Shown here: piece after piece, positions 1-46,580 of the stretch
How the letters are laid out: every line of letters begins with the position of its first letter
Numbering within the stretch: the stretch's first letter is position 1
NCBI RefSeq assembly: GCF_000427965.1
Contig: NZ_ATZA01000047.1
Span: forward strand, 1-46,580
DNA from: Olivibacter sitiensis DSM 17696
Lineage (GTDB): Bacteria; Bacteroidota; Bacteroidia; Sphingobacteriales; Sphingobacteriaceae
DNA length: 46,580 nucleotides
Direction: 5' to 3'
Made by a program: the position numbers and the translations under genes
Notes under the pieces: generated by a model
Told to the model about the DNA's origin: nothing
Seen by the model: only the letters and a program-made list of their open reading frames with translations
Database searches by the model: none

Positions 1-172
1 ATATTCCGAACAGCATCGTCATGAGTTGTGTCCATGAATCAAAGGTCTTGTAATAGCGGTCAGACCGGTGCTTGCTCACAAGCATCTCAAATTTGTTCCT
101 TGGAATAAAACCTAATAATTGTTTGAAGATTGGCTGACCGACTAATTTCTTTTCTGTATTTTTATCACTCAT
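1..172 (-). CDS. IS4-family transposase, N-terminal part (DUF4372), cut by window edge
   Basis: Reading leftwards from an ATG at 172, the frame stays open to the window edge (57 codons). The translation begins MSDKNTEKKLVGQPIFKQLL and continues through FIPRNKFEMLV and a YKTFDSW segment. I recognise this as the N-terminal domain (DUF4372) that precedes the DDE domain of a group of Bacteroidota IS4-family transposases. The catalytic domain lies outside the window, so activity cannot be judged. The element's end should lie between 173 and about 260, just before the transglutaminase-like gene, so that gene may have lost its native promoter to the insertion. Family identification is confident; the element boundary is inferred. 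Confidence 0.8.
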   Translation of the reverse strand, partial: MSDKNTEKKLVGQPIFKQLLGFIPRNKFEMLVSKHRSDRYYKTFDSWTQLMTMLFGI

Positions 173-206
173 ATTTTTAGTTTGTCGTAAAACCAAAATA
201 TGAAAA

Positions 207-246
207 AAGGAGCTTGCCAGATATGGCAGCTCCTTAAATTATTTTT
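207..246. terminator. Hairpin at the IS4-element edge, possible bidirectional terminator
   Basis: An inverted repeat at 209-235 pairs AGGAGC with GCTCCT and TGCCA with TGGCA around a short loop, with one bulged T. It is preceded by an A-run and followed by TTAAATTATTTTTT, so it could terminate transcription in both directions. It lies between the IS transposase start and the next gene. It may insulate the IS or be part of its terminal sequence. Confidence 0.5.
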
Positions 247-270
247 TGTCGGTCAGTAGTGATCTGGAAT

Positions 271-1653
271 ATGAACACGGTAAAATTACGCATATTATTT
301 ATGCTGCTTTTGGGTACATCCTGCATGGAACGACGATCCCTGGAAGAATTGGCGGCAGAGAAGCAGGAGGAGATAGTCCAAAAGGATAGGGTGTACTTTC
401 GCAATGTCCTGGGGATCGGCGATTATGGTCCTTCTCCCGACTACCTGAAAAGCAATAGGGAAAGTGCACTGGCAAGTGCCGCTCCCTGGTTATCGAACGG
501 TCTGATCGACACCATGGATTTCCTGGACTTCGTACTTCCGCATCAGGTCAACAACGCCGTAGGTGAAAACTGGCGGGGCAACGTAGGGAAAAGGATAACC
601 GTGCCGTCATTCCCCGGCGGCAAGGTCTCCCGCGAAGCCTTTATCGACTTTTGCAACCAGATCAACGACCTCCTGGGAAAGGACAACGTATTCGGAAAGA
701 CCGACGGGGACGAGAGTTTCTATAGGTATACCGATTACGGCCTTAAAAAGGGTTCGTGTATTGCAATGAGCGATTATGCCAATTACACTTTCAGGGCCCT
801 GGGGATCCCGGTTGCCTCCGATTTCGTTCCCGTCTGGGGCAATCTGAACTCGGCAGGGCATACCTGGAACAGGTTGCTGATGAAAGGGGCCTCCTACGCC
901 TTCATGGGAAGCGAATCCAATATCGGGGTTTACGAGCCCCTTGTGATCACCAAATATGAGGACGGTAGCATCTCCGCCGCCAAGATCCCCCCGAAAGTCT
1001 ACAGGCTGGCAAGGTACAGCCGGAACGCCTCCGATTTCTTCGGCAGTTCCGTCGTAGACGTCACGGGTGAATACGTGGATGTAAGGGACATTTTTATCGA
1101 TGGCCAGCAGGATAGCCCCTCGGATATATACCTTTCTACGTTCAATAGGGGCAGGTACATAATAAACTGCCTTGGGCAAAAGGATGGAAAGCGTATTGTC
1201 TTCAGGGACATGGCGGTGGGACTAGTATACTTCCCGGTCAAGCTGGACCGTGCTACTCCCACACCCGTCGGATACCCCATAGTATGTTCGGAAAAGGGAG
1301 ACGAAACAAAGAAGCCTGACCTGCGGTTTCCTATGACCGTTCGGGTGGATCACCTGAGTTCCCTAGCGGAGGAGCAGTTCAATATCATCAATGAATTAGG
1401 TTATGGCTTTCTGGATTCACTTGACTACAATAATATGGATGCCATGTGTCCCAAGCCTGTGTCGGGATATATATATGAGCTTTACTATTGGGATTTCGGT
1501 TGGAAAAAGCACGACGTCGTTAGATGTACAGCGGACGGTCTGGTATTCGAGAATGTGCCTGGCAACGGGATCTACATCGTTAAGCCCGTGTCGGGTGAAT
1601 TAAGGGAATGCCGTCCTTTTGCCTATGAAGAACAAGGGGTAAAGTGGTTTTAA
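271..1653 (+). CDS. Transglutaminase-like domain lipoprotein
   Basis: The frame is open from a GTG at 259, but the ATG at 271 gives a clean signal peptide (MNTVKLRILFMLLLGTSC) with a putative lipobox Cys at residue 18, so 271 is preferred. The protein has 460 residues. The core resembles transglutaminase/protease-like domains of Bacteroidota lipoproteins: a Cys in KGSC (about residue 163), then ALGIPVASDFVPVWGN, then a His in AGHTW (about 197). The C-terminal half holds beta-rich segments of unknown role. Such lipoproteins are often found near PULs, but the substrate is unknown. Codons are richer in G/C (GGG, CCC, ATC, TTC) than in neighbouring genes, and the gene abuts an IS, which suggests a foreign origin or an insertion next to it. 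The family's N-terminal region is often longer, so 5' truncation by the IS cannot be excluded. Confidence 0.65.
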   Translation: MNTVKLRILFMLLLGTSCMERRSLEELAAEKQEEIVQKDRVYFRNVLGIGDYGPSPDYLKSNRESALASAAPWLSNGLIDTMDFLDFVLPHQVNNAVGENWRGNVGKRITVPSFPGGKVSREAFIDFCNQINDLLGKDNVFGKTDGDESFYRYTDYGLKKGSCIAMSDYANYTFRALGIPVASDFVPVWGNLNSAGHTWNRLLMKGASYAFMGSESNIGVYEPLVITKYEDGSISAAKIPPKVYRLARYSRNASDFFGSSVVDVTGEYVDVRDIFIDGQQDSPSDIYLSTFNRGRYIINCLGQKDGKRIVFRDMAVGLVYFPVKLDRATPTPVGYPIVCSEKGDETKKPDLRFPMTVRVDHLSSLAEEQFNIINELGYGFLDSLDYNNMDAMCPKPVSGYIYELYYWDFGWKKHDVVRCTADGLVFENVPGNGIYIVKPVSGELRECRPFAYEEQGVKWF

Positions 1654-1735
1654 TTTCGGTAATCTTTATTTATTAATCTCGGCCTGATAATGTCTATAAC
1701 CTACTATTCGGGAAAATGGATCAAAACAGTCTTTC

Positions 1736-2614
1736 TTATTGTGAAGCTGCGATGATACCACAAATGGCCTTTAACAATAATAGGCCATCAATCAAAATCA
1801 AATAATAAAATATCGATCGTGAGCGGTACAGTCCACAGGCTGTATATAACAATGCTACGTAAGGGATAAGATTCATGAGTATGGATGTCCACCGGTAGTT
1901 CATGTAATAGGAAAAGGCGATCAGCGAAAATATTCCCAGAAGCACAAGTGGAATGATGACCTTACCCAACAAGTTACGATAGCCGATACGTACCACCAGC
2001 GTTTTCAAGTTTTGGTTGAAATCTTCTTCATAATCTTTGACATCGAACAGGATGGCAGTGATTGTGAAGAACATAAAATTTTTTACGTAGCACCAAGTAA
2101 TGAGGCCGATGTCCACAGTGCTATAAGCATGGGCAAGAAACAGCGGTAGCAGTGTAACTGTATTGGCCCATACAATCCCTATGGTGAGGCATTTTGTCCA
2201 TCCTGGCTTTCTGAGGTTGTAGCGAGATAGCATGGGCAGATGATCGTAGTAAAGTATACTCATTATGGCAGTTAAGGAGAGCGTCAGCAAGAATGGCCAG
2301 GACACGCCGTATGCCAGCAGCCTGGTAAAGCCAATGATAGCTAAGAGCAAGCATAATGTAAAGCTGAGGTAAACTGTTCGTCTATTAACATAGTACCAGA
2401 CACTTCTTTCATTGCCGTATTTGGGATTTTCACAAGAGGGTAGGTAGGCCAGCATATAAAAGAGTACGATACTGGGGCATAGCCATAAATAATAAAGCCA
2501 TCTATGGTCAATAAGGAGGTGCAGTTGAATCGTTGTCTCCACAGACAAGGCCAAACCGATGGTTCCCATAAAGAAATTACTGAAGAAAAACCATTTGGCC
2601 ATTTTCTTTATCAT
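1736..2614 (-). CDS. UbiA-like prenyltransferase-family membrane protein
   Basis: A 292-residue polytopic membrane protein with about nine hydrophobic segments. The FFFSNFFMGTIGLALSVET start and the motif DVKDYEEDF (residues 191-199, with Asp at 191, 194 and 198) match the second Asp-rich motif of the UbiA superfamily. These enzymes attach prenyl chains to aromatic or polar acceptors in the membrane. The first UbiA motif (NxxxDxxxD), expected around residues 55-80, is not recognisable, as the ENPKYGNERSVWYYVNRR stretch lacks the aspartates. The protein may therefore bind a different acceptor or be non-catalytic. It stands alone: convergent with the upstream gene and divergent from the TIM-barrel gene at 2720. 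Confidence 0.6.
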   Translation of the reverse strand: MIKKMAKWFFFSNFFMGTIGLALSVETTIQLHLLIDHRWLYYLWLCPSIVLFYMLAYLPSCENPKYGNERSVWYYVNRRTVYLSFTLCLLLAIIGFTRLLAYGVSWPFLLTLSLTAIMSILYYDHLPMLSRYNLRKPGWTKCLTIGIVWANTVTLLPLFLAHAYSTVDIGLITWCYVKNFMFFTITAILFDVKDYEEDFNQNLKTLVVRIGYRNLLGKVIIPLVLLGIFSLIAFSYYMNYRWTSILMNLIPYVALLYTACGLYRSRSIFYYLILIDGLLLLKAICGIIAASQ

Positions 2615-2658
2615 GGAGTCTAAATTAATAGGTTTGGAAGAATATAATACGTAGAAAA

Positions 2659-2688
2659 TTGAATTATTCGATTAAATGTTTAATTTTA
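2659..2688 (+). promoter_or_regulatory. Putative promoter for the TIM-barrel gene
   Basis: TTG at 2659-2661, a 19-base spacer, then TAATTTTA at 2681-2688. This fits the Bacteroidota pattern TTG-N19-TAnnTTTG except for the last base. It lies 31 bases before the ATG at 2720. Confidence 0.4.
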
Positions 2689-2719
2689 ACGTTGTCTAAT
2701 CAATTTTTTAAAACTAACA

Positions 2720-3634
2720 ATGAACCGAAGCACATTTATTAAGCAAGGCTTTCTAGCAGCCGGGGCGGCAGTTACGGCCAATAGCCTATACGGTTATAAC
2801 TCCTCGTCAAGTAAAATGGCGGATACGACTTTCAAATTGAACTATGCACCACACGATGGGATGTTCAAGGAGTTGGCTGGAGCTAGTTTTCTGGATCAGA
2901 TACGCTATATGCACGATAGGGGATTCCGAGCTATAGAGGATAATGGTATGTCTGGCAGGCCAATAGCAGAGCAGAAAGCCATTGGTGATTTGTTGTCCAA
3001 GCTGGGCATGCAAATGGGGGTATTTGTGCTAGACAAGGGCGGCAATGGAGCCAATACCTTGGCGACCAACAATAAAGATCATTTGGAGATCTTTATAAAG
3101 GGGTGTAAGCAGGCCGTGGAAATCAGTAAGCGTTGCGGTGGTAAGTTCACTACGGTAGTTCCCGGCGATTTTCACAGAGCACTTCCCATAGAGCAGCAAA
3201 CGGCCAACGTGATAGATGCCTTGAGGCGCGGAGCTGAAATATTGGAGCCACACGGCATTGTTATGGTATTGGAGCCTTTGAGTGATACGCCAGACCTCTT
3301 CCTGCGTACATCCCAGCAAACCTATCTGATCTGTAGGGCAGTAAACAGCCCGTCATGCAAGATTCTATATGACGTATACCACATGCAACGGAACGAAGGC
3401 GACTTAATAAAGAATATGGAACTGACTTGGAACGAAATCGCTTATATACAGACCGGTGATAACCCAGGCAGAAAGGAACCGACCACGGGAGAGATTAACT
3501 ACAAAAACCTATTTAAATTTTTACACGAAAAAGGCTATAAAGACCCTGTAGGGATGGAACACGGGATTTCTAAACCAGGCAAGGAAGGGGAAGAAAGATT
3601 AGTGCAGGCGTATAGGGAAGTAGATGATTTTTAA
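2720..3634 (+). CDS. Secreted sugar isomerase/epimerase-like TIM-barrel protein (hydroxypyruvate isomerase-like)
   Basis: A 304-residue protein of the xylose isomerase-like TIM-barrel superfamily (AP endonuclease family 2, hydroxypyruvate isomerase branch). Candidate metal and substrate residues are E185 (MVLEPLSD), D218 and H221 (ILYDVYHMQ), Q244 (YIQTGDNPGR) and E280 (GMEHG). The N-terminus NRSTFIKQGFLAAGAA resembles a Tat-type signal of this family, usually NRRxFIK, but the second Arg is Ser, so export could be Sec-dependent or impaired. Proteins of this type often act with Tat-exported Gfo/Idh and GMC oxidoreductases in sugar oxidation; a set of those lies 30 kb downstream. No local operon partner is seen. 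The exact substrate is unknown. Confidence 0.8.
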   Translation: MNRSTFIKQGFLAAGAAVTANSLYGYNSSSSKMADTTFKLNYAPHDGMFKELAGASFLDQIRYMHDRGFRAIEDNGMSGRPIAEQKAIGDLLSKLGMQMGVFVLDKGGNGANTLATNNKDHLEIFIKGCKQAVEISKRCGGKFTTVVPGDFHRALPIEQQTANVIDALRRGAEILEPHGIVMVLEPLSDTPDLFLRTSQQTYLICRAVNSPSCKILYDVYHMQRNEGDLIKNMELTWNEIAYIQTGDNPGRKEPTTGEINYKNLFKFLHEKGYKDPVGMEHGISKPGKEGEERLVQAYREVDDF

Positions 3635-3639
3635 TTGAA

Positions 3640-3667
3640 GTAGAGACGCACATGTATGCGCCTCTAC
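3640..3667. terminator. Palindromic hairpin between convergent genes
   Basis: GTAGAG (3640-3645) pairs with CTCTAC (3662-3667), and CGCA (3647-3650) pairs with TGCG (3657-3660), leaving one A/C mismatch and a 6-base loop. It sits between two convergent stop codons, as expected for a shared terminator, but lacks a strong T-tract. It could instead be a copy of a dispersed palindromic repeat. Confidence 0.5.
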
Positions 3668-3691
3668 TATTATGAATAACACATCAATGTA

Positions 3692-4129
3692 TTATTCTTT
3701 AATTGCTTTGCCAACGGCCTTGGCCTTATCTTCGGCTTTTTTGGCGGCATTTTCCGTACCTTCTTTTGCCTTGTTGAATTCAGTTTTGGCGGCATCGCCT
3801 GTTTTTTTGGCGGCGTCTTTTACATCGGTTACCGCTTCATTTGTTTTCTCGCCCACCTTATCCTTGGCTTCTTTCAAATCGCTTTTTGCCTTATCTAGGC
3901 TTTTGTCGATTTTTCCTTTGGCATCGGTAGCTGCGGAATCAATATCAGATTTAGCTGTTTCGCCAGCTTTGTCTACACTATCGATAACGGCGTCTACCCT
4001 TTCACCAACAGTTGGTTCATCGGCGGATAGGGTGTCTGTATCAGCGTTTGATGATGAGTTGCCGTTGTTACATGAAACCCATCCAAGAGTGGCTATAGAG
4101 ATTACAGCCACAAAAAATAACTTTTTCAT
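3692..4129 (-). CDS. LEA-like, Ala/Lys/Asp-rich helical lipoprotein
   Basis: A 145-residue protein with signal peptide and lipobox ending in GWVSC (Cys20), a Ser/Asn/Asp linker, then about 100 residues of highly charged 11-residue-like helical repeats (DKAKSDLKEAKDKVGEK, NEAVTDVKDAAKKTGDAAK, ENAAKKAEDKAKAVGKA). This composition resembles group 3 LEA or apolipoprotein-like proteins and small stress lipoproteins. It is probably anchored in the outer or inner membrane facing the periplasm. A role in envelope or desiccation stress is only inference. It is transcribed leftwards towards the TIM-barrel gene, and folD follows the same orientation upstream. Confidence 0.65.
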   Translation of the reverse strand: MKKLFFVAVISIATLGWVSCNNGNSSSNADTDTLSADEPTVGERVDAVIDSVDKAGETAKSDIDSAATDAKGKIDKSLDKAKSDLKEAKDKVGEKTNEAVTDVKDAAKKTGDAAKTEFNKAKEGTENAAKKAEDKAKAVGKAIKE

Positions 4130-4193
4130 TTTTTTATAATAAATAATTTCGACTCTTAAATAGCAATACTCATGCCAAAGGAAACTTCTTGGC

Positions 4194-5075
4194 CTAAGGA
4201 TATACTTCCTTTTTTGCGGCCAATAACGTGTTTTTCAGCAAGCCTACTATAGTCATCAAACCGACTCCTCCGGGTACCGGACTAATGTAGGAGGTTTTGG
4301 GGGCTACATGATCAAAATCAACGTCACCATAGAGTTTATAGCCCGATTTTGTTTTGTCGCTTTTTTCCCTGTTAATGCCCACATCTATTACGATAGCACC
4401 CTCTTTTACCATGTCGGCAGTAATGAAGTTCTTCTTGCCGATGGCCGCAATTACCAGATCTGCACGGAGTACTTCTTCCTGAAGGTTTTTCGTTCGGCTG
4501 TGGGTCAAGGTAACCGTGCAGTTGCCGGGAACGGTATTGCGGGCCAGAAGTACACTCATGGGACTCCCAACGATATTGCTGCGACCTACCACTACGGCAT
4601 GCATGCCGGTCGTGTCTATCTTGTAGTAATCTAGCATGAGCAGGATGCCATACGGCGTAGCAGGGATATAGCAAGGCAGGTTGCGCATCATGCGCCCCAA
4701 GTTGATGGGATGAAAACCATCTACGTCCTTTCTGTAATCTATGGCCTCGGTGATTTTTTCAGGATCGATATGGGCAGGCAATGGCAGCTGCACGATAATG
4801 CCATCAACTGTTTCATCCGCATTCAACTCCTTGATCTTGTCGATGAGTTCCCTCTCCGTGATATCTTCTTCGTAGCGTAAGTTGGTAGAGGCAAAACCTA
4901 CCTTCTCGCAGTTGCGCATCTTGCTGGCCACATAGGTTTCGCTGCCACCGTCGTGCCCCACCAGTATGGCTACCAGATGAGGTTGTCGCCCATGTTCTTC
5001 AAAAAACAAGGCAGATTCCCATGTTATTTCTTCTTTTATCTTTTCGGATACTTCTTTTCCGTCTAGTAGTTTCAT
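4194..5075 (-). CDS. folD: Bifunctional methylenetetrahydrofolate dehydrogenase/cyclohydrolase
   Basis: A 293-residue FolD, the normal family length. It interconverts 5,10-methylene-, methenyl- and 10-formyl-tetrahydrofolate for purine and formyl-Met synthesis in the cytoplasm. Visible motifs are YVASKMRNC (Tyr48 and catalytic Lys52), QLPLP (96-100), KDVDGFHP (116-123), the nucleotide-binding stretch [12 protein letters not shown], and [10 protein letters not shown] near the C-terminus. It lies downstream of lepA on the same strand with a 94-base gap filled by short repeats. Assignment is firm. Confidence 0.97.
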
Positions 5076-5080
5076 TATTT

Positions 5081-5170
5081 AGTATCAAGTATCAAGACAT
5101 CAGTATCAAGACTTTCTTTCCAGCTCGTTGGCTGCTTTAGTCTTTCCGCTTTAGTCTCTAGTCTTACGTC
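5081..5170. repeat. Degenerate heptamer repeats in the folD-lepA gap
   Basis: GTATCAA occurs at 5082-5088, 5089-5095 and 5103-5109, the first two directly adjacent. A second family follows: TTAGTCTTTC, TTAGTCTCTA and GTCTTACGTC at about 5137-5170. Together they fill most of the 94-base gap. No promoter, hairpin or ORF explains them. Confidence 0.65.
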
Positions 5171-6960
5171 TAACTATCCAATTTCAGTACTGCCATGAAG
5201 GCCGACTGCGGAATTTCCACATTGCCTACCTGGCGCATACGTTTCTTTCCTTTTTTCTGTTTTTCCAATAGTTTCCTCTTTCTGGATATATCCCCACCAT
5301 AACACTTGGCCGTTACATCCTTGCGGAGTGCCCTGACATTTTCCCGGGCTATGACCTTTGCGCCGATAGAGGCTTGAATAGCTATTTCAAACTGCTGTCT
5401 AGGCAGCAATTCGCGTAGCTTTTCACAAATCTTTTTGCCAAAATCATAGGCATTGCTGCGGTGAATGAGGGATGAAAGGGCATCTACAGGCTCGCCGTTC
5501 AGCCTAATGTCCAATCTCACTAGATCAGACTGCCTATAGCCGATTTGATGGTAGTCGAAAGAGGCATAGCCCTTGGAGATGGTCTTAAGCTTATCGTAAA
5601 AATCAAAAACGATTTCTCCCATGGGCATTTCAAAGACCATTTCTACGCGATCTGCCGTCAGGTAGCTTTGATTGACTATCACACCGCGTTTTTGAATACA
5701 GAGCGACATGACAGGCCCTATAAATTCAGCCTTGGTAATGATGTTTGCTTTGATGAAAGGTTCTTCCACAAACTCTAATTTGCTAGGATCGGGAAGGTCC
5801 GAAGGATTGTTTACCTTCACGGTGCCATCTTTGGTGGTGTGTGCTATGTAAGAAACATTGGGAACAGTGGTGATCACCGTCATATCAAATTCCCTTTCCA
5901 GACGCTCCTGGATGATTTCCATGTGTAGCATGCCTAGGAAGCCGCAACGAAATCCGAAGCCCAAGGCCGCGGAAGACTCTGGCTCGAAAACTAATGAAGC
6001 ATCATTCAGCTGTAGTCGATGCATGCTTTCTCTTAGTTCTTCAAAATCCTCGGTGTCAACTGGGTATATTCCGGCAAAGACCATTGGCTTCACTTCTTCA
6101 AAACCCTGAATGGCGTCTTTACTAGGCCTGTTCACGTGTGTGATGGTGTCACCCACTTTAACTTCACGTGCTTCTTTTATACCGGAAATGATATAACCCA
6201 CATCACCGGTTTTGATGACTTCCTTAGGTACCTGGTTGAGCTTCAATGTCCCTATTTCATCGGCTACATATTCTTTGCCAGTAGCTATAAATTTCACTTT
6301 GTCGCCTTTCCGAATTTCTCCGTTCTCAACCTTAAAGTAAGCCATAATGCCGCGGAACGAGTTAAACACGGAGTCGAAAATCAATGCCTGTAAGGGAGCT
6401 TCAGGATCGCCCAATGGAGCGGGGATTCGCTCTACAATGGCCTTCAGTATATCTGGAACTCCTAATCCGGTTTTTCCCGAGGCTGGTATGATATCTTCTC
6501 TCTTGCAGCCAATAAGATCGATGATTTGATCTTTTACCTCTTCTGGCATGGCTCCAGGAAGGTCCATTTTATTCAAAATGGGTATGATTTCCAAATCGTG
6601 TTCCAATGCCAGGTAAAGATTGGAGATGGTTTGTGCCTGAATACCCTGTGTAGCATCTACGATGAGTAATGCTCCTTCACAAGCCGCAATGGAACGGGAA
6701 ACCTCATATGAAAAATCAACGTGTCCCGGGGTGTCTATAAGATTGAGCACATAATCTTGCCCATCTTGCCTATAGTTCATTTGTATGGCATGGCTCTTGA
6801 TAGTGATACCACGTTCGCGCTCTAGATCCATATTGTCCAAAAGCTGAGCTTGTGCTTCTCTTTGCGATATGGTAGCTGTAACTTCCAACAGCCTATCGGC
6901 TAAGGTGCTTTTGCCGTGATCGATATGGGCTATGATACAGAAATTTCTGATGTGCTTCAT
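5170..6960 (-). CDS. lepA: Elongation factor 4 (back-translocating ribosomal GTPase)
   Basis: A 596-residue LepA/EF4, full length. The P-loop AHIDHGKST (11-19), DTPGHVDF and NKMD GTPase motifs are present, followed by EF-Tu domain 2, the EF-G-like domains ([21 protein letters not shown]) and the LepA-specific C-terminal domain with [16 protein letters not shown]. It acts on stalled or mistranslocated ribosomes. A TATCTTTG -7 element lies 31 bases before the start. It is divergent from the fructosamine-kinase-like gene and followed by folD. Identification is firm. Confidence 0.98.
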
Positions 6961-6991
6961 TAAATAGATTATGAAAAAGCGTATTAAAGGG

Positions 6992-6999
6992 CAAAGATA
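6992..6999 (-). promoter_or_regulatory. Putative -7 element for lepA
   Basis: TATCTTTG on the minus strand matches TAnnTTTG exactly. The transcript would start about 25 bases before the lepA ATG. No clear TTG is seen at the -33 distance. Confidence 0.45.
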
Positions 7000-7022
7000 G
7001 ATTTTTTTAAAGACATATTTAG

Positions 7023-7925
7023 ATGTATTTATCTGAGGAATTTATACAACATATTGAATGGTCCATTCGCCAACTTGTGGGTGTGAAAAACAATAAGATA
7101 GAATATGCCGTTCCAGTGTCTGGAGGAGACATAAACAGGTGTTATCAGTTAAAAACACGGGAGCAGTATTTTTTTCTAAAGGTAAACGACGCTGTTACTT
7201 TGCCTCTTTTGTTTTTGCATGAAAAAGAGGGTTTAAGTTTACTTTCAGGGGCTGGGCAAGGCGAGTTGGGCGAAGTATGCGTACCTACTTGTTACAGTAC
7301 GGGGAAATATGGCGATGATTCGTTTTTGCTCATGGAATGGCTAGTACAGGGAGATAAATCTGATGTGGCGATGCGACGCTTGGGAGAAATGCTGGCCACT
7401 GTACATAGCAAACATGATACGACCTTTGGTTTGGATTATGACAATTATTTTGGTTCCAGTGTGCAGTCCAACAAACGACATGACGACTGGACCGAGTTTT
7501 TCGTTGCCGAGCGGTTGGAGCCACAGGTAAAGAGGGCTTTTGACAAGGGTTTGTTGGACAACTTCGATTTGCAGGACTTCAGCATATTATACTATAAATT
7601 GGATAATCTTTACCCCAAAGAAAAGCCTTCGTTGGTCCATGGCGATTTTTGGGGTGGTAATTACCTCATTACGGATCAAACTGTCCCTTATCTCATAGAT
7701 CCTGCCGTATACTACGGCCATCGGGAAGTAGATCTTGCGCTCTCTACTCTTTTCGGAGGTTTTTGCGAGGCCTTCTACGAAGCGTATGATTCGTCCTTTC
7801 CAATAGACAAAGATTGGAGAAAGCGTAGTAATTTATGGAATTTGTACCCATTGTTGTTTCATTTGAATACCTTTGGTGCTTCGTACAGAGGACAAGTACG
7901 TACTTGCCTAAATACGTATATTTAA
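7023..7925 (+). CDS. Fructosamine kinase family protein
   Basis: A 300-residue protein of the fructosamine-3-kinase / aminoglycoside-phosphotransferase fold. Visible residues are an ATP-anchoring Lys in FFLKVND (about 53), the catalytic loop HGDFWGGN (Asp208, Asn213) and the metal-binding [15 protein letters not shown] (Asp226). Family members phosphorylate ketosamines or ribulosamines on glycated proteins or small molecules, leading to deglycation; the physiological substrate here is unknown. It diverges from lepA and precedes the CBM9-like gene by 28 bases, so the two may be co-transcribed. Confidence 0.88.
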
Positions 7926-7953
7926 TATTTAAGAAAACAACAAAGTAACCCCT

Positions 7954-8583
7954 ATGCCTCAGAAACAACTTGTCGTGCCAAAGATGGACGACGCTGCTTT
8001 TGACAACAAGGCACCGATGCAATCCATGGCCGCAATCGTATTGGATCAGGTGCCTTGGGCGTCATATAGTTATCTTCCGATCGTGACAGCATACATGGCT
8101 TACTCAGATCAGGCATTTTATCTCTACTGGAAGGTAAGTGAAGCCTATTTTCGGGCAACAGTGAAGGAGCATAACGGTTTGGTATATGAAGATAGTTGCG
8201 TTGAGTTTTTTTTGTCGCTTGATGGGTCGACCTATTATAACATCGAATTTAATGCCCTTGGCTACGGACTTATTGGCTATGGCAATAGCGATAAGCGCAG
8301 CAGAGTGAATTTGCCGGTAGAGATGGTTTCCAAAATAGGGGTTTCCTCAAATAACATACTCTCCAACGATGGCATTATAGATTGGGATTTACTGCTTCGC
8401 ATACCCTACGAAGTGTTTATCCATCATGATTTTGAAGCACCGAAAGGAATGCAATTGACTGCTAACTTCTATAAGTGTGGCGACAAATGCGAAAAACCGC
8501 ACTTCGTGGCGTGGAATAGGATAAATGCTGAACAGCCAAATTTTCATGTGCCAACCTTCTTCGGCAATATCGTGCTAGGATAA
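7954..8583 (+). CDS. Carbohydrate-binding family 9-like (CBM9-like) protein
   Basis: A 209-residue protein made almost entirely of a CBM9-like/DOMON-type beta-sandwich: YMAYSDQAFYLYWKVSE, YEDSCVEFFLSLD, YYNIEFNALGYGLIGYGN, WDLLLRIPYEVF and PHFVAWN. There is no signal peptide, so it appears cytoplasmic, which is common for this stand-alone Bacteroidota form. The function is not established; binding of a sugar or related ligand is inferred from fold only. It ends seven bases from the stop of the convergent hydrolase gene, leaving no room for a separate terminator. Confidence 0.75.
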   Translation: MPQKQLVVPKMDDAAFDNKAPMQSMAAIVLDQVPWASYSYLPIVTAYMAYSDQAFYLYWKVSEAYFRATVKEHNGLVYEDSCVEFFLSLDGSTYYNIEFNALGYGLIGYGNSDKRSRVNLPVEMVSKIGVSSNNILSNDGIIDWDLLLRIPYEVFIHHDFEAPKGMQLTANFYKCGDKCEKPHFVAWNRINAEQPNFHVPTFFGNIVLG

Positions 8584-8590
8584 GGACAGT

Positions 8591-9430
8591 CTATTGCTTG
8601 CTGTTTTTCCCAAAAACATGCTGTAGCAATATATGATGGCCGGGACCTGCCATATTTCCATGGTCAAAACCGTCGAGTTCGTATAAGTATACTTGCGGAT
8701 GTCCCACTACCTTTAACATGCGGTAGAAGTAGGCACTCTCTTCGTATCTCCCTAACATTTCCAGTTCGCGGTCGCCCGATACAAGCACGATGGGAGGGGC
8801 ATCCTTGCGTACATGAAACAAAGGAGCATAGCGATCGATGGTGGGCTGTGTATCTTTGATGCCTTGTTCCCCTCGTATGGTCATATGGGTTATGGCGTGG
8901 CCACTGAAGTCGATGATGCCCGCAAGCTGGTCTGCATCTACGCCATATGTCGCCAACCATGATTTATCTAGACCGATCATGGCCACCAAATAACCTCCGG
9001 CCGAATGGCCAGCAGCAAAAATCCTTGATGGATCGCCACCATAGTCGTCAATATGCTGAAACACCCATGCTACAGCGGCGGCGGCATCTTCGATATATGC
9101 AGGGTTTTTGGCTTTGGGGCTGAGCCTATAGTTGACGGCCACGACAGCAATGCCTTTTTCTTTTAACTCGTTTGGAATATGTTTCTCGCCTCCTGTAAGT
9201 CCCCCGCCATGAAACCAAACGACAGTTGGGAAACCTTTCTGGTCTTTGGGCAGGTAAAGGTCAAGCACGCAGCGCTCCTTGACATAGGCGTCTTGTGCCG
9301 TATCTGTTCGGTAATGGACGTTTTCTGTGAGCTGATAGGCTCCTTTAGAAGGTGTTTGTGCATATGAGCCAAGGTTGAAACCTATGCAAAGGAAGAAGCC
9401 AATAATGACATTGCGAAACAAGATTTTCAT
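8591..9430 (-). CDS. Secreted alpha/beta hydrolase (HSL/carboxylesterase type)
   Basis: A 279-residue protein with an N-terminal Sec signal peptide ending near GSYAQ (about residue 25). The oxyanion motif HGGG (74-77), nucleophile elbow GHSAGG (Ser143), acid VSGDRELE (Asp220) and DGFDHG (His257) form a complete catalytic set of the BD-FAE/esterase-lipase type. It probably hydrolyses acyl esters in the periplasm, and related proteins are carbohydrate deacetylases. It is monocistronic on the minus strand, downstream of rnhA. Substrate unknown. Confidence 0.85.
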   Translation of the reverse strand: MKILFRNVIIGFFLCIGFNLGSYAQTPSKGAYQLTENVHYRTDTAQDAYVKERCVLDLYLPKDQKGFPTVVWFHGGGLTGGEKHIPNELKEKGIAVVAVNYRLSPKAKNPAYIEDAAAAVAWVFQHIDDYGGDPSRIFAAGHSAGGYLVAMIGLDKSWLATYGVDADQLAGIIDFSGHAITHMTIRGEQGIKDTQPTIDRYAPLFHVRKDAPPIVLVSGDRELEMLGRYEESAYFYRMLKVVGHPQVYLYELDGFDHGNMAGPGHHILLQHVFGKNSKQ

Positions 9431-9540
9431 AATACGTTTTTTAGCATGGAACCACGGGAGCCATGTTGGTTAGTTCAAAACAAATCTGCCAGTTCTTCAA
9501 ACATATTAAAACCGGACTGCAATTGCAAAAAAAGGTTTCG

Positions 9541-9999
9541 TTAGCTATTCTCTGCCTCAAAAACGGTGTCTATTTTATGATGGGCGCGATCTTTTCCAGC
9601 TTGTACGGCTAGCACGTCGCACCGCTCGTTTTCCGGGTGTCCTGCATGGCCTTTCACCCATATGAATTTGACCTCATGCAATTTATAAACTTGTAAAAAG
9701 CGCAGCCATAGATCCTTGTTCTTCTTTCCCGCAAAGCCCTTCTTCAGCCAGCCCCATAGCCATTTTTTTTCTATGGCATCTATCACGTATTTGGAATCTG
9801 AATAAATGGTCACCTGATGGCCGGGTTTTTTCAGGGCTTCCAGCCCAACGATGACGGCCATCAGTTCCATGCGGTTGTTGGTGGTTTTGCGGAATCCTTC
9901 CGATAGTTCCTTATAGTATTTGCCCGAGCGCAATATCACACCATATCCACCTGGGCCTGGATTGCCACTGGAGGCACCATCTGTATAGATTTCTATCAT
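9541..9999 (-). CDS. rnhA: Ribonuclease HI
   Basis: A 152-residue RNase HI that degrades RNA in RNA-DNA hybrids. The catalytic set is complete: D7 in [15 protein letters not shown]45 in [10 protein letters not shown]68 in YSDSKYV and D128 in NERCDVLA, with the [10 protein letters not shown] loop between. The basic protrusion [17 protein letters not shown] is present. A TATCTTTG element only five bases before the ATG hints at a leaderless transcript. nagA lies upstream on the same strand, 109 bases away. Confidence 0.97.
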
Positions 10000-10004
10000 T
10001 GGCG

Positions 10005-10012
10005 CAAAGATA
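10005..10012 (-). promoter_or_regulatory. Putative -7 element for rnhA, abutting the start codon
   Basis: TATCTTTG on the minus strand ends five bases before the rnhA ATG. If it is the promoter, the transcript begins at or next to the start codon. Confidence 0.4.
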
Positions 10013-10108
10013 GCGTCTTTTTTGTTTTATTGGGGAGAATGGGAATGACAGGTAGCTGAAGACTCTCTCTTTAGATAAAGATAAACTAAGTGTATTTCGG
10101 GAAAAAGG

Positions 10109-11227
10109 TTATAAGGCAAGCCGTTCAAATTCGTTGAGGTCATCGTCAAAGACGGTGAAAACGGCGGGACAACCCTTGGCTATGCGCCCTAGGCTTCCCT
10201 CCATACCGAGGGCCGTGGCCGGTCTTATCGTCACCATTTCCACGGCTTCCTGTAGGGATATGCCTACATGTTTAACAGCATTCCGAACGGTATCGGCTAT
10301 ACTGATAGCTGAGCCACTCAGGTTTCCTTCCTTATTCCAATAAGCGCCTTTTTCCAACACCGCGTCAAAATTCTCCCATTCAAACCGTTTCACCTTTCCA
10401 CCCATAAAGAGGGCATCAGAAATGAGAAACATTTTTTCTTTCTTTATTTTCCAGGCAATACGTGCCGCGGCATAATCGCAATGTATGCCGTCCAGCACAA
10501 TGGGGGCGTATACCTGTTCGCTGTCGAAGGTAGCACCTACCAAACCGGGAGCCCTGTGCTGGAAAGGCGACATGGCATTGTAAAGATGCGTAACTAACCT
10601 TATCCCACTAGAAAAGGCGGCGATACCCTGTTCATAAGTCGCATTGGAATGACCGGCCGATAGGGGTATTCCGGTGTCCAATAGCATGTCCAATTGTTCT
10701 TGATCGAATAGCTCGGGCGCGATGGTAATGAGCTGGAGTACCTCTTTACCATGGGTTAGTATTGTGTGGAGCTCATTTTTTGTAGGCTTTCTTACATAGT
10801 GTGCCATATGTGCGCCCCGCTTGGCCGGATTGATATATGGTCCTTCCAAGTGTAAACCCAGTATGCCCGATCGTGGATTGCTTTGTAAATGTTCCTTTAC
10901 CGCGTCTATGCCGCGTAGCATATTTTCCAATGACGAGGTGATCAGGGCAGGAATGGTATAGGCTGTGCCCACCTCGCCAATTGTTTCATCGATGTTCTGC
11001 AAGGTGTCCCTGTCGGGTTTCTGACTGAAATGAAATTTGCTCCCACCGTTGATATGGATGTCTATGAAGCCCGGAGCCAGGTTTGATATACGAGGTACGT
11101 TTCCAAGGTATTGGTCTTCCTTGGCCTCCAAAAAAGCTATTCGTCCGTTTTTTATATGGATCACTTGATCGGTTAATATTTCGGAGCCAGTAAAAACCCT
11201 GGAAGCAAATAGAGAGGAATGAGCCAT
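10109..11227 (-). CDS. nagA: N-acetylglucosamine-6-phosphate deacetylase
   Basis: A 372-residue amidohydrolase that converts GlcNAc-6-phosphate to glucosamine-6-phosphate plus acetate. Motifs are PGFIDIHINGG (52-62), HLEGPY with metal ligand E127, GHSNAT (His192), THLYNAM (His213) and the catalytic Asp270 in ISDALF. Length is normal. It diverges from susC, with a 304-base intergenic region between them. No other amino-sugar gene is adjacent, so it is probably a general cell-wall or amino-sugar recycling function rather than part of the PUL. Confidence 0.93.
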   Translation of the reverse strand: MAHSSLFASRVFTGSEILTDQVIHIKNGRIAFLEAKEDQYLGNVPRISNLAPGFIDIHINGGSKFHFSQKPDRDTLQNIDETIGEVGTAYTIPALITSSLENMLRGIDAVKEHLQSNPRSGILGLHLEGPYINPAKRGAHMAHYVRKPTKNELHTILTHGKEVLQLITIAPELFDQEQLDMLLDTGIPLSAGHSNATYEQGIAAFSSGIRLVTHLYNAMSPFQHRAPGLVGATFDSEQVYAPIVLDGIHCDYAAARIAWKIKKEKMFLISDALFMGGKVKRFEWENFDAVLEKGAYWNKEGNLSGSAISIADTVRNAVKHVGISLQEAVEMVTIRPATALGMEGSLGRIAKGCPAVFTVFDDDLNEFERLAL

Positions 11228-11269
11228 TTTATTTCATTAAAAAGAAATAGTACACCAAATTGTTGAGGT

Positions 11270-11277
11270 CAAATATA
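11270..11277 (-). promoter_or_regulatory. Putative -7 element for nagA
   Basis: TATATTTG on the minus strand is an exact TAnnTTTG match, 42 bases before the nagA ATG. No clear TTG lies at the -33 distance. Confidence 0.4.
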
Positions 11278-11531
11278 CAATATTAAGGTTTTTCGCTATA
11301 CTGTTTCCGAGTTTGGGGCATTCCGGTTCACGGCGATTCGAAATCTGATACAAATCATCGACATTTTGAGACAAAATGGATTTTGAAAGTGCTTGATTGT
11401 GACGTTCTTTGAAATACCATATAAACCAATAAAATCATTTTTGAAGCACAACTATATGTGAAAACGTAGCAAGTAAACTATCAATGTTGTAAAATCAAAA
11501 CTGTTTTTAATGATTAACCATGTAATAAATT
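11278..11531 (+). promoter_or_regulatory. susC upstream region (PUL control region)
   Basis: No ORF is credible here. A weak promoter candidate is TTG at 11383-11385, an 18-base spacer and GTTCTTTG at 11404-11411, which departs from TAnnTTTG in its first two bases. If correct, the leader before the susC ATG at 11532 is about 115 bases. Binding sites for the PUL regulator would be expected here, but I cannot identify a convincing direct repeat by eye. Confidence 0.3.
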
Positions 11532-14500
11532 ATGAGAAAGTATCAACTACTATTACAGCAATGTATTCGGTGTGTTTGCTGCTTGAGTATTTGCTTCTTG
11601 TCTGTTATAAAGTCCTTTGCTTACGAAGGTCACGATGGAAGCGAGTTGTTTAAGCAAATGACAATTACCGGAACGGTAAAAGACGCCGATGGCGCGCCCA
11701 TTCCAGGAGCATCCGTAAGCATTAAGGGGATGCCCACTAGGGGAACGGGTACCGACAAAGATGGGCAGTTTAAACTCGAAACCAGTGAACCCAATCCCGT
11801 TTTAGTCATAAGAAGTATTGGGTACGTGACGCAGGAAGTGGCAGTGGGCAGCCAATCACAGCTGAACATTGTCATGCAGTTTGACGAAGCCAAGCTAGAC
11901 GAGGTCATTGTAGTGGGCTATGGCCAGCAAAAGAAAGGGTCTATCACGGGGGCTATCTCCAATGTCACCAGTGATGATATCGAAATGGTGAAAGCACCTA
12001 CCGTGAGCGGGATGCTTGCTGGTAAGATTCCCGGACTGTCTTTTCGGATGCCGGACGGGCGTCCAGGTGCTGGTGCCAATATTTCTATTCGTAATATGGG
12101 GAATCCATTGTACGTCATAGATGGCATACAACAGGATGCGGGACAGTTCAATAATTTGTCGCCCAATGATATAGAGAGTATTACGGTGTTGAAGGACGCT
12201 TCGGCTGCAATTTATGGCGTGCGTGCTGCCAATGGTGTTATTTTGGTAACGACCAAGAGGGGGAAAGCCGGAAGTACCAATACCATCAATCTGGATACCT
12301 ATTATGGCTGGCAAAACTGGACTCGGTTTCCAAAAGGCGTGAATGCCTATGAATGGATGTTGGGAAGGGCAGATGCAGAAATGAATGCAGTGAATCCACA
12401 AACGGGTATTACACTGGAGGAAATCGAGCGTTGGCGACTAGGGGAGGAGCCGGGTTACCAAAGTTTTGATTGGTATGATTTTGTGGTATCGGGAAATGCC
12501 CCGCAAAGCTCGGTTAACTTGAACGCCACTGGTGGATCGGACAAAATCAACTACTATTTGTCACTTACACGGCTCGATCAGGATGCTGTTTTCGGCAATG
12601 GGGAGTTTACATTTAACCGTACCAATTTGCAAAGCAATGTCGATGCACAAATTGCAGAACGACTTAAAGTGGGAGTGCAAATCAATGGCCGCATTGAGAC
12701 CAGGGATCAGCCAGGTGTTCCGGAGGTAGATGACTATTGGCTGCCCCGTTTTGCTATTTTTAGAAACCGTCCCACGGAGAGGCCTTATGCCAATGATAAC
12801 CCTTTGTACCCCAATCATCTCAGTAATATTCAAACTAATTGGGCCATTATGAACAAGGATATATCTGGATACTGGCGTGAGGACTGGCGCGTATTGCAAA
12901 CCAACTTCAACGTAAATTACGATATACCCATCAAGGGCTTATCGGCAACCGCTCTATATTCCTACTACTTGGCCGATAGGGTGATGAATGGACATGAATA
13001 TACCTATCAAGTATATACTTATCGGCCATCTACCGATACCTATGATGCCACCGGTGGTAGCAGTAATCCATGGAGAGAACGCGGCACTAGAAAAGTATTT
13101 AACAACGTAGCCCAGGTTCATCTGAATTACAACAATACATTTGGTGATCGTCATACGGTGGGAGCTACTTTGGTGGCTGAGCGTATTAGCAGGCGCATTT
13201 TGGATACCTGGGTACATACCGTGCCTACAAACAATGTATTACCTATCTTGCAGTTTGCCGATATGGACACCTATAACGACTTGGATGACCAAGAAGCACG
13301 CTTGGGTTATGTGGGTCGCTTTAATTATAATTTCGGAGACAAGTACTACTTAGAGCTAGCTGGTCGATATGATGCATCTTGGAAGTTTGCACCTAATAAG
13401 AGGTGGGGCTTTTTCCCTTCTGTCTCTGGTGGATGGCGAATCACTGAGGAAGCTTTTCTGGCTAACAGGAACAAGCGGCTTTTGAATGATTTGAAAATTC
13501 GTGCTTCTTATGGATCAATGGGTGACGATGATGTAGGCATCGGGCCATTCGATTATATACCAGGTTATAGATATGGCTCCTCAACTGTCATCATTGATGG
13601 GCAAGTAGTTCGTGGCATTCGAGATCGCGGCGTGCCCATTGATAACATATCTTGGTTCACGACTACCACCCTGGACGTGGGAACGGACTTTTCTTTTCTA
13701 GAAGGAAAACTAAGCGGCTCGCTGGATTATTTTAGGAGGAAGAGAACGGGGTTGCGAGGTCCGAAATGGGACATCTTGGTTCCAGCAGAGCTTGGCTATA
13801 ACCTGCCCGATGAAAATGTGAATAGCGACTCACAGATTGGATTTGATGGCTCCTTGCTATATACGAACAGTATTGGAGAATTCACTTATCGCATAGGTGG
13901 CAATGCCATGTTTGGACGCACGAAGTTTTTGGAGTCCTATATGCCTCGGTGGGGCAATTCTTGGGAGCACTATCGCACTTCCGGCGAGGGTAGGTGGAGC
14001 AACATTTTTTGGGGATATCAAGTGATAGGACAATTCCAGTCGCAAGAGGAAATCAACAATTATCCAATCAACATTGATGGCGAAGGAAACCGTACGCTAT
14101 TGCCTGGGGATTTTATCTATATGGACGTCAATGGTGATGGAAAGATTGACGGCTATGATGAAAGGCCGATTGGATATCCCGCAGGGCAACTGCCCTTGCT
14201 CACATTTGGACTTAATCTTGGCGCAAGCTATAAGGGCTTTGATATCACGGCCGATTTTTCAGGAGGCGGAATGTATTCCTACGTTCAGAATTGGGAAATG
14301 AGATGGCCCTTCCAGAACACCGGTAATCTGCTCCAATATATGTATGAGGACCGTTGGCATCGCGAGGATCCTTATGACTTAAACAGCCCCTGGATTGCTG
14401 GTGAAAACCCGCCACTCCGCTTCAACCAAGGTGGGCACAGCAACTACAACAAAAATTCGGATTGGTGGTTGACCAATGTGCGGTACCTCAGATTGAGGAC

Positions 14501-14702
14501 TTTAGAGATAGGTTATTCCCTGCCAAAATCATTTATCAATAAGCTGGGGGCACAGCGAGCCAGATTTTTTGTCAATACCTATAACTTGTTTTCAATGGAT
14601 AATGTAAGTGGGTTTGGGGTAGATCCGGAAATCTATGATGGAAATGGCTTGCAATATCCTCAAAATAAGTTCATTAACATTGGTGCAAATATTTCATTTT
14701 GA
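11532..14702 (+). CDS. SusC-like TonB-dependent outer-membrane glycan transporter
   Basis: A 1056-residue protein with N-terminal signal (to about residue 30), a carboxypeptidase-regulatory-like beta domain (ITGTVKDADGAPIPGASVSIKG, 45-118), TonB-box-like LDEVIVVGYG (122-131), plug domain (IRNMGNPLYVIDGI, NDIESITVLKDASAAIYG) and a C-terminal beta-barrel ending in a hydrophobic strand (FINIGANISF). It imports oligosaccharides through the outer membrane with its SusD partner using TonB energy. There is no anti-sigma-interacting extension, consistent with control by the two-component system at the end of the locus. susD follows nine bases after the stop. Confidence 0.96.
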   Translation: MRKYQLLLQQCIRCVCCLSICFLSVIKSFAYEGHDGSELFKQMTITGTVKDADGAPIPGASVSIKGMPTRGTGTDKDGQFKLETSEPNPVLVIRSIGYVTQEVAVGSQSQLNIVMQFDEAKLDEVIVVGYGQQKKGSITGAISNVTSDDIEMVKAPTVSGMLAGKIPGLSFRMPDGRPGAGANISIRNMGNPLYVIDGIQQDAGQFNNLSPNDIESITVLKDASAAIYGVRAANGVILVTTKRGKAGSTNTINLDTYYGWQNWTRFPKGVNAYEWMLGRADAEMNAVNPQTGITLEEIERWRLGEEPGYQSFDWYDFVVSGNAPQSSVNLNATGGSDKINYYLSLTRLDQDAVFGNGEFTFNRTNLQSNVDAQIAERLKVGVQINGRIETRDQPGVPEVDDYWLPRFAIFRNRPTERPYANDNPLYPNHLSNIQTNWAIMNKDISGYWREDWRVLQTNFNVNYDIPIKGLSATALYSYYLADRVMNGHEYTYQVYTYRPSTDTYDATGGSSNPWRERGTRKVFNNVAQVHLNYNNTFGDRHTVGATLVAERISRRILDTWVHTVPTNNVLPILQFADMDTYNDLDDQEARLGYVGRFNYNFGDKYYLELAGRYDASWKFAPNKRWGFFPSVSGGWRITEEAFLANRNKRLLNDLKIRASYGSMGDDDVGIGPFDYIPGYRYGSSTVIIDGQVVRGIRDRGVPIDNISWFTTTTLDVGTDFSFLEGKLSGSLDYFRRKRTGLRGPKWDILVPAELGYNLPDENVNSDSQIGFDGSLLYTNSIGEFTYRIGGNAMFGRTKFLESYMPRWGNSWEHYRTSGEGRWSNIFWGYQVIGQFQSQEEINNYPINIDGEGNRTLLPGDFIYMDVNGDGKIDGYDERPIGYPAGQLPLLTFGLNLGASYKGFDITADFSGGGMYSYVQNWEMRWPFQNTGNLLQYMYEDRWHREDPYDLNSPWIAGENPPLRFNQGGHSNYNKNSDWWLTNVRYLRLRTLEIGYSLPKSFINKLGAQRARFFVNTYNLFSMDNVSGFGVDPEIYDGNGLQYPQNKFINIGANISF

Positions 14703-14710
14703 CGAGAATT

Positions 14711-16600
14711 ATGAAAAAGTATATCATAGCAATTATCGTAGCCTGCTCCTTTGCCTCATGCCAAAAAGACAGCGAATTTTTGACACGTGAGCCAACGGAC
14801 ATTTTGACCTACGAGCAGGTGTGGAGCGATGAGAAATTGGTACTGGCAGCTGTGGCAGATCTGTATGATCGCTTGCCCGACTATCAGCAACTAACCAATT
14901 GGTGGGAGTTTACAAATTTCGATGAAGCTTTTGCCTCCAATTTTGGCGATTATTGGCGGCATAAGAATCAGGAATGGGGATATGGCGACTGGGGATATTG
15001 GGATTATGGTTTTATCCGCGATATCAATCTATTCTTACAAGCTGCCGAGGAAACCGATCAAATGGAGGGCGATGCCACCGAAGTGGCATTGAAAGAGCGT
15101 TTTATAGCGGAAGTACGTTTTATACGTGCTTACACTTATTTTGAATTTGTGAAGCGTATGGGAGGTGTGCCGCTCATATTGGAACCCATGCAATATGACT
15201 ATAGTGGTGACCCCACTTATCTACAACATGCGCGGGCAAAAGAGCATGAGATATATGATTTTGTTATTGCGGAGCTAGAGGCTATAAAGGGACGGTTGCC
15301 AGACGAAGTGGCAACGAAATCGCGCGCCACCAAAGGAGCGGTATTGGCTACGCAAGCTCGAGCTGCTTTATATGCGGCATCCATTGCAAAGTACGGGGCA
15401 ACGACACCGCAAGTCAGCCTTCCTGGCGGTGAGGTGGGCATACCATCAGACATGGCATCCGGTTATTATCAAACGGCACTGGCTGCTGCCGAGGAGGTGA
15501 TTAATAGCGGTGTGTATAGTCTCTACATGCAACGTCCACAGAATTTGGAAGAAAATTTCAGCTATATCTTCTTGGATAAGAATGCCAATAACGAAGTTAT
15601 CTTTGTAAAAGATTATAAATTGCAAAGCGGTAAGGTACACGGTTTTACGGTGTCCAACCAACCTCGATCCTTATCTGAAGAGGCCCAGGGTGGCCGCATC
15701 AATCCATCGCTCAATTTAGTTCAATCTTTCGAACGGCTCGACAATACATATGCACCTTTGGCTATTCTCGATGCCAATGGTGAGCAAGTTCGCTACGACG
15801 CGCCTACAGACTTGTTCGCCGGACGTGATGCACGCCTCGGCGGGACGGTTATGGTACCGGGATCTACTTTCAAAGGTGGAAACCTTGATATCTGGGCCGG
15901 TTATCAGCTGGCTAATGGCAATATCATTACCTCTGATGTGCCTGGTGGACGAGGAAGGTTGCCAGGTGTGCAAAATGATGTCCAAGTGGTGGGCTACGAC
16001 GGGCCCATAGATGGTTTTGAATGGATAGCGCAAACAGGTTTTTACTTGAGAAAGTATGTTGACCCAACTCCTGGTGCTGGTCAAATAGGAACTAATAGTG
16101 AAGTATGGTGGATTCGCTATCGCTATAGCGAAGTGTTGTTAAATGCGGCAGAAGCAGCGTTCGAGCTGGGAGATGCGCAAAAAGCTGTAGGGTATATGAA
16201 TCAAGTGAGAAGAAGAGCAGGATTCCAGACAGATCTGAATGCCACCGATATCACCTTTGACCGCATTGTGCATGAGCGGAAAGTAGAGTTTGCATTTGAA
16301 GGTCATCAGCTCTGGGATATGAAGCGCTGGCGCCTGGCACACCTAGTTTGGAATGGCACCAATCACCCATTGACGACCAATATCGGGAATGCTGACGAGC
16401 CCAGTACCCGTCCATTCGGCTTATGGCCCTATCAAATCTATGATCCAAACGGCTCCGATGACGGTAAATGGGTGTTCAGGCAGATATTGCCCAGAGAGGT
16501 GACAAATCCAGATCGTTTTAGGTTAGGCAACTACTATTCCTTCATTAGTGATGATATCCGAAATCGTAACCCTAAAATTGTAAGAAACCCGAATCAATAA
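14711..16600 (+). CDS. SusD-like surface glycan-binding lipoprotein
   Basis: The frame is open from a TTG overlapping the susC stop, but ATG 14711 gives MKKYIIAIIVACSFASC with a lipobox Cys at residue 17, so it is preferred. The 629-residue protein has the RagB/SusD architecture: an N-terminal TPR-like helical domain (EVRFIRAYTYFEFVKRMGGVPLI) and the C-terminal SusD domain (RYSEVLLNAAEAAFELGDA, VHERKVEFAFEGHQLWDMKRW). It captures the glycan at the cell surface and caps the SusC transporter. Operonic with susC. Confidence 0.96.
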   Translation: MKKYIIAIIVACSFASCQKDSEFLTREPTDILTYEQVWSDEKLVLAAVADLYDRLPDYQQLTNWWEFTNFDEAFASNFGDYWRHKNQEWGYGDWGYWDYGFIRDINLFLQAAEETDQMEGDATEVALKERFIAEVRFIRAYTYFEFVKRMGGVPLILEPMQYDYSGDPTYLQHARAKEHEIYDFVIAELEAIKGRLPDEVATKSRATKGAVLATQARAALYAASIAKYGATTPQVSLPGGEVGIPSDMASGYYQTALAAAEEVINSGVYSLYMQRPQNLEENFSYIFLDKNANNEVIFVKDYKLQSGKVHGFTVSNQPRSLSEEAQGGRINPSLNLVQSFERLDNTYAPLAILDANGEQVRYDAPTDLFAGRDARLGGTVMVPGSTFKGGNLDIWAGYQLANGNIITSDVPGGRGRLPGVQNDVQVVGYDGPIDGFEWIAQTGFYLRKYVDPTPGAGQIGTNSEVWWIRYRYSEVLLNAAEAAFELGDAQKAVGYMNQVRRRAGFQTDLNATDITFDRIVHERKVEFAFEGHQLWDMKRWRLAHLVWNGTNHPLTTNIGNADEPSTRPFGLWPYQIYDPNGSDDGKWVFRQILPREVTNPDRFRLGNYYSFISDDIRNRNPKIVRNPNQ

Positions 16601-16606
16601 AAAGCT

Positions 16607-17317
16607 ATGAACAAGCTACTAGAAAAAATACACAAAAAATCTTGGGGCTATATAGCCGGAATTTTGTGGTGCTCGACGCTCCTGTCGAGTTGCGGAAAAG
16701 ACAATTATGAAGCGCCAACTGCTCAACTCAAAGGACGCATTGTATATCAAGGAGAGGCAATTCCAGTTAGTTATAATGATGTCGTATTCGAACTTTTTGA
16801 ACCTGGTTGGCAATTGCAAAATCCAATCACTGTCACGGTCGATCAAGATGGTAGCTATGCTGCCATGCTGTTCAACGCAAGTTACAAGGCTTTTTTTCAA
16901 CCCAATCAAGGGCCCTTCATCGCTCCGGCAGATTCCCTTGCCATAGAGGTAAATGGCAATACGGAGTTTGATATTGAAGTGCTGCCTTATTTCATGTTGC
17001 GCAATCCTAGCTTTACCGCGAATGACCGTAATGTACAAGCGACCTTTCAGGTGGAAAAAATTATAAACGATGAACGGGCAAGGAATATAGAACATATTAC
17101 ACTTTATGTTGGAAAAACCTTGTTTACAGACGGGCGAACGGCGGTAGCTTCTTCTAGAATGGACGGTGGAACGGTAGATATATCGCAAACAATAAACTTA
17201 AATGTGGATGTACCTTTCCTCACTCCAACGCAAAATTATATCTTCGCTAGAGTGGGGCTAAAAATAGTAGGGGTAGAAGATATGGTATTCACCCCAGTCC
17301 AGCGACTCGAATTATAA
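16607..17317 (+). CDS. DUF3823 lipoprotein of the PUL
   Basis: A 236-residue lipoprotein (lipobox LLSSC, Cys29) with the two beta-sandwich modules of DUF3823: LKGRIVYQGEAIPV with ITVTVDQDGSYAAMLFNASYKAF, then FTANDRNVQATFQVEKI with ITLYVGKTLF. DUF3823 proteins typically follow susD and are thought to be surface glycan-binding or structural partners (SusE/F-like position); binding here is inferred. It begins six bases after the susD stop, so it is co-transcribed and probably translationally coupled. Confidence 0.85.
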   Translation: MNKLLEKIHKKSWGYIAGILWCSTLLSSCGKDNYEAPTAQLKGRIVYQGEAIPVSYNDVVFELFEPGWQLQNPITVTVDQDGSYAAMLFNASYKAFFQPNQGPFIAPADSLAIEVNGNTEFDIEVLPYFMLRNPSFTANDRNVQATFQVEKIINDERARNIEHITLYVGKTLFTDGRTAVASSRMDGGTVDISQTINLNVDVPFLTPTQNYIFARVGLKIVGVEDMVFTPVQRLEL

Positions 17318-17327
17318 ACGTATATTG

Positions 17328-19379
17328 ATGATGAAAACTTCTTTCCTGTTTTGCTTTGTTAGTGTGCTATCCCTTTCGGTTGCTTGCCAAAACAGTACAT
17401 CTGTGGAGGTTGTGGGGCGAACGGATACGTCCAAGGTAAATCCATATTATGTTCAAAATAAGGCACCCCTTAAGTCAGCCTATTTTTTGAAACTCCCGGT
17501 TGGCAGCATACAAGCCAAAGGATGGCTTCGCAAGTACCTGGAGCTGCAACGAGATGGGCTTACCGGGCACCTTGGCGAAATCAGTGCGTGGCTGGCCAAA
17601 GAAAACAATGCGTGGCTCAGCAAGGACGGAAGCGGCGATCACGGTTGGGAGGAGGTACCCTACTGGCTGAAAGGTTACGGAAACCTGGGCTATATCCTGC
17701 AGGACTCCTCCATTATCAAAAACGCAAAAACATGGCTAGATGCTGCCTTGAATAGTCAGCGGGACGATGGCTATTTTGGTCCTCTGATCTTGAAAAATGG
17801 TAAGCCCGATCTCTGGGGAAATATGATCATGCTTTGGTGCCTACAATCTTATTTTGAGCACAGCCAAGATGAAAGGGTACTGCCATTTATGGAAAAATAT
17901 TTTAGGTGGCAGGCCCAACTGCCCGATAGCCTGTTTCTGAAAGATTACTGGGAAAATAGTCGCGGTGGCGACAATCTGTACAGCATCTATTGGCTCTACA
18001 ACCGCACGGAAGGAAACGACTGGCTACTGGAGCTGGCCGAAAAAACGCATCGTAATACAGCCGACTGGCGCCAACAAGACAACTTACCCAATTGGCATAA
18101 CGTAAATATTGCACAATGTTTCCGCGAGCCTGCAACTTATTACTTACAAAGTGGGGATAAGGACGACCTGCAAGCAACTTATCGCAATTTTGAGTTCATC
18201 CGCGAAAAATATGGACAGGTGCCAGGTGGTATGTTTGGTGCCGATGAAAATGCCAGAGAGGGGTTTACGGATCCTAGGCAGGGAGTGGAAACCTGCGGTA
18301 TGGTAGAGCAAATGGCTTCGGATGAACTGTTAATGGCTTTTACAGGCGACCCCTTCTGGGCCGACCATGCCGAAGAAATAGCTTTCAATACTTATCCCGC
18401 AGCGGTGATGCCCGACTTTAAAGCACTACGTTATATCACCAGTCCGAATATGACTATCAGCGATAGCAAAAACCATCATCCAGGGATTGATAACAATGGC
18501 CCCTTCCTAATGATGAATCCATTCAGCTCCCGTTGCTGTCAGCACAATCACGCCCAGGGATGGCCTTATTATGCCGAACATTTGTTTATGGCTACGCCCG
18601 ATCAAGGGCTTGCCGCTTTGCTGTATGCAGAAGCCGATGTGGAAGCGCTGGTAGGCGAGGAAGGACAAGCTGTGCAGATATCGGCCAGGGGACATTACCC
18701 CTTCGATGAGCGAATGAGCTATACGATCCAAACGGCATCAGAGGTGAATTTCCCTTACTATATGCGCATTCCGCTGTGGTGTGAACAAGCCGAGATATCG
18801 GTGAATGGGGAGCAATTGAAAGGCGATTTTAAAGGAGGGACTTATGCCAAGATCACGCGTGACTGGAAAGATGGCGATGAAATAAGCATTTACCTTCCGA
18901 TGAAGCTGCATACCAAAAAATGGGTGGAAAACAAAAATAGCTTGAGCGTGCAACGAGGCCCGCTGACCTACTCGCTGAAAATAGAAGAGGAATACCGCAA
19001 GGCCGACAGTAAAAAATCGGCTATCGGTGATTCCAAATGGCAAAAGGATGCCGACCCGGAAAAATGGCCTTCTTTTGAGATTTTCCCCGCTTCTGCCTGG
19101 AATTATGCCTTGGTGGAACCAAACGGGAAGCTGGAAGATACGTTTGAGGTAATAAAGAAAACTTGGCCCGCCGATGACTTCCCTTTTACGCTTGGCCAAG
19201 TGCCCATTGAAATAAAGGCCAAGGCCAAGCGGGTGGAAAATTGGAATATAGACCAGTATGGCCTGACGGCCGTTTTGCCAGAAAGCCCATTGAACCTGGA
19301 TGAAAAAGAGGAAATAGTGACGCTGATTCCCATGGGAGCAGCACGCTTAAGAATTTCGGCTTTTCCGACAACAAAATAG
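17328..19379 (+). CDS. GH127-family (DUF1680) beta-L-arabinofuranosidase-like lipoprotein
   Basis: Starts at ATG 17328 or the adjacent ATG 17331; the frame also has a TTG just before. About 683 residues with a lipoprotein signal (SLSVAC). The (alpha/alpha)6-barrel family signature is present: ETCGMVEQMASDELL (Glu and Cys near 321 and 323) and RCCQHN (Cys pair near 403-404), matching the Glu-Cys and Cys-Cys positions that hold zinc and the cysteine nucleophile in the characterised Bifidobacterium GH127 enzyme. A candidate acid/base Glu is in FGADEN. GH127 members release beta-L-arabinofuranose, but some cleave other sugars of pectin, so exact specificity is inferred. Located 10 bases after the DUF3823 gene. 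Confidence 0.88.
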   Translation: MMKTSFLFCFVSVLSLSVACQNSTSVEVVGRTDTSKVNPYYVQNKAPLKSAYFLKLPVGSIQAKGWLRKYLELQRDGLTGHLGEISAWLAKENNAWLSKDGSGDHGWEEVPYWLKGYGNLGYILQDSSIIKNAKTWLDAALNSQRDDGYFGPLILKNGKPDLWGNMIMLWCLQSYFEHSQDERVLPFMEKYFRWQAQLPDSLFLKDYWENSRGGDNLYSIYWLYNRTEGNDWLLELAEKTHRNTADWRQQDNLPNWHNVNIAQCFREPATYYLQSGDKDDLQATYRNFEFIREKYGQVPGGMFGADENAREGFTDPRQGVETCGMVEQMASDELLMAFTGDPFWADHAEEIAFNTYPAAVMPDFKALRYITSPNMTISDSKNHHPGIDNNGPFLMMNPFSSRCCQHNHAQGWPYYAEHLFMATPDQGLAALLYAEADVEALVGEEGQAVQISARGHYPFDERMSYTIQTASEVNFPYYMRIPLWCEQAEISVNGEQLKGDFKGGTYAKITRDWKDGDEISIYLPMKLHTKKWVENKNSLSVQRGPLTYSLKIEEEYRKADSKKSAIGDSKWQKDADPEKWPSFEIFPASAWNYALVEPNGKLEDTFEVIKKTWPADDFPFTLGQVPIEIKAKAKRVENWNIDQYGLTAVLPESPLNLDEKEEIVTLIPMGAARLRISAFPTTK

Positions 19380-19460
19380 CTGTTTGTAAATAAAACAATT
19401 TCGACAAGCTATGATATGAGAGGTGAAGTAAATCAAAATTAAACAAATAGATATAAGAAT

Positions 19461-21959
19461 ATGCGCAGACACTCCTTTATTGCTTATTTATTAGTTGGTG
19501 CGGGCCTGCTTTCCGCTTGTGGTAACGGTAAAACTACCGGCACCAAAAGCGGTGATAGAGAAACAAGCCTCCGTGCACCCGCCTATCCATTGATCACTCA
19601 CGATCCTTATTTCAGTATCTGGTCATTTGGCGATACCTTAAACACCCAATCTACCAAGCATTGGACCGGAACAGATCAGGCGATTACTGCCTTGTTGCGG
19701 GTGGACGAGGAACTCTACCAAATTGCCGGAAAAGCGATCACCCAGATGGAAGAATGGGTGCCCACTGCACAGAAGGAAAGTTATCAGGTTCGCTATTCCT
19801 ATACCAAACCAGCAGCGGGATGGGAGAAGCCAGACTATTCCGATCAATCTTGGAAAATGGGAACGGCTCCCTTTGGTGACAATTCGGTTGATAACCCCAT
19901 CAAGCCGGCTTCTTTGTACGACAAAGAAATCTGGTACCGTAGGGAATTTGACTGGAACGATAAGCAAGCAGAAGATCTAAAGCTGTTAATCAGCCACGAC
20001 GATGCGGTGGAGGTTTTTATCAATGGGGTGCCCGTGTATCGGGATGAGAACTTTATTCTCGACTATGCTTTTGTTCCACTGCCTGCAGCAGGCAAGGATG
20101 CGTTGCGAGAAGGAAAGAACGTGCTGGCCGTGCATTGCCGCAACGACCGAGGAGGTGCATTCATAGACGTGGGGCTGGTGAACGAGCGAAAGCTTTTTGA
20201 CACGAAGTTGGCCGAACAGAAGTCCGTGAAACTGACTGCTACGCAAACAGCATACGAGTTTGCCGCAGGGCCAATAAAGGCAGGGATGATATTCACCTCG
20301 CCATTGTTGATGGATGACCTGGAGGTACTGGCAAGACCAGCTTCCTATATAAGTTTTAAAGCATCGTCTACAGATGGCGCCGAGCATGACGTGCAGGTGT
20401 TCTTTGCCGTATCTGCTACCGTAAGTACGGACAAGCCGGGCCAACAAGTGAAGACCGAGCTACAATCAGTAAACGGACAGCTAGTTCAGTCGGTCGGCAC
20501 CCTGTCGCAAAATATCCTTGGAAAAAAAGGCGACAACGTGCGTATTGATTGGGGCAAAGCCTATTTGGCGGCGGCACAAAAACCTACCGTAAAAGCCTTG
20601 CCGACAACGGTGGCCGCTTTGGCGGGCCTCCTGGGGAAGCAGGCATCGGATGCCGCCGTAGCTTCCGAAGGCCCCGCATCCGATAAACTGATCGGGCTGG
20701 AAATTGAGCTCGGAAAAGTTAAAGGAGAAGTGCAGGAACACGTCACATTGGCCTACGATGATGAATATAGCGTACAGTATTTTGGGGAGAACCTCCGTCC
20801 TTGGTGGCGACGGAATGGTACTTCGAACGCCCTCACCATGATCGAAGCGGCACAAAGCGATTATGATCGCTTGATGAAAGCATGTGCTGACTTCGATGAA
20901 CAATTATTTGAAGAAGCGGAAAAGGCGGGAGGTGTTAAATATGCGGAGTTATGCAATCTCGCGTACCGCCAGGCTATAGCCGCCCACAAGGTGGTGGCAA
21001 ACAAGAATGGCGAGCTATTTTTCTTCTCGAAGGAGAACTTTTCGAATGGTTCCATAGGCACGGTAGATGTGACCTATCCTTCCATGCCCTTGTTTTTACA
21101 TTATAATACCGAGCTGGCTAAAGGGCTGCTCCGCTTTATTTTTGATTATTCAGAGAGCGGTCGCTGGCAGAAACCTTTTCCTGCGCACGACGTTGGCACT
21201 TATCCTCTCGCTAATGGGCAGACATATGGCGAAGACATGCCTGTGGAAGAGGCAGGCAATATGCTCACCTTGACAGCTGCGCTCGCTGTTCGCGAAGGGA
21301 ATGCAGAATTTGCCGAGCAGCATTGGCAGACCTTAACCACTTGGACAAACTACCTGAAAGCGGAGGGAATGGACCCAGCAAATCAATTGTGTACGGATGA
21401 CTTTGCCGGTCACCTCGCGCGGAATGCCAATCTTTCCGTGAAAGCCATTATGGGTATTGCTTCTTATGCCAAGCTTGCAGAGCTGCTGAAAAAGGATGAG
21501 CTAGCGAAGGAGCACTTTCAGTTAGCTAGGGATATGGCCAAGAAATGGATGGAATTGGCCGATGATGGCGACCATTATGCATTGGCTTTTGGACAAAAAG
21601 ATACCTGGAGTCAAAAATACAACCTCATTTGGGACAAATTGCTCAAGCTCGATATTTTTCCGAAAGAGGTGGTAAAAAAGGAAATAGCCTATTATAAAAC
21701 CAAACAGGAAACATATGGACTGCCATTAGATAGCCGAAAGACCTATACGAAATCGGATTGGATTCTTTGGACCGCTACTTTAGCAGAAGACAAGGATTTC
21801 AATACGTTCGTAGATCCAGTTTGGAAATACGTCAATGAAACCAGCGACCGTATTCCCCTAAGCGATTGGCATGAAACAACTGACGGCAAATCCGTTGGTT
21901 TCCGGGCCCGTTCCGTAGTGGGAGGGTATTTTGTGAAAGTATTGGAGAAGGGAATGTGA
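19461..21959 (+). CDS. Glutaminase A-like PUL lipoprotein (DUF4964/DUF5127/DUF4965/DUF1793 type)
   Basis: An 832-residue lipoprotein (lipobox LLSAC, Cys20). N-terminal LRAPAYPLITHDPYFSIWS is typical of DUF4964. An inserted galactose-binding-like beta domain follows (WEKPDYSDQSWKMGTAPFG through FINGVPVYRDEN), then the DUF5127-like sandwich and a C-terminal (alpha/alpha)6-type region (LAYRQAIAAHKVVANKNGELFFFSKENFSNGSIGTVDVTYPS, split here as LAYRQAIAAHK and FFSKENFSNGS). The family is named after a fungal glutaminase, but its Bacteroidota members sit in PULs, so a role in glycan or glycoprotein breakdown is likely and glutaminase activity unproven. An 81-base gap separates it from the GH127 gene. 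Confidence 0.8.
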   Translation: MRRHSFIAYLLVGAGLLSACGNGKTTGTKSGDRETSLRAPAYPLITHDPYFSIWSFGDTLNTQSTKHWTGTDQAITALLRVDEELYQIAGKAITQMEEWVPTAQKESYQVRYSYTKPAAGWEKPDYSDQSWKMGTAPFGDNSVDNPIKPASLYDKEIWYRREFDWNDKQAEDLKLLISHDDAVEVFINGVPVYRDENFILDYAFVPLPAAGKDALREGKNVLAVHCRNDRGGAFIDVGLVNERKLFDTKLAEQKSVKLTATQTAYEFAAGPIKAGMIFTSPLLMDDLEVLARPASYISFKASSTDGAEHDVQVFFAVSATVSTDKPGQQVKTELQSVNGQLVQSVGTLSQNILGKKGDNVRIDWGKAYLAAAQKPTVKALPTTVAALAGLLGKQASDAAVASEGPASDKLIGLEIELGKVKGEVQEHVTLAYDDEYSVQYFGENLRPWWRRNGTSNALTMIEAAQSDYDRLMKACADFDEQLFEEAEKAGGVKYAELCNLAYRQAIAAHKVVANKNGELFFFSKENFSNGSIGTVDVTYPSMPLFLHYNTELAKGLLRFIFDYSESGRWQKPFPAHDVGTYPLANGQTYGEDMPVEEAGNMLTLTAALAVREGNAEFAEQHWQTLTTWTNYLKAEGMDPANQLCTDDFAGHLARNANLSVKAIMGIASYAKLAELLKKDELAKEHFQLARDMAKKWMELADDGDHYALAFGQKDTWSQKYNLIWDKLLKLDIFPKEVVKKEIAYYKTKQETYGLPLDSRKTYTKSDWILWTATLAEDKDFNTFVDPVWKYVNETSDRIPLSDWHETTDGKSVGFRARSVVGGYFVKVLEKGM

Positions 21960-22074
21960 ATTGGTGTTTGAGATTGAGACGAATCAACGAATGATTGAAA
22001 CAGATCGCTTTGACGGAAAGTCGGGCTTTTTGTTTCTTTGAGAGTCAGATAAGCACATGTTATAAAAATAAGTT

Positions 22075-23928
22075 ATGAAAAATAGATTTCGAAGATCCCT
22101 CAGTGCCTTGGCACTAGTTCTTACCGTAAGCGCAGTGGAAGGCCAGACCGCAAATTGGAAGCCTGTAGGAGATAAGATTAAAACACCTTGGGCCGAGCTG
22201 GTCAATCCAGGACAACCTTTGCCGGAATACCCACGCCCACATTTGCAGAGAGGCAACTGGCAGAACCTGAATGGTCTTTGGGATTATGCCATCACGCCGA
22301 TAGGGCAAGAAAGTATTCCAAGCCAGTTTCAAGGTGCGATTCTCGTGCCTTTTGCCGCCGAGTCATCGCTATCGGGAGTAGGCAAAGAGGTAGGGAAGGA
22401 ACAGGCACTTTGGTACCATAAGCAAGTCGATATCAATAAGCAGCTGACCAAAGAACAAGTGCTCCTGCATTTTGGAGCTGTCGATTGGCGCAGTGAGCTG
22501 TATGTAAACGGTCAGAAAGTAGGGCAGCATGAGGGAGGTTTCGATCCTTTCTACTTTGATATTACCCCGTTCTTGAAAAAAGGCAGCAAACAGGATATTG
22601 CTCTCCGTGTTTGGGATCCTACTGATGATGGCCCACAGCCCAGGGGCAAGCAGGTGAATAGACCCGAGGGCATCTGGTATACACCCGTTACGGGCATCTG
22701 GCAAACCGTTTGGTTGGAAGGCGTGCCCAAAACGTATATTAGCGCTACCAAGCAGACCCCTTCGGTAGACGAAAGTTCATTGCATTTTGAAGCCGAGGTG
22801 GCCAATGCACAAGCTGGCGATGAAGTTAAAGTGGAAGCGCTGGAAGGCACCACTTCGGTGGCGTCAGCCTCTTTCGCAGTGGGTGAACAGGCCAGCTTGT
22901 CTATTCCCAATGCCAAGTTATGGTCTTCAAATGCTCCTTTCCTCTATGACCTGAAAGTATCTTTGGTACGCAAAGGCAAAGTAATAGACGAAGTGAAGAG
23001 TTATTTTGCCATGCGGAAAATTTCCATGGCAAAGGATGCAAAAGGCATACAGCGCATGTTGCTGAACGATGAGTTTGTTTTTCAATACGGCCCGCTCGAT
23101 CAGGGTTGGTGGCCGGATGGGCTCTATACGGCTCCCACGGACGAAGCTTTATTGTTTGATGTCGTCAAGACTAAAGAAATGGGCTTTAACATGATCCGCA
23201 AGCACATCAAGGTGGAACCGGCACGCTGGTACCGCCATTGCGATAGCGTGGGCGTCTTGGTGTGGCAGGATATGCCCAGCGGCGACCTCGGCGGCAATCG
23301 TTGGGATAATCATCCAGGACAGATCTCTGGCTTCAACTTAGATAAAGAACGAAGTTCGGAATCTGAAGCGTACCATAAGAAGGAATGGAAAGCTATTATG
23401 GATGCATTGCACAATTTTCCGAGCATCGTGGTATGGGTGCCATTTAATGAAGCTTGGGGACAGTTCAAGACCAAGGAGATTACAGAGTGGACCATGGCCT
23501 ACGATACTTCTCGCTTGGTGAATAGTGCCAGTGGCGGAAATTTCCTGAAAGCTGGTCATATTCTCGACATTCACAACTATCCCGACCCCAGCATGCCCGA
23601 TCCTGAATTATTTGGCGATGAGCAGGTATTGGTGCTAGGCGAGTTTGGGGGGCTGGGTTTGCCTGTAGAAGGGCATACTTGGCAGGAAAAGAACAATTGG
23701 GGCTATCAGAGCTTCAAGAATAAAGAGGAACTGTTAAAGCGCTATACTCGCCTCATGGAAGACTTACAGCGTTTGATTCCTCTTGGCCTGTCGGCGGGGG
23801 TTTACACGCAGACAACGGACGTGGAAGTGGAGACGAATGGCATGTTTACCTATGATAGGAAAGAAATTAAAATACCAGAGGCCACTCTCAAAGCACTTCA
23901 CGATAAACTCTATCAGTTCAAACCCTAA
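22075..23928 (+). CDS. Glycoside hydrolase family 2 protein
   Basis: A 617-residue secreted enzyme (Sec signal to about VEGQ, residue 24). Domains in order: GH2 sugar-binding jelly roll ([20 protein letters not shown] to [14 protein letters not shown]), immunoglobulin-like domain (about 220-320), and TIM barrel. The candidate acid/base is E459 in [10 protein letters not shown] and the nucleophile E523 in [12 protein letters not shown]2 covers beta-galactosidases, beta-glucuronidases, beta-mannosidases and arabinopyranosidases; specificity cannot be fixed by reading. It is compact, lacking the C-terminal domains of large beta-galactosidases. A 115-base gap precedes it and the GH43 gene follows after six bases. 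Confidence 0.92.
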
Positions 23929-23934
23929 GGAAAG

Positions 23935-25035
23935 ATGGTTGTGAGCATAAGAATTTGCGCTTTACCTTTTTTATTTTTCATCTTGCAGGGTATCCTATTT
24001 GGTTCTTGTTCCACGAAATCAAAAAAGTATCTTGGAAGAGAAGATAGCACCTTGCGACAGGCCGTATACGTCAACCCGGTTTACGAACCGGTGTTGGCGG
24101 ATCCCACTGTTGTCCGGGATCCCGGGACGGGAGATTTCTTTGCCTTTGGTACGGCAGATGATTTTGGCGATGGAAAGGGACAGCGGATGATACCCGTGCT
24201 ACGATCGGCAGACCTTGTCCATTGGCAGTATCTTAAAGACGCGCTAACGAAGAAACCCACGTGGAAATCAAAGGGCGGTATCTGGGCTCCGGATGTCAAT
24301 TTCGTAAATGGGAAATTTTATCTTTACTATGCATACTCCACCTGGGGCGATCCAGACCCAGGCATTGGCCTAGCAATTGCAGACTCGCTCACGGGCGATT
24401 TCGCCGATCAGGGAAAGGTATTCCTCAGCTCGGAAGTGGATGTGCCCAATTCCATCGATCCCTGTTATTTTGAAGAGGATGACAAGAAATACCTTTTTTG
24501 GGGAAGCTTTAGCGACTTGCCTACGCAGGGAACTTATGCTGTTGAGCTGACAGCCGATGGCCGGAAAGTAAAAAGTTTGACCGATAAAACAAAGATTGCT
24601 GCAGGTGATTGGGAGGCGGTGATGATCCATAAAAAGGGAGACTATTATTATTTTTTTGGTTCGAAAGGAAGTTGCTGCGAAGGTCACGATAGCCAATACC
24701 ATGTGCTCGTAGCACGGGCTAAAACGTTGTTGGGGCCTTATCTTGACCAAGAGGGTAGGGATATTGCCGAACGAGGAAATGGAACAGTTTTGTTGAAGGG
24801 CAATGGCTATTTTGTGGGGGTGGGGCACAATGCCCAGATTATAACGGATGACGCCGGAGCGGATTGGATATTGTATCATGGATTTGACACTCGTCACGAT
24901 GGCCAATTGCCACATGGAACAAACAGAAGGGCTTTACTTCTTGATAGGCTGGAGTGGAAGGATGCTTGGCCAACAGTAATGGGACAAGGTGCTTCTAGCA
25001 CGGAGCAGCCTGCACCTACTATAAGGCAAAAGTAA
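23935..25035 (+). CDS. Glycoside hydrolase family 43 lipoprotein
   Basis: A 366-residue five-bladed beta-propeller enzyme with lipobox LFGSC (Cys25). The three GH43 acidic residues are visible: D56 (VLADPTVV, base), D175 (PNSIDPCYF, pKa modulator) and E227 (GDWEAVMI, acid). The WAPD motif (117-120) also fits. GH43 enzymes are mostly alpha-L-arabinofuranosidases, endo-arabinanases or beta-xylosidases; with a neighbouring GH127 an arabinose-containing substrate is likely. It begins six bases after the GH2 gene, and the regulator gene follows after 51 bases with its own promoter. Confidence 0.92.
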   Translation: MVVSIRICALPFLFFILQGILFGSCSTKSKKYLGREDSTLRQAVYVNPVYEPVLADPTVVRDPGTGDFFAFGTADDFGDGKGQRMIPVLRSADLVHWQYLKDALTKKPTWKSKGGIWAPDVNFVNGKFYLYYAYSTWGDPDPGIGLAIADSLTGDFADQGKVFLSSEVDVPNSIDPCYFEEDDKKYLFWGSFSDLPTQGTYAVELTADGRKVKSLTDKTKIAAGDWEAVMIHKKGDYYYFFGSKGSCCEGHDSQYHVLVARAKTLLGPYLDQEGRDIAERGNGTVLLKGNGYFVGVGHNAQIITDDAGADWILYHGFDTRHDGQLPHGTNRRALLLDRLEWKDAWPTVMGQGASSTEQPAPTIRQK

Positions 25036-25046
25036 GATCTTATCTA

Positions 25047-25076
25047 TTGCCTAGCCACGGAAAATCAGTATGTTTG
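25047..25076 (+). promoter_or_regulatory. Promoter of the PUL sensor kinase gene
   Basis: TTG at 25047-25049, a 19-base spacer, then TATGTTTG at 25069-25076: an exact match to TTG-N19-TAnnTTTG. It ends ten bases before the ATG, giving the regulator expression independent of the PUL operon. Confidence 0.65.
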
Positions 25077-25086
25077 ATGCTGAATT

Positions 25087-28000
25087 ATGATAAAAAAAGC
25101 ATTTTGTTTATTGGTGCTTTGGCTGGCTTGGGCCGAGATGATTGCCCAGCCCCATTACTTCAAACATTATCAGGTAGAGCAGGGGCTTTCTAATAACGCC
25201 GTCATTTGCATTATCCAGGATAGCAAGGGGTTTATGTGGTTTGGTACCAGGGATGGTCTCAATCGTTTCGATGGTTATACATTTAAGAGCTTTAGGCATG
25301 ATACATATGATAATAATAGCCTAGGCAATAATTTTGTACATAGTTTATACGAGGATCGAGATGGGATGATTTGGACGGGGACCGATCAAGGAATCTATGT
25401 ATATGACCCAAGGAACGATCGTTTTAGCCATTTTCCCTATCAGCAGAACAAAGAAGTGCTATTGATAGTCGGCGATGACAAGGATAATATCTGGTTTCTG
25501 GGCGATTTCGATCTATACTGTTTCAATAGGAAGTCAAAATCTTTGCAGGAATTTGGAGAACTAGGGTTTCATGGCCTTAGGGGCATTCTCGTACACAACG
25601 ATGTGGTTTGGGGCGGTAGTGTAGATGGCAAGCTTATCAAATATGATAGTGGAACGAATAAAAAGAAGGTTTTCGATCTTTTTGATCATTCAGCACCGGC
25701 CATCTCCAAATCTGTCACAACTATGGCAATAGATAGCAACGGAAGCAGGCTTTTAATAGGTACATCTTCCCAAGGATTGAAAGCATTTCATATAATGAAA
25801 GAAACCTATCGGGATGTACTAACGAGCACATCTACCGGGGAGCCCTTGTTTGTTCGCGATATAAAACAAATAGGGAAAGACTATTGGTTGGCTTCTGAAG
25901 CAGGGGTGTTTGTCCTATCGGATATTGAAACATCGGCTTACCAACGCTTACAGCAACAACATGGTAATCCTTGGGCTATATCGGACAATGCCGTGTACGC
26001 AATATGGGAAGATGTCGAGTCGGGAATTTGGATAGGAACTTGGTTTGGAGGCATCAATTACTATCATCCTCAGCATGATTTTTTCGAGAAGTTTTTCCCA
26101 ATTGCCGGCAAGCCAAGTATCTCGGGCAATGCCGTGCGTGAGATAACAAGTGACCGCAATGGCACGCTATGGATAGGAACGGAAAATGGAGGCCTAAACC
26201 GCTTTAATCCTCAAGATAACTCCTTTAAATCCTATTTACCTACAAATGATAAACAGGCTATAGGTAGCTACAATCTCCACGGATTGACCGTTTTGGGCGA
26301 TACCCTGCTAATAGGTACCTTTGAGCAGGGGTTGGAAATGTTTAATATTTCTACCGAAAAGGTGTTCAGGAAATTCTATGCCAAGGGTGGAGACAATGGA
26401 CTTCATAGCAATTTTGTTTATACCACACTTCGCCGAAAAAATGGTGAGGTGTTATTGGCAACTAATTTTGGTGTTTATATGTTTCGCCCAGAAACTGGTA
26501 GCTTTGAAGTGGTGAAAGCTATTCCCCACCATATTTTTTACACTTGCCTATTTGAAGATACTAAGGGATACATATGGGCCGGCACTTGGCGTGATGGTTT
26601 GTATTACTATCATCCTAAAACTGGCGAAAAAGGTTTTTTTGCTGCGAAAAACGATGGAAAGGGCTTGCCCAGCAACCGGGTTACCTATATTCAGGAAGAT
26701 CGTCAGCAAACTGTTTGGGTAGGTACAGAAGAAGGTCTTTGCTGTTATGACGCTACCGAGCGGGTCTTTCGACAAATTAACTTCAAGTCATTGGGCAAAA
26801 GCTTATTGGTTTGCGCCATCCTGGAAGATGACTATGGGAAACTGTGGGTTAGCACATCCAATGGCTTGATACAATTTGATCCCCAAAATGGAAACAGCAG
26901 GTTGTTCACTACTGCTCATGGTTTGTTGAGCAATCAGTTTAACTACAATGCGGCTTATAAATCAACAGATGGAACGCTCTACTTTGGAACGGTAAAGGGC
27001 TTAGTGCGATTTCATCCTAAGAAAATGCCTTTGAAGCAAGTTTCTGCTCCAATCTACATTACCGGAATGCAGGTTTACAATCGAGAATTGGCCATCGGTC
27101 CCGGCAAATACGACTTAAAGAAATCAATTTCTTACACCGATTCCTTGGTACTTCCCTATAATCGATCTACTATTAGCATTGATTTCTCTACACTAAGTTA
27201 TATATCGCCGGAAAGGAACGAATATGCCTATAAACTGGAGGGGCTCGATCAAAAATGGACACACATCACTGCAAACAGAAAAGCATATTTTACTGAACTT
27301 CCTGCTGGGAAATATCAATTTCGAGTGGCCGCTGTAAATAGTGCTGGAAAGCGCTTAGGTCCAGAGAAGACCTTGTTTCTTCAAATATTGCCGGCTCCAT
27401 GGGCCAGTCCTATGGCTCGTGTTTTTTACTTTGTCTTGGGGGTGTGCTTGCTGACTTTTTTTGTCCGCAATTACCATCGTCGCCAAAAGGAGAAACACGA
27501 GATAAGGCTGGAACAGTTGGCGCATCGCAAAGAGGAGGAAATGTACCATGCTAAAATTGCTTTTTTTACACAGGTAGCCCACGAGATAAGAACTCCTCTG
27601 ACGCTTATTAAGGCGCCTATGGAAAAGGTGTTGAAGAAAGTAGATGAAGTGCCCAGTATCAAAAAAAATCTACTGATCATGCAACGGAATACCGAAAGGT
27701 TGCTGCAACTTGCGGGGCAGTTGTTGGATTTTAGAAAGACCGAGATCAAGGGGCTTCAGTTGAATTACCAACAAGTGCAGCTCATTCCTTTTTTAAAGCA
27801 AGTACTGGGGGGCATAAGGCCCACCTTAACTGAAGCAAAACTGAGGCTATCATACCATCTGCCGAAAGAAGAAATAGTTGTCTGTGTGGATTTAGATGCG
27901 CTTGATAAGATGGTGAGCAATTTGATGAGCAATGCCATTAAATATGCCAAGTCAGAAGTGGTGCTTTCCCTGGAACAATCGACAAATTGCTTTTTGCTTC

Positions 28001-28227
28001 GGGTGAGTAACGATGGGGAGCTGATACCAGAAGAAATGAGCGAAAAGATCTTCGAGCCATTTTTTCGTACGCCAGCGGCCTACGGTACTATGGGCGCAGG
28101 GTTGGGACTGGCACTCGCCAAGTCATTGGCCAATATGCACGGCGGAAAGCTTTATCTAGAAACTGAAAATAGGAAAGAATTCAACACATTTGTATTAGTT
28201 TTGCCAATAACCAATATAAAGGCTTGA
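25087..28227 (+). CDS. PUL sensor histidine kinase (HTCS sensor half: beta-propeller, Y_Y_Y, HisKA, HATPase)
   Basis: A 1046-residue membrane sensor. After a Sec signal (to about IAQ, residue 21) come two periplasmic beta-propeller domains built of repeats such as GFMWFGTRDGLNRFDG and GTLWIGTENGGLNRFNP, a Y_Y_Y domain (about 690-770; ISIDFSTLSYISPERNEYAYKLEG), one transmembrane helix (about 776-794), then cytoplasmic HisKA with H832 in HEIRTPLTLIKAP and HATPase_c with MVSNLMSNAIKYA, IFEPFF and GAGLGLALAKSL. This is the HTCS architecture except that receiver and AraC domains, normally fused, are in the next ORF. That ORF is in the same frame, past one TGA and one sense codon. It would sense an oligosaccharide from the PUL glycan and control susC. 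See findings. Confidence 0.93.
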   Translation: MIKKAFCLLVLWLAWAEMIAQPHYFKHYQVEQGLSNNAVICIIQDSKGFMWFGTRDGLNRFDGYTFKSFRHDTYDNNSLGNNFVHSLYEDRDGMIWTGTDQGIYVYDPRNDRFSHFPYQQNKEVLLIVGDDKDNIWFLGDFDLYCFNRKSKSLQEFGELGFHGLRGILVHNDVVWGGSVDGKLIKYDSGTNKKKVFDLFDHSAPAISKSVTTMAIDSNGSRLLIGTSSQGLKAFHIMKETYRDVLTSTSTGEPLFVRDIKQIGKDYWLASEAGVFVLSDIETSAYQRLQQQHGNPWAISDNAVYAIWEDVESGIWIGTWFGGINYYHPQHDFFEKFFPIAGKPSISGNAVREITSDRNGTLWIGTENGGLNRFNPQDNSFKSYLPTNDKQAIGSYNLHGLTVLGDTLLIGTFEQGLEMFNISTEKVFRKFYAKGGDNGLHSNFVYTTLRRKNGEVLLATNFGVYMFRPETGSFEVVKAIPHHIFYTCLFEDTKGYIWAGTWRDGLYYYHPKTGEKGFFAAKNDGKGLPSNRVTYIQEDRQQTVWVGTEEGLCCYDATERVFRQINFKSLGKSLLVCAILEDDYGKLWVSTSNGLIQFDPQNGNSRLFTTAHGLLSNQFNYNAAYKSTDGTLYFGTVKGLVRFHPKKMPLKQVSAPIYITGMQVYNRELAIGPGKYDLKKSISYTDSLVLPYNRSTISIDFSTLSYISPERNEYAYKLEGLDQKWTHITANRKAYFTELPAGKYQFRVAAVNSAGKRLGPEKTLFLQILPAPWASPMARVFYFVLGVCLLTFFVRNYHRRQKEKHEIRLEQLAHRKEEEMYHAKIAFFTQVAHEIRTPLTLIKAPMEKVLKKVDEVPSIKKNLLIMQRNTERLLQLAGQLLDFRKTEIKGLQLNYQQVQLIPFLKQVLGGIRPTLTEAKLRLSYHLPKEEIVVCVDLDALDKMVSNLMSNAIKYAKSEVVLSLEQSTNCFLLRVSNDGELIPEEMSEKIFEPFFRTPAAYGTMGAGLGLALAKSLANMHGGKLYLETENRKEFNTFVLVLPITNIKA

Positions 28228-28230
28228 AAA

Positions 28231-29016
28231 GTGATAGCAGTCAATACACCGATGGCAGCAAAACCTAGGGTTTTGCTTGTTGATGACAATGATGATATCT
28301 TATCTTTCCTAAAAGATGACCTGGAAGAACACTATGAGATCTTTACCGCGTATGATGGTAAAGAAGCACTTTCTGTCATGGCCGAAAATTGCATCCATTT
28401 GGTCGTTAGCGATATTATGATGCCTGTTATGGATGGCTACGCGCTCTGTCAACAGCTTAAAGCAGATATGGAATATTGCCATATCCCGTTGATATTGTTG
28501 ACGGCAAAGGACACGCTACAGTCTAAGATTCAGGGCTTGGAGTTTGGAGCGGATGCCTATGTGGAAAAGCCTTTTTCTCCTGAGTTTTTGCAGGTGCAGA
28601 TTGCCAATCTGCTGGCCAGTCGACAAAAGATACGTCAATATTTCGCTTCGTCTCCTTTACTCTATCTTAATTCAGAAATACGTGATAAGACTGACGAAGC
28701 CTTTCTCGTCAAGCTCGAACACACCATCCAGCAACATCTTCAGGAAGAGCGCCTAGATGTGGAGCAGTTGGCGGGTTTTATGTGTATGAGCCGACCCACG
28801 CTTTACCGTAAGATAAAGGCATTGTCAGATCTGACACCAAATGAGCTTATTAACCTTGTGCGATTGAAAAAGGCAGCGGAGCTCTTGGCGAGCGGCCGTT
28901 ATAAAATCTATGAAGTAGCTACTTGGGTGGGATATAGCTCGCAAACCCAGTTTGGGCGTAATTTTCATAAATATTTTGGTATGTCTCCCAGTGAATATAG
29001 GTTAAGTTTGACCTAA
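28231..29016 (+). CDS. Response regulator with AraC-type HTH (HTCS regulator half)
   Basis: A 261-residue protein if started at GTG 28231; ATG 28252 (254 residues) is an alternative that keeps the whole receiver. Receiver domain: acidic pair in LLVDDND (18-19), phospho-acceptor D61 in VVSDIMMPVMDGY, T91 in LLTAKD, and K113 in VEKPFSP. AraC-family HTH from about 160: LDVEQLAGFMCMSRPTLYRK and the second helix-turn-helix in VATWVGYSSQTQFGRNFHKYFG. It should activate the PUL after phosphotransfer from the upstream kinase. It is in the same reading frame as the kinase, separated by TGA AAA. The combined length of about 1309 residues is that of a normal HTCS protein. Confidence 0.9.
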   Translation: MIAVNTPMAAKPRVLLVDDNDDILSFLKDDLEEHYEIFTAYDGKEALSVMAENCIHLVVSDIMMPVMDGYALCQQLKADMEYCHIPLILLTAKDTLQSKIQGLEFGADAYVEKPFSPEFLQVQIANLLASRQKIRQYFASSPLLYLNSEIRDKTDEAFLVKLEHTIQQHLQEERLDVEQLAGFMCMSRPTLYRKIKALSDLTPNELINLVRLKKAAELLASGRYKIYEVATWVGYSSQTQFGRNFHKYFGMSPSEYRLSLT

Positions 29017-29122
29017 AGCAAGGTAGTGGCTTACTTGCCAAGCGCTTTAAGGCGGTGCTTTATTGTGGTTGGAGAAATTTGCTTGGGGCAAACCAACATG
29101 CAATTTTTGAGGCTTCAAGTGC

Positions 29123-29151
29123 CATGCCAAGCCACTTTTGGCATGATTTTT
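29123..29151 (+). terminator. Terminator after the PUL regulator
   Basis: CATGCCAA (29123-29130) pairs perfectly with TTGGCATG (29138-29145) across a 7-base loop and is followed by ATTTTT. It closes the regulator transcript 107 bases past the stop codon. The rest of 29017-29226 shows no ORF. Confidence 0.65.
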
Positions 29152-29226
29152 AACTAATTAATCACAATAGTTGAAAAAATAGCGTATTTTTATCGGCAAA
29201 AAACACCCTAATTCAACTGAAGTAAA

Positions 29227-30117
29227 ATGAAATCATTTATGAAACAGAAAATGTTATATCTTCCCATGGCTATATTAAGCATAGCGCTTTTGTCATCGGG
29301 ATGCGTGGGCAGCAAAAAATATACGCAGCTCCAAACGCAGTATACGGACTTGCAGACCAAGCATAAAGAACTAGATTTGAAATATCTTAATAGTCAGCAT
29401 GATTTGGCTAATGCACAGTCCAGAGTGAAAAATCTGGAAGAGCAAATAGAATCCTACCGTTCAAACGTGGCCTCCTTGCAGACAGCTTTAGACAAGTGTC
29501 TTACAAATAGTAACCAAGGGAATGCCAATATATCTAAGCTGGTTGACGAAATCAATGCTTCAAACAGGTATATTCAGCATTTGGTGAATACCAAGAACAA
29601 GAGTGATTCGCTCAATATGGTGCTTACAAATAACCTGACCCGCTCACTTAGCAGAGAAGAAATGCGCGATGTAGATGTGCAGGTATTGAAAGGCGTGGTT
29701 TATATTTCCTTGTCTGATAATATGCTTTACAAATCTGGAAGCTATGAGATATCGGCACAAGCAGGTGAAACCTTGAGCAAGATCGCGAAAATCATCAAGG
29801 ACTACAGCGATTACGATGTGCTCATAGAAGGTAATACCGATTCCATGCCAATCTCGAAGACCAACATTCGCAACAACTGGGACTTAAGTGCACTGAGGGC
29901 TTCGTCGGTCGTACAGGCCCTGCAGAACGAATATGGCGTAAATCCTAAGCGATTGACGGCTGGTGGTCGTGGCGAGTACAACCCTGTGGCTAGCAATGAC
30001 ACCAACGAAGGGAGGACCAAGAATCGCCGTACACAGATTATTATCACGCCAAAACTCGATCAGTTTATGGAATTGATCGATAAGGCTCCCGAAAGTTCAC
30101 AAGAAGATAGTGAATAA
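29227..30117 (+). CDS. OmpA-family lipoprotein with coiled coil
   Basis: A 296-residue lipoprotein (lipobox LLSSGC, about Cys26). Residues 30-95 form a coiled coil (heptad-rich YTQLQTQYTDLQTKHKEL and RVKNLEEQIESYRSNV), and about 160-280 is an OmpA-C peptidoglycan-binding domain: LLYKSGSYEI-like entry (here MLYKSGSYEIS), IEGNTDSMPIS, DLSALRASSVVQAL and NEGRTKNRRTQI. It probably tethers the outer membrane to peptidoglycan. An alternative ATG lies at 29239. It is monocistronic, ending before a strong terminator. Confidence 0.9.
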   Translation: MKSFMKQKMLYLPMAILSIALLSSGCVGSKKYTQLQTQYTDLQTKHKELDLKYLNSQHDLANAQSRVKNLEEQIESYRSNVASLQTALDKCLTNSNQGNANISKLVDEINASNRYIQHLVNTKNKSDSLNMVLTNNLTRSLSREEMRDVDVQVLKGVVYISLSDNMLYKSGSYEISAQAGETLSKIAKIIKDYSDYDVLIEGNTDSMPISKTNIRNNWDLSALRASSVVQALQNEYGVNPKRLTAGGRGEYNPVASNDTNEGRTKNRRTQIIITPKLDQFMELIDKAPESSQEDSE

Positions 30118-30172
30118 ACGCTTTGTTCTGTTAGCAATAAGGAATTGAATCAGTTCTTTTGGAATCTATTTT

Positions 30173-30209
30173 AAAAAGAGTTCCTGACTTCGGTTGGGAA
30201 CTCTTTTTT
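30173..30209 (+). terminator. Strong Rho-independent terminator after the OmpA-family gene
   Basis: AAAAAGAGTTCC (30173-30184) pairs perfectly with GGAACTCTTTTT (30197-30208), with a 12-base loop and T-run. Symmetric A and T runs make it potentially bidirectional. Confidence 0.85.
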
Positions 30210-30310
30210 ATGGGGCAACATGTTGCCATTTCTACACAGTTAAGTTTACTTCGCTTATATAAGGAAGAATATACTTACCTTATTATGACCTTAAAAATCC
30301 GAAGACCTAT

Positions 30311-30340
30311 TTGCAATGCACGAAACTATGTGTACCTTTG
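30311..30340 (+). promoter_or_regulatory. Promoter of guaB
   Basis: TTG at 30311-30313, a 19-base spacer, then TACCTTTG at 30333-30340: exact consensus. The guaB ATG is 33 bases further on. No guanine riboswitch is evident in the short leader. Confidence 0.65.
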
Positions 30341-30373
30341 CCTGGCAAATAGTAACTCCAACACATATTTGCC

Positions 30374-31849
30374 ATGCAATTAGACCCAGAAAAATTTGTA
30401 GCTGAAGGACTCACCTACGACGATGTACTGTTAATCCCAGCCTATTCTGAAGTACTCCCAAGGGATGTAGATACAGGGACAAAACTTACCAAAAATATCA
30501 GGTTAAATATTCCGTTGGTATCGGCGGCCATGGATACGGTTACCGAAGCCGAGCTTGCTATAGCTATTGCTCAGGCCGGAGGCATAGGTATCTTGCACAA
30601 GAATATGACCATTGAGGAGCAGGCCAACGAGGTACGCAAAGTGAAGCGCTCGGAGAGCGGTATGATTCAAGACCCTGTGACGCTCCACGAAACCGCATTG
30701 GTGTCCGATGCTTTTAAGATTATGAGGGACAATAAAATAGGTGGTATTCCTGTCATAGACAGCAATCATAGACTGGTCGGCATTGTCACTAACAGGGATC
30801 TTCGCTTTCAGAAGGATATGTCCAAACCTATAAGTGAACTGATGACCAAGGATGAGCTTGTCGTTGCACCAATGGGAACAAATTTGCTGCAGGCTGAGGA
30901 GATATTGCAGCAATATAAAATCGAAAAATTGCCTGTGGTAGACCCTGAAGGAGTGCTAGTGGGCCTTATTACTTTTAAAGATATTCAAAAATTCAAGCAT
31001 TTTCCCAACGCGGCAAAGGATAAGCATGGCCGGCTGCTCGTGGGAGCAGCTGTGGGAGTAGCTCCTGAAAACCTGGATAGGGTAGCTGCATTGGTCAAGG
31101 CAGGCGTAGATGTTGTTACTGTTGATACGGCTCATGGGCATAGCAAAGGGGTGTTGAATATGGTAAAGCAAGTGAAATCGCTCTATCCGGACCTTCAGGT
31201 TATAGCAGGAAATGTGGCCACGGCCGATGGTGCCTTAGCCCTGGCCGATGCAGGTGCTGATGCTGTTAAGGTAGGTATAGGGCCTGGATCCATATGTACC
31301 ACACGCATTGTAGCAGGAGTGGGGGTTCCGCAATTGTATGCTGTATTTGAATGTGCCAAGGCCTTGCGAGGGAGAGATGTACCCGTTATTGCAGATGGAG
31401 GTATTAAACAGACTGGCGATATCGTAAAGGCCATTGCTGCTGGTGCAAGTACCATCATGGCAGGCTCTTTATTTGCAGGAGTGGAGGAATCTCCAGGTGA
31501 AACCATTATATATGAAGGAAGAAAATTCAAGTCATATAGGGGTATGGGATCGGTAGATGCCATGGCAAAGGGCTCAAAGGACCGCTATTTTCAGGATGAA
31601 ACAGACGTGGTGACTAAACTGGTGCCCGAAGGAATTGTGGGAAGAGTACCTTATAAAGGAACTTTGGCAGAAATTGTATATCAATATATTGGAGGGCTAC
31701 GCGCTGGCATGCATTATTGTGGCGCTTCAACTGTCGAAGACTTGCAAAAGGCAAAGTTTGTGAAAATAAGTGCGGCAAGTATGCGAGAAAGTCATCCGCA
31801 CGATATCTCCATTACCAAGGAAGCTCCGAATTATAATAGTAGAATGTAA
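30374..31849 (+). CDS. guaB: Inosine-5'-monophosphate dehydrogenase
   Basis: A 491-residue IMPDH that oxidises IMP to XMP, the committed step of guanine nucleotide synthesis. The TIM-barrel core is interrupted by two CBS domains (about 95-205; [20 protein letters not shown] and [14 protein letters not shown]). The catalytic Cys308 is in GPGSICTTR, the flap and active-site segments [10 protein letters not shown] and GRVPYKG are present, and the C-terminus ends in a normal tail. It has its own promoter and terminator, so it is monocistronic. Confidence 0.98.
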
Positions 31850-31870
31850 AAATTGATTTTTGATGGTATT

Positions 31871-31910
31871 TTGGCCTGTATGAATTTATTCATACAGGCC
31901 AATTTTTTTT
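31871..31910 (+). terminator. Strong terminator after guaB
   Basis: A perfect stem: 31871-31884 pairs with 31889-31902 across a 4-base loop, followed by eight T residues. It starts 22 bases after the guaB stop codon. Confidence 0.9.
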
Positions 31911-32029
31911 ATAACCAGGATCTGGGAAACTTTCGTCGTAAGTTTTTGATTTGGAGTGTATTGTTTTTAGCCGTCCTGTACTGTATGTTGATAGTAGGAT
32001 CGTTATTGCTTCATGAAATTGCAAATTAA
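31880..32029 (+). CDS. Possible 49-residue single-pass membrane protein (or relic)
   Basis: An ATG inside the guaB terminator hairpin opens a 49-codon frame ending in TAA. It reads an N-terminal MNLFIQANFFYNQ, a basic FRRK, then one strong hydrophobic helix (FLIWSVLFLAVLYCMLIVGS) and a short LLLHEIAN tail, which fits a positive-inside small membrane protein. There is no obvious ribosome site, the ATG lies in the terminator stem, and no promoter is seen, so it may be the 3' remnant of a larger gene or chance. I do not recognise the family. Confidence 0.25.
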   Translation: MNLFIQANFFYNQDLGNFRRKFLIWSVLFLAVLYCMLIVGSLLLHEIAN

Positions 32030-32044
32030 TTTGCGATTCATGAA
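32010..32044. repeat. Inverted repeat upstream of the MFS permease gene
   Basis: TTCATGAAATTGCAAAT (32010-32026) and ATTTGCGATTCATGAA (32029-32044) form a near-perfect stem with a 2-base centre and one bulge. No T-run follows in the plus direction. It lies 118 bases before the permease ATG and could be an operator or a 5'-leader structure. The rest of the 31911-32161 region shows only A/T-rich sequence. Confidence 0.45.
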
Positions 32045-32161
32045 AAATAGACTAATTTTAAAACGACTTTTGGAAAAAGTAAGTGAACACTTATGTTTTT
32101 CTGATACTAAAACAATTGTATAATTTTAGCAAAATAACATTAAACATTACCGAACCAGTTT

Positions 32162-33379
32162 ATGAACCCGACTACGCGTGTTAAATTATCAGCCATGATG
32201 TTTCTGGAATTTTTTATCTGGGGCGGATGGTTTGTCACTTTAGGCACATTTTTAAGTAAGAACCTTGGCACAACCGGTTTTCAAACCAGTTTGGCTTTTC
32301 TTACGCAATCCATTGGCGCCATTATAGCTCCCTTTATAATTGGGTTAATAGCGGATAAGTTTTTCCCAGCACAGAAAATATTGGCAGTTCTGCATCTTTT
32401 GGGAGGGGTTTTGCTTTGGATTGCTTCTTCGTCTACCTCATTTGACGGCCTTTTCCCCTTGATAGTCATTTACATGATTTTGTATATGCCTACGCTGGCT
32501 CTGGTCAACTCCATATCTTTTAGGCAGATGAAGGATCCGAGCAAAGAATTTTCTTCCGTTCGTGTGCTAGGCACTATCGGATGGATAGTAGCTGGTCTCA
32601 TCATCGGGTGGTTTGGATGGGAACAGAGCAACCAATTGACATTGACTTTCAAGATGGCTGCTGCTGCTTCTTGGATACTAGGGCTTTTCAGCCTGACACT
32701 TCCTGCTACGCCTCCGTTGAAGAAGGGAGAAAAAACTACTGTAAGCGAAATATTGGGATTAGATGCCTTGCGTCTTTTGGCCAATAGATCCTATTTGCTG
32801 TTCTTCCTTTCTTCCATAGCCATATGTATACCTTTGCAGTTTTACTACACCTTTGCGAACCAATTTTTTAACGAAGCAGGTATGAAGGCAGCTGCAGGTG
32901 TGCAGTCTTTGGGGCAAGTTTCCGAGACGCTCTTTATGTTGTTGATTCCCTTCTTTTTCGTGCGGCTTGGTGTGAAGAAAATGCTGGCTATAGGCATGCT
33001 GGCATGGGTATTACGATACGTACTGTTTGCCTATGGCGACGCTGGAGCAAATTATTGGATGCTTATCGTAGGTATAGCCCTGCACGGTATCTGTTACGAT
33101 TTCTTCTTTGTAACAGGTCAAATTTATACGGATAACCTTGCTGGCGAGCGCTTCAAATCTGCTGCGCAAGGATTGGTGACATTGGGGACTTATGGCGTGG
33201 GTATGATGATCGGAGCTTTTGTCTCGGGGCCTATCGTGGACGCTTATGCTACAGCCTCTGGGCACGATTGGAAGATCATATGGCTTATACCTGCCGGAAT
33301 TGCGCTCTTGGTTACCTTATTGTTTCTTCTATTGTTTCAGGACAGGCAAAAGACCGTCAATACATTCAAAACAAACTAA
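32162..33379 (+). CDS. MFS permease of the nucleoside:H+ symporter (NupG-like) type
   Basis: A 405-residue inner-membrane transporter with about 12 transmembrane helices. The start MMFLEFFIWGGWFVTLGTFL and the segments GLIADKFFPAQKIL and SVRVLGTIGWIVAGLIIG are characteristic of the nucleoside permease / NHS family of the major facilitator superfamily. In Bacteroidota these permeases often accompany GMC and Gfo/Idh oxidoreductases and probably carry sugars or oxidised glycosides rather than nucleosides; that is inference. The GMC gene follows after 41 bases of short repeats. Confidence 0.85.
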   Translation: MNPTTRVKLSAMMFLEFFIWGGWFVTLGTFLSKNLGTTGFQTSLAFLTQSIGAIIAPFIIGLIADKFFPAQKILAVLHLLGGVLLWIASSSTSFDGLFPLIVIYMILYMPTLALVNSISFRQMKDPSKEFSSVRVLGTIGWIVAGLIIGWFGWEQSNQLTLTFKMAAAASWILGLFSLTLPATPPLKKGEKTTVSEILGLDALRLLANRSYLLFFLSSIAICIPLQFYYTFANQFFNEAGMKAAAGVQSLGQVSETLFMLLIPFFFVRLGVKKMLAIGMLAWVLRYVLFAYGDAGANYWMLIVGIALHGICYDFFFVTGQIYTDNLAGERFKSAAQGLVTLGTYGVGMMIGAFVSGPIVDAYATASGHDWKIIWLIPAGIALLVTLLFLLLFQDRQKTVNTFKTN

Positions 33380-33416
33380 TAGACTAATAACTAACTAATA
33401 AACTAATATACTAATT
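33375..33416 (+). repeat. ACTAATA heptamer repeat array
   Basis: Four exact ACTAATA copies at 33375, 33383, 33394 and 33402, plus ACTAATT at 33410, fill the whole gap between the permease stop and the GMC start; the first copy overlaps the stop codon. Spacing is 8, 11, 8 and 8 bases. Confidence 0.75.
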
Positions 33417-33420
33417 ATAT

Positions 33421-35100
33421 ATGGCAGATAACGTATATGATGCAATTGTCATCGGATCAGGAATCAGTGGAGGTTGGGCGGCTAAGGAGCTCACCGAAAA
33501 AGGATTGAAGACAATTATGCTGGAAAGAGGTAGGAACATCGAGCATGTGAAGGATTATGAAAGTCCTAATAAAAATCCCTGGGACTTCCCACATAGGGGC
33601 GGTAGGACACAGCAGATGATAGAGGACTATCCTGTCTTAAGGAGAGATTACCCGCTTAACGAGATGAACTTGAACTATTGGGTCAATGAAAAGGAAAGCC
33701 CCTATACCGAGGTGAAACGCTTTGACTGGTATCGTGGTTATCACGTAGGTGGCAGATCGCTGATGTGGGGTAGGCAAAGTTATCGCTTTAGCGATTTGGA
33801 CTTCGAGGCTAACCTAAAGGATGGGCATGGTACCGATTGGCCTATTCGCTATAAGGATTTAGCACCTTGGTATAGCTATGCCGAGCAATTTGCGGGCATT
33901 AGCGGCAGCAGGGATGGTTTGGCAGTATTGCCTGATGGTGATTTCTTGCCCCCCATGGAAATGAATATCGTGGAGAAAGATGTGGCGGCACGCGTGAAAG
34001 CACATTATAAGGGAGAACGTAACTTTATCATAGGACGTGTGGCCAATATCACGGTACCCCATAAAGGAAGGGTCAATTGTCAATACCAGAACAAATGTTG
34101 GTTAGGTTGTAATTTTGGGGCTTATTTTAGCACCCAATCGGCCACCCTCCCGGCAGCTACAGCTACTGGAAACCTTACCCTGAGACCTTGGTCTATAGTC
34201 ACCAAGATTCTTTATGATAAGGACACTAAGAAAGCGAAAGGGGTAGAGATATTGGATGCACAGAACAACCAAACTTATGAATACTTTGCTAAGGTTGTCT
34301 TTGTATGTGCTTCTGCCTTCAATTCTACCTGGGTGCTGATGAATTCTGCAACTGACGTATGGGAAGGTGGTTTGGGCAGCAGCAGTGGTGAGTTGGGACA
34401 TAATGCGATGGACCATCATTTCAGATGTGGGGCAAGCGGTACGGTAGAAGGATATGAAGATAAGTACTATTTCGGCCGTCGTGCCAACGGCATCTATGTG
34501 CCACGTTTCAGGAATGTGGGCAATGACAAGCGCGACTATGTGCGGGGGTTTGGTTATCAAGGCAGTGCCAGTCGTTCAGACTGGAGAAGGGACATTGCCG
34601 AGCTAGGAATAGGAGCCGATATGAAGGACGAATTATGCGAACCAGGCCAATGGAGCATCGGTATCGGTGCCTTTGGTGAGATTCTTCCCTATCACGAAAA
34701 CCGGATTTTTCTCGATAAGGAAAAGAAAGACAAATGGGGTCTGCCGGTCTTGGCCATGGATATGGAAATCAAGGAAAATGAGCTGAAGATGCGCAAAGAT
34801 ATGATGGAGGATGGCAAGGAGATGCTGGCGGCTGCCGGGGTGAAAAACGTACATACATATGATTCCGGTTATGGATTTGGACAAGGAATCCATGAAATGG
34901 GGACGGCGCGTATGGGAAGGGATCCAAAAAACTCCGTGCTGAACGGCAATAACCAAGTATGGGATGCCAAAAATGTATTTGTTACCGATGGTGCCTGTAT
35001 GGCATCGGCAGCTTGTGTCAATCCGTCACTTACCTACATGGCGTTGACGGCAAGGGCTGTTGATTTTGCTGTCAGTGAACTTAAAAAGCAAAACCTTTAA
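33421..35100 (+). CDS. GMC oxidoreductase (glucoside 3-dehydrogenase-like flavoprotein)
   Basis: A 559-residue FAD enzyme of the glucose-methanol-choline family. The N-terminal Rossmann motif GSGISGGWAAKEL (about 12-24) and MLERG bind FAD; GGRSLMWGRQSYR is the second flavin motif; the C-terminal GQGIHEMGTARMG and ACVNPSLTYMALTARA carry the usual His and Asn/Pro elements. A Cys-rich NKCWLGCNFG insertion is present. It lacks a signal peptide, which in this class is explained by co-export with the Tat-carrying small subunit encoded at 36625. Closest functional analogues oxidise C3 of sugars or glycosides; the substrate here is unproven. Confidence 0.87.
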   Translation: MADNVYDAIVIGSGISGGWAAKELTEKGLKTIMLERGRNIEHVKDYESPNKNPWDFPHRGGRTQQMIEDYPVLRRDYPLNEMNLNYWVNEKESPYTEVKRFDWYRGYHVGGRSLMWGRQSYRFSDLDFEANLKDGHGTDWPIRYKDLAPWYSYAEQFAGISGSRDGLAVLPDGDFLPPMEMNIVEKDVAARVKAHYKGERNFIIGRVANITVPHKGRVNCQYQNKCWLGCNFGAYFSTQSATLPAATATGNLTLRPWSIVTKILYDKDTKKAKGVEILDAQNNQTYEYFAKVVFVCASAFNSTWVLMNSATDVWEGGLGSSSGELGHNAMDHHFRCGASGTVEGYEDKYYFGRRANGIYVPRFRNVGNDKRDYVRGFGYQGSASRSDWRRDIAELGIGADMKDELCEPGQWSIGIGAFGEILPYHENRIFLDKEKKDKWGLPVLAMDMEIKENELKMRKDMMEDGKEMLAAAGVKNVHTYDSGYGFGQGIHEMGTARMGRDPKNSVLNGNNQVWDAKNVFVTDGACMASAACVNPSLTYMALTARAVDFAVSELKKQNL

Positions 35101-35131
35101 TAAATATATAACCAATTAGATTTGACCGAAA

Positions 35132-36574
35132 ATGAATGATAAGCAATTAAGCAATTTGTCCAGAAGAAGATTTCTAAAAGGTGCCGGCCTTGCCGCTACT
35201 GGTTTCATGATTGTGCCCCGCCATGTACTAGGCGGTGTAGGTTACGTGGCGCCAAGTGACAAGTTGCAGGTAGCAGGTATAGGCGTGGGCGGAAAGGGAT
35301 CTAGTGATATCAATAGCTTTTACGAAAGTGGTAAAGCTGATATTGCCTATCTGTGTGATGTGGACGACAGGCGGGCCGCAGGCTCGGTGGCCAAGTTTCC
35401 CAAGGCCAAATATTACAAGGATTACCGTGAGATGCTCGATAAGGAGCATAAGCATATAGATGCCGTTTCGGTATCAGGGCCAGATCATAACCACGCCCTT
35501 CATGCTTTGGCAGCCATGCAATTGGGTAAGCACGTATATGTCCAAAAACCGTTAACCCATGATATATGGGAAGCTCGTGTGCTCACGGACGCGGCCAAGA
35601 AATATCAAGTGGTTACACAAATGGGCAATCAGGGTGCTTCCAATGACGGTCCCCGTCTGGCGAGAGAGTGGTTTGATGCGGGAGTGATAGGTGACGTGCA
35701 TACCGTCTATTGCTGGACAGACAGACCCGTTTGGCCACAGGGAATTCCTTGGCCATCGCAAAAGGCGGATATACCAAAAGAATTGGATTGGGATCTATGG
35801 TTAGGAACTGCTCCCTATAAGGATTACATAGATAAATTAGTGCCTTTCAATTGGCGAGGATGGTGGGACTACGGTACCGGTGCGTTGGGAGATATGGGCT
35901 GCCATTTGTTGGAAGTGCCTTTTAGCGTACTTGGCCTAAACTACGTACAGGATGTGCAAGCCAGTGTGGGCTCCGTGTATGTGGATGAGTTCAAGAGAGG
36001 CTATTTCCCCGAAAGCTGCCCACCTTCGTCCCATGCGACAATGACTTTTCCAAAAACGCCTAAAACGGAAGGGCCCGTAACCTTGCACTGGATGGATGGT
36101 GGCATACAGCCGGAAAGACCAGAGGAGCTAGGTGCAAATGAGGTCTTTGGTGATGGCGGCAATGGTACTTTACTCGTGGGAACAAAAGGGAAAATAATGC
36201 TTGGTACTTATGGTGAAAATGCCAGATTGCTACCTACCTCGCTCACGGAGCAAACCAAAGTACCCCAAAAATTCGAACGGGTACCAGGGCAAGCTGGGGG
36301 GCATTATGCACAATGGGTAGAAGCCTGTTTGGCGGGGTATGGCAAAAAAGATGTCAGTTCGCCTTTTGAGATTGCAGGTCCGCTTACCGAGGCGCTGTTA
36401 ATGGCCAACCTGGCAATTCGAGGTGCAGATATGAATGTCAATGACGAATATCCCGGCAGGAATATCAAATTGCTGTGGGACAACAAAAACATGAAAGTGA
36501 CCAACTTTGACCTGGTCAATCAGTTTGTAAAGCGCCAATATCGCAACGGCTGGGAAATAAATAACGCCCTGTGA
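35132..36574 (+). CDS. Tat-exported Gfo/Idh/MocA-family oxidoreductase
   Basis: A 480-residue protein with a twin-arginine signal (NLSRRRFLKGAGLAATGF, 8-25). The Rossmann nucleotide-binding motif is VAGIGVGGKGSSD (48-59). The family's EKP motif appears as VQKPLTHD (Lys139), and CHLLEVPF with surrounding Asp and His lies in the C-terminal alpha/beta domain. Periplasmic members of this family interconvert sugar hydroxyl and keto groups with tightly bound NAD. It lies between the GMC catalytic subunit and its small subunit, with gaps of 31 and 50 bases, so it should act in the same pathway. Confidence 0.9.
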   Translation: MNDKQLSNLSRRRFLKGAGLAATGFMIVPRHVLGGVGYVAPSDKLQVAGIGVGGKGSSDINSFYESGKADIAYLCDVDDRRAAGSVAKFPKAKYYKDYREMLDKEHKHIDAVSVSGPDHNHALHALAAMQLGKHVYVQKPLTHDIWEARVLTDAAKKYQVVTQMGNQGASNDGPRLAREWFDAGVIGDVHTVYCWTDRPVWPQGIPWPSQKADIPKELDWDLWLGTAPYKDYIDKLVPFNWRGWWDYGTGALGDMGCHLLEVPFSVLGLNYVQDVQASVGSVYVDEFKRGYFPESCPPSSHATMTFPKTPKTEGPVTLHWMDGGIQPERPEELGANEVFGDGGNGTLLVGTKGKIMLGTYGENARLLPTSLTEQTKVPQKFERVPGQAGGHYAQWVEACLAGYGKKDVSSPFEIAGPLTEALLMANLAIRGADMNVNDEYPGRNIKLLWDNKNMKVTNFDLVNQFVKRQYRNGWEINNAL

Positions 36575-36624
36575 TAATGCGCGCATTTAGCTTTTTTTAT
36601 TTTTTTAATTTTTACTTTACCAAT

Positions 36625-37194
36625 ATGAATAGAAGAGAAGCACTGAATCGCGTAGCTTGGTTGATGGGAGGAGCAGTGATAGGGGCGAATTTGTTTTTGG
36701 AAGGTTGCACGAAAAAGGCATCCAAAGAGGTCGAAAGTTTATTTGAACCCGATAGAATCGATTTTCTGGGCGATATAGCTGAAACTATATTGCCGCAGAC
36801 TAAAACTCCGGGAGCCAAGGAGGCGGGTGTAGGAGAGTTTATCCCGATAATGGTAAGGGACTGTTACACCGAAGCCGATCAAAAAGTGTTCATGGAAGGC
36901 CTTATCGACGTGGACGAAAGAGCAAAAAAGGATTTTGATGCTCCATTTCAAGAGCTTACAGCCGAACAACGCACCGCACTTCTAAATACCCTTGATAAGG
37001 AATCAAAGGAATACAATGCAAACAAGAAAGAGGAGGAACCCAAACACTATTTCAGCATGATCAAAGAACTGACCTTATTGGGTTTCTTCACGAGCGAGCA
37101 AGGCGCTACTATAGCGATGCGCTATGTACTCATCCCAGGCAAGTATGATGGTAATGTGCCTTATAAAAAAGGTGATAAGGCTTGGGCCACCTAA
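36625..37194 (+). CDS. Gluconate 2-dehydrogenase subunit 3-family Tat lipoprotein
   Basis: The frame is open from GTG 36571, but ATG 36625 gives MNRREALNRVAWLMGGAVIG with an Arg pair at 3-4 and a lipobox FLEGC (Cys28), so it is preferred (189 residues). The mature part (FLGDIAETILPQTKTPGAKEAGVGEF) is the subunit-3 domain that binds GMC-type dehydrogenases and carries them through the Tat pathway. The gene completes a GMC plus small-subunit pair. It probably anchors the enzyme at a membrane, with electrons passing to a cytochrome or quinone not encoded here. Confidence 0.88.
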   Translation: MNRREALNRVAWLMGGAVIGANLFLEGCTKKASKEVESLFEPDRIDFLGDIAETILPQTKTPGAKEAGVGEFIPIMVRDCYTEADQKVFMEGLIDVDERAKKDFDAPFQELTAEQRTALLNTLDKESKEYNANKKEEEPKHYFSMIKELTLLGFFTSEQGATIAMRYVLIPGKYDGNVPYKKGDKAWAT

Positions 37195-37242
37195 AAAAAA
37201 TATCCAATAGCTGTTTCTAGGGCATATCTATGATCTGCTTTT

Positions 37243-38277
37243 ATGGGAAACGAACTATTGGAGAATTCCTTGCTATGCTATTACAGTGATAGCAAAAAAG
37301 GATGGAAACGATTGAAAAAGGGAAGGGGGTATTCCTATTTAGATGAGAAGGAAGCCCCCATTAAAGATGCCAATCAACTGCAGAGGATCAAAGCTTTGGT
37401 CATCCCTCCAGCTTGGTCCCGTGTTTGGATATGCCCCAAAGCCAATGGACACTTGCAAGCCACTGGCTATGATGATCGAGGACGCAAGCAATACATCTAC
37501 CATGAAGAATGGAACAAACTGAGGGGTGAGAGCAAGTTTCAACGGATGTATAGTTTTGGTAAGCAGTTGCCAAAGCTGAGGAAACAGATCAAGAAAGACC
37601 TCCGGCGTCATAAAGTAGACAAACACAAGGCCATCGCAATAGCGCTCGAAATAATGGAAGAGACCCTGATAAGGGCGGGAAACATTCATTACAGGGAAAC
37701 AAACGGAAGCTACGGACTCACCACGCTGTACCGTAAGCAGCTTAAATTGAAGAAGGGCCTAGCCACATTTGACTTTCGGGGTAAAAAAGGGGTGCAGCAC
37801 CATATCGAGGTTGACAATGCCCGTTTGGTGAAGCATCTGGCGAAGATGACCGAAATTCCCGGTCAGGAGCTTTTTTCCTATTACGATGCCGAGGGCAATA
37901 CCTATGCTGTGGGCTCAGGAGACTTAAATAGTTATATACAAGATGTCGTAGGCGATATCTATACCACAAAGGATTACAGAACTTGGTGTGGCACTGTCTG
38001 GGCGTTTCGTTATTTGGCTTCCCTGGAAGCATTTGAGCATAAAAATGCATGCAAGCGTAACATCAACGCATGCTTGGACTATGTGGCCAAAAAGCTCGGC
38101 AATACTCGTGCAGTATGTCGAAGTTATTACGTGCATAAAGCATTGATCGATGCTTACGAGAATGGAAAGTTAAACTCGTTTCTAAAAGCCCATAGCCGTG
38201 AAAGAAGCAAAGCGCCCGAAACACTGCAGGCAGAGCGCTATGTGCTTAGATTCTTGAAAAATCATACCTTTGCCTAA
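37243..38277 (+). CDS. Type IB DNA topoisomerase
   Basis: A 344-residue poxvirus-like bacterial topoisomerase IB that relaxes supercoils through a 3'-phosphotyrosyl intermediate. N-terminal IPPAWSRVWICP and HLQATGYDDRGRKQYIYHEEW are the DNA-binding domain. Catalytic residues are Arg144 (LIRAGN), Lys in FRGKKG (about 181), Arg246 (KDYRTWCGT) and Tyr296 in CRSYYVHKA. The usual Pro after VH is Lys here. It ends one base before the methyltransferase ATG, so the two genes are translationally coupled. Confidence 0.93.
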   Translation: MGNELLENSLLCYYSDSKKGWKRLKKGRGYSYLDEKEAPIKDANQLQRIKALVIPPAWSRVWICPKANGHLQATGYDDRGRKQYIYHEEWNKLRGESKFQRMYSFGKQLPKLRKQIKKDLRRHKVDKHKAIAIALEIMEETLIRAGNIHYRETNGSYGLTTLYRKQLKLKKGLATFDFRGKKGVQHHIEVDNARLVKHLAKMTEIPGQELFSYYDAEGNTYAVGSGDLNSYIQDVVGDIYTTKDYRTWCGTVWAFRYLASLEAFEHKNACKRNINACLDYVAKKLGNTRAVCRSYYVHKALIDAYENGKLNSFLKAHSRERSKAPETLQAERYVLRFLKNHTFA

Positions 38278-38278
38278 G

Positions 38279-38989
38279 ATGTCGAGTCCATTTCAGTTTA
38301 AGCAGTTTGTGGTTCGTCAAGACGGGGCCACCATGAAAATCAATACCGACGGGGTGCTGCTGGCGGCTATGGCAGAAGTTGCAGAAGGCCCAGTACTGGA
38401 TGTGGGCACGGGTACAGGAGTCATTGCCATGATGCTTTCACAGCGTTTCCCCCATACCTTTGTCGATGCAATTGAACCCGATGCGGTAGCGTATCAGCTA
38501 GCCAAGCTTAATTTTGAACAAAGTCCTTTTTCCGGAAGATTGAGAGCGCATCAAACCTTGTTGGAAGATCATTACGTCATGGGCAATTACTACGGCCTTA
38601 TTGTTAGTAACCCACCCTATTTTATCCAATCATTGAAAAGTCCAAATGCAAGGAAATCCCTGGCAAGGCATGGAAGTCTACATTTTTTTGATCACCTATT
38701 TGAAAAAAGTGCCTTTGGCTTGCGCCAAGATGGTCGACTTTACCTTATCGTTCCCAGCTCGATGTCGCTTACGTTGTTGGAAATAGCATCTTTCCATGAC
38801 TTAAAAATGCTTCGTTCCATTGAAATTTGTTCGTTTTCAAGTAGCGGGCCCTTTCGTAATATATTGGTGTTCGGCAAAACAGGAGGCGACACAATCCAAG
38901 AAAAAACCACCTTTGTTATATATGAGCAAAGAGGGGTCTATACAAGCGCTTATAAATCGTTGTTAAAAGAATTTTTTATACATTTTTAA
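38279..38989 (+). CDS. trmN6: tRNA1(Val) (adenine37-N6)-methyltransferase
   Basis: ATG 38279 gives MSSPFQFKQFVVRQD, better than the upstream TTG at 38270 that overlaps the topoisomerase gene. 236 residues. The SAM-binding motif VLDVGTGTGVIAMML (39-53), IEPD (65-68) and catalytic NPPY (111-114) place it with YfiC/TrmN6 N6-adenine methyltransferases, which modify A37 of tRNA-Val. It is transcribed with topoisomerase IB. A weak hairpin with T-run follows the stop. Confidence 0.87.
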   Translation: MSSPFQFKQFVVRQDGATMKINTDGVLLAAMAEVAEGPVLDVGTGTGVIAMMLSQRFPHTFVDAIEPDAVAYQLAKLNFEQSPFSGRLRAHQTLLEDHYVMGNYYGLIVSNPPYFIQSLKSPNARKSLARHGSLHFFDHLFEKSAFGLRQDGRLYLIVPSSMSLTLLEIASFHDLKMLRSIEICSFSSSGPFRNILVFGKTGGDTIQEKTTFVIYEQRGVYTSAYKSLLKEFFIHF

Positions 38990-38995
38990 CAGAAT

Positions 38996-39012
38996 GCCAT
39001 AAATGGCTTTTT
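38996..39012 (+). terminator. Weak terminator after trmN6
   Basis: GCCAT-AA-ATGGC followed by five T residues, seven bases past the stop codon. The stem is short and its loop tight. Confidence 0.4.
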
Positions 39013-39062
39013 CAGCCAAACTTTTGCGGTATTGAATTGTATTATTGTGGAGTATGGGGGCG

Positions 39063-39097
39063 AACATCAAAAATTTACATAGTCAATTTTTGATGTT
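39063..39097. repeat. Perfect 13-bp inverted repeat upstream of the DUF2892 gene
   Basis: AACATCAAAAATT (39063-39075) pairs with AATTTTTGATGTT (39085-39097) around a 9-base loop. It lies 62 bases before the DUF2892 ATG. It could be a leader hairpin, operator or A/T-rich terminator for the preceding genes. Confidence 0.5.
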
Positions 39098-39159
39098 AAA
39101 GTCCAGCGGAGTGATTGGACAATGTTCTTAAATTTAAAAATTTTACTTTTTAATTTGTC

Positions 39160-39414
39160 ATGAGTAAATACGAAAACGAAGAAATCATAGAGATAGAAGA
39201 AATAGAACCCATTTCGAACCTGGCATTTTCAGAAAGATTAATATGCCTTGGCACGGGAGCTTATATTGTGTTTACAGGAGCAAGGAAACTTTTCAAGAAG
39301 CCATTGTCGGCCTTGACAGAAGTAGCGTTGGGAGGAGCCTTATTGTATAGGGGAGCAGCGGGTTATTGTCCGATAAAGGGATGCGCTGAAAAAAAAATCA
39401 ATGGTTCTGATTAA
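39160..39414 (+). CDS. Small DUF2892 (YgaP-type) membrane protein
   Basis: 84 residues: an acidic N-terminus (ENEEIIEIEEIEP), then NLAFSERLICLGTGAYIVFTGA and a second hydrophobic hairpin (LTEVALGGALLYRGAAGYCP), the standard two-helix DUF2892 pattern. A short charged tail with CAEKK follows. Function is unknown; the domain also occurs fused to rhodaneses. Inner-membrane location is inferred from hydrophobicity. Confidence 0.75.
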   Translation: MSKYENEEIIEIEEIEPISNLAFSERLICLGTGAYIVFTGARKLFKKPLSALTEVALGGALLYRGAAGYCPIKGCAEKKINGSD

Positions 39415-39474
39415 CGCCAGCCTATATTTTTCAAAAGCATAATGCAAGTCTAGGATTAACTGATTTATTCCGTG

Positions 39475-39482
39475 TATATTTG
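39475..39482 (+). promoter_or_regulatory. Putative -7 element for the membrane protein gene
   Basis: TATATTTG matches TAnnTTTG exactly, 37 bases before the ATG at 39520. No clear -33 TTG. Confidence 0.4.
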
Positions 39483-39519
39483 CTTTGTTCAAAAATAAGG
39501 TGTTGGGCAATACGTATAC

Positions 39520-40326
39520 ATGATTCAATTTTTAAGGGAAAGTACCTTTGCCGTACATGATGTGGTAAAAAGGTCCTGGTTTGTGCTGAGAGATCACTAT
39601 TTCTCCATATTGGGTCTTTTTTTCGTCATGTTTGTGGTATTCAATGCTTCCGGCCTTCTAGCTTCCTATTTTAGCGAGGACCTAAGCTTAGGCTTTCGTG
39701 TATGTATTCCTTTGCTTTTTATTTTGCTTTACTGCGGCATTCAGCTCACGCTTTTCAAATACCTTATTCATGTAATAGATCATGATCTAGATAGGGAAAG
39801 TATATTCAATACCTTGCCGACACCTACAGAAATGCTTTATTTTTTTATTGCGTTGATCGCCATATTTGTAAGCTGCGTTTTGTTGGCCGGAATAACTATC
39901 GCCATTCTCACTCCTTTAGTGATTCTCCTGATTAGGACCTTTGGGATGCCAAAGGAAATGGCATTCAATTTAGGGAATGGTTTTGGACTTTTGTTGTCTC
40001 TCGCCATGCTCATCCGGATGTCTTTCTACCCATTTTTTATATTAGACAAGAAAGAAAAGCCATTTAGGTCCATTAGGCTTAGTTTTGCTCTTACAAAGGG
40101 CAATTTTATGAAATTATTGGTATTTTTGTTTCTTTATAGCATTTGGAGCTTGTTGTCTTTGTACTTCAGTTATTTGGGATTTGTGAAGATAGTAACTGTT
40201 TTGAGTTTTGTAAATTCTTTTTTTGTGGTACCTTTTACCAGCGTGCTGGTAGCCGTGGCTTATAGAAAAATGACTTTGCACTACAAGGGAGATGATGACC
40301 CTGGTATTATGGAAAACATTATATGA
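39520..40326 (+). CDS. Polytopic membrane protein of unknown function
   Basis: 268 residues with about six hydrophobic segments (for example YFSILGLFFVMFVVFNASGL, MLYFFIALIAIFVSCVLLAG, LLVFLFLYSIWSLLSLY). I do not recognise a family signature. The mid-region SFYPFFILDKKEKPFRSIRLSFALTKGNF, shortened here to FYPFFILDKK and RLSFALTKGNF, resembles the repeated membrane-domain style of glycerophosphodiester-type or DUF975-like proteins, but that is only an impression. dxr follows after 41 bases and may be co-transcribed, which does not by itself indicate function. Confidence 0.6.
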   Translation: MIQFLRESTFAVHDVVKRSWFVLRDHYFSILGLFFVMFVVFNASGLLASYFSEDLSLGFRVCIPLLFILLYCGIQLTLFKYLIHVIDHDLDRESIFNTLPTPTEMLYFFIALIAIFVSCVLLAGITIAILTPLVILLIRTFGMPKEMAFNLGNGFGLLLSLAMLIRMSFYPFFILDKKEKPFRSIRLSFALTKGNFMKLLVFLFLYSIWSLLSLYFSYLGFVKIVTVLSFVNSFFVVPFTSVLVAVAYRKMTLHYKGDDDPGIMENII

Positions 40327-40367
40327 ATACTATCCTTTCCTCGATGGTGTATCGGATAGGGTAGAAA

Positions 40368-41567
40368 ATGTATCAAGTGACAAAAAGAAGAATTGCTATA
40401 CTTGGGTCTACTGGCAGTATAGGAACCCAAGCACTAGAAGTAATAGATGCGCAACGCGAGTGTTTTGACGTCAATGTGCTTACTGCCGCTACGAATGCCG
40501 ATCTCTTGATTGAGCAGGCTAAACGCTACATGCCTCAAGTGGTTGTTATCGCGAAAGACAGCCTGTACGCCTATGTGAAAAAGCAATTGGACGCTTGGCC
40601 TATTCAGGTATTGGCGGGCTGTGCCGCCATGGAAGAAGTGGTGCTGAGGGACGATGTCGATATGGTACTCACGGCGGTGGTTGGGTTTTCCGGTCTAAAG
40701 CCTACTATTGCTGCGATTAGTGCAGGCAAGGACATAGCGCTAGCCAATAAGGAAACCTTGGTGGTAGCGGGTGAGCTCATAATGAGGCTGGCCCGTAAGC
40801 ACGGCACCCGAATACTACCGGTAGATTCAGAGCATTCGGCCATATTTCAGTGTCTGTCTGGAGAAAAAGGAAATCCCATAGAGAAAATTATTCTGACGGC
40901 TTCTGGCGGTCCCTTTAGGGGAAAAGACCCCTTGTTCTTATCGTCGGTGACCAAGCGCGAGGCACTCAAGCACCCCAATTGGTCAATGGGTGATAAGATT
41001 ACGATCGACAGTGCCTCGCTGATGAATAAAGGGCTGGAGGTGATAGAGGCAAAGTGGCTGTTCGACCTGGATGCAGATCAGATAGATGTAGTAGTGCATC
41101 CACAATCTGTTGTGCATTCTTTGGTACAGTTCGAGGATGGTTCCATCAAGGCACAATTGGGGCTGCCAGATATGAAAATCCCCATCCAGTATGCGCTTTC
41201 CTATCCAGAGCGTTTAAAGAGTGATTTCAGGCGTTTTGACTTCAAGGGATTTCCGTCGTTGGGATTTGAGGAACCCGATAAGGCTTCTTTTCGAAACCTC
41301 GATCTGGCATATCGGGCGATGAATTTAGGAGGTAATATTCCCTGTGCCCTCAATGCTGCTAACGAAATAGTTGTGGCAGCATTTTTGAAAGACCAAATCG
41401 GTTTCTTGGAAATGAGCGATGTGATAGAAGAGGTGATGGCCAAAGCTGCTTTTGTGGAACAGCCTAAACTAGAAGATTATCTGAGCACCGACCAGTGGGC
41501 TAGGGAATGGGCCACCAAACTTGTAACAAAAAATAAAATACTACATCAAACAGAAAAAAACGGATGA
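40368..41567 (+). CDS. dxr: 1-deoxy-D-xylulose-5-phosphate reductoisomerase
   Basis: A 399-residue DXR, converting DXP to 2-C-methyl-D-erythritol 4-phosphate in the MEP isoprenoid pathway. NADPH motif ILGSTGSIGTQAL (11-23), LANKETLVVAG, metal and substrate motifs LPVDSEHSAIFQCL, LTASGGPFRG, SMGDKITIDSASLMNKGLEVIEAKWLF (here SMGDKITIDSAS and MNKGLEVIEA) and HPQSVVHSLV are all present. The start could be the GTG four codons downstream. Its stop overlaps the rseP start (ATGA), a common pairing in bacteria. Confidence 0.97.
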   Translation: MYQVTKRRIAILGSTGSIGTQALEVIDAQRECFDVNVLTAATNADLLIEQAKRYMPQVVVIAKDSLYAYVKKQLDAWPIQVLAGCAAMEEVVLRDDVDMVLTAVVGFSGLKPTIAAISAGKDIALANKETLVVAGELIMRLARKHGTRILPVDSEHSAIFQCLSGEKGNPIEKIILTASGGPFRGKDPLFLSSVTKREALKHPNWSMGDKITIDSASLMNKGLEVIEAKWLFDLDADQIDVVVHPQSVVHSLVQFEDGSIKAQLGLPDMKIPIQYALSYPERLKSDFRRFDFKGFPSLGFEEPDKASFRNLDLAYRAMNLGGNIPCALNAANEIVVAAFLKDQIGFLEMSDVIEEVMAKAAFVEQPKLEDYLSTDQWAREWATKLVTKNKILHQTEKNG

Positions 41568-42895
41568 GTGGATTGATTATGGCAGCCCAGATGTTGTTGG
41601 GTTTGTCGATATTAGTGATTTTGCATGAACTGGGACACTTTTTGGCAGCACGAGCCTTCGGCATCAAGGTAGAAAAGTTTTATCTTTTTTTTGATGCTTG
41701 GGGTATTAAGCTGTTTAAGTTCAAATACAAAGACTGTGAATATGGTATCGGGTGGCTACCGTTGGGTGGCTACGTGAAAATTGCCGGTATGATTGATGAA
41801 TCGATGGATACCGAGCAGCTGAAAGCAGAGCCTCAGCCTTACGAGTTCCGGTCAAAGCCTGCCTGGCAAAAGCTTATTGTCATGTTGGCAGGAATTTTTG
41901 TCAATATCGTACTCGGTATTTTCATCTTTTGGATGTTGACCTTTAAGTATGGAGAAACTTATGTCTCTAATGACAAGTTGATCTACGGTATTAGCCCGGG
42001 AAAAGTAGGTGAATCAATTGGATTGGAAACAGGAGACAGGATTACCGCTATAGATGGTGTTCCCGTGGTGCGTTATGATGAAATAGTCAGTCCAAAGGTA
42101 TTGATGGGCAACGCGGTGCTGACGGTAAAAAGGGGAAATGAAACAAAGGAGATACAGGTGCCAAGCGATATCATGAACGATGTTTCGGAGTATGGTGTTT
42201 CCGAATTTGTTCAACCGCGCATCCATGTGGGCAAGATAGGGCAAGTCGTAAGTGGAAGTGAAGCTGAGCGCATAGGCTTGCATGATGGCGATGAAATTTT
42301 ATCGCTTAATAATAAACCTGTGAGGTTTTACGTGGATCTGTCTACCGTGTTGAGAGACAACGTAGGGAAAGAGCTGCCTTTGGTAGTTCAGCGGCAAGAT
42401 GGTGAGGTAGATACCTTGCAGGCAAAGGTACCGGAAAATGCCATGCTAGGCTTTCAATATTCTGGTAGTCCTTACGAGATTGTCAAATATGGCTTCTTTG
42501 AATCCCTTCCTATAGGAGCTTCCAAGGCTTGGTCGGCATTGGCCGATAATGCGAAAGGGCTAGGCAAGATTGCCACAGGACAGGTGAAAGCGACCAAAGC
42601 GCTCTCGGGACCCGTAGGCATCGCGCGTATGTTTGGGGCGGAGGTAGATTGGTATAAGTTTTGGACTTTGGTAGGCTTGCTGTCTATGGTACTAGCCTTG
42701 ATGAATTTATTGCCGATACCTGCGCTGGATGGTGGACACGCTATGTTTTTGCTCATAGAGATGATCAAGGGAAAACCTCTAAGTGATAAGTTTATGGAGA
42801 GGGCACAGTTGGTCGGTTTCATTATCGTGGTATTTTTGATGGTATTTGCCTTGGGCAATGATATCATGAAAGTAGTAGGAGGTAAACTGCCATAA
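41564..42895 (+). CDS. rseP: RIP site-2 zinc metalloprotease RseP
   Basis: A 443-residue intramembrane protease. HELGH (21-25) in the first membrane helix holds the zinc ligands and catalytic Glu22; the third ligand Asp is in LLPIPALDGGHAMF near the C-terminus. Two PDZ domains lie between (about 130-205 with ISPGKVGESIGLETGDRI; about 220-300 with VVSGSEAERIGLHDGDEIL). It cleaves membrane-bound anti-sigma factors and signal-peptide remnants. It overlaps dxr by four bases, implying coupled translation. Confidence 0.96.
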   Translation: MSGLIMAAQMLLGLSILVILHELGHFLAARAFGIKVEKFYLFFDAWGIKLFKFKYKDCEYGIGWLPLGGYVKIAGMIDESMDTEQLKAEPQPYEFRSKPAWQKLIVMLAGIFVNIVLGIFIFWMLTFKYGETYVSNDKLIYGISPGKVGESIGLETGDRITAIDGVPVVRYDEIVSPKVLMGNAVLTVKRGNETKEIQVPSDIMNDVSEYGVSEFVQPRIHVGKIGQVVSGSEAERIGLHDGDEILSLNNKPVRFYVDLSTVLRDNVGKELPLVVQRQDGEVDTLQAKVPENAMLGFQYSGSPYEIVKYGFFESLPIGASKAWSALADNAKGLGKIATGQVKATKALSGPVGIARMFGAEVDWYKFWTLVGLLSMVLALMNLLPIPALDGGHAMFLLIEMIKGKPLSDKFMERAQLVGFIIVVFLMVFALGNDIMKVVGGKLP

Positions 42896-42985
42896 TTTAA
42901 GTTAAGCGTTCTTTTGGGGACAAATTGATTGTCAATACCTTAAAAAGATAGTTTTTATCCCTGAAGGTTTTTGAGCAAAAAAGTT

Positions 42986-43015
42986 TTGCAGATATCGTAT
43001 AAGTCTCTATATTTG
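42986..43015 (+). promoter_or_regulatory. Promoter of tRNA-Leu
   Basis: TTG at 42986-42988, a 19-base spacer, then TATATTTG at 43008-43015: exact consensus, 20 bases before the tRNA 5' end. Confidence 0.65.
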
Positions 43016-43035
43016 CACACCGCAAACAAGGGAAT

Positions 43036-43115
43036 GCCCAGGTGGCGGAATTGGTAGACGCGCTAGTCTCAAACACTAGTGGGAAACCGTGCCGGTTCGA
43101 TCCCGGCCCTGGGTA
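43036..43115 (+). tRNA. tRNA-Leu, anticodon CAA
   Basis: A complete cloverleaf. Acceptor GCCCAGG (43036-43042) pairs with CCTGGGT (43108-43114), with A73 at 43115. D-arm GCG/CGC, anticodon stem CTAGT/ACTAG with loop CTCAAAC, so anticodon CAA at 43070-43072 (reads UUG). A class II variable arm of about 11 bases (43080-43090) and T-arm GCCGG-TTCGATC-CCGGC follow. CCA is not encoded. It marks the start of the accessory island. Confidence 0.95.
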
Positions 43116-43128
43116 CGAAAATCATAGA

Positions 43129-43168
43129 CCGTATATCCAACATATGTTGGATATACGGTTTTTTATTT
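43129..43168 (+). terminator. Terminator of tRNA-Leu
   Basis: A perfect 30-base palindrome (43129-43158, arms CCGTATATCCAA/TTGGATATACGG) followed by TTTTTTATTT. It begins 13 bases after the tRNA. A diverged copy with the same pairing recurs at 45406-45435. Confidence 0.9.
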
Positions 43169-43173
43169 AAGCA

Positions 43174-43530
43174 CTAATATTCCTGCACCAACACATCTGT
43201 CGGTATCTGCATCGCCTCATGAAGCCTGCGTATCATATTGATGGAAAGCTTGCGTTTGCGGTTTAATATTTCGCTTACACGACCCTTGAAGCCAATAATC
43301 TCCGCTAGGTCTTTGTTGGAGTAATTCATTTGCTCCATACGGAACTTGATGGCCTCAATGGGATCGGGCAGATCAATGGGGAAATACATGCGCTCGTAAT
43401 TGTCGATAAGTACGCCCAGCACTTCCAACTCATCCCCCTTCGGTGTCCCCGGCTTGGCATCAAAAATAACCTCCAACCTTTCCATGGCGGTTTGGTAATC
43501 CTGTTCTGTTTTAATGGGTTTAATCTCCAT
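43174..43530 (-). CDS. higA: HigA-type antitoxin, XRE-family HTH
   Basis: 118 residues. The N-terminal MEIKPIKTEQDYQTAMERLE segment is typical of HigA-like antitoxins; the HTH lies in NYSNKDLAEIIGFKGRVSEILNRKRKLS (about 70-97, e.g. LAEIIGFKGRVSEILN). It binds HigB and represses the operon. It follows higB after five bases on the same strand, the toxin-first order typical of higBA. Likely autoregulation through the TTCCCA/TGGGAA palindrome upstream of higB. Confidence 0.9.
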   Translation of the reverse strand: MEIKPIKTEQDYQTAMERLEVIFDAKPGTPKGDELEVLGVLIDNYERMYFPIDLPDPIEAIKFRMEQMNYSNKDLAEIIGFKGRVSEILNRKRKLSINMIRRLHEAMQIPTDVLVQEY

Positions 43531-43535
43531 ATCCC

Positions 43536-43829
43536 TTATACTTTGGTTGCATCTATTTTATCGTACTCCGCGTGGGTTCCTATAAAGCGTACCCAAACGG
43601 CTCCGTACTCATAGTTAATTTTGACAATTAAGCGGTATGTATTCCCTTTGATATTAAATACAACTCTGTTGTCAGTCAGTATGCTTGCACTTGGATATTC
43701 CGCCTTTATTTCATTAGGCGTACGCCAGTTGCTCCTTTCCGCTTCCTGATACCATGATTTCAAAGCCTGTTCGCTGTCAGCATGCCGCTGCCAAAAATCC
43801 TTTAGCGTACTTCTTGAAAAGATCCTCAT
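43536..43829 (-). CDS. higB: HigB-type mRNA interferase toxin
   Basis: The ATG at 43829 starts MRIFSRSTLKDFWQRHADS, preferred over a TTG three codons upstream. 97 residues of the HigB family (RelE-like fold): LKSWYQEAERSNWRTPNEIK, VVFNIKGNTYRLIVKINY and VWVRFIGTHAEYDKID, the last carrying the conserved GTHAEYD end. It would cleave mRNA on the ribosome when not bound by HigA. Its first 34 codons plus upstream DNA are duplicated at 46101-46264. Confidence 0.92.
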   Translation of the reverse strand: MRIFSRSTLKDFWQRHADSEQALKSWYQEAERSNWRTPNEIKAEYPSASILTDNRVVFNIKGNTYRLIVKINYEYGAVWVRFIGTHAEYDKIDATKV

Positions 43830-43889
43830 GCGATACAAAGATAATAAATTGTTCCCATATTGGGAATCCTATAGGCGGTTCGATGTCTA
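43727..43889. repeat. 163-bp direct repeat, left copy
   Basis: Covers the higB 5' end and its promoter. Its partner is 46101-46264 in the same orientation. Both begin AGTTGCTCCTTTCC and end with a GTGTCTA/ATGTCTA segment. The inner 30 of 34 higB codons give identical residues in both copies. Confidence 0.85.
43836..43866 (-). promoter_or_regulatory. higBA promoter and candidate HigA operator
   Basis: TATCTTTG on the minus strand (43836-43843) is an exact -7 match, six bases before the higB ATG. TTCCCA-TAT-TGGGAA (43852-43866), a 6-bp-arm palindrome, lies just upstream where a repressor would block polymerase. Confidence 0.5.
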
Positions 43890-43942
43890 TCCAAGTTAGA
43901 TATTTCCAAAGTGCCTTTTTAGGCTCCTAACGCCGAAATTCG

Positions 43943-43990
43943 TCTCAAGTCCTCTATAAAGCGGTTTGAGAACAATCCTACTTTGGGTAC
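43943..43990 (+). pseudogene. Possible decayed tRNA 3' half
   Basis: The 48-base stretch from TCTCAAG to TTGGGTAC matches, in order and spacing, landmarks of the intact tRNA-Leu (TCTCAAA to CTGGGTAC, 50 bases): anticodon-loop TCTCAA, a GGTT-GA T-loop-like segment and the TGGGTAC end. It cannot fold as a tRNA. It is followed by a strong terminator that no plus-strand gene explains. The rest of 43890-44218 shows no gene. Confidence 0.25.
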
Positions 43991-43993
43991 TCG

Positions 43994-44029
43994 AAACTCG
44001 GTAGGTACACGTACCTACCGAGTTTTTTT
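43994..44029 (+). terminator. Orphan strong terminator in the accessory island
   Basis: AAACTCGGTAGGTAC (43994-44008) pairs with GTACCTACCGAGTTT (44011-44025), followed by Ts to 44029. No plus-strand gene precedes it; instead a tRNA-end-like GGGTACTCGAAA abuts it. It could also terminate minus-strand transcription from the serine hydrolase remnant. Confidence 0.75.
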
Positions 44030-44218
44030 ATACAATCAAAGTTCAACTCATTCATTTTATTCCCTGCGCATCAGCGCATCACTCCTGTATAAACTTAAAA
44101 AATCATTTCTATAAATTTCTCCAATTTGGATGGACACCGTATTAATGGTAACATAATTATTGTTACTTGCCGAGATTTTTGAATTGAGACAATATTAGGA
44201 GCGTAGCACAGGATATCG

Positions 44219-44473
44219 TTATAGCTGATTTTTAAAGCGGCTGTCATTCTTTTCAAGTTCTGGTAAATATTTGATCACGAAATCTTCAGCGGAGGTGATG
44301 ATGCCCTTGTCTATAGCTGTGTCTACCAAGGTTCCTACATACGACTTCGCAATCGAGAAGCTTGGATGTAGCGTACCAGTCTTCAGGTTTTCAGGAAAGT
44401 TTTCGTAAATAATGCTATCACTCTTGGTAATTAGGAAAGTATTGGAATTGGTGTCAACTAAGATGGAGTCCAT
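44219..44473 (-). pseudogene. Truncated serine beta-lactamase-like hydrolase
   Basis: 84 residues matching only the N-terminal core of class C beta-lactamase-related serine hydrolases: TFLITKSDSIIYENF, then HPSFSIAKSYVGTLVDTAIDKG with the S-x-x-K motif SIAK, then SAEDFVIKYLPEL and DSRF. Full proteins have 350 or more residues, with a signal region before and a Tyr motif and KTG after. Here the frame stops right after RFKNQL, where IRHLL would be expected, and there is no signal peptide. It is a remnant. Confidence 0.75.
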
Positions 44474-44593
44474 ATACTTGGATGGTTTTCGGTACTACAG
44501 TTAGTTCGTTGCCGAATAAATCTGAAAAGTGTGACTACCCTTGGTTTTCTCTCTTCGCAAATTTCGCGCTAAGCATGTTTTCACAAAATAGAT

Positions 44594-44632
44594 TTGTTTT
44601 ATTGTACAACTTGTAGTACGTTTGTGTGTACA
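44594..44632 (+). promoter_or_regulatory. Promoter and TGTACA operator pair of the yefM-yoeB-type operon
   Basis: TTG at 44594-44596, a 20-base spacer and TACGTTTG at 44617-44624 form a consensus promoter. TGTACA at 44603-44608 (in ATTGTACAA) and 44627-44632 (in TGTACAAT) flank the -7 element as an inverted pair 24 bases apart. TGTACA is the known operator core of the E. coli YefM-YoeB system, so autoregulation is likely. Confidence 0.6.
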
Positions 44633-44644
44633 ATAAATATAATT

Positions 44645-44920
44645 ATGAAAGCTGTAACTATTTCTTCTTTAAGAACAAATATGAAAACCTATTTCGATGA
44701 GGTAAGTACGACAGAAGACATTCTCATTATTCCTCGTAATAATAATGAGGATGATGCGGTTGTAGTTATATCTATTAAAGAATATAATTCGCTAATAGAG
44801 ACTGCCCATCTTATGTCTACTGAAGCTAACCGTAAGCGCTTAGAACGCTCAATCGAGCAATTGAAAAAGGGTAAAATGAAATCTTTTTCTCTGGAAGATG
44901 AAAGTCTTGTAAAGGCATAA
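44645..44920 (+). CDS. YefM/Phd-type antitoxin
   Basis: The frame is open from 44594, but that codon lies in the promoter; ATG 44645 gives MKAVTISSLRTNMKTYFDEV, the standard Phd/YefM start. 91 residues: an N-terminal DNA-binding and dimer domain (ILIIPRNNNEDDAVVVISIKEYNSLIET) and a C-terminal disordered tail for toxin binding. It neutralises the YoeB-like toxin two bases downstream and represses the operon. Confidence 0.92.
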   Translation: MKAVTISSLRTNMKTYFDEVSTTEDILIIPRNNNEDDAVVVISIKEYNSLIETAHLMSTEANRKRLERSIEQLKKGKMKSFSLEDESLVKA

Positions 44921-44922
44921 TA

Positions 44923-45201
44923 ATGAATATAGAATTTACTCCTGAAGCTTGGGAGGATTTGGAATATTGGATGGATAACGACAAAGAGGCGGAAAAAAAG
45001 ATTCGTGATTTATTGAAAGAAATTAAGCGAACACCATTTCATGGCATTGGGAAACCAGAACCGTTGAAGCATAGCTTAAAAGGTTTTTGGTCGAGAAGGA
45101 TAACAGGAGAACACAGGTTGGTTTATCAGGTTTCGGGAACCAAAGGTAAAGATCAAACATGTTCAGTGATCCAATGCAGATTTCATTACGATGATAAATG
45201 A
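44923..45201 (+). CDS. YoeB/Txe-type mRNA interferase toxin
   Basis: 92 residues, the normal YoeB size. Residues equivalent to the catalytic set of E. coli YoeB are in place: Glu46 (GKPEPLKH), Arg65 (EHRLVY) and the C-terminal His-Tyr (RFHYDD, about 88-89). The WSRRITGEHRLVYQV signature is clear. It cleaves mRNA in the ribosomal A site. Two bases separate it from the antitoxin gene. A tail of GTKGKDQT before the last strand is a small insertion relative to the shortest family members. Confidence 0.93.
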   Translation: MNIEFTPEAWEDLEYWMDNDKEAEKKIRDLLKEIKRTPFHGIGKPEPLKHSLKGFWSRRITGEHRLVYQVSGTKGKDQTCSVIQCRFHYDDK

Positions 45202-45405
45202 TGCATTTACCATATTCGATACCTTAATCCTTGGCTTCAGATGCGATTTGATAGTCCTAAATTCGTGATGGCCAATGATTGAACTACACAGATCTGTATC
45301 TCGGTGGCATTCCGGGACGCTACATTTCCTAAGACCGTAATCTTCTTCAAACTGTCTATTAAATCGTTCGACAATAGTTTCGTTGGGAGTACCGAAAACG
45401 AATGA

Positions 45406-45442
45406 CCGTAAGTTCAACGTATGTTGGGTTTACGGTTTTTTT
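45406..45442 (+). terminator. tRNA-Leu-type terminator copy
   Basis: CCGTA...TACGG palindrome (45406-45435) followed by seven Ts. 24 of 30 bases equal the tRNA-Leu terminator at 43129-43158, and every difference keeps pairing (one compensated pair, the rest G-T). It is preceded by TGGGAGTACCGAAAA, like TGGGTACGAAAA after the tRNA. It lies 205 bases after yoeB; the 45202-45405 stretch holds no gene I can support. Confidence 0.75.
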
Positions 45443-45472
45443 GTTATAGATGATTATTTGGTGGAATTTTTA

Positions 45473-45480
45473 TAAATTTG
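45473..45480 (+). promoter_or_regulatory. Putative -7 element for vapBC
   Basis: TAAATTTG matches TAnnTTTG exactly, five bases before the ATG at 45486. As with rnhA and higB, this spacing implies a leaderless or nearly leaderless transcript. Confidence 0.4.
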
Positions 45481-45485
45481 TTATT

Positions 45486-45701
45486 ATGGAAAGGCTAGTT
45501 ATCAATATCCCCGAAAGCAAAAGTTCTTTGGTAAAGCAAATACTTAAAGGGTTGGGTGTGACCATTCAACAGGAAAGCAAATCTAACTCATCCATTTACA
45601 AAAAAAAACTGACTAAAGTAACAACTTGGTCTGATGAAGACGTCAACATTTTAGAGGAAAGTAAGAAAGCCTTTGGGGATTTCAAGCCACAACAATGGTA
45701 A
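45486..45701 (+). CDS. VapB-type small antitoxin
   Basis: ATG 45486 (MERLVINIPESKSSLVKQIL) is preferred over the 45450 codon, which lies before the promoter. 71 residues: a short N-terminal beta/helical segment and a charged C-terminal tail ending FGDFKPQQW. Sequence similarity to named antitoxins is weak; the call rests on size, composition and a 7-base overlap with the PIN toxin. Confidence 0.75.
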   Translation: MERLVINIPESKSSLVKQILKGLGVTIQQESKSNSSIYKKKLTKVTTWSDEDVNILEESKKAFGDFKPQQW

Positions 45702-46069
45702 TTGACACCAGTATATTCATCGAGCATCTTCGATCTAAAGATAAAAAAGTTACCATGCTGTATCGCCTTTCGGATCAACCTTATTTATACATTTCCGCAG
45801 TTTCGCTTTATGAATTGCATATGGGAGCTACAACAAAGGAAAAAGAACATGATGTGAAAATGTTGACAGAAGACCTTACGGTTCTCCCTTTTACAGACGC
45901 CGTTTCTATCAAGGCAGCCCAAATCTATCATAAATTAAGACTCAATAATCAAATGATAGAATTTAGAGACATATTTATTGCAGCTACCTGTATAGTGAAC
46001 GAACTACCTATTGTCACATTCAACAAAAAGCACTTCAAACGTATTGAAGGATTAAAAATCATGAAGTAG
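45695..46069 (+). CDS. vapC: VapC-type PIN-domain ribonuclease toxin
   Basis: 124 residues of a PIN domain. Metal-binding acids are D4 (MVIDTSIFIEHL), E40 (SLYELHMG) and D92 (FRDIFIAA); the last motif is VTFNKKHF with Asn110 where Asp is common. It would cleave tRNA or rRNA when released from the antitoxin. It overlaps the antitoxin gene by seven bases. The truncated higB copy begins 31 bases after its stop, in the opposite orientation. Confidence 0.9.
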   Translation: MVIDTSIFIEHLRSKDKKVTMLYRLSDQPYLYISAVSLYELHMGATTKEKEHDVKMLTEDLTVLPFTDAVSIKAAQIYHKLRLNNQMIEFRDIFIAATCIVNELPIVTFNKKHFKRIEGLKIMK

Positions 46070-46100
46070 TTATTCGACAACAATTCTGCTTTCATTTTCA

Positions 46101-46203
46101 AGTTGCTCCTTTCCACTTCCTGATACCATGATTTCAAAGCCTGCTCGCTGTCAGCATGCCGCTGCCAAAAATGCCTTAGCGTACTTCTTGAAAAGATCTT
46201 CAT
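46101..46203 (-). pseudogene. Truncated second higB
   Basis: From ATG 46203 the frame reads MKIFSRSTLRHFWQRHADSE and on to YQEVERSN: 34 codons, 30 identical to the intact HigB. Homology then stops, and the continuing frame (to 45949) runs antisense through the vapC 3' end. The RNA-binding C-terminal half and any higA partner are missing, so it is a relic. Confidence 0.85.
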
Positions 46204-46264
46204 GCGATACGAAGATAATAAATGGTTCCCGTATTGGGAAATTCCATAGGCGGTTTGGTGTCTA
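46101..46264. repeat. 164-bp direct repeat, right copy
   Basis: Partner of 43727-43889. Left end is at AGTTGCTCC; the right end is lost at the IS30 element edge. The TTCCC-GTAT-TGGGAA operator-like palindrome is kept, but the -7 equivalent reads TATCTTCG instead of TATCTTTG. Confidence 0.85.
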
Positions 46265-46271
46265 GGTAGAT

Positions 46272-46580
46272 TCAACTCACCAATGCAACATTTTGGTCTA
46301 AGGTAGCATAAAAAATGCTCTTGGGGTTTTGGTAATCTAGTTTTTTTCTTGGCCTTGCATTGATTTTGTACTGTATGTTTCTGATATCCTGCCAGTTGAA
46401 GTCGTCAAACGACTGTTTTTTTGGTATGTACTGCCTGATGAGCTTGTTGGTGTTCTCGTTGGTACCCCTTTCCCAGGAGGAATAGGGGTGTGCGAAGAAG
46501 AAATCGGCCTTCAGTTTCTTTGCGATCAGCTTGTGCCGGGCGAACTCGGTGCCGTTGTCGGAGGTGATGGTGTGGACGCA
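46272..46580 (-). CDS. IS30-family transposase, C-terminal part, cut by window edge
   Basis: 102 codons to a TGA at 46272-46274, open to the window edge. The translation carries the IS30 catalytic core: TITSDNGTEFARH (second Asp), then FFFAHPYSSWERGTNEN with the catalytic Glu in WERGTNENTN, then LIRQYIPK and the C-terminal NARPRKKLDYQNP. This is the typical end of IS30 transposases. The element's end is at about 46265-46271, where it truncates the right copy of the higB repeat. Confidence 0.92.
   Translation of the reverse strand, partial: CVHTITSDNGTEFARHKLIAKKLKADFFFAHPYSSWERGTNENTNKLIRQYIPKKQSFDDFNWQDIRNIQYKINARPRKKLDYQNPKSIFYATLDQNVALVS

Follow-up and report, generated by a model that had tools for sequence, protein, structure and literature searches.

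A two-gene signalling pair in Olivibacter sitiensis, very probably descended from a fused HTCS by an old gene fission

Main finding

The sensor kinase and the receiver-AraC regulator encoded side by side in the window (the whole stretch of 46,580 nucleotides from Olivibacter sitiensis DSM 17696 that was analysed) are best explained as a two-gene, orthodox two-component system, descended from a fused hybrid two-component system (HTCS) for plant-sugar use that was split in an ancestor within the family. We give this reading a probability of about 0.93. A recent mutation or an error is very unlikely to account for the stop codon between kinase and regulator. The pair is conserved and old, an ordinary kinase-regulator system of two genes whose gene-splitting history is of mild interest. 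Three options had been offered by the initial annotation for this junction: a nonsense mutation with rescue, TGA readthrough, and a stable natural split. Only the last one is favoured by the comparisons below, on account of four out of four same-genus orthologues being split with varied stops, frames and overlaps, of a short linker, and of reordered or separated pairs.

The junction between kinase and regulator

The features of the pair, with the evidence for each, are the following:

25087..28227, + strand: sensor histidine kinase, 1046 aa, with Reg_prop propeller, Y_Y_Y, one hydrophobic stretch, HisKA and HATPase_c (ORF, Pfam; hydrophobic stretch judged by eye from the translation)
27196..27387, + strand: Y_Y_Y domain, residues 704-767 (Pfam)
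27553..27738, + strand: HisKA domain with the phospho-acceptor His, AHEIRTPL (Pfam; His in 72/72 aligned rows)
27889..28209, + strand: HATPase_c domain (Pfam)
28225..28227, + strand: stop TGA of the kinase gene (ORF list, sequence, junction comparison)
28231..29016, + strand: separate response regulator of 261 aa, with GTG 28231 as the likelier start (ORF, Pfam, junction comparison)
28252..28254, + strand: alternative ATG, 3 residues ahead of 'KP', a less likely start (junction comparison)
28270..28596, + strand: receiver domain (Response_reg) with the CHIP motif (Pfam, alignment)
28768..29001, + strand: DNA-binding domain of the AraC type (HTH_18), carrying the D and K of S/CHIP-DK (Pfam, alignment)

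By the ORF list and the translation, the HTCS-type sensor kinase ORF (25087-28227) ends in TGA (28225-28227), followed by a single AAA codon (28228-28230) and by the GTG (28231-28233) that opens the receiver-AraC ORF (28231-29016) in the same frame. Coordinates and translation therefore bear out the description of two same-frame ORFs with just TGA and AAA between them, and positions 25087-29016 amount to 1310 codons, counting the inner TGA and the final stop.

A second possible regulator start, ATG 28252-28254, lies downstream of the GTG. Counted to the conserved 'KP', the GTG leaves 10 residues, which fits the 10-12 of the same-genus orthologues (L174 and L175, 10; L172, 11; L173, 10-12), while the ATG leaves 3, so that GTG 28231 is the likelier start and the ATG was set aside. 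Since this GTG is placed three bases past the kinase stop, translation of the regulator is probably coupled to that of the kinase.

The Pfam search assigned Reg_prop, Y_Y_Y, HisKA and HATPase_c to the first ORF, and Response_reg and HTH_18/HTH_AraC to the second, confirming the proposed HTCS order of propeller, Y_Y_Y, HisKA, HATPase, receiver and AraC HTH. Both the phospho-His and the phospho-Asp are kept in all 72 aligned rows. The S/CHIP-DK motif, linked by Gao et al. 2024 (PMC11253607) to an inhibited state of the DNA-binding domain, is complete in the regulator of the window (CHIP, D and K). Across the alignment, strict S/CHIP is found in 35/43 split and 22/29 fused rows, the D in 35/43 split and 25/29 fused rows, and the K in 72/72. 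Its presence in most split rows therefore suggests that the motif was largely retained after the loss of the tether.

Orthologues within the genus

Five genomes of the genus were compared, including that of the window. The regulator orthologue is split from the kinase in all four of the others (69-72% identity to the window for the regulator, 51-53% for the adjoining kinase). Their junctions differ: L172 has TAA, in frame, with an ATG at +12; L173 has TAA, in frame, with ATG at +9/+12/+15; L174 has TAA, out of frame, with an ATG at -7; and L175 has TGA, out of frame, with an ATGA overlap. Three of the five junctions are thus in frame, counting the window. Because stop, frame and overlap vary from one junction to the next, what is conserved in the genus is the split, and not the TGA or the frame.

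These orthologues bear on two of the alternatives. A recent nonsense mutation in this strain, breaking a fused HTCS whose regulator is rescued by re-initiation, would agree with ORFs that share one frame and are parted by TGA and AAA alone. However, the alignment with orthologues, which had been suggested as a check of this option, went against it: none of the four is fused at this locus, and they carry other stops and frames. On the other hand, a sequencing or assembly error at the TGA is conceivable in a draft assembly (5,053,571 bases in 110 contigs), although the genome of Olivibacter sitiensis AW-6T was reported with a stated coverage of 120x (PMC4149018), and the four same-genus kinases also end within a few codons of this position. 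An error here has a negligible probability.

A sample of 161 loci

A wider sample of 161 loci was made up of 80 regions picked from regulator matches, 80 genome_contigs loci and the window. It comprises 58 split and 93 fused loci and 10 without a kinase match in reach, figures that do not form an unbiased census, as several genomes contributed two or more loci and two genomes occur in both sets (as shown by the identical regulators L194/L056 and L240/L059). The 80 genome_contigs loci include 72 fused, 5 split and 3 without kinase, and all 5 split ones are titled Pedobacter. The mostly fused state of relatives elsewhere in Bacteroidota (these 72 of 80) also speaks for the nonsense mutation.

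The frames 0, 1 and 2 are taken by 7, 16 and 35 of the 58 split junctions, with the window among the 7. As this in-frame share is lower than the third expected by chance, the in-frame placement of the window junction is not special. The kinase stops at these junctions are TAA (32), TGA (17) and TAG (9), and at 55 of the 58 junctions the nearest ATG is no more than 30 nt away from that stop.

The same data bear on recoding of the TGA, by which some full-length fused HTCS would be made. In its favour, open frame flanks the TGA on either side, and in-frame junctions occur in 7/58 split loci and in 3/5 within the genus. However, kinase and regulator are in different frames at 51 of the 58 split junctions and in two of the four same-genus orthologues, and the two in-frame orthologues have TAA. 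A stop and an in-frame downstream ORF that are both conserved, as expected for readthrough, were not found among the 58 junctions, with 7 in frame and the stop varying. The readthrough product would also have a linker shorter than in all 49 fused relatives measured, and reordered pairs exist. Although a minor read-through product may be formed, readthrough as the explanation of the junction is very improbable.

The linker between HATPase and receiver

Read across the TGA, the linker of the window has 20 codons, stop included. In 49 fused relatives it has 31-36 codons, so the linker of the window is at least 11 codons shorter. A point nonsense mutation would keep a linker of fused length, and the short linker consequently counts against it. 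Considering also that the split clade of the window covers five genus codes, a recent nonsense mutation is extremely improbable, and an old fission remains the preferred reading.

A loose 'HQxxEF' pattern in the linker is present in 38 of the 49 closer fused loci, in none of the 64 fused loci below 50% regulator identity, and in the kinase tails of 30 of the 58 split loci. Because the pattern is common to the closer fused loci and to split kinase tails, it supports a fission inside a homologous linker. By the pattern used, the kinase tail of the window lacks this remnant, like those of 28 of the 58 split loci.

Trees and history of the split

In the near-full-length tree (72 rows), the window clusters with the same-genus rows in a five-row, all-split set (100, starred) and lies inside a 17-row, all-split set (100, starred) from five genus codes, and the more distant relatives are fused. 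Rooting by the outgroup, together with the homology of the linker, suggests that a fused ancestor underwent fission.

How many fission or fusion changes are needed depends on the data set, with values from 1 to 4. The regulator tree (RR, 102 rows) needs three state changes, the C-terminal HK plus RR tree (96 rows) two, the HK-only tree four, and the near-full-length tree (72 rows) one, with a support of only 6 for that branch. A quick tree of 43 rows needs three changes, at least two of them forced by starred branches, and groups a six-row split clade with a fused clade bearing a Met at the junction (95, starred). AU tests on this 43-row tree rejected neither of two constraints: all split rows in a single clade (p 0.864), and the main split rows grouped with the fused clade, leaving the six-row clade outside (p 0.865). 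Both constrained trees scored better than the free one. When the separated pairs are included, the fused rows need two changes (HK plus RR) or one (RR alone). A single fission would thus suffice in the best near-full-length tree, at that support of 6, and the other trees would need two to four changes.

Reordered and separated pairs

Among the 10 loci that have no kinase in reach, five are regulators whose genomes share the genus code g16. The pairing of a separated kinase and regulator was inferred from strand, proximity and open frame. In G197, the regulator comes first and the kinase second, with 24 bases between both ORFs; two opposite-strand genes stand between regulator and kinase in G308 and G227, and three in G233; and in G353 about 20 kb separate the regulator from the closest candidate kinase that has no regulator fused to it. 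In a sixth case, G079, the best candidate kinase of this kind is on a different contig. Only weak kinase matches were obtained for L196 and L055, and the regulator match of L071 and L107 is at the end of the stretch. The pairs of G197, G308, G227 and G233 nest inside the 17-row split set of the window in the tree (100, starred). At L292, L293, L295 and L296, kinase and regulator are reordered (regulator first) or parted by opposite-strand genes.

The upstream gene run

The kinase and regulator close a run of genes, all on the same strand, identified by domain search:

11532..14702, + strand: TonB-dependent receptor of the SusC type, opening the run (Plug, CarbopepD_reg_2)
14699..16600, + strand: SusD-like protein
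16607..17317, + strand: DUF3823 protein
17325..19379, + strand: GH127-type beta-L-arabinofuranosidase
19461..21959, + strand: GtaA/DUF5127/DUF4964 protein, present in L274 too (87% over 330 aa, truncated where that stretch ends)
22075..23928, + strand: GH2 enzyme (76% in four same-genus loci)
23935..25035, + strand: GH43 enzyme, separated by 51 bases from the kinase that follows (67-70% in four same-genus loci)

The ORFs of SusC and SusD share 4 bases. This set of SusC-like, SusD-like, DUF3823, GH127, GtaA-like, GH2 and GH43 genes suggests an arabinose-containing glycan; the region 11532-25035 looks like an arabinan-type PUL, probably controlled by the kinase-regulator pair. The GH2 and GH43 orthologues also precede the kinases of the four same-genus loci, with one or two extra GH43-like genes on the other strand between them and the kinase. 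SusC/SusD/DUF3823 genes like those of the window (38-60% identity) adjoin the split loci L281 and L283 as well as the fused loci L284 and L285. Loci of this kind therefore seem to be served by either form, split or fused.

Proposed mechanism

The linker between HATPase and receiver is proposed to have been broken in an ancestor within the family, which would have left the kinase with a short tail, and the receiver-AraC portion would have acquired its own start codon. The junction would since have drifted in stop codon, frame and overlap, down to the TGA-AAA-GTG state of the window.

In the present-day system, the periplasmic propeller/Y_Y_Y sensor is predicted to bind an oligosaccharide of the arabinose-containing glycan. 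The kinase dimer would then autophosphorylate and hand the phosphate to the free regulator; as kinase and regulator are two genes, this transfer is expected to be intermolecular rather than intramolecular. Phosphorylation would relieve the inhibition between receiver and DNA-binding domain, and the freed regulator would activate its putative target, the adjacent SusC/SusD/GH127/GH2/GH43 locus.

Relation to known systems

With the HTCS of Bacteroides polysaccharide utilization loci, the pair shares the set and order of domains (Reg_prop/Y_Y_Y/HisKA/HATPase_c/Response_reg/HTH_18), the type of sensor, the AraC-type output, the S/CHIP-DK motif (PMC11253607) and a PUL-like neighbourhood with SusC, SusD and GH genes. 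However, an HTCS holds all these domains in one polypeptide, whereas the window has two genes, with a TGA and a separate start between them, as do the four same-genus loci. Like orthodox histidine kinase-response regulator pairs, it consists of separate, abutting genes on the same strand, kinase first, both of which have a start codon and keep their active-site residues. Unlike them, it very probably derives from a fused HTCS, and it retains the HTCS-type sensor and the autoinhibition motif.

Cock and Whitworth reportedly treated the fusion and fission of genes for two-component systems in 2007. The event proposed here is of the same kind, but in this case the fission of an HTCS was kept across several genus codes, and the genes were later separated or reordered in some of them. 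In literature searches for split HTCS or for this domain set, no report of a split HTCS was found at the level of titles and abstract openings. Overlaps are described as common among two-component genes, with 22.6% of cis intervals below 0 bp (PMC3018481), and a two-component fusion through a stop-codon mutation has been reported in Xanthomonas (PMC8175716).

A clade without the tether, next to fused relatives at the same kind of PUL genes, offers a natural experiment. HTCS tethering and its bearing on kinase-regulator specificity are said to have been addressed by Townsend et al. in 2013. The tether is thought to relax this specificity (PMC11253607), which raises the questions of whether specificity re-evolves once the tether is lost, and why free regulators still retain an autoinhibition motif proposed to answer the tether problem.

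A fused clade with a junction methionine

In a clade of fused loci (L205-L209, L211, L213, L217, L241, L242 and L251-L271), a Met stands right ahead of 'KP' and the receiver in 29 of 31 members, of which 11 were initial and 20 were added to test the pattern while their linkers were still unseen, these 20 having been picked as fused and similar, and some being near-copies of one another. The other two carry Val (GTG) and Thr in the alignment. With a simpler anchor, the Met is found in 28/31 loci of the clade and in 0/82 other fused loci. Its position coincides with the start site of the split L184, and most other split regulators begin further upstream.

This Met may be a re-fusion scar or an internal start: either the clade re-fused, or the Met would predate the fission and later become a start. 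Since the 31-row alignment has 20 other Met columns, 10 of which are conserved in 30 or 31 of the 31 rows, the junction Met alone does not prove internal initiation. A broader scenario, which we consider doubtful, is a family that toggles between split and fused states, with one fission, re-fusion of the Met-bearing clade and a relic start still in use, so that one gene would yield a membrane HTCS and a free regulator. If so, the in-frame junction of the window would be a present-day state one stop codon away from fusion.

Paralogues

The genome of the window holds 30 regulator matches at E 1e-8 or better, 7 of which span receiver and HTH. Of the 7, two have short frames, namely the regulator of the window and C56:118640; the other five belong to long frames (953-1394 aa) in which a kinase match is also present. 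The C56 paralogue (G000:C56:115560-119380, L232) is a second split, HTCS-derived pair in this genome, with a TAG stop and out of frame, sharing 40% (kinase) and 55% (regulator) identity with the window. Finally, three regulator matches carry one internal stop codon, namely L025 (G023:C110:12066), G037:C29:24897 and G037:C61:38634, and are possibly broken or further split paralogues.
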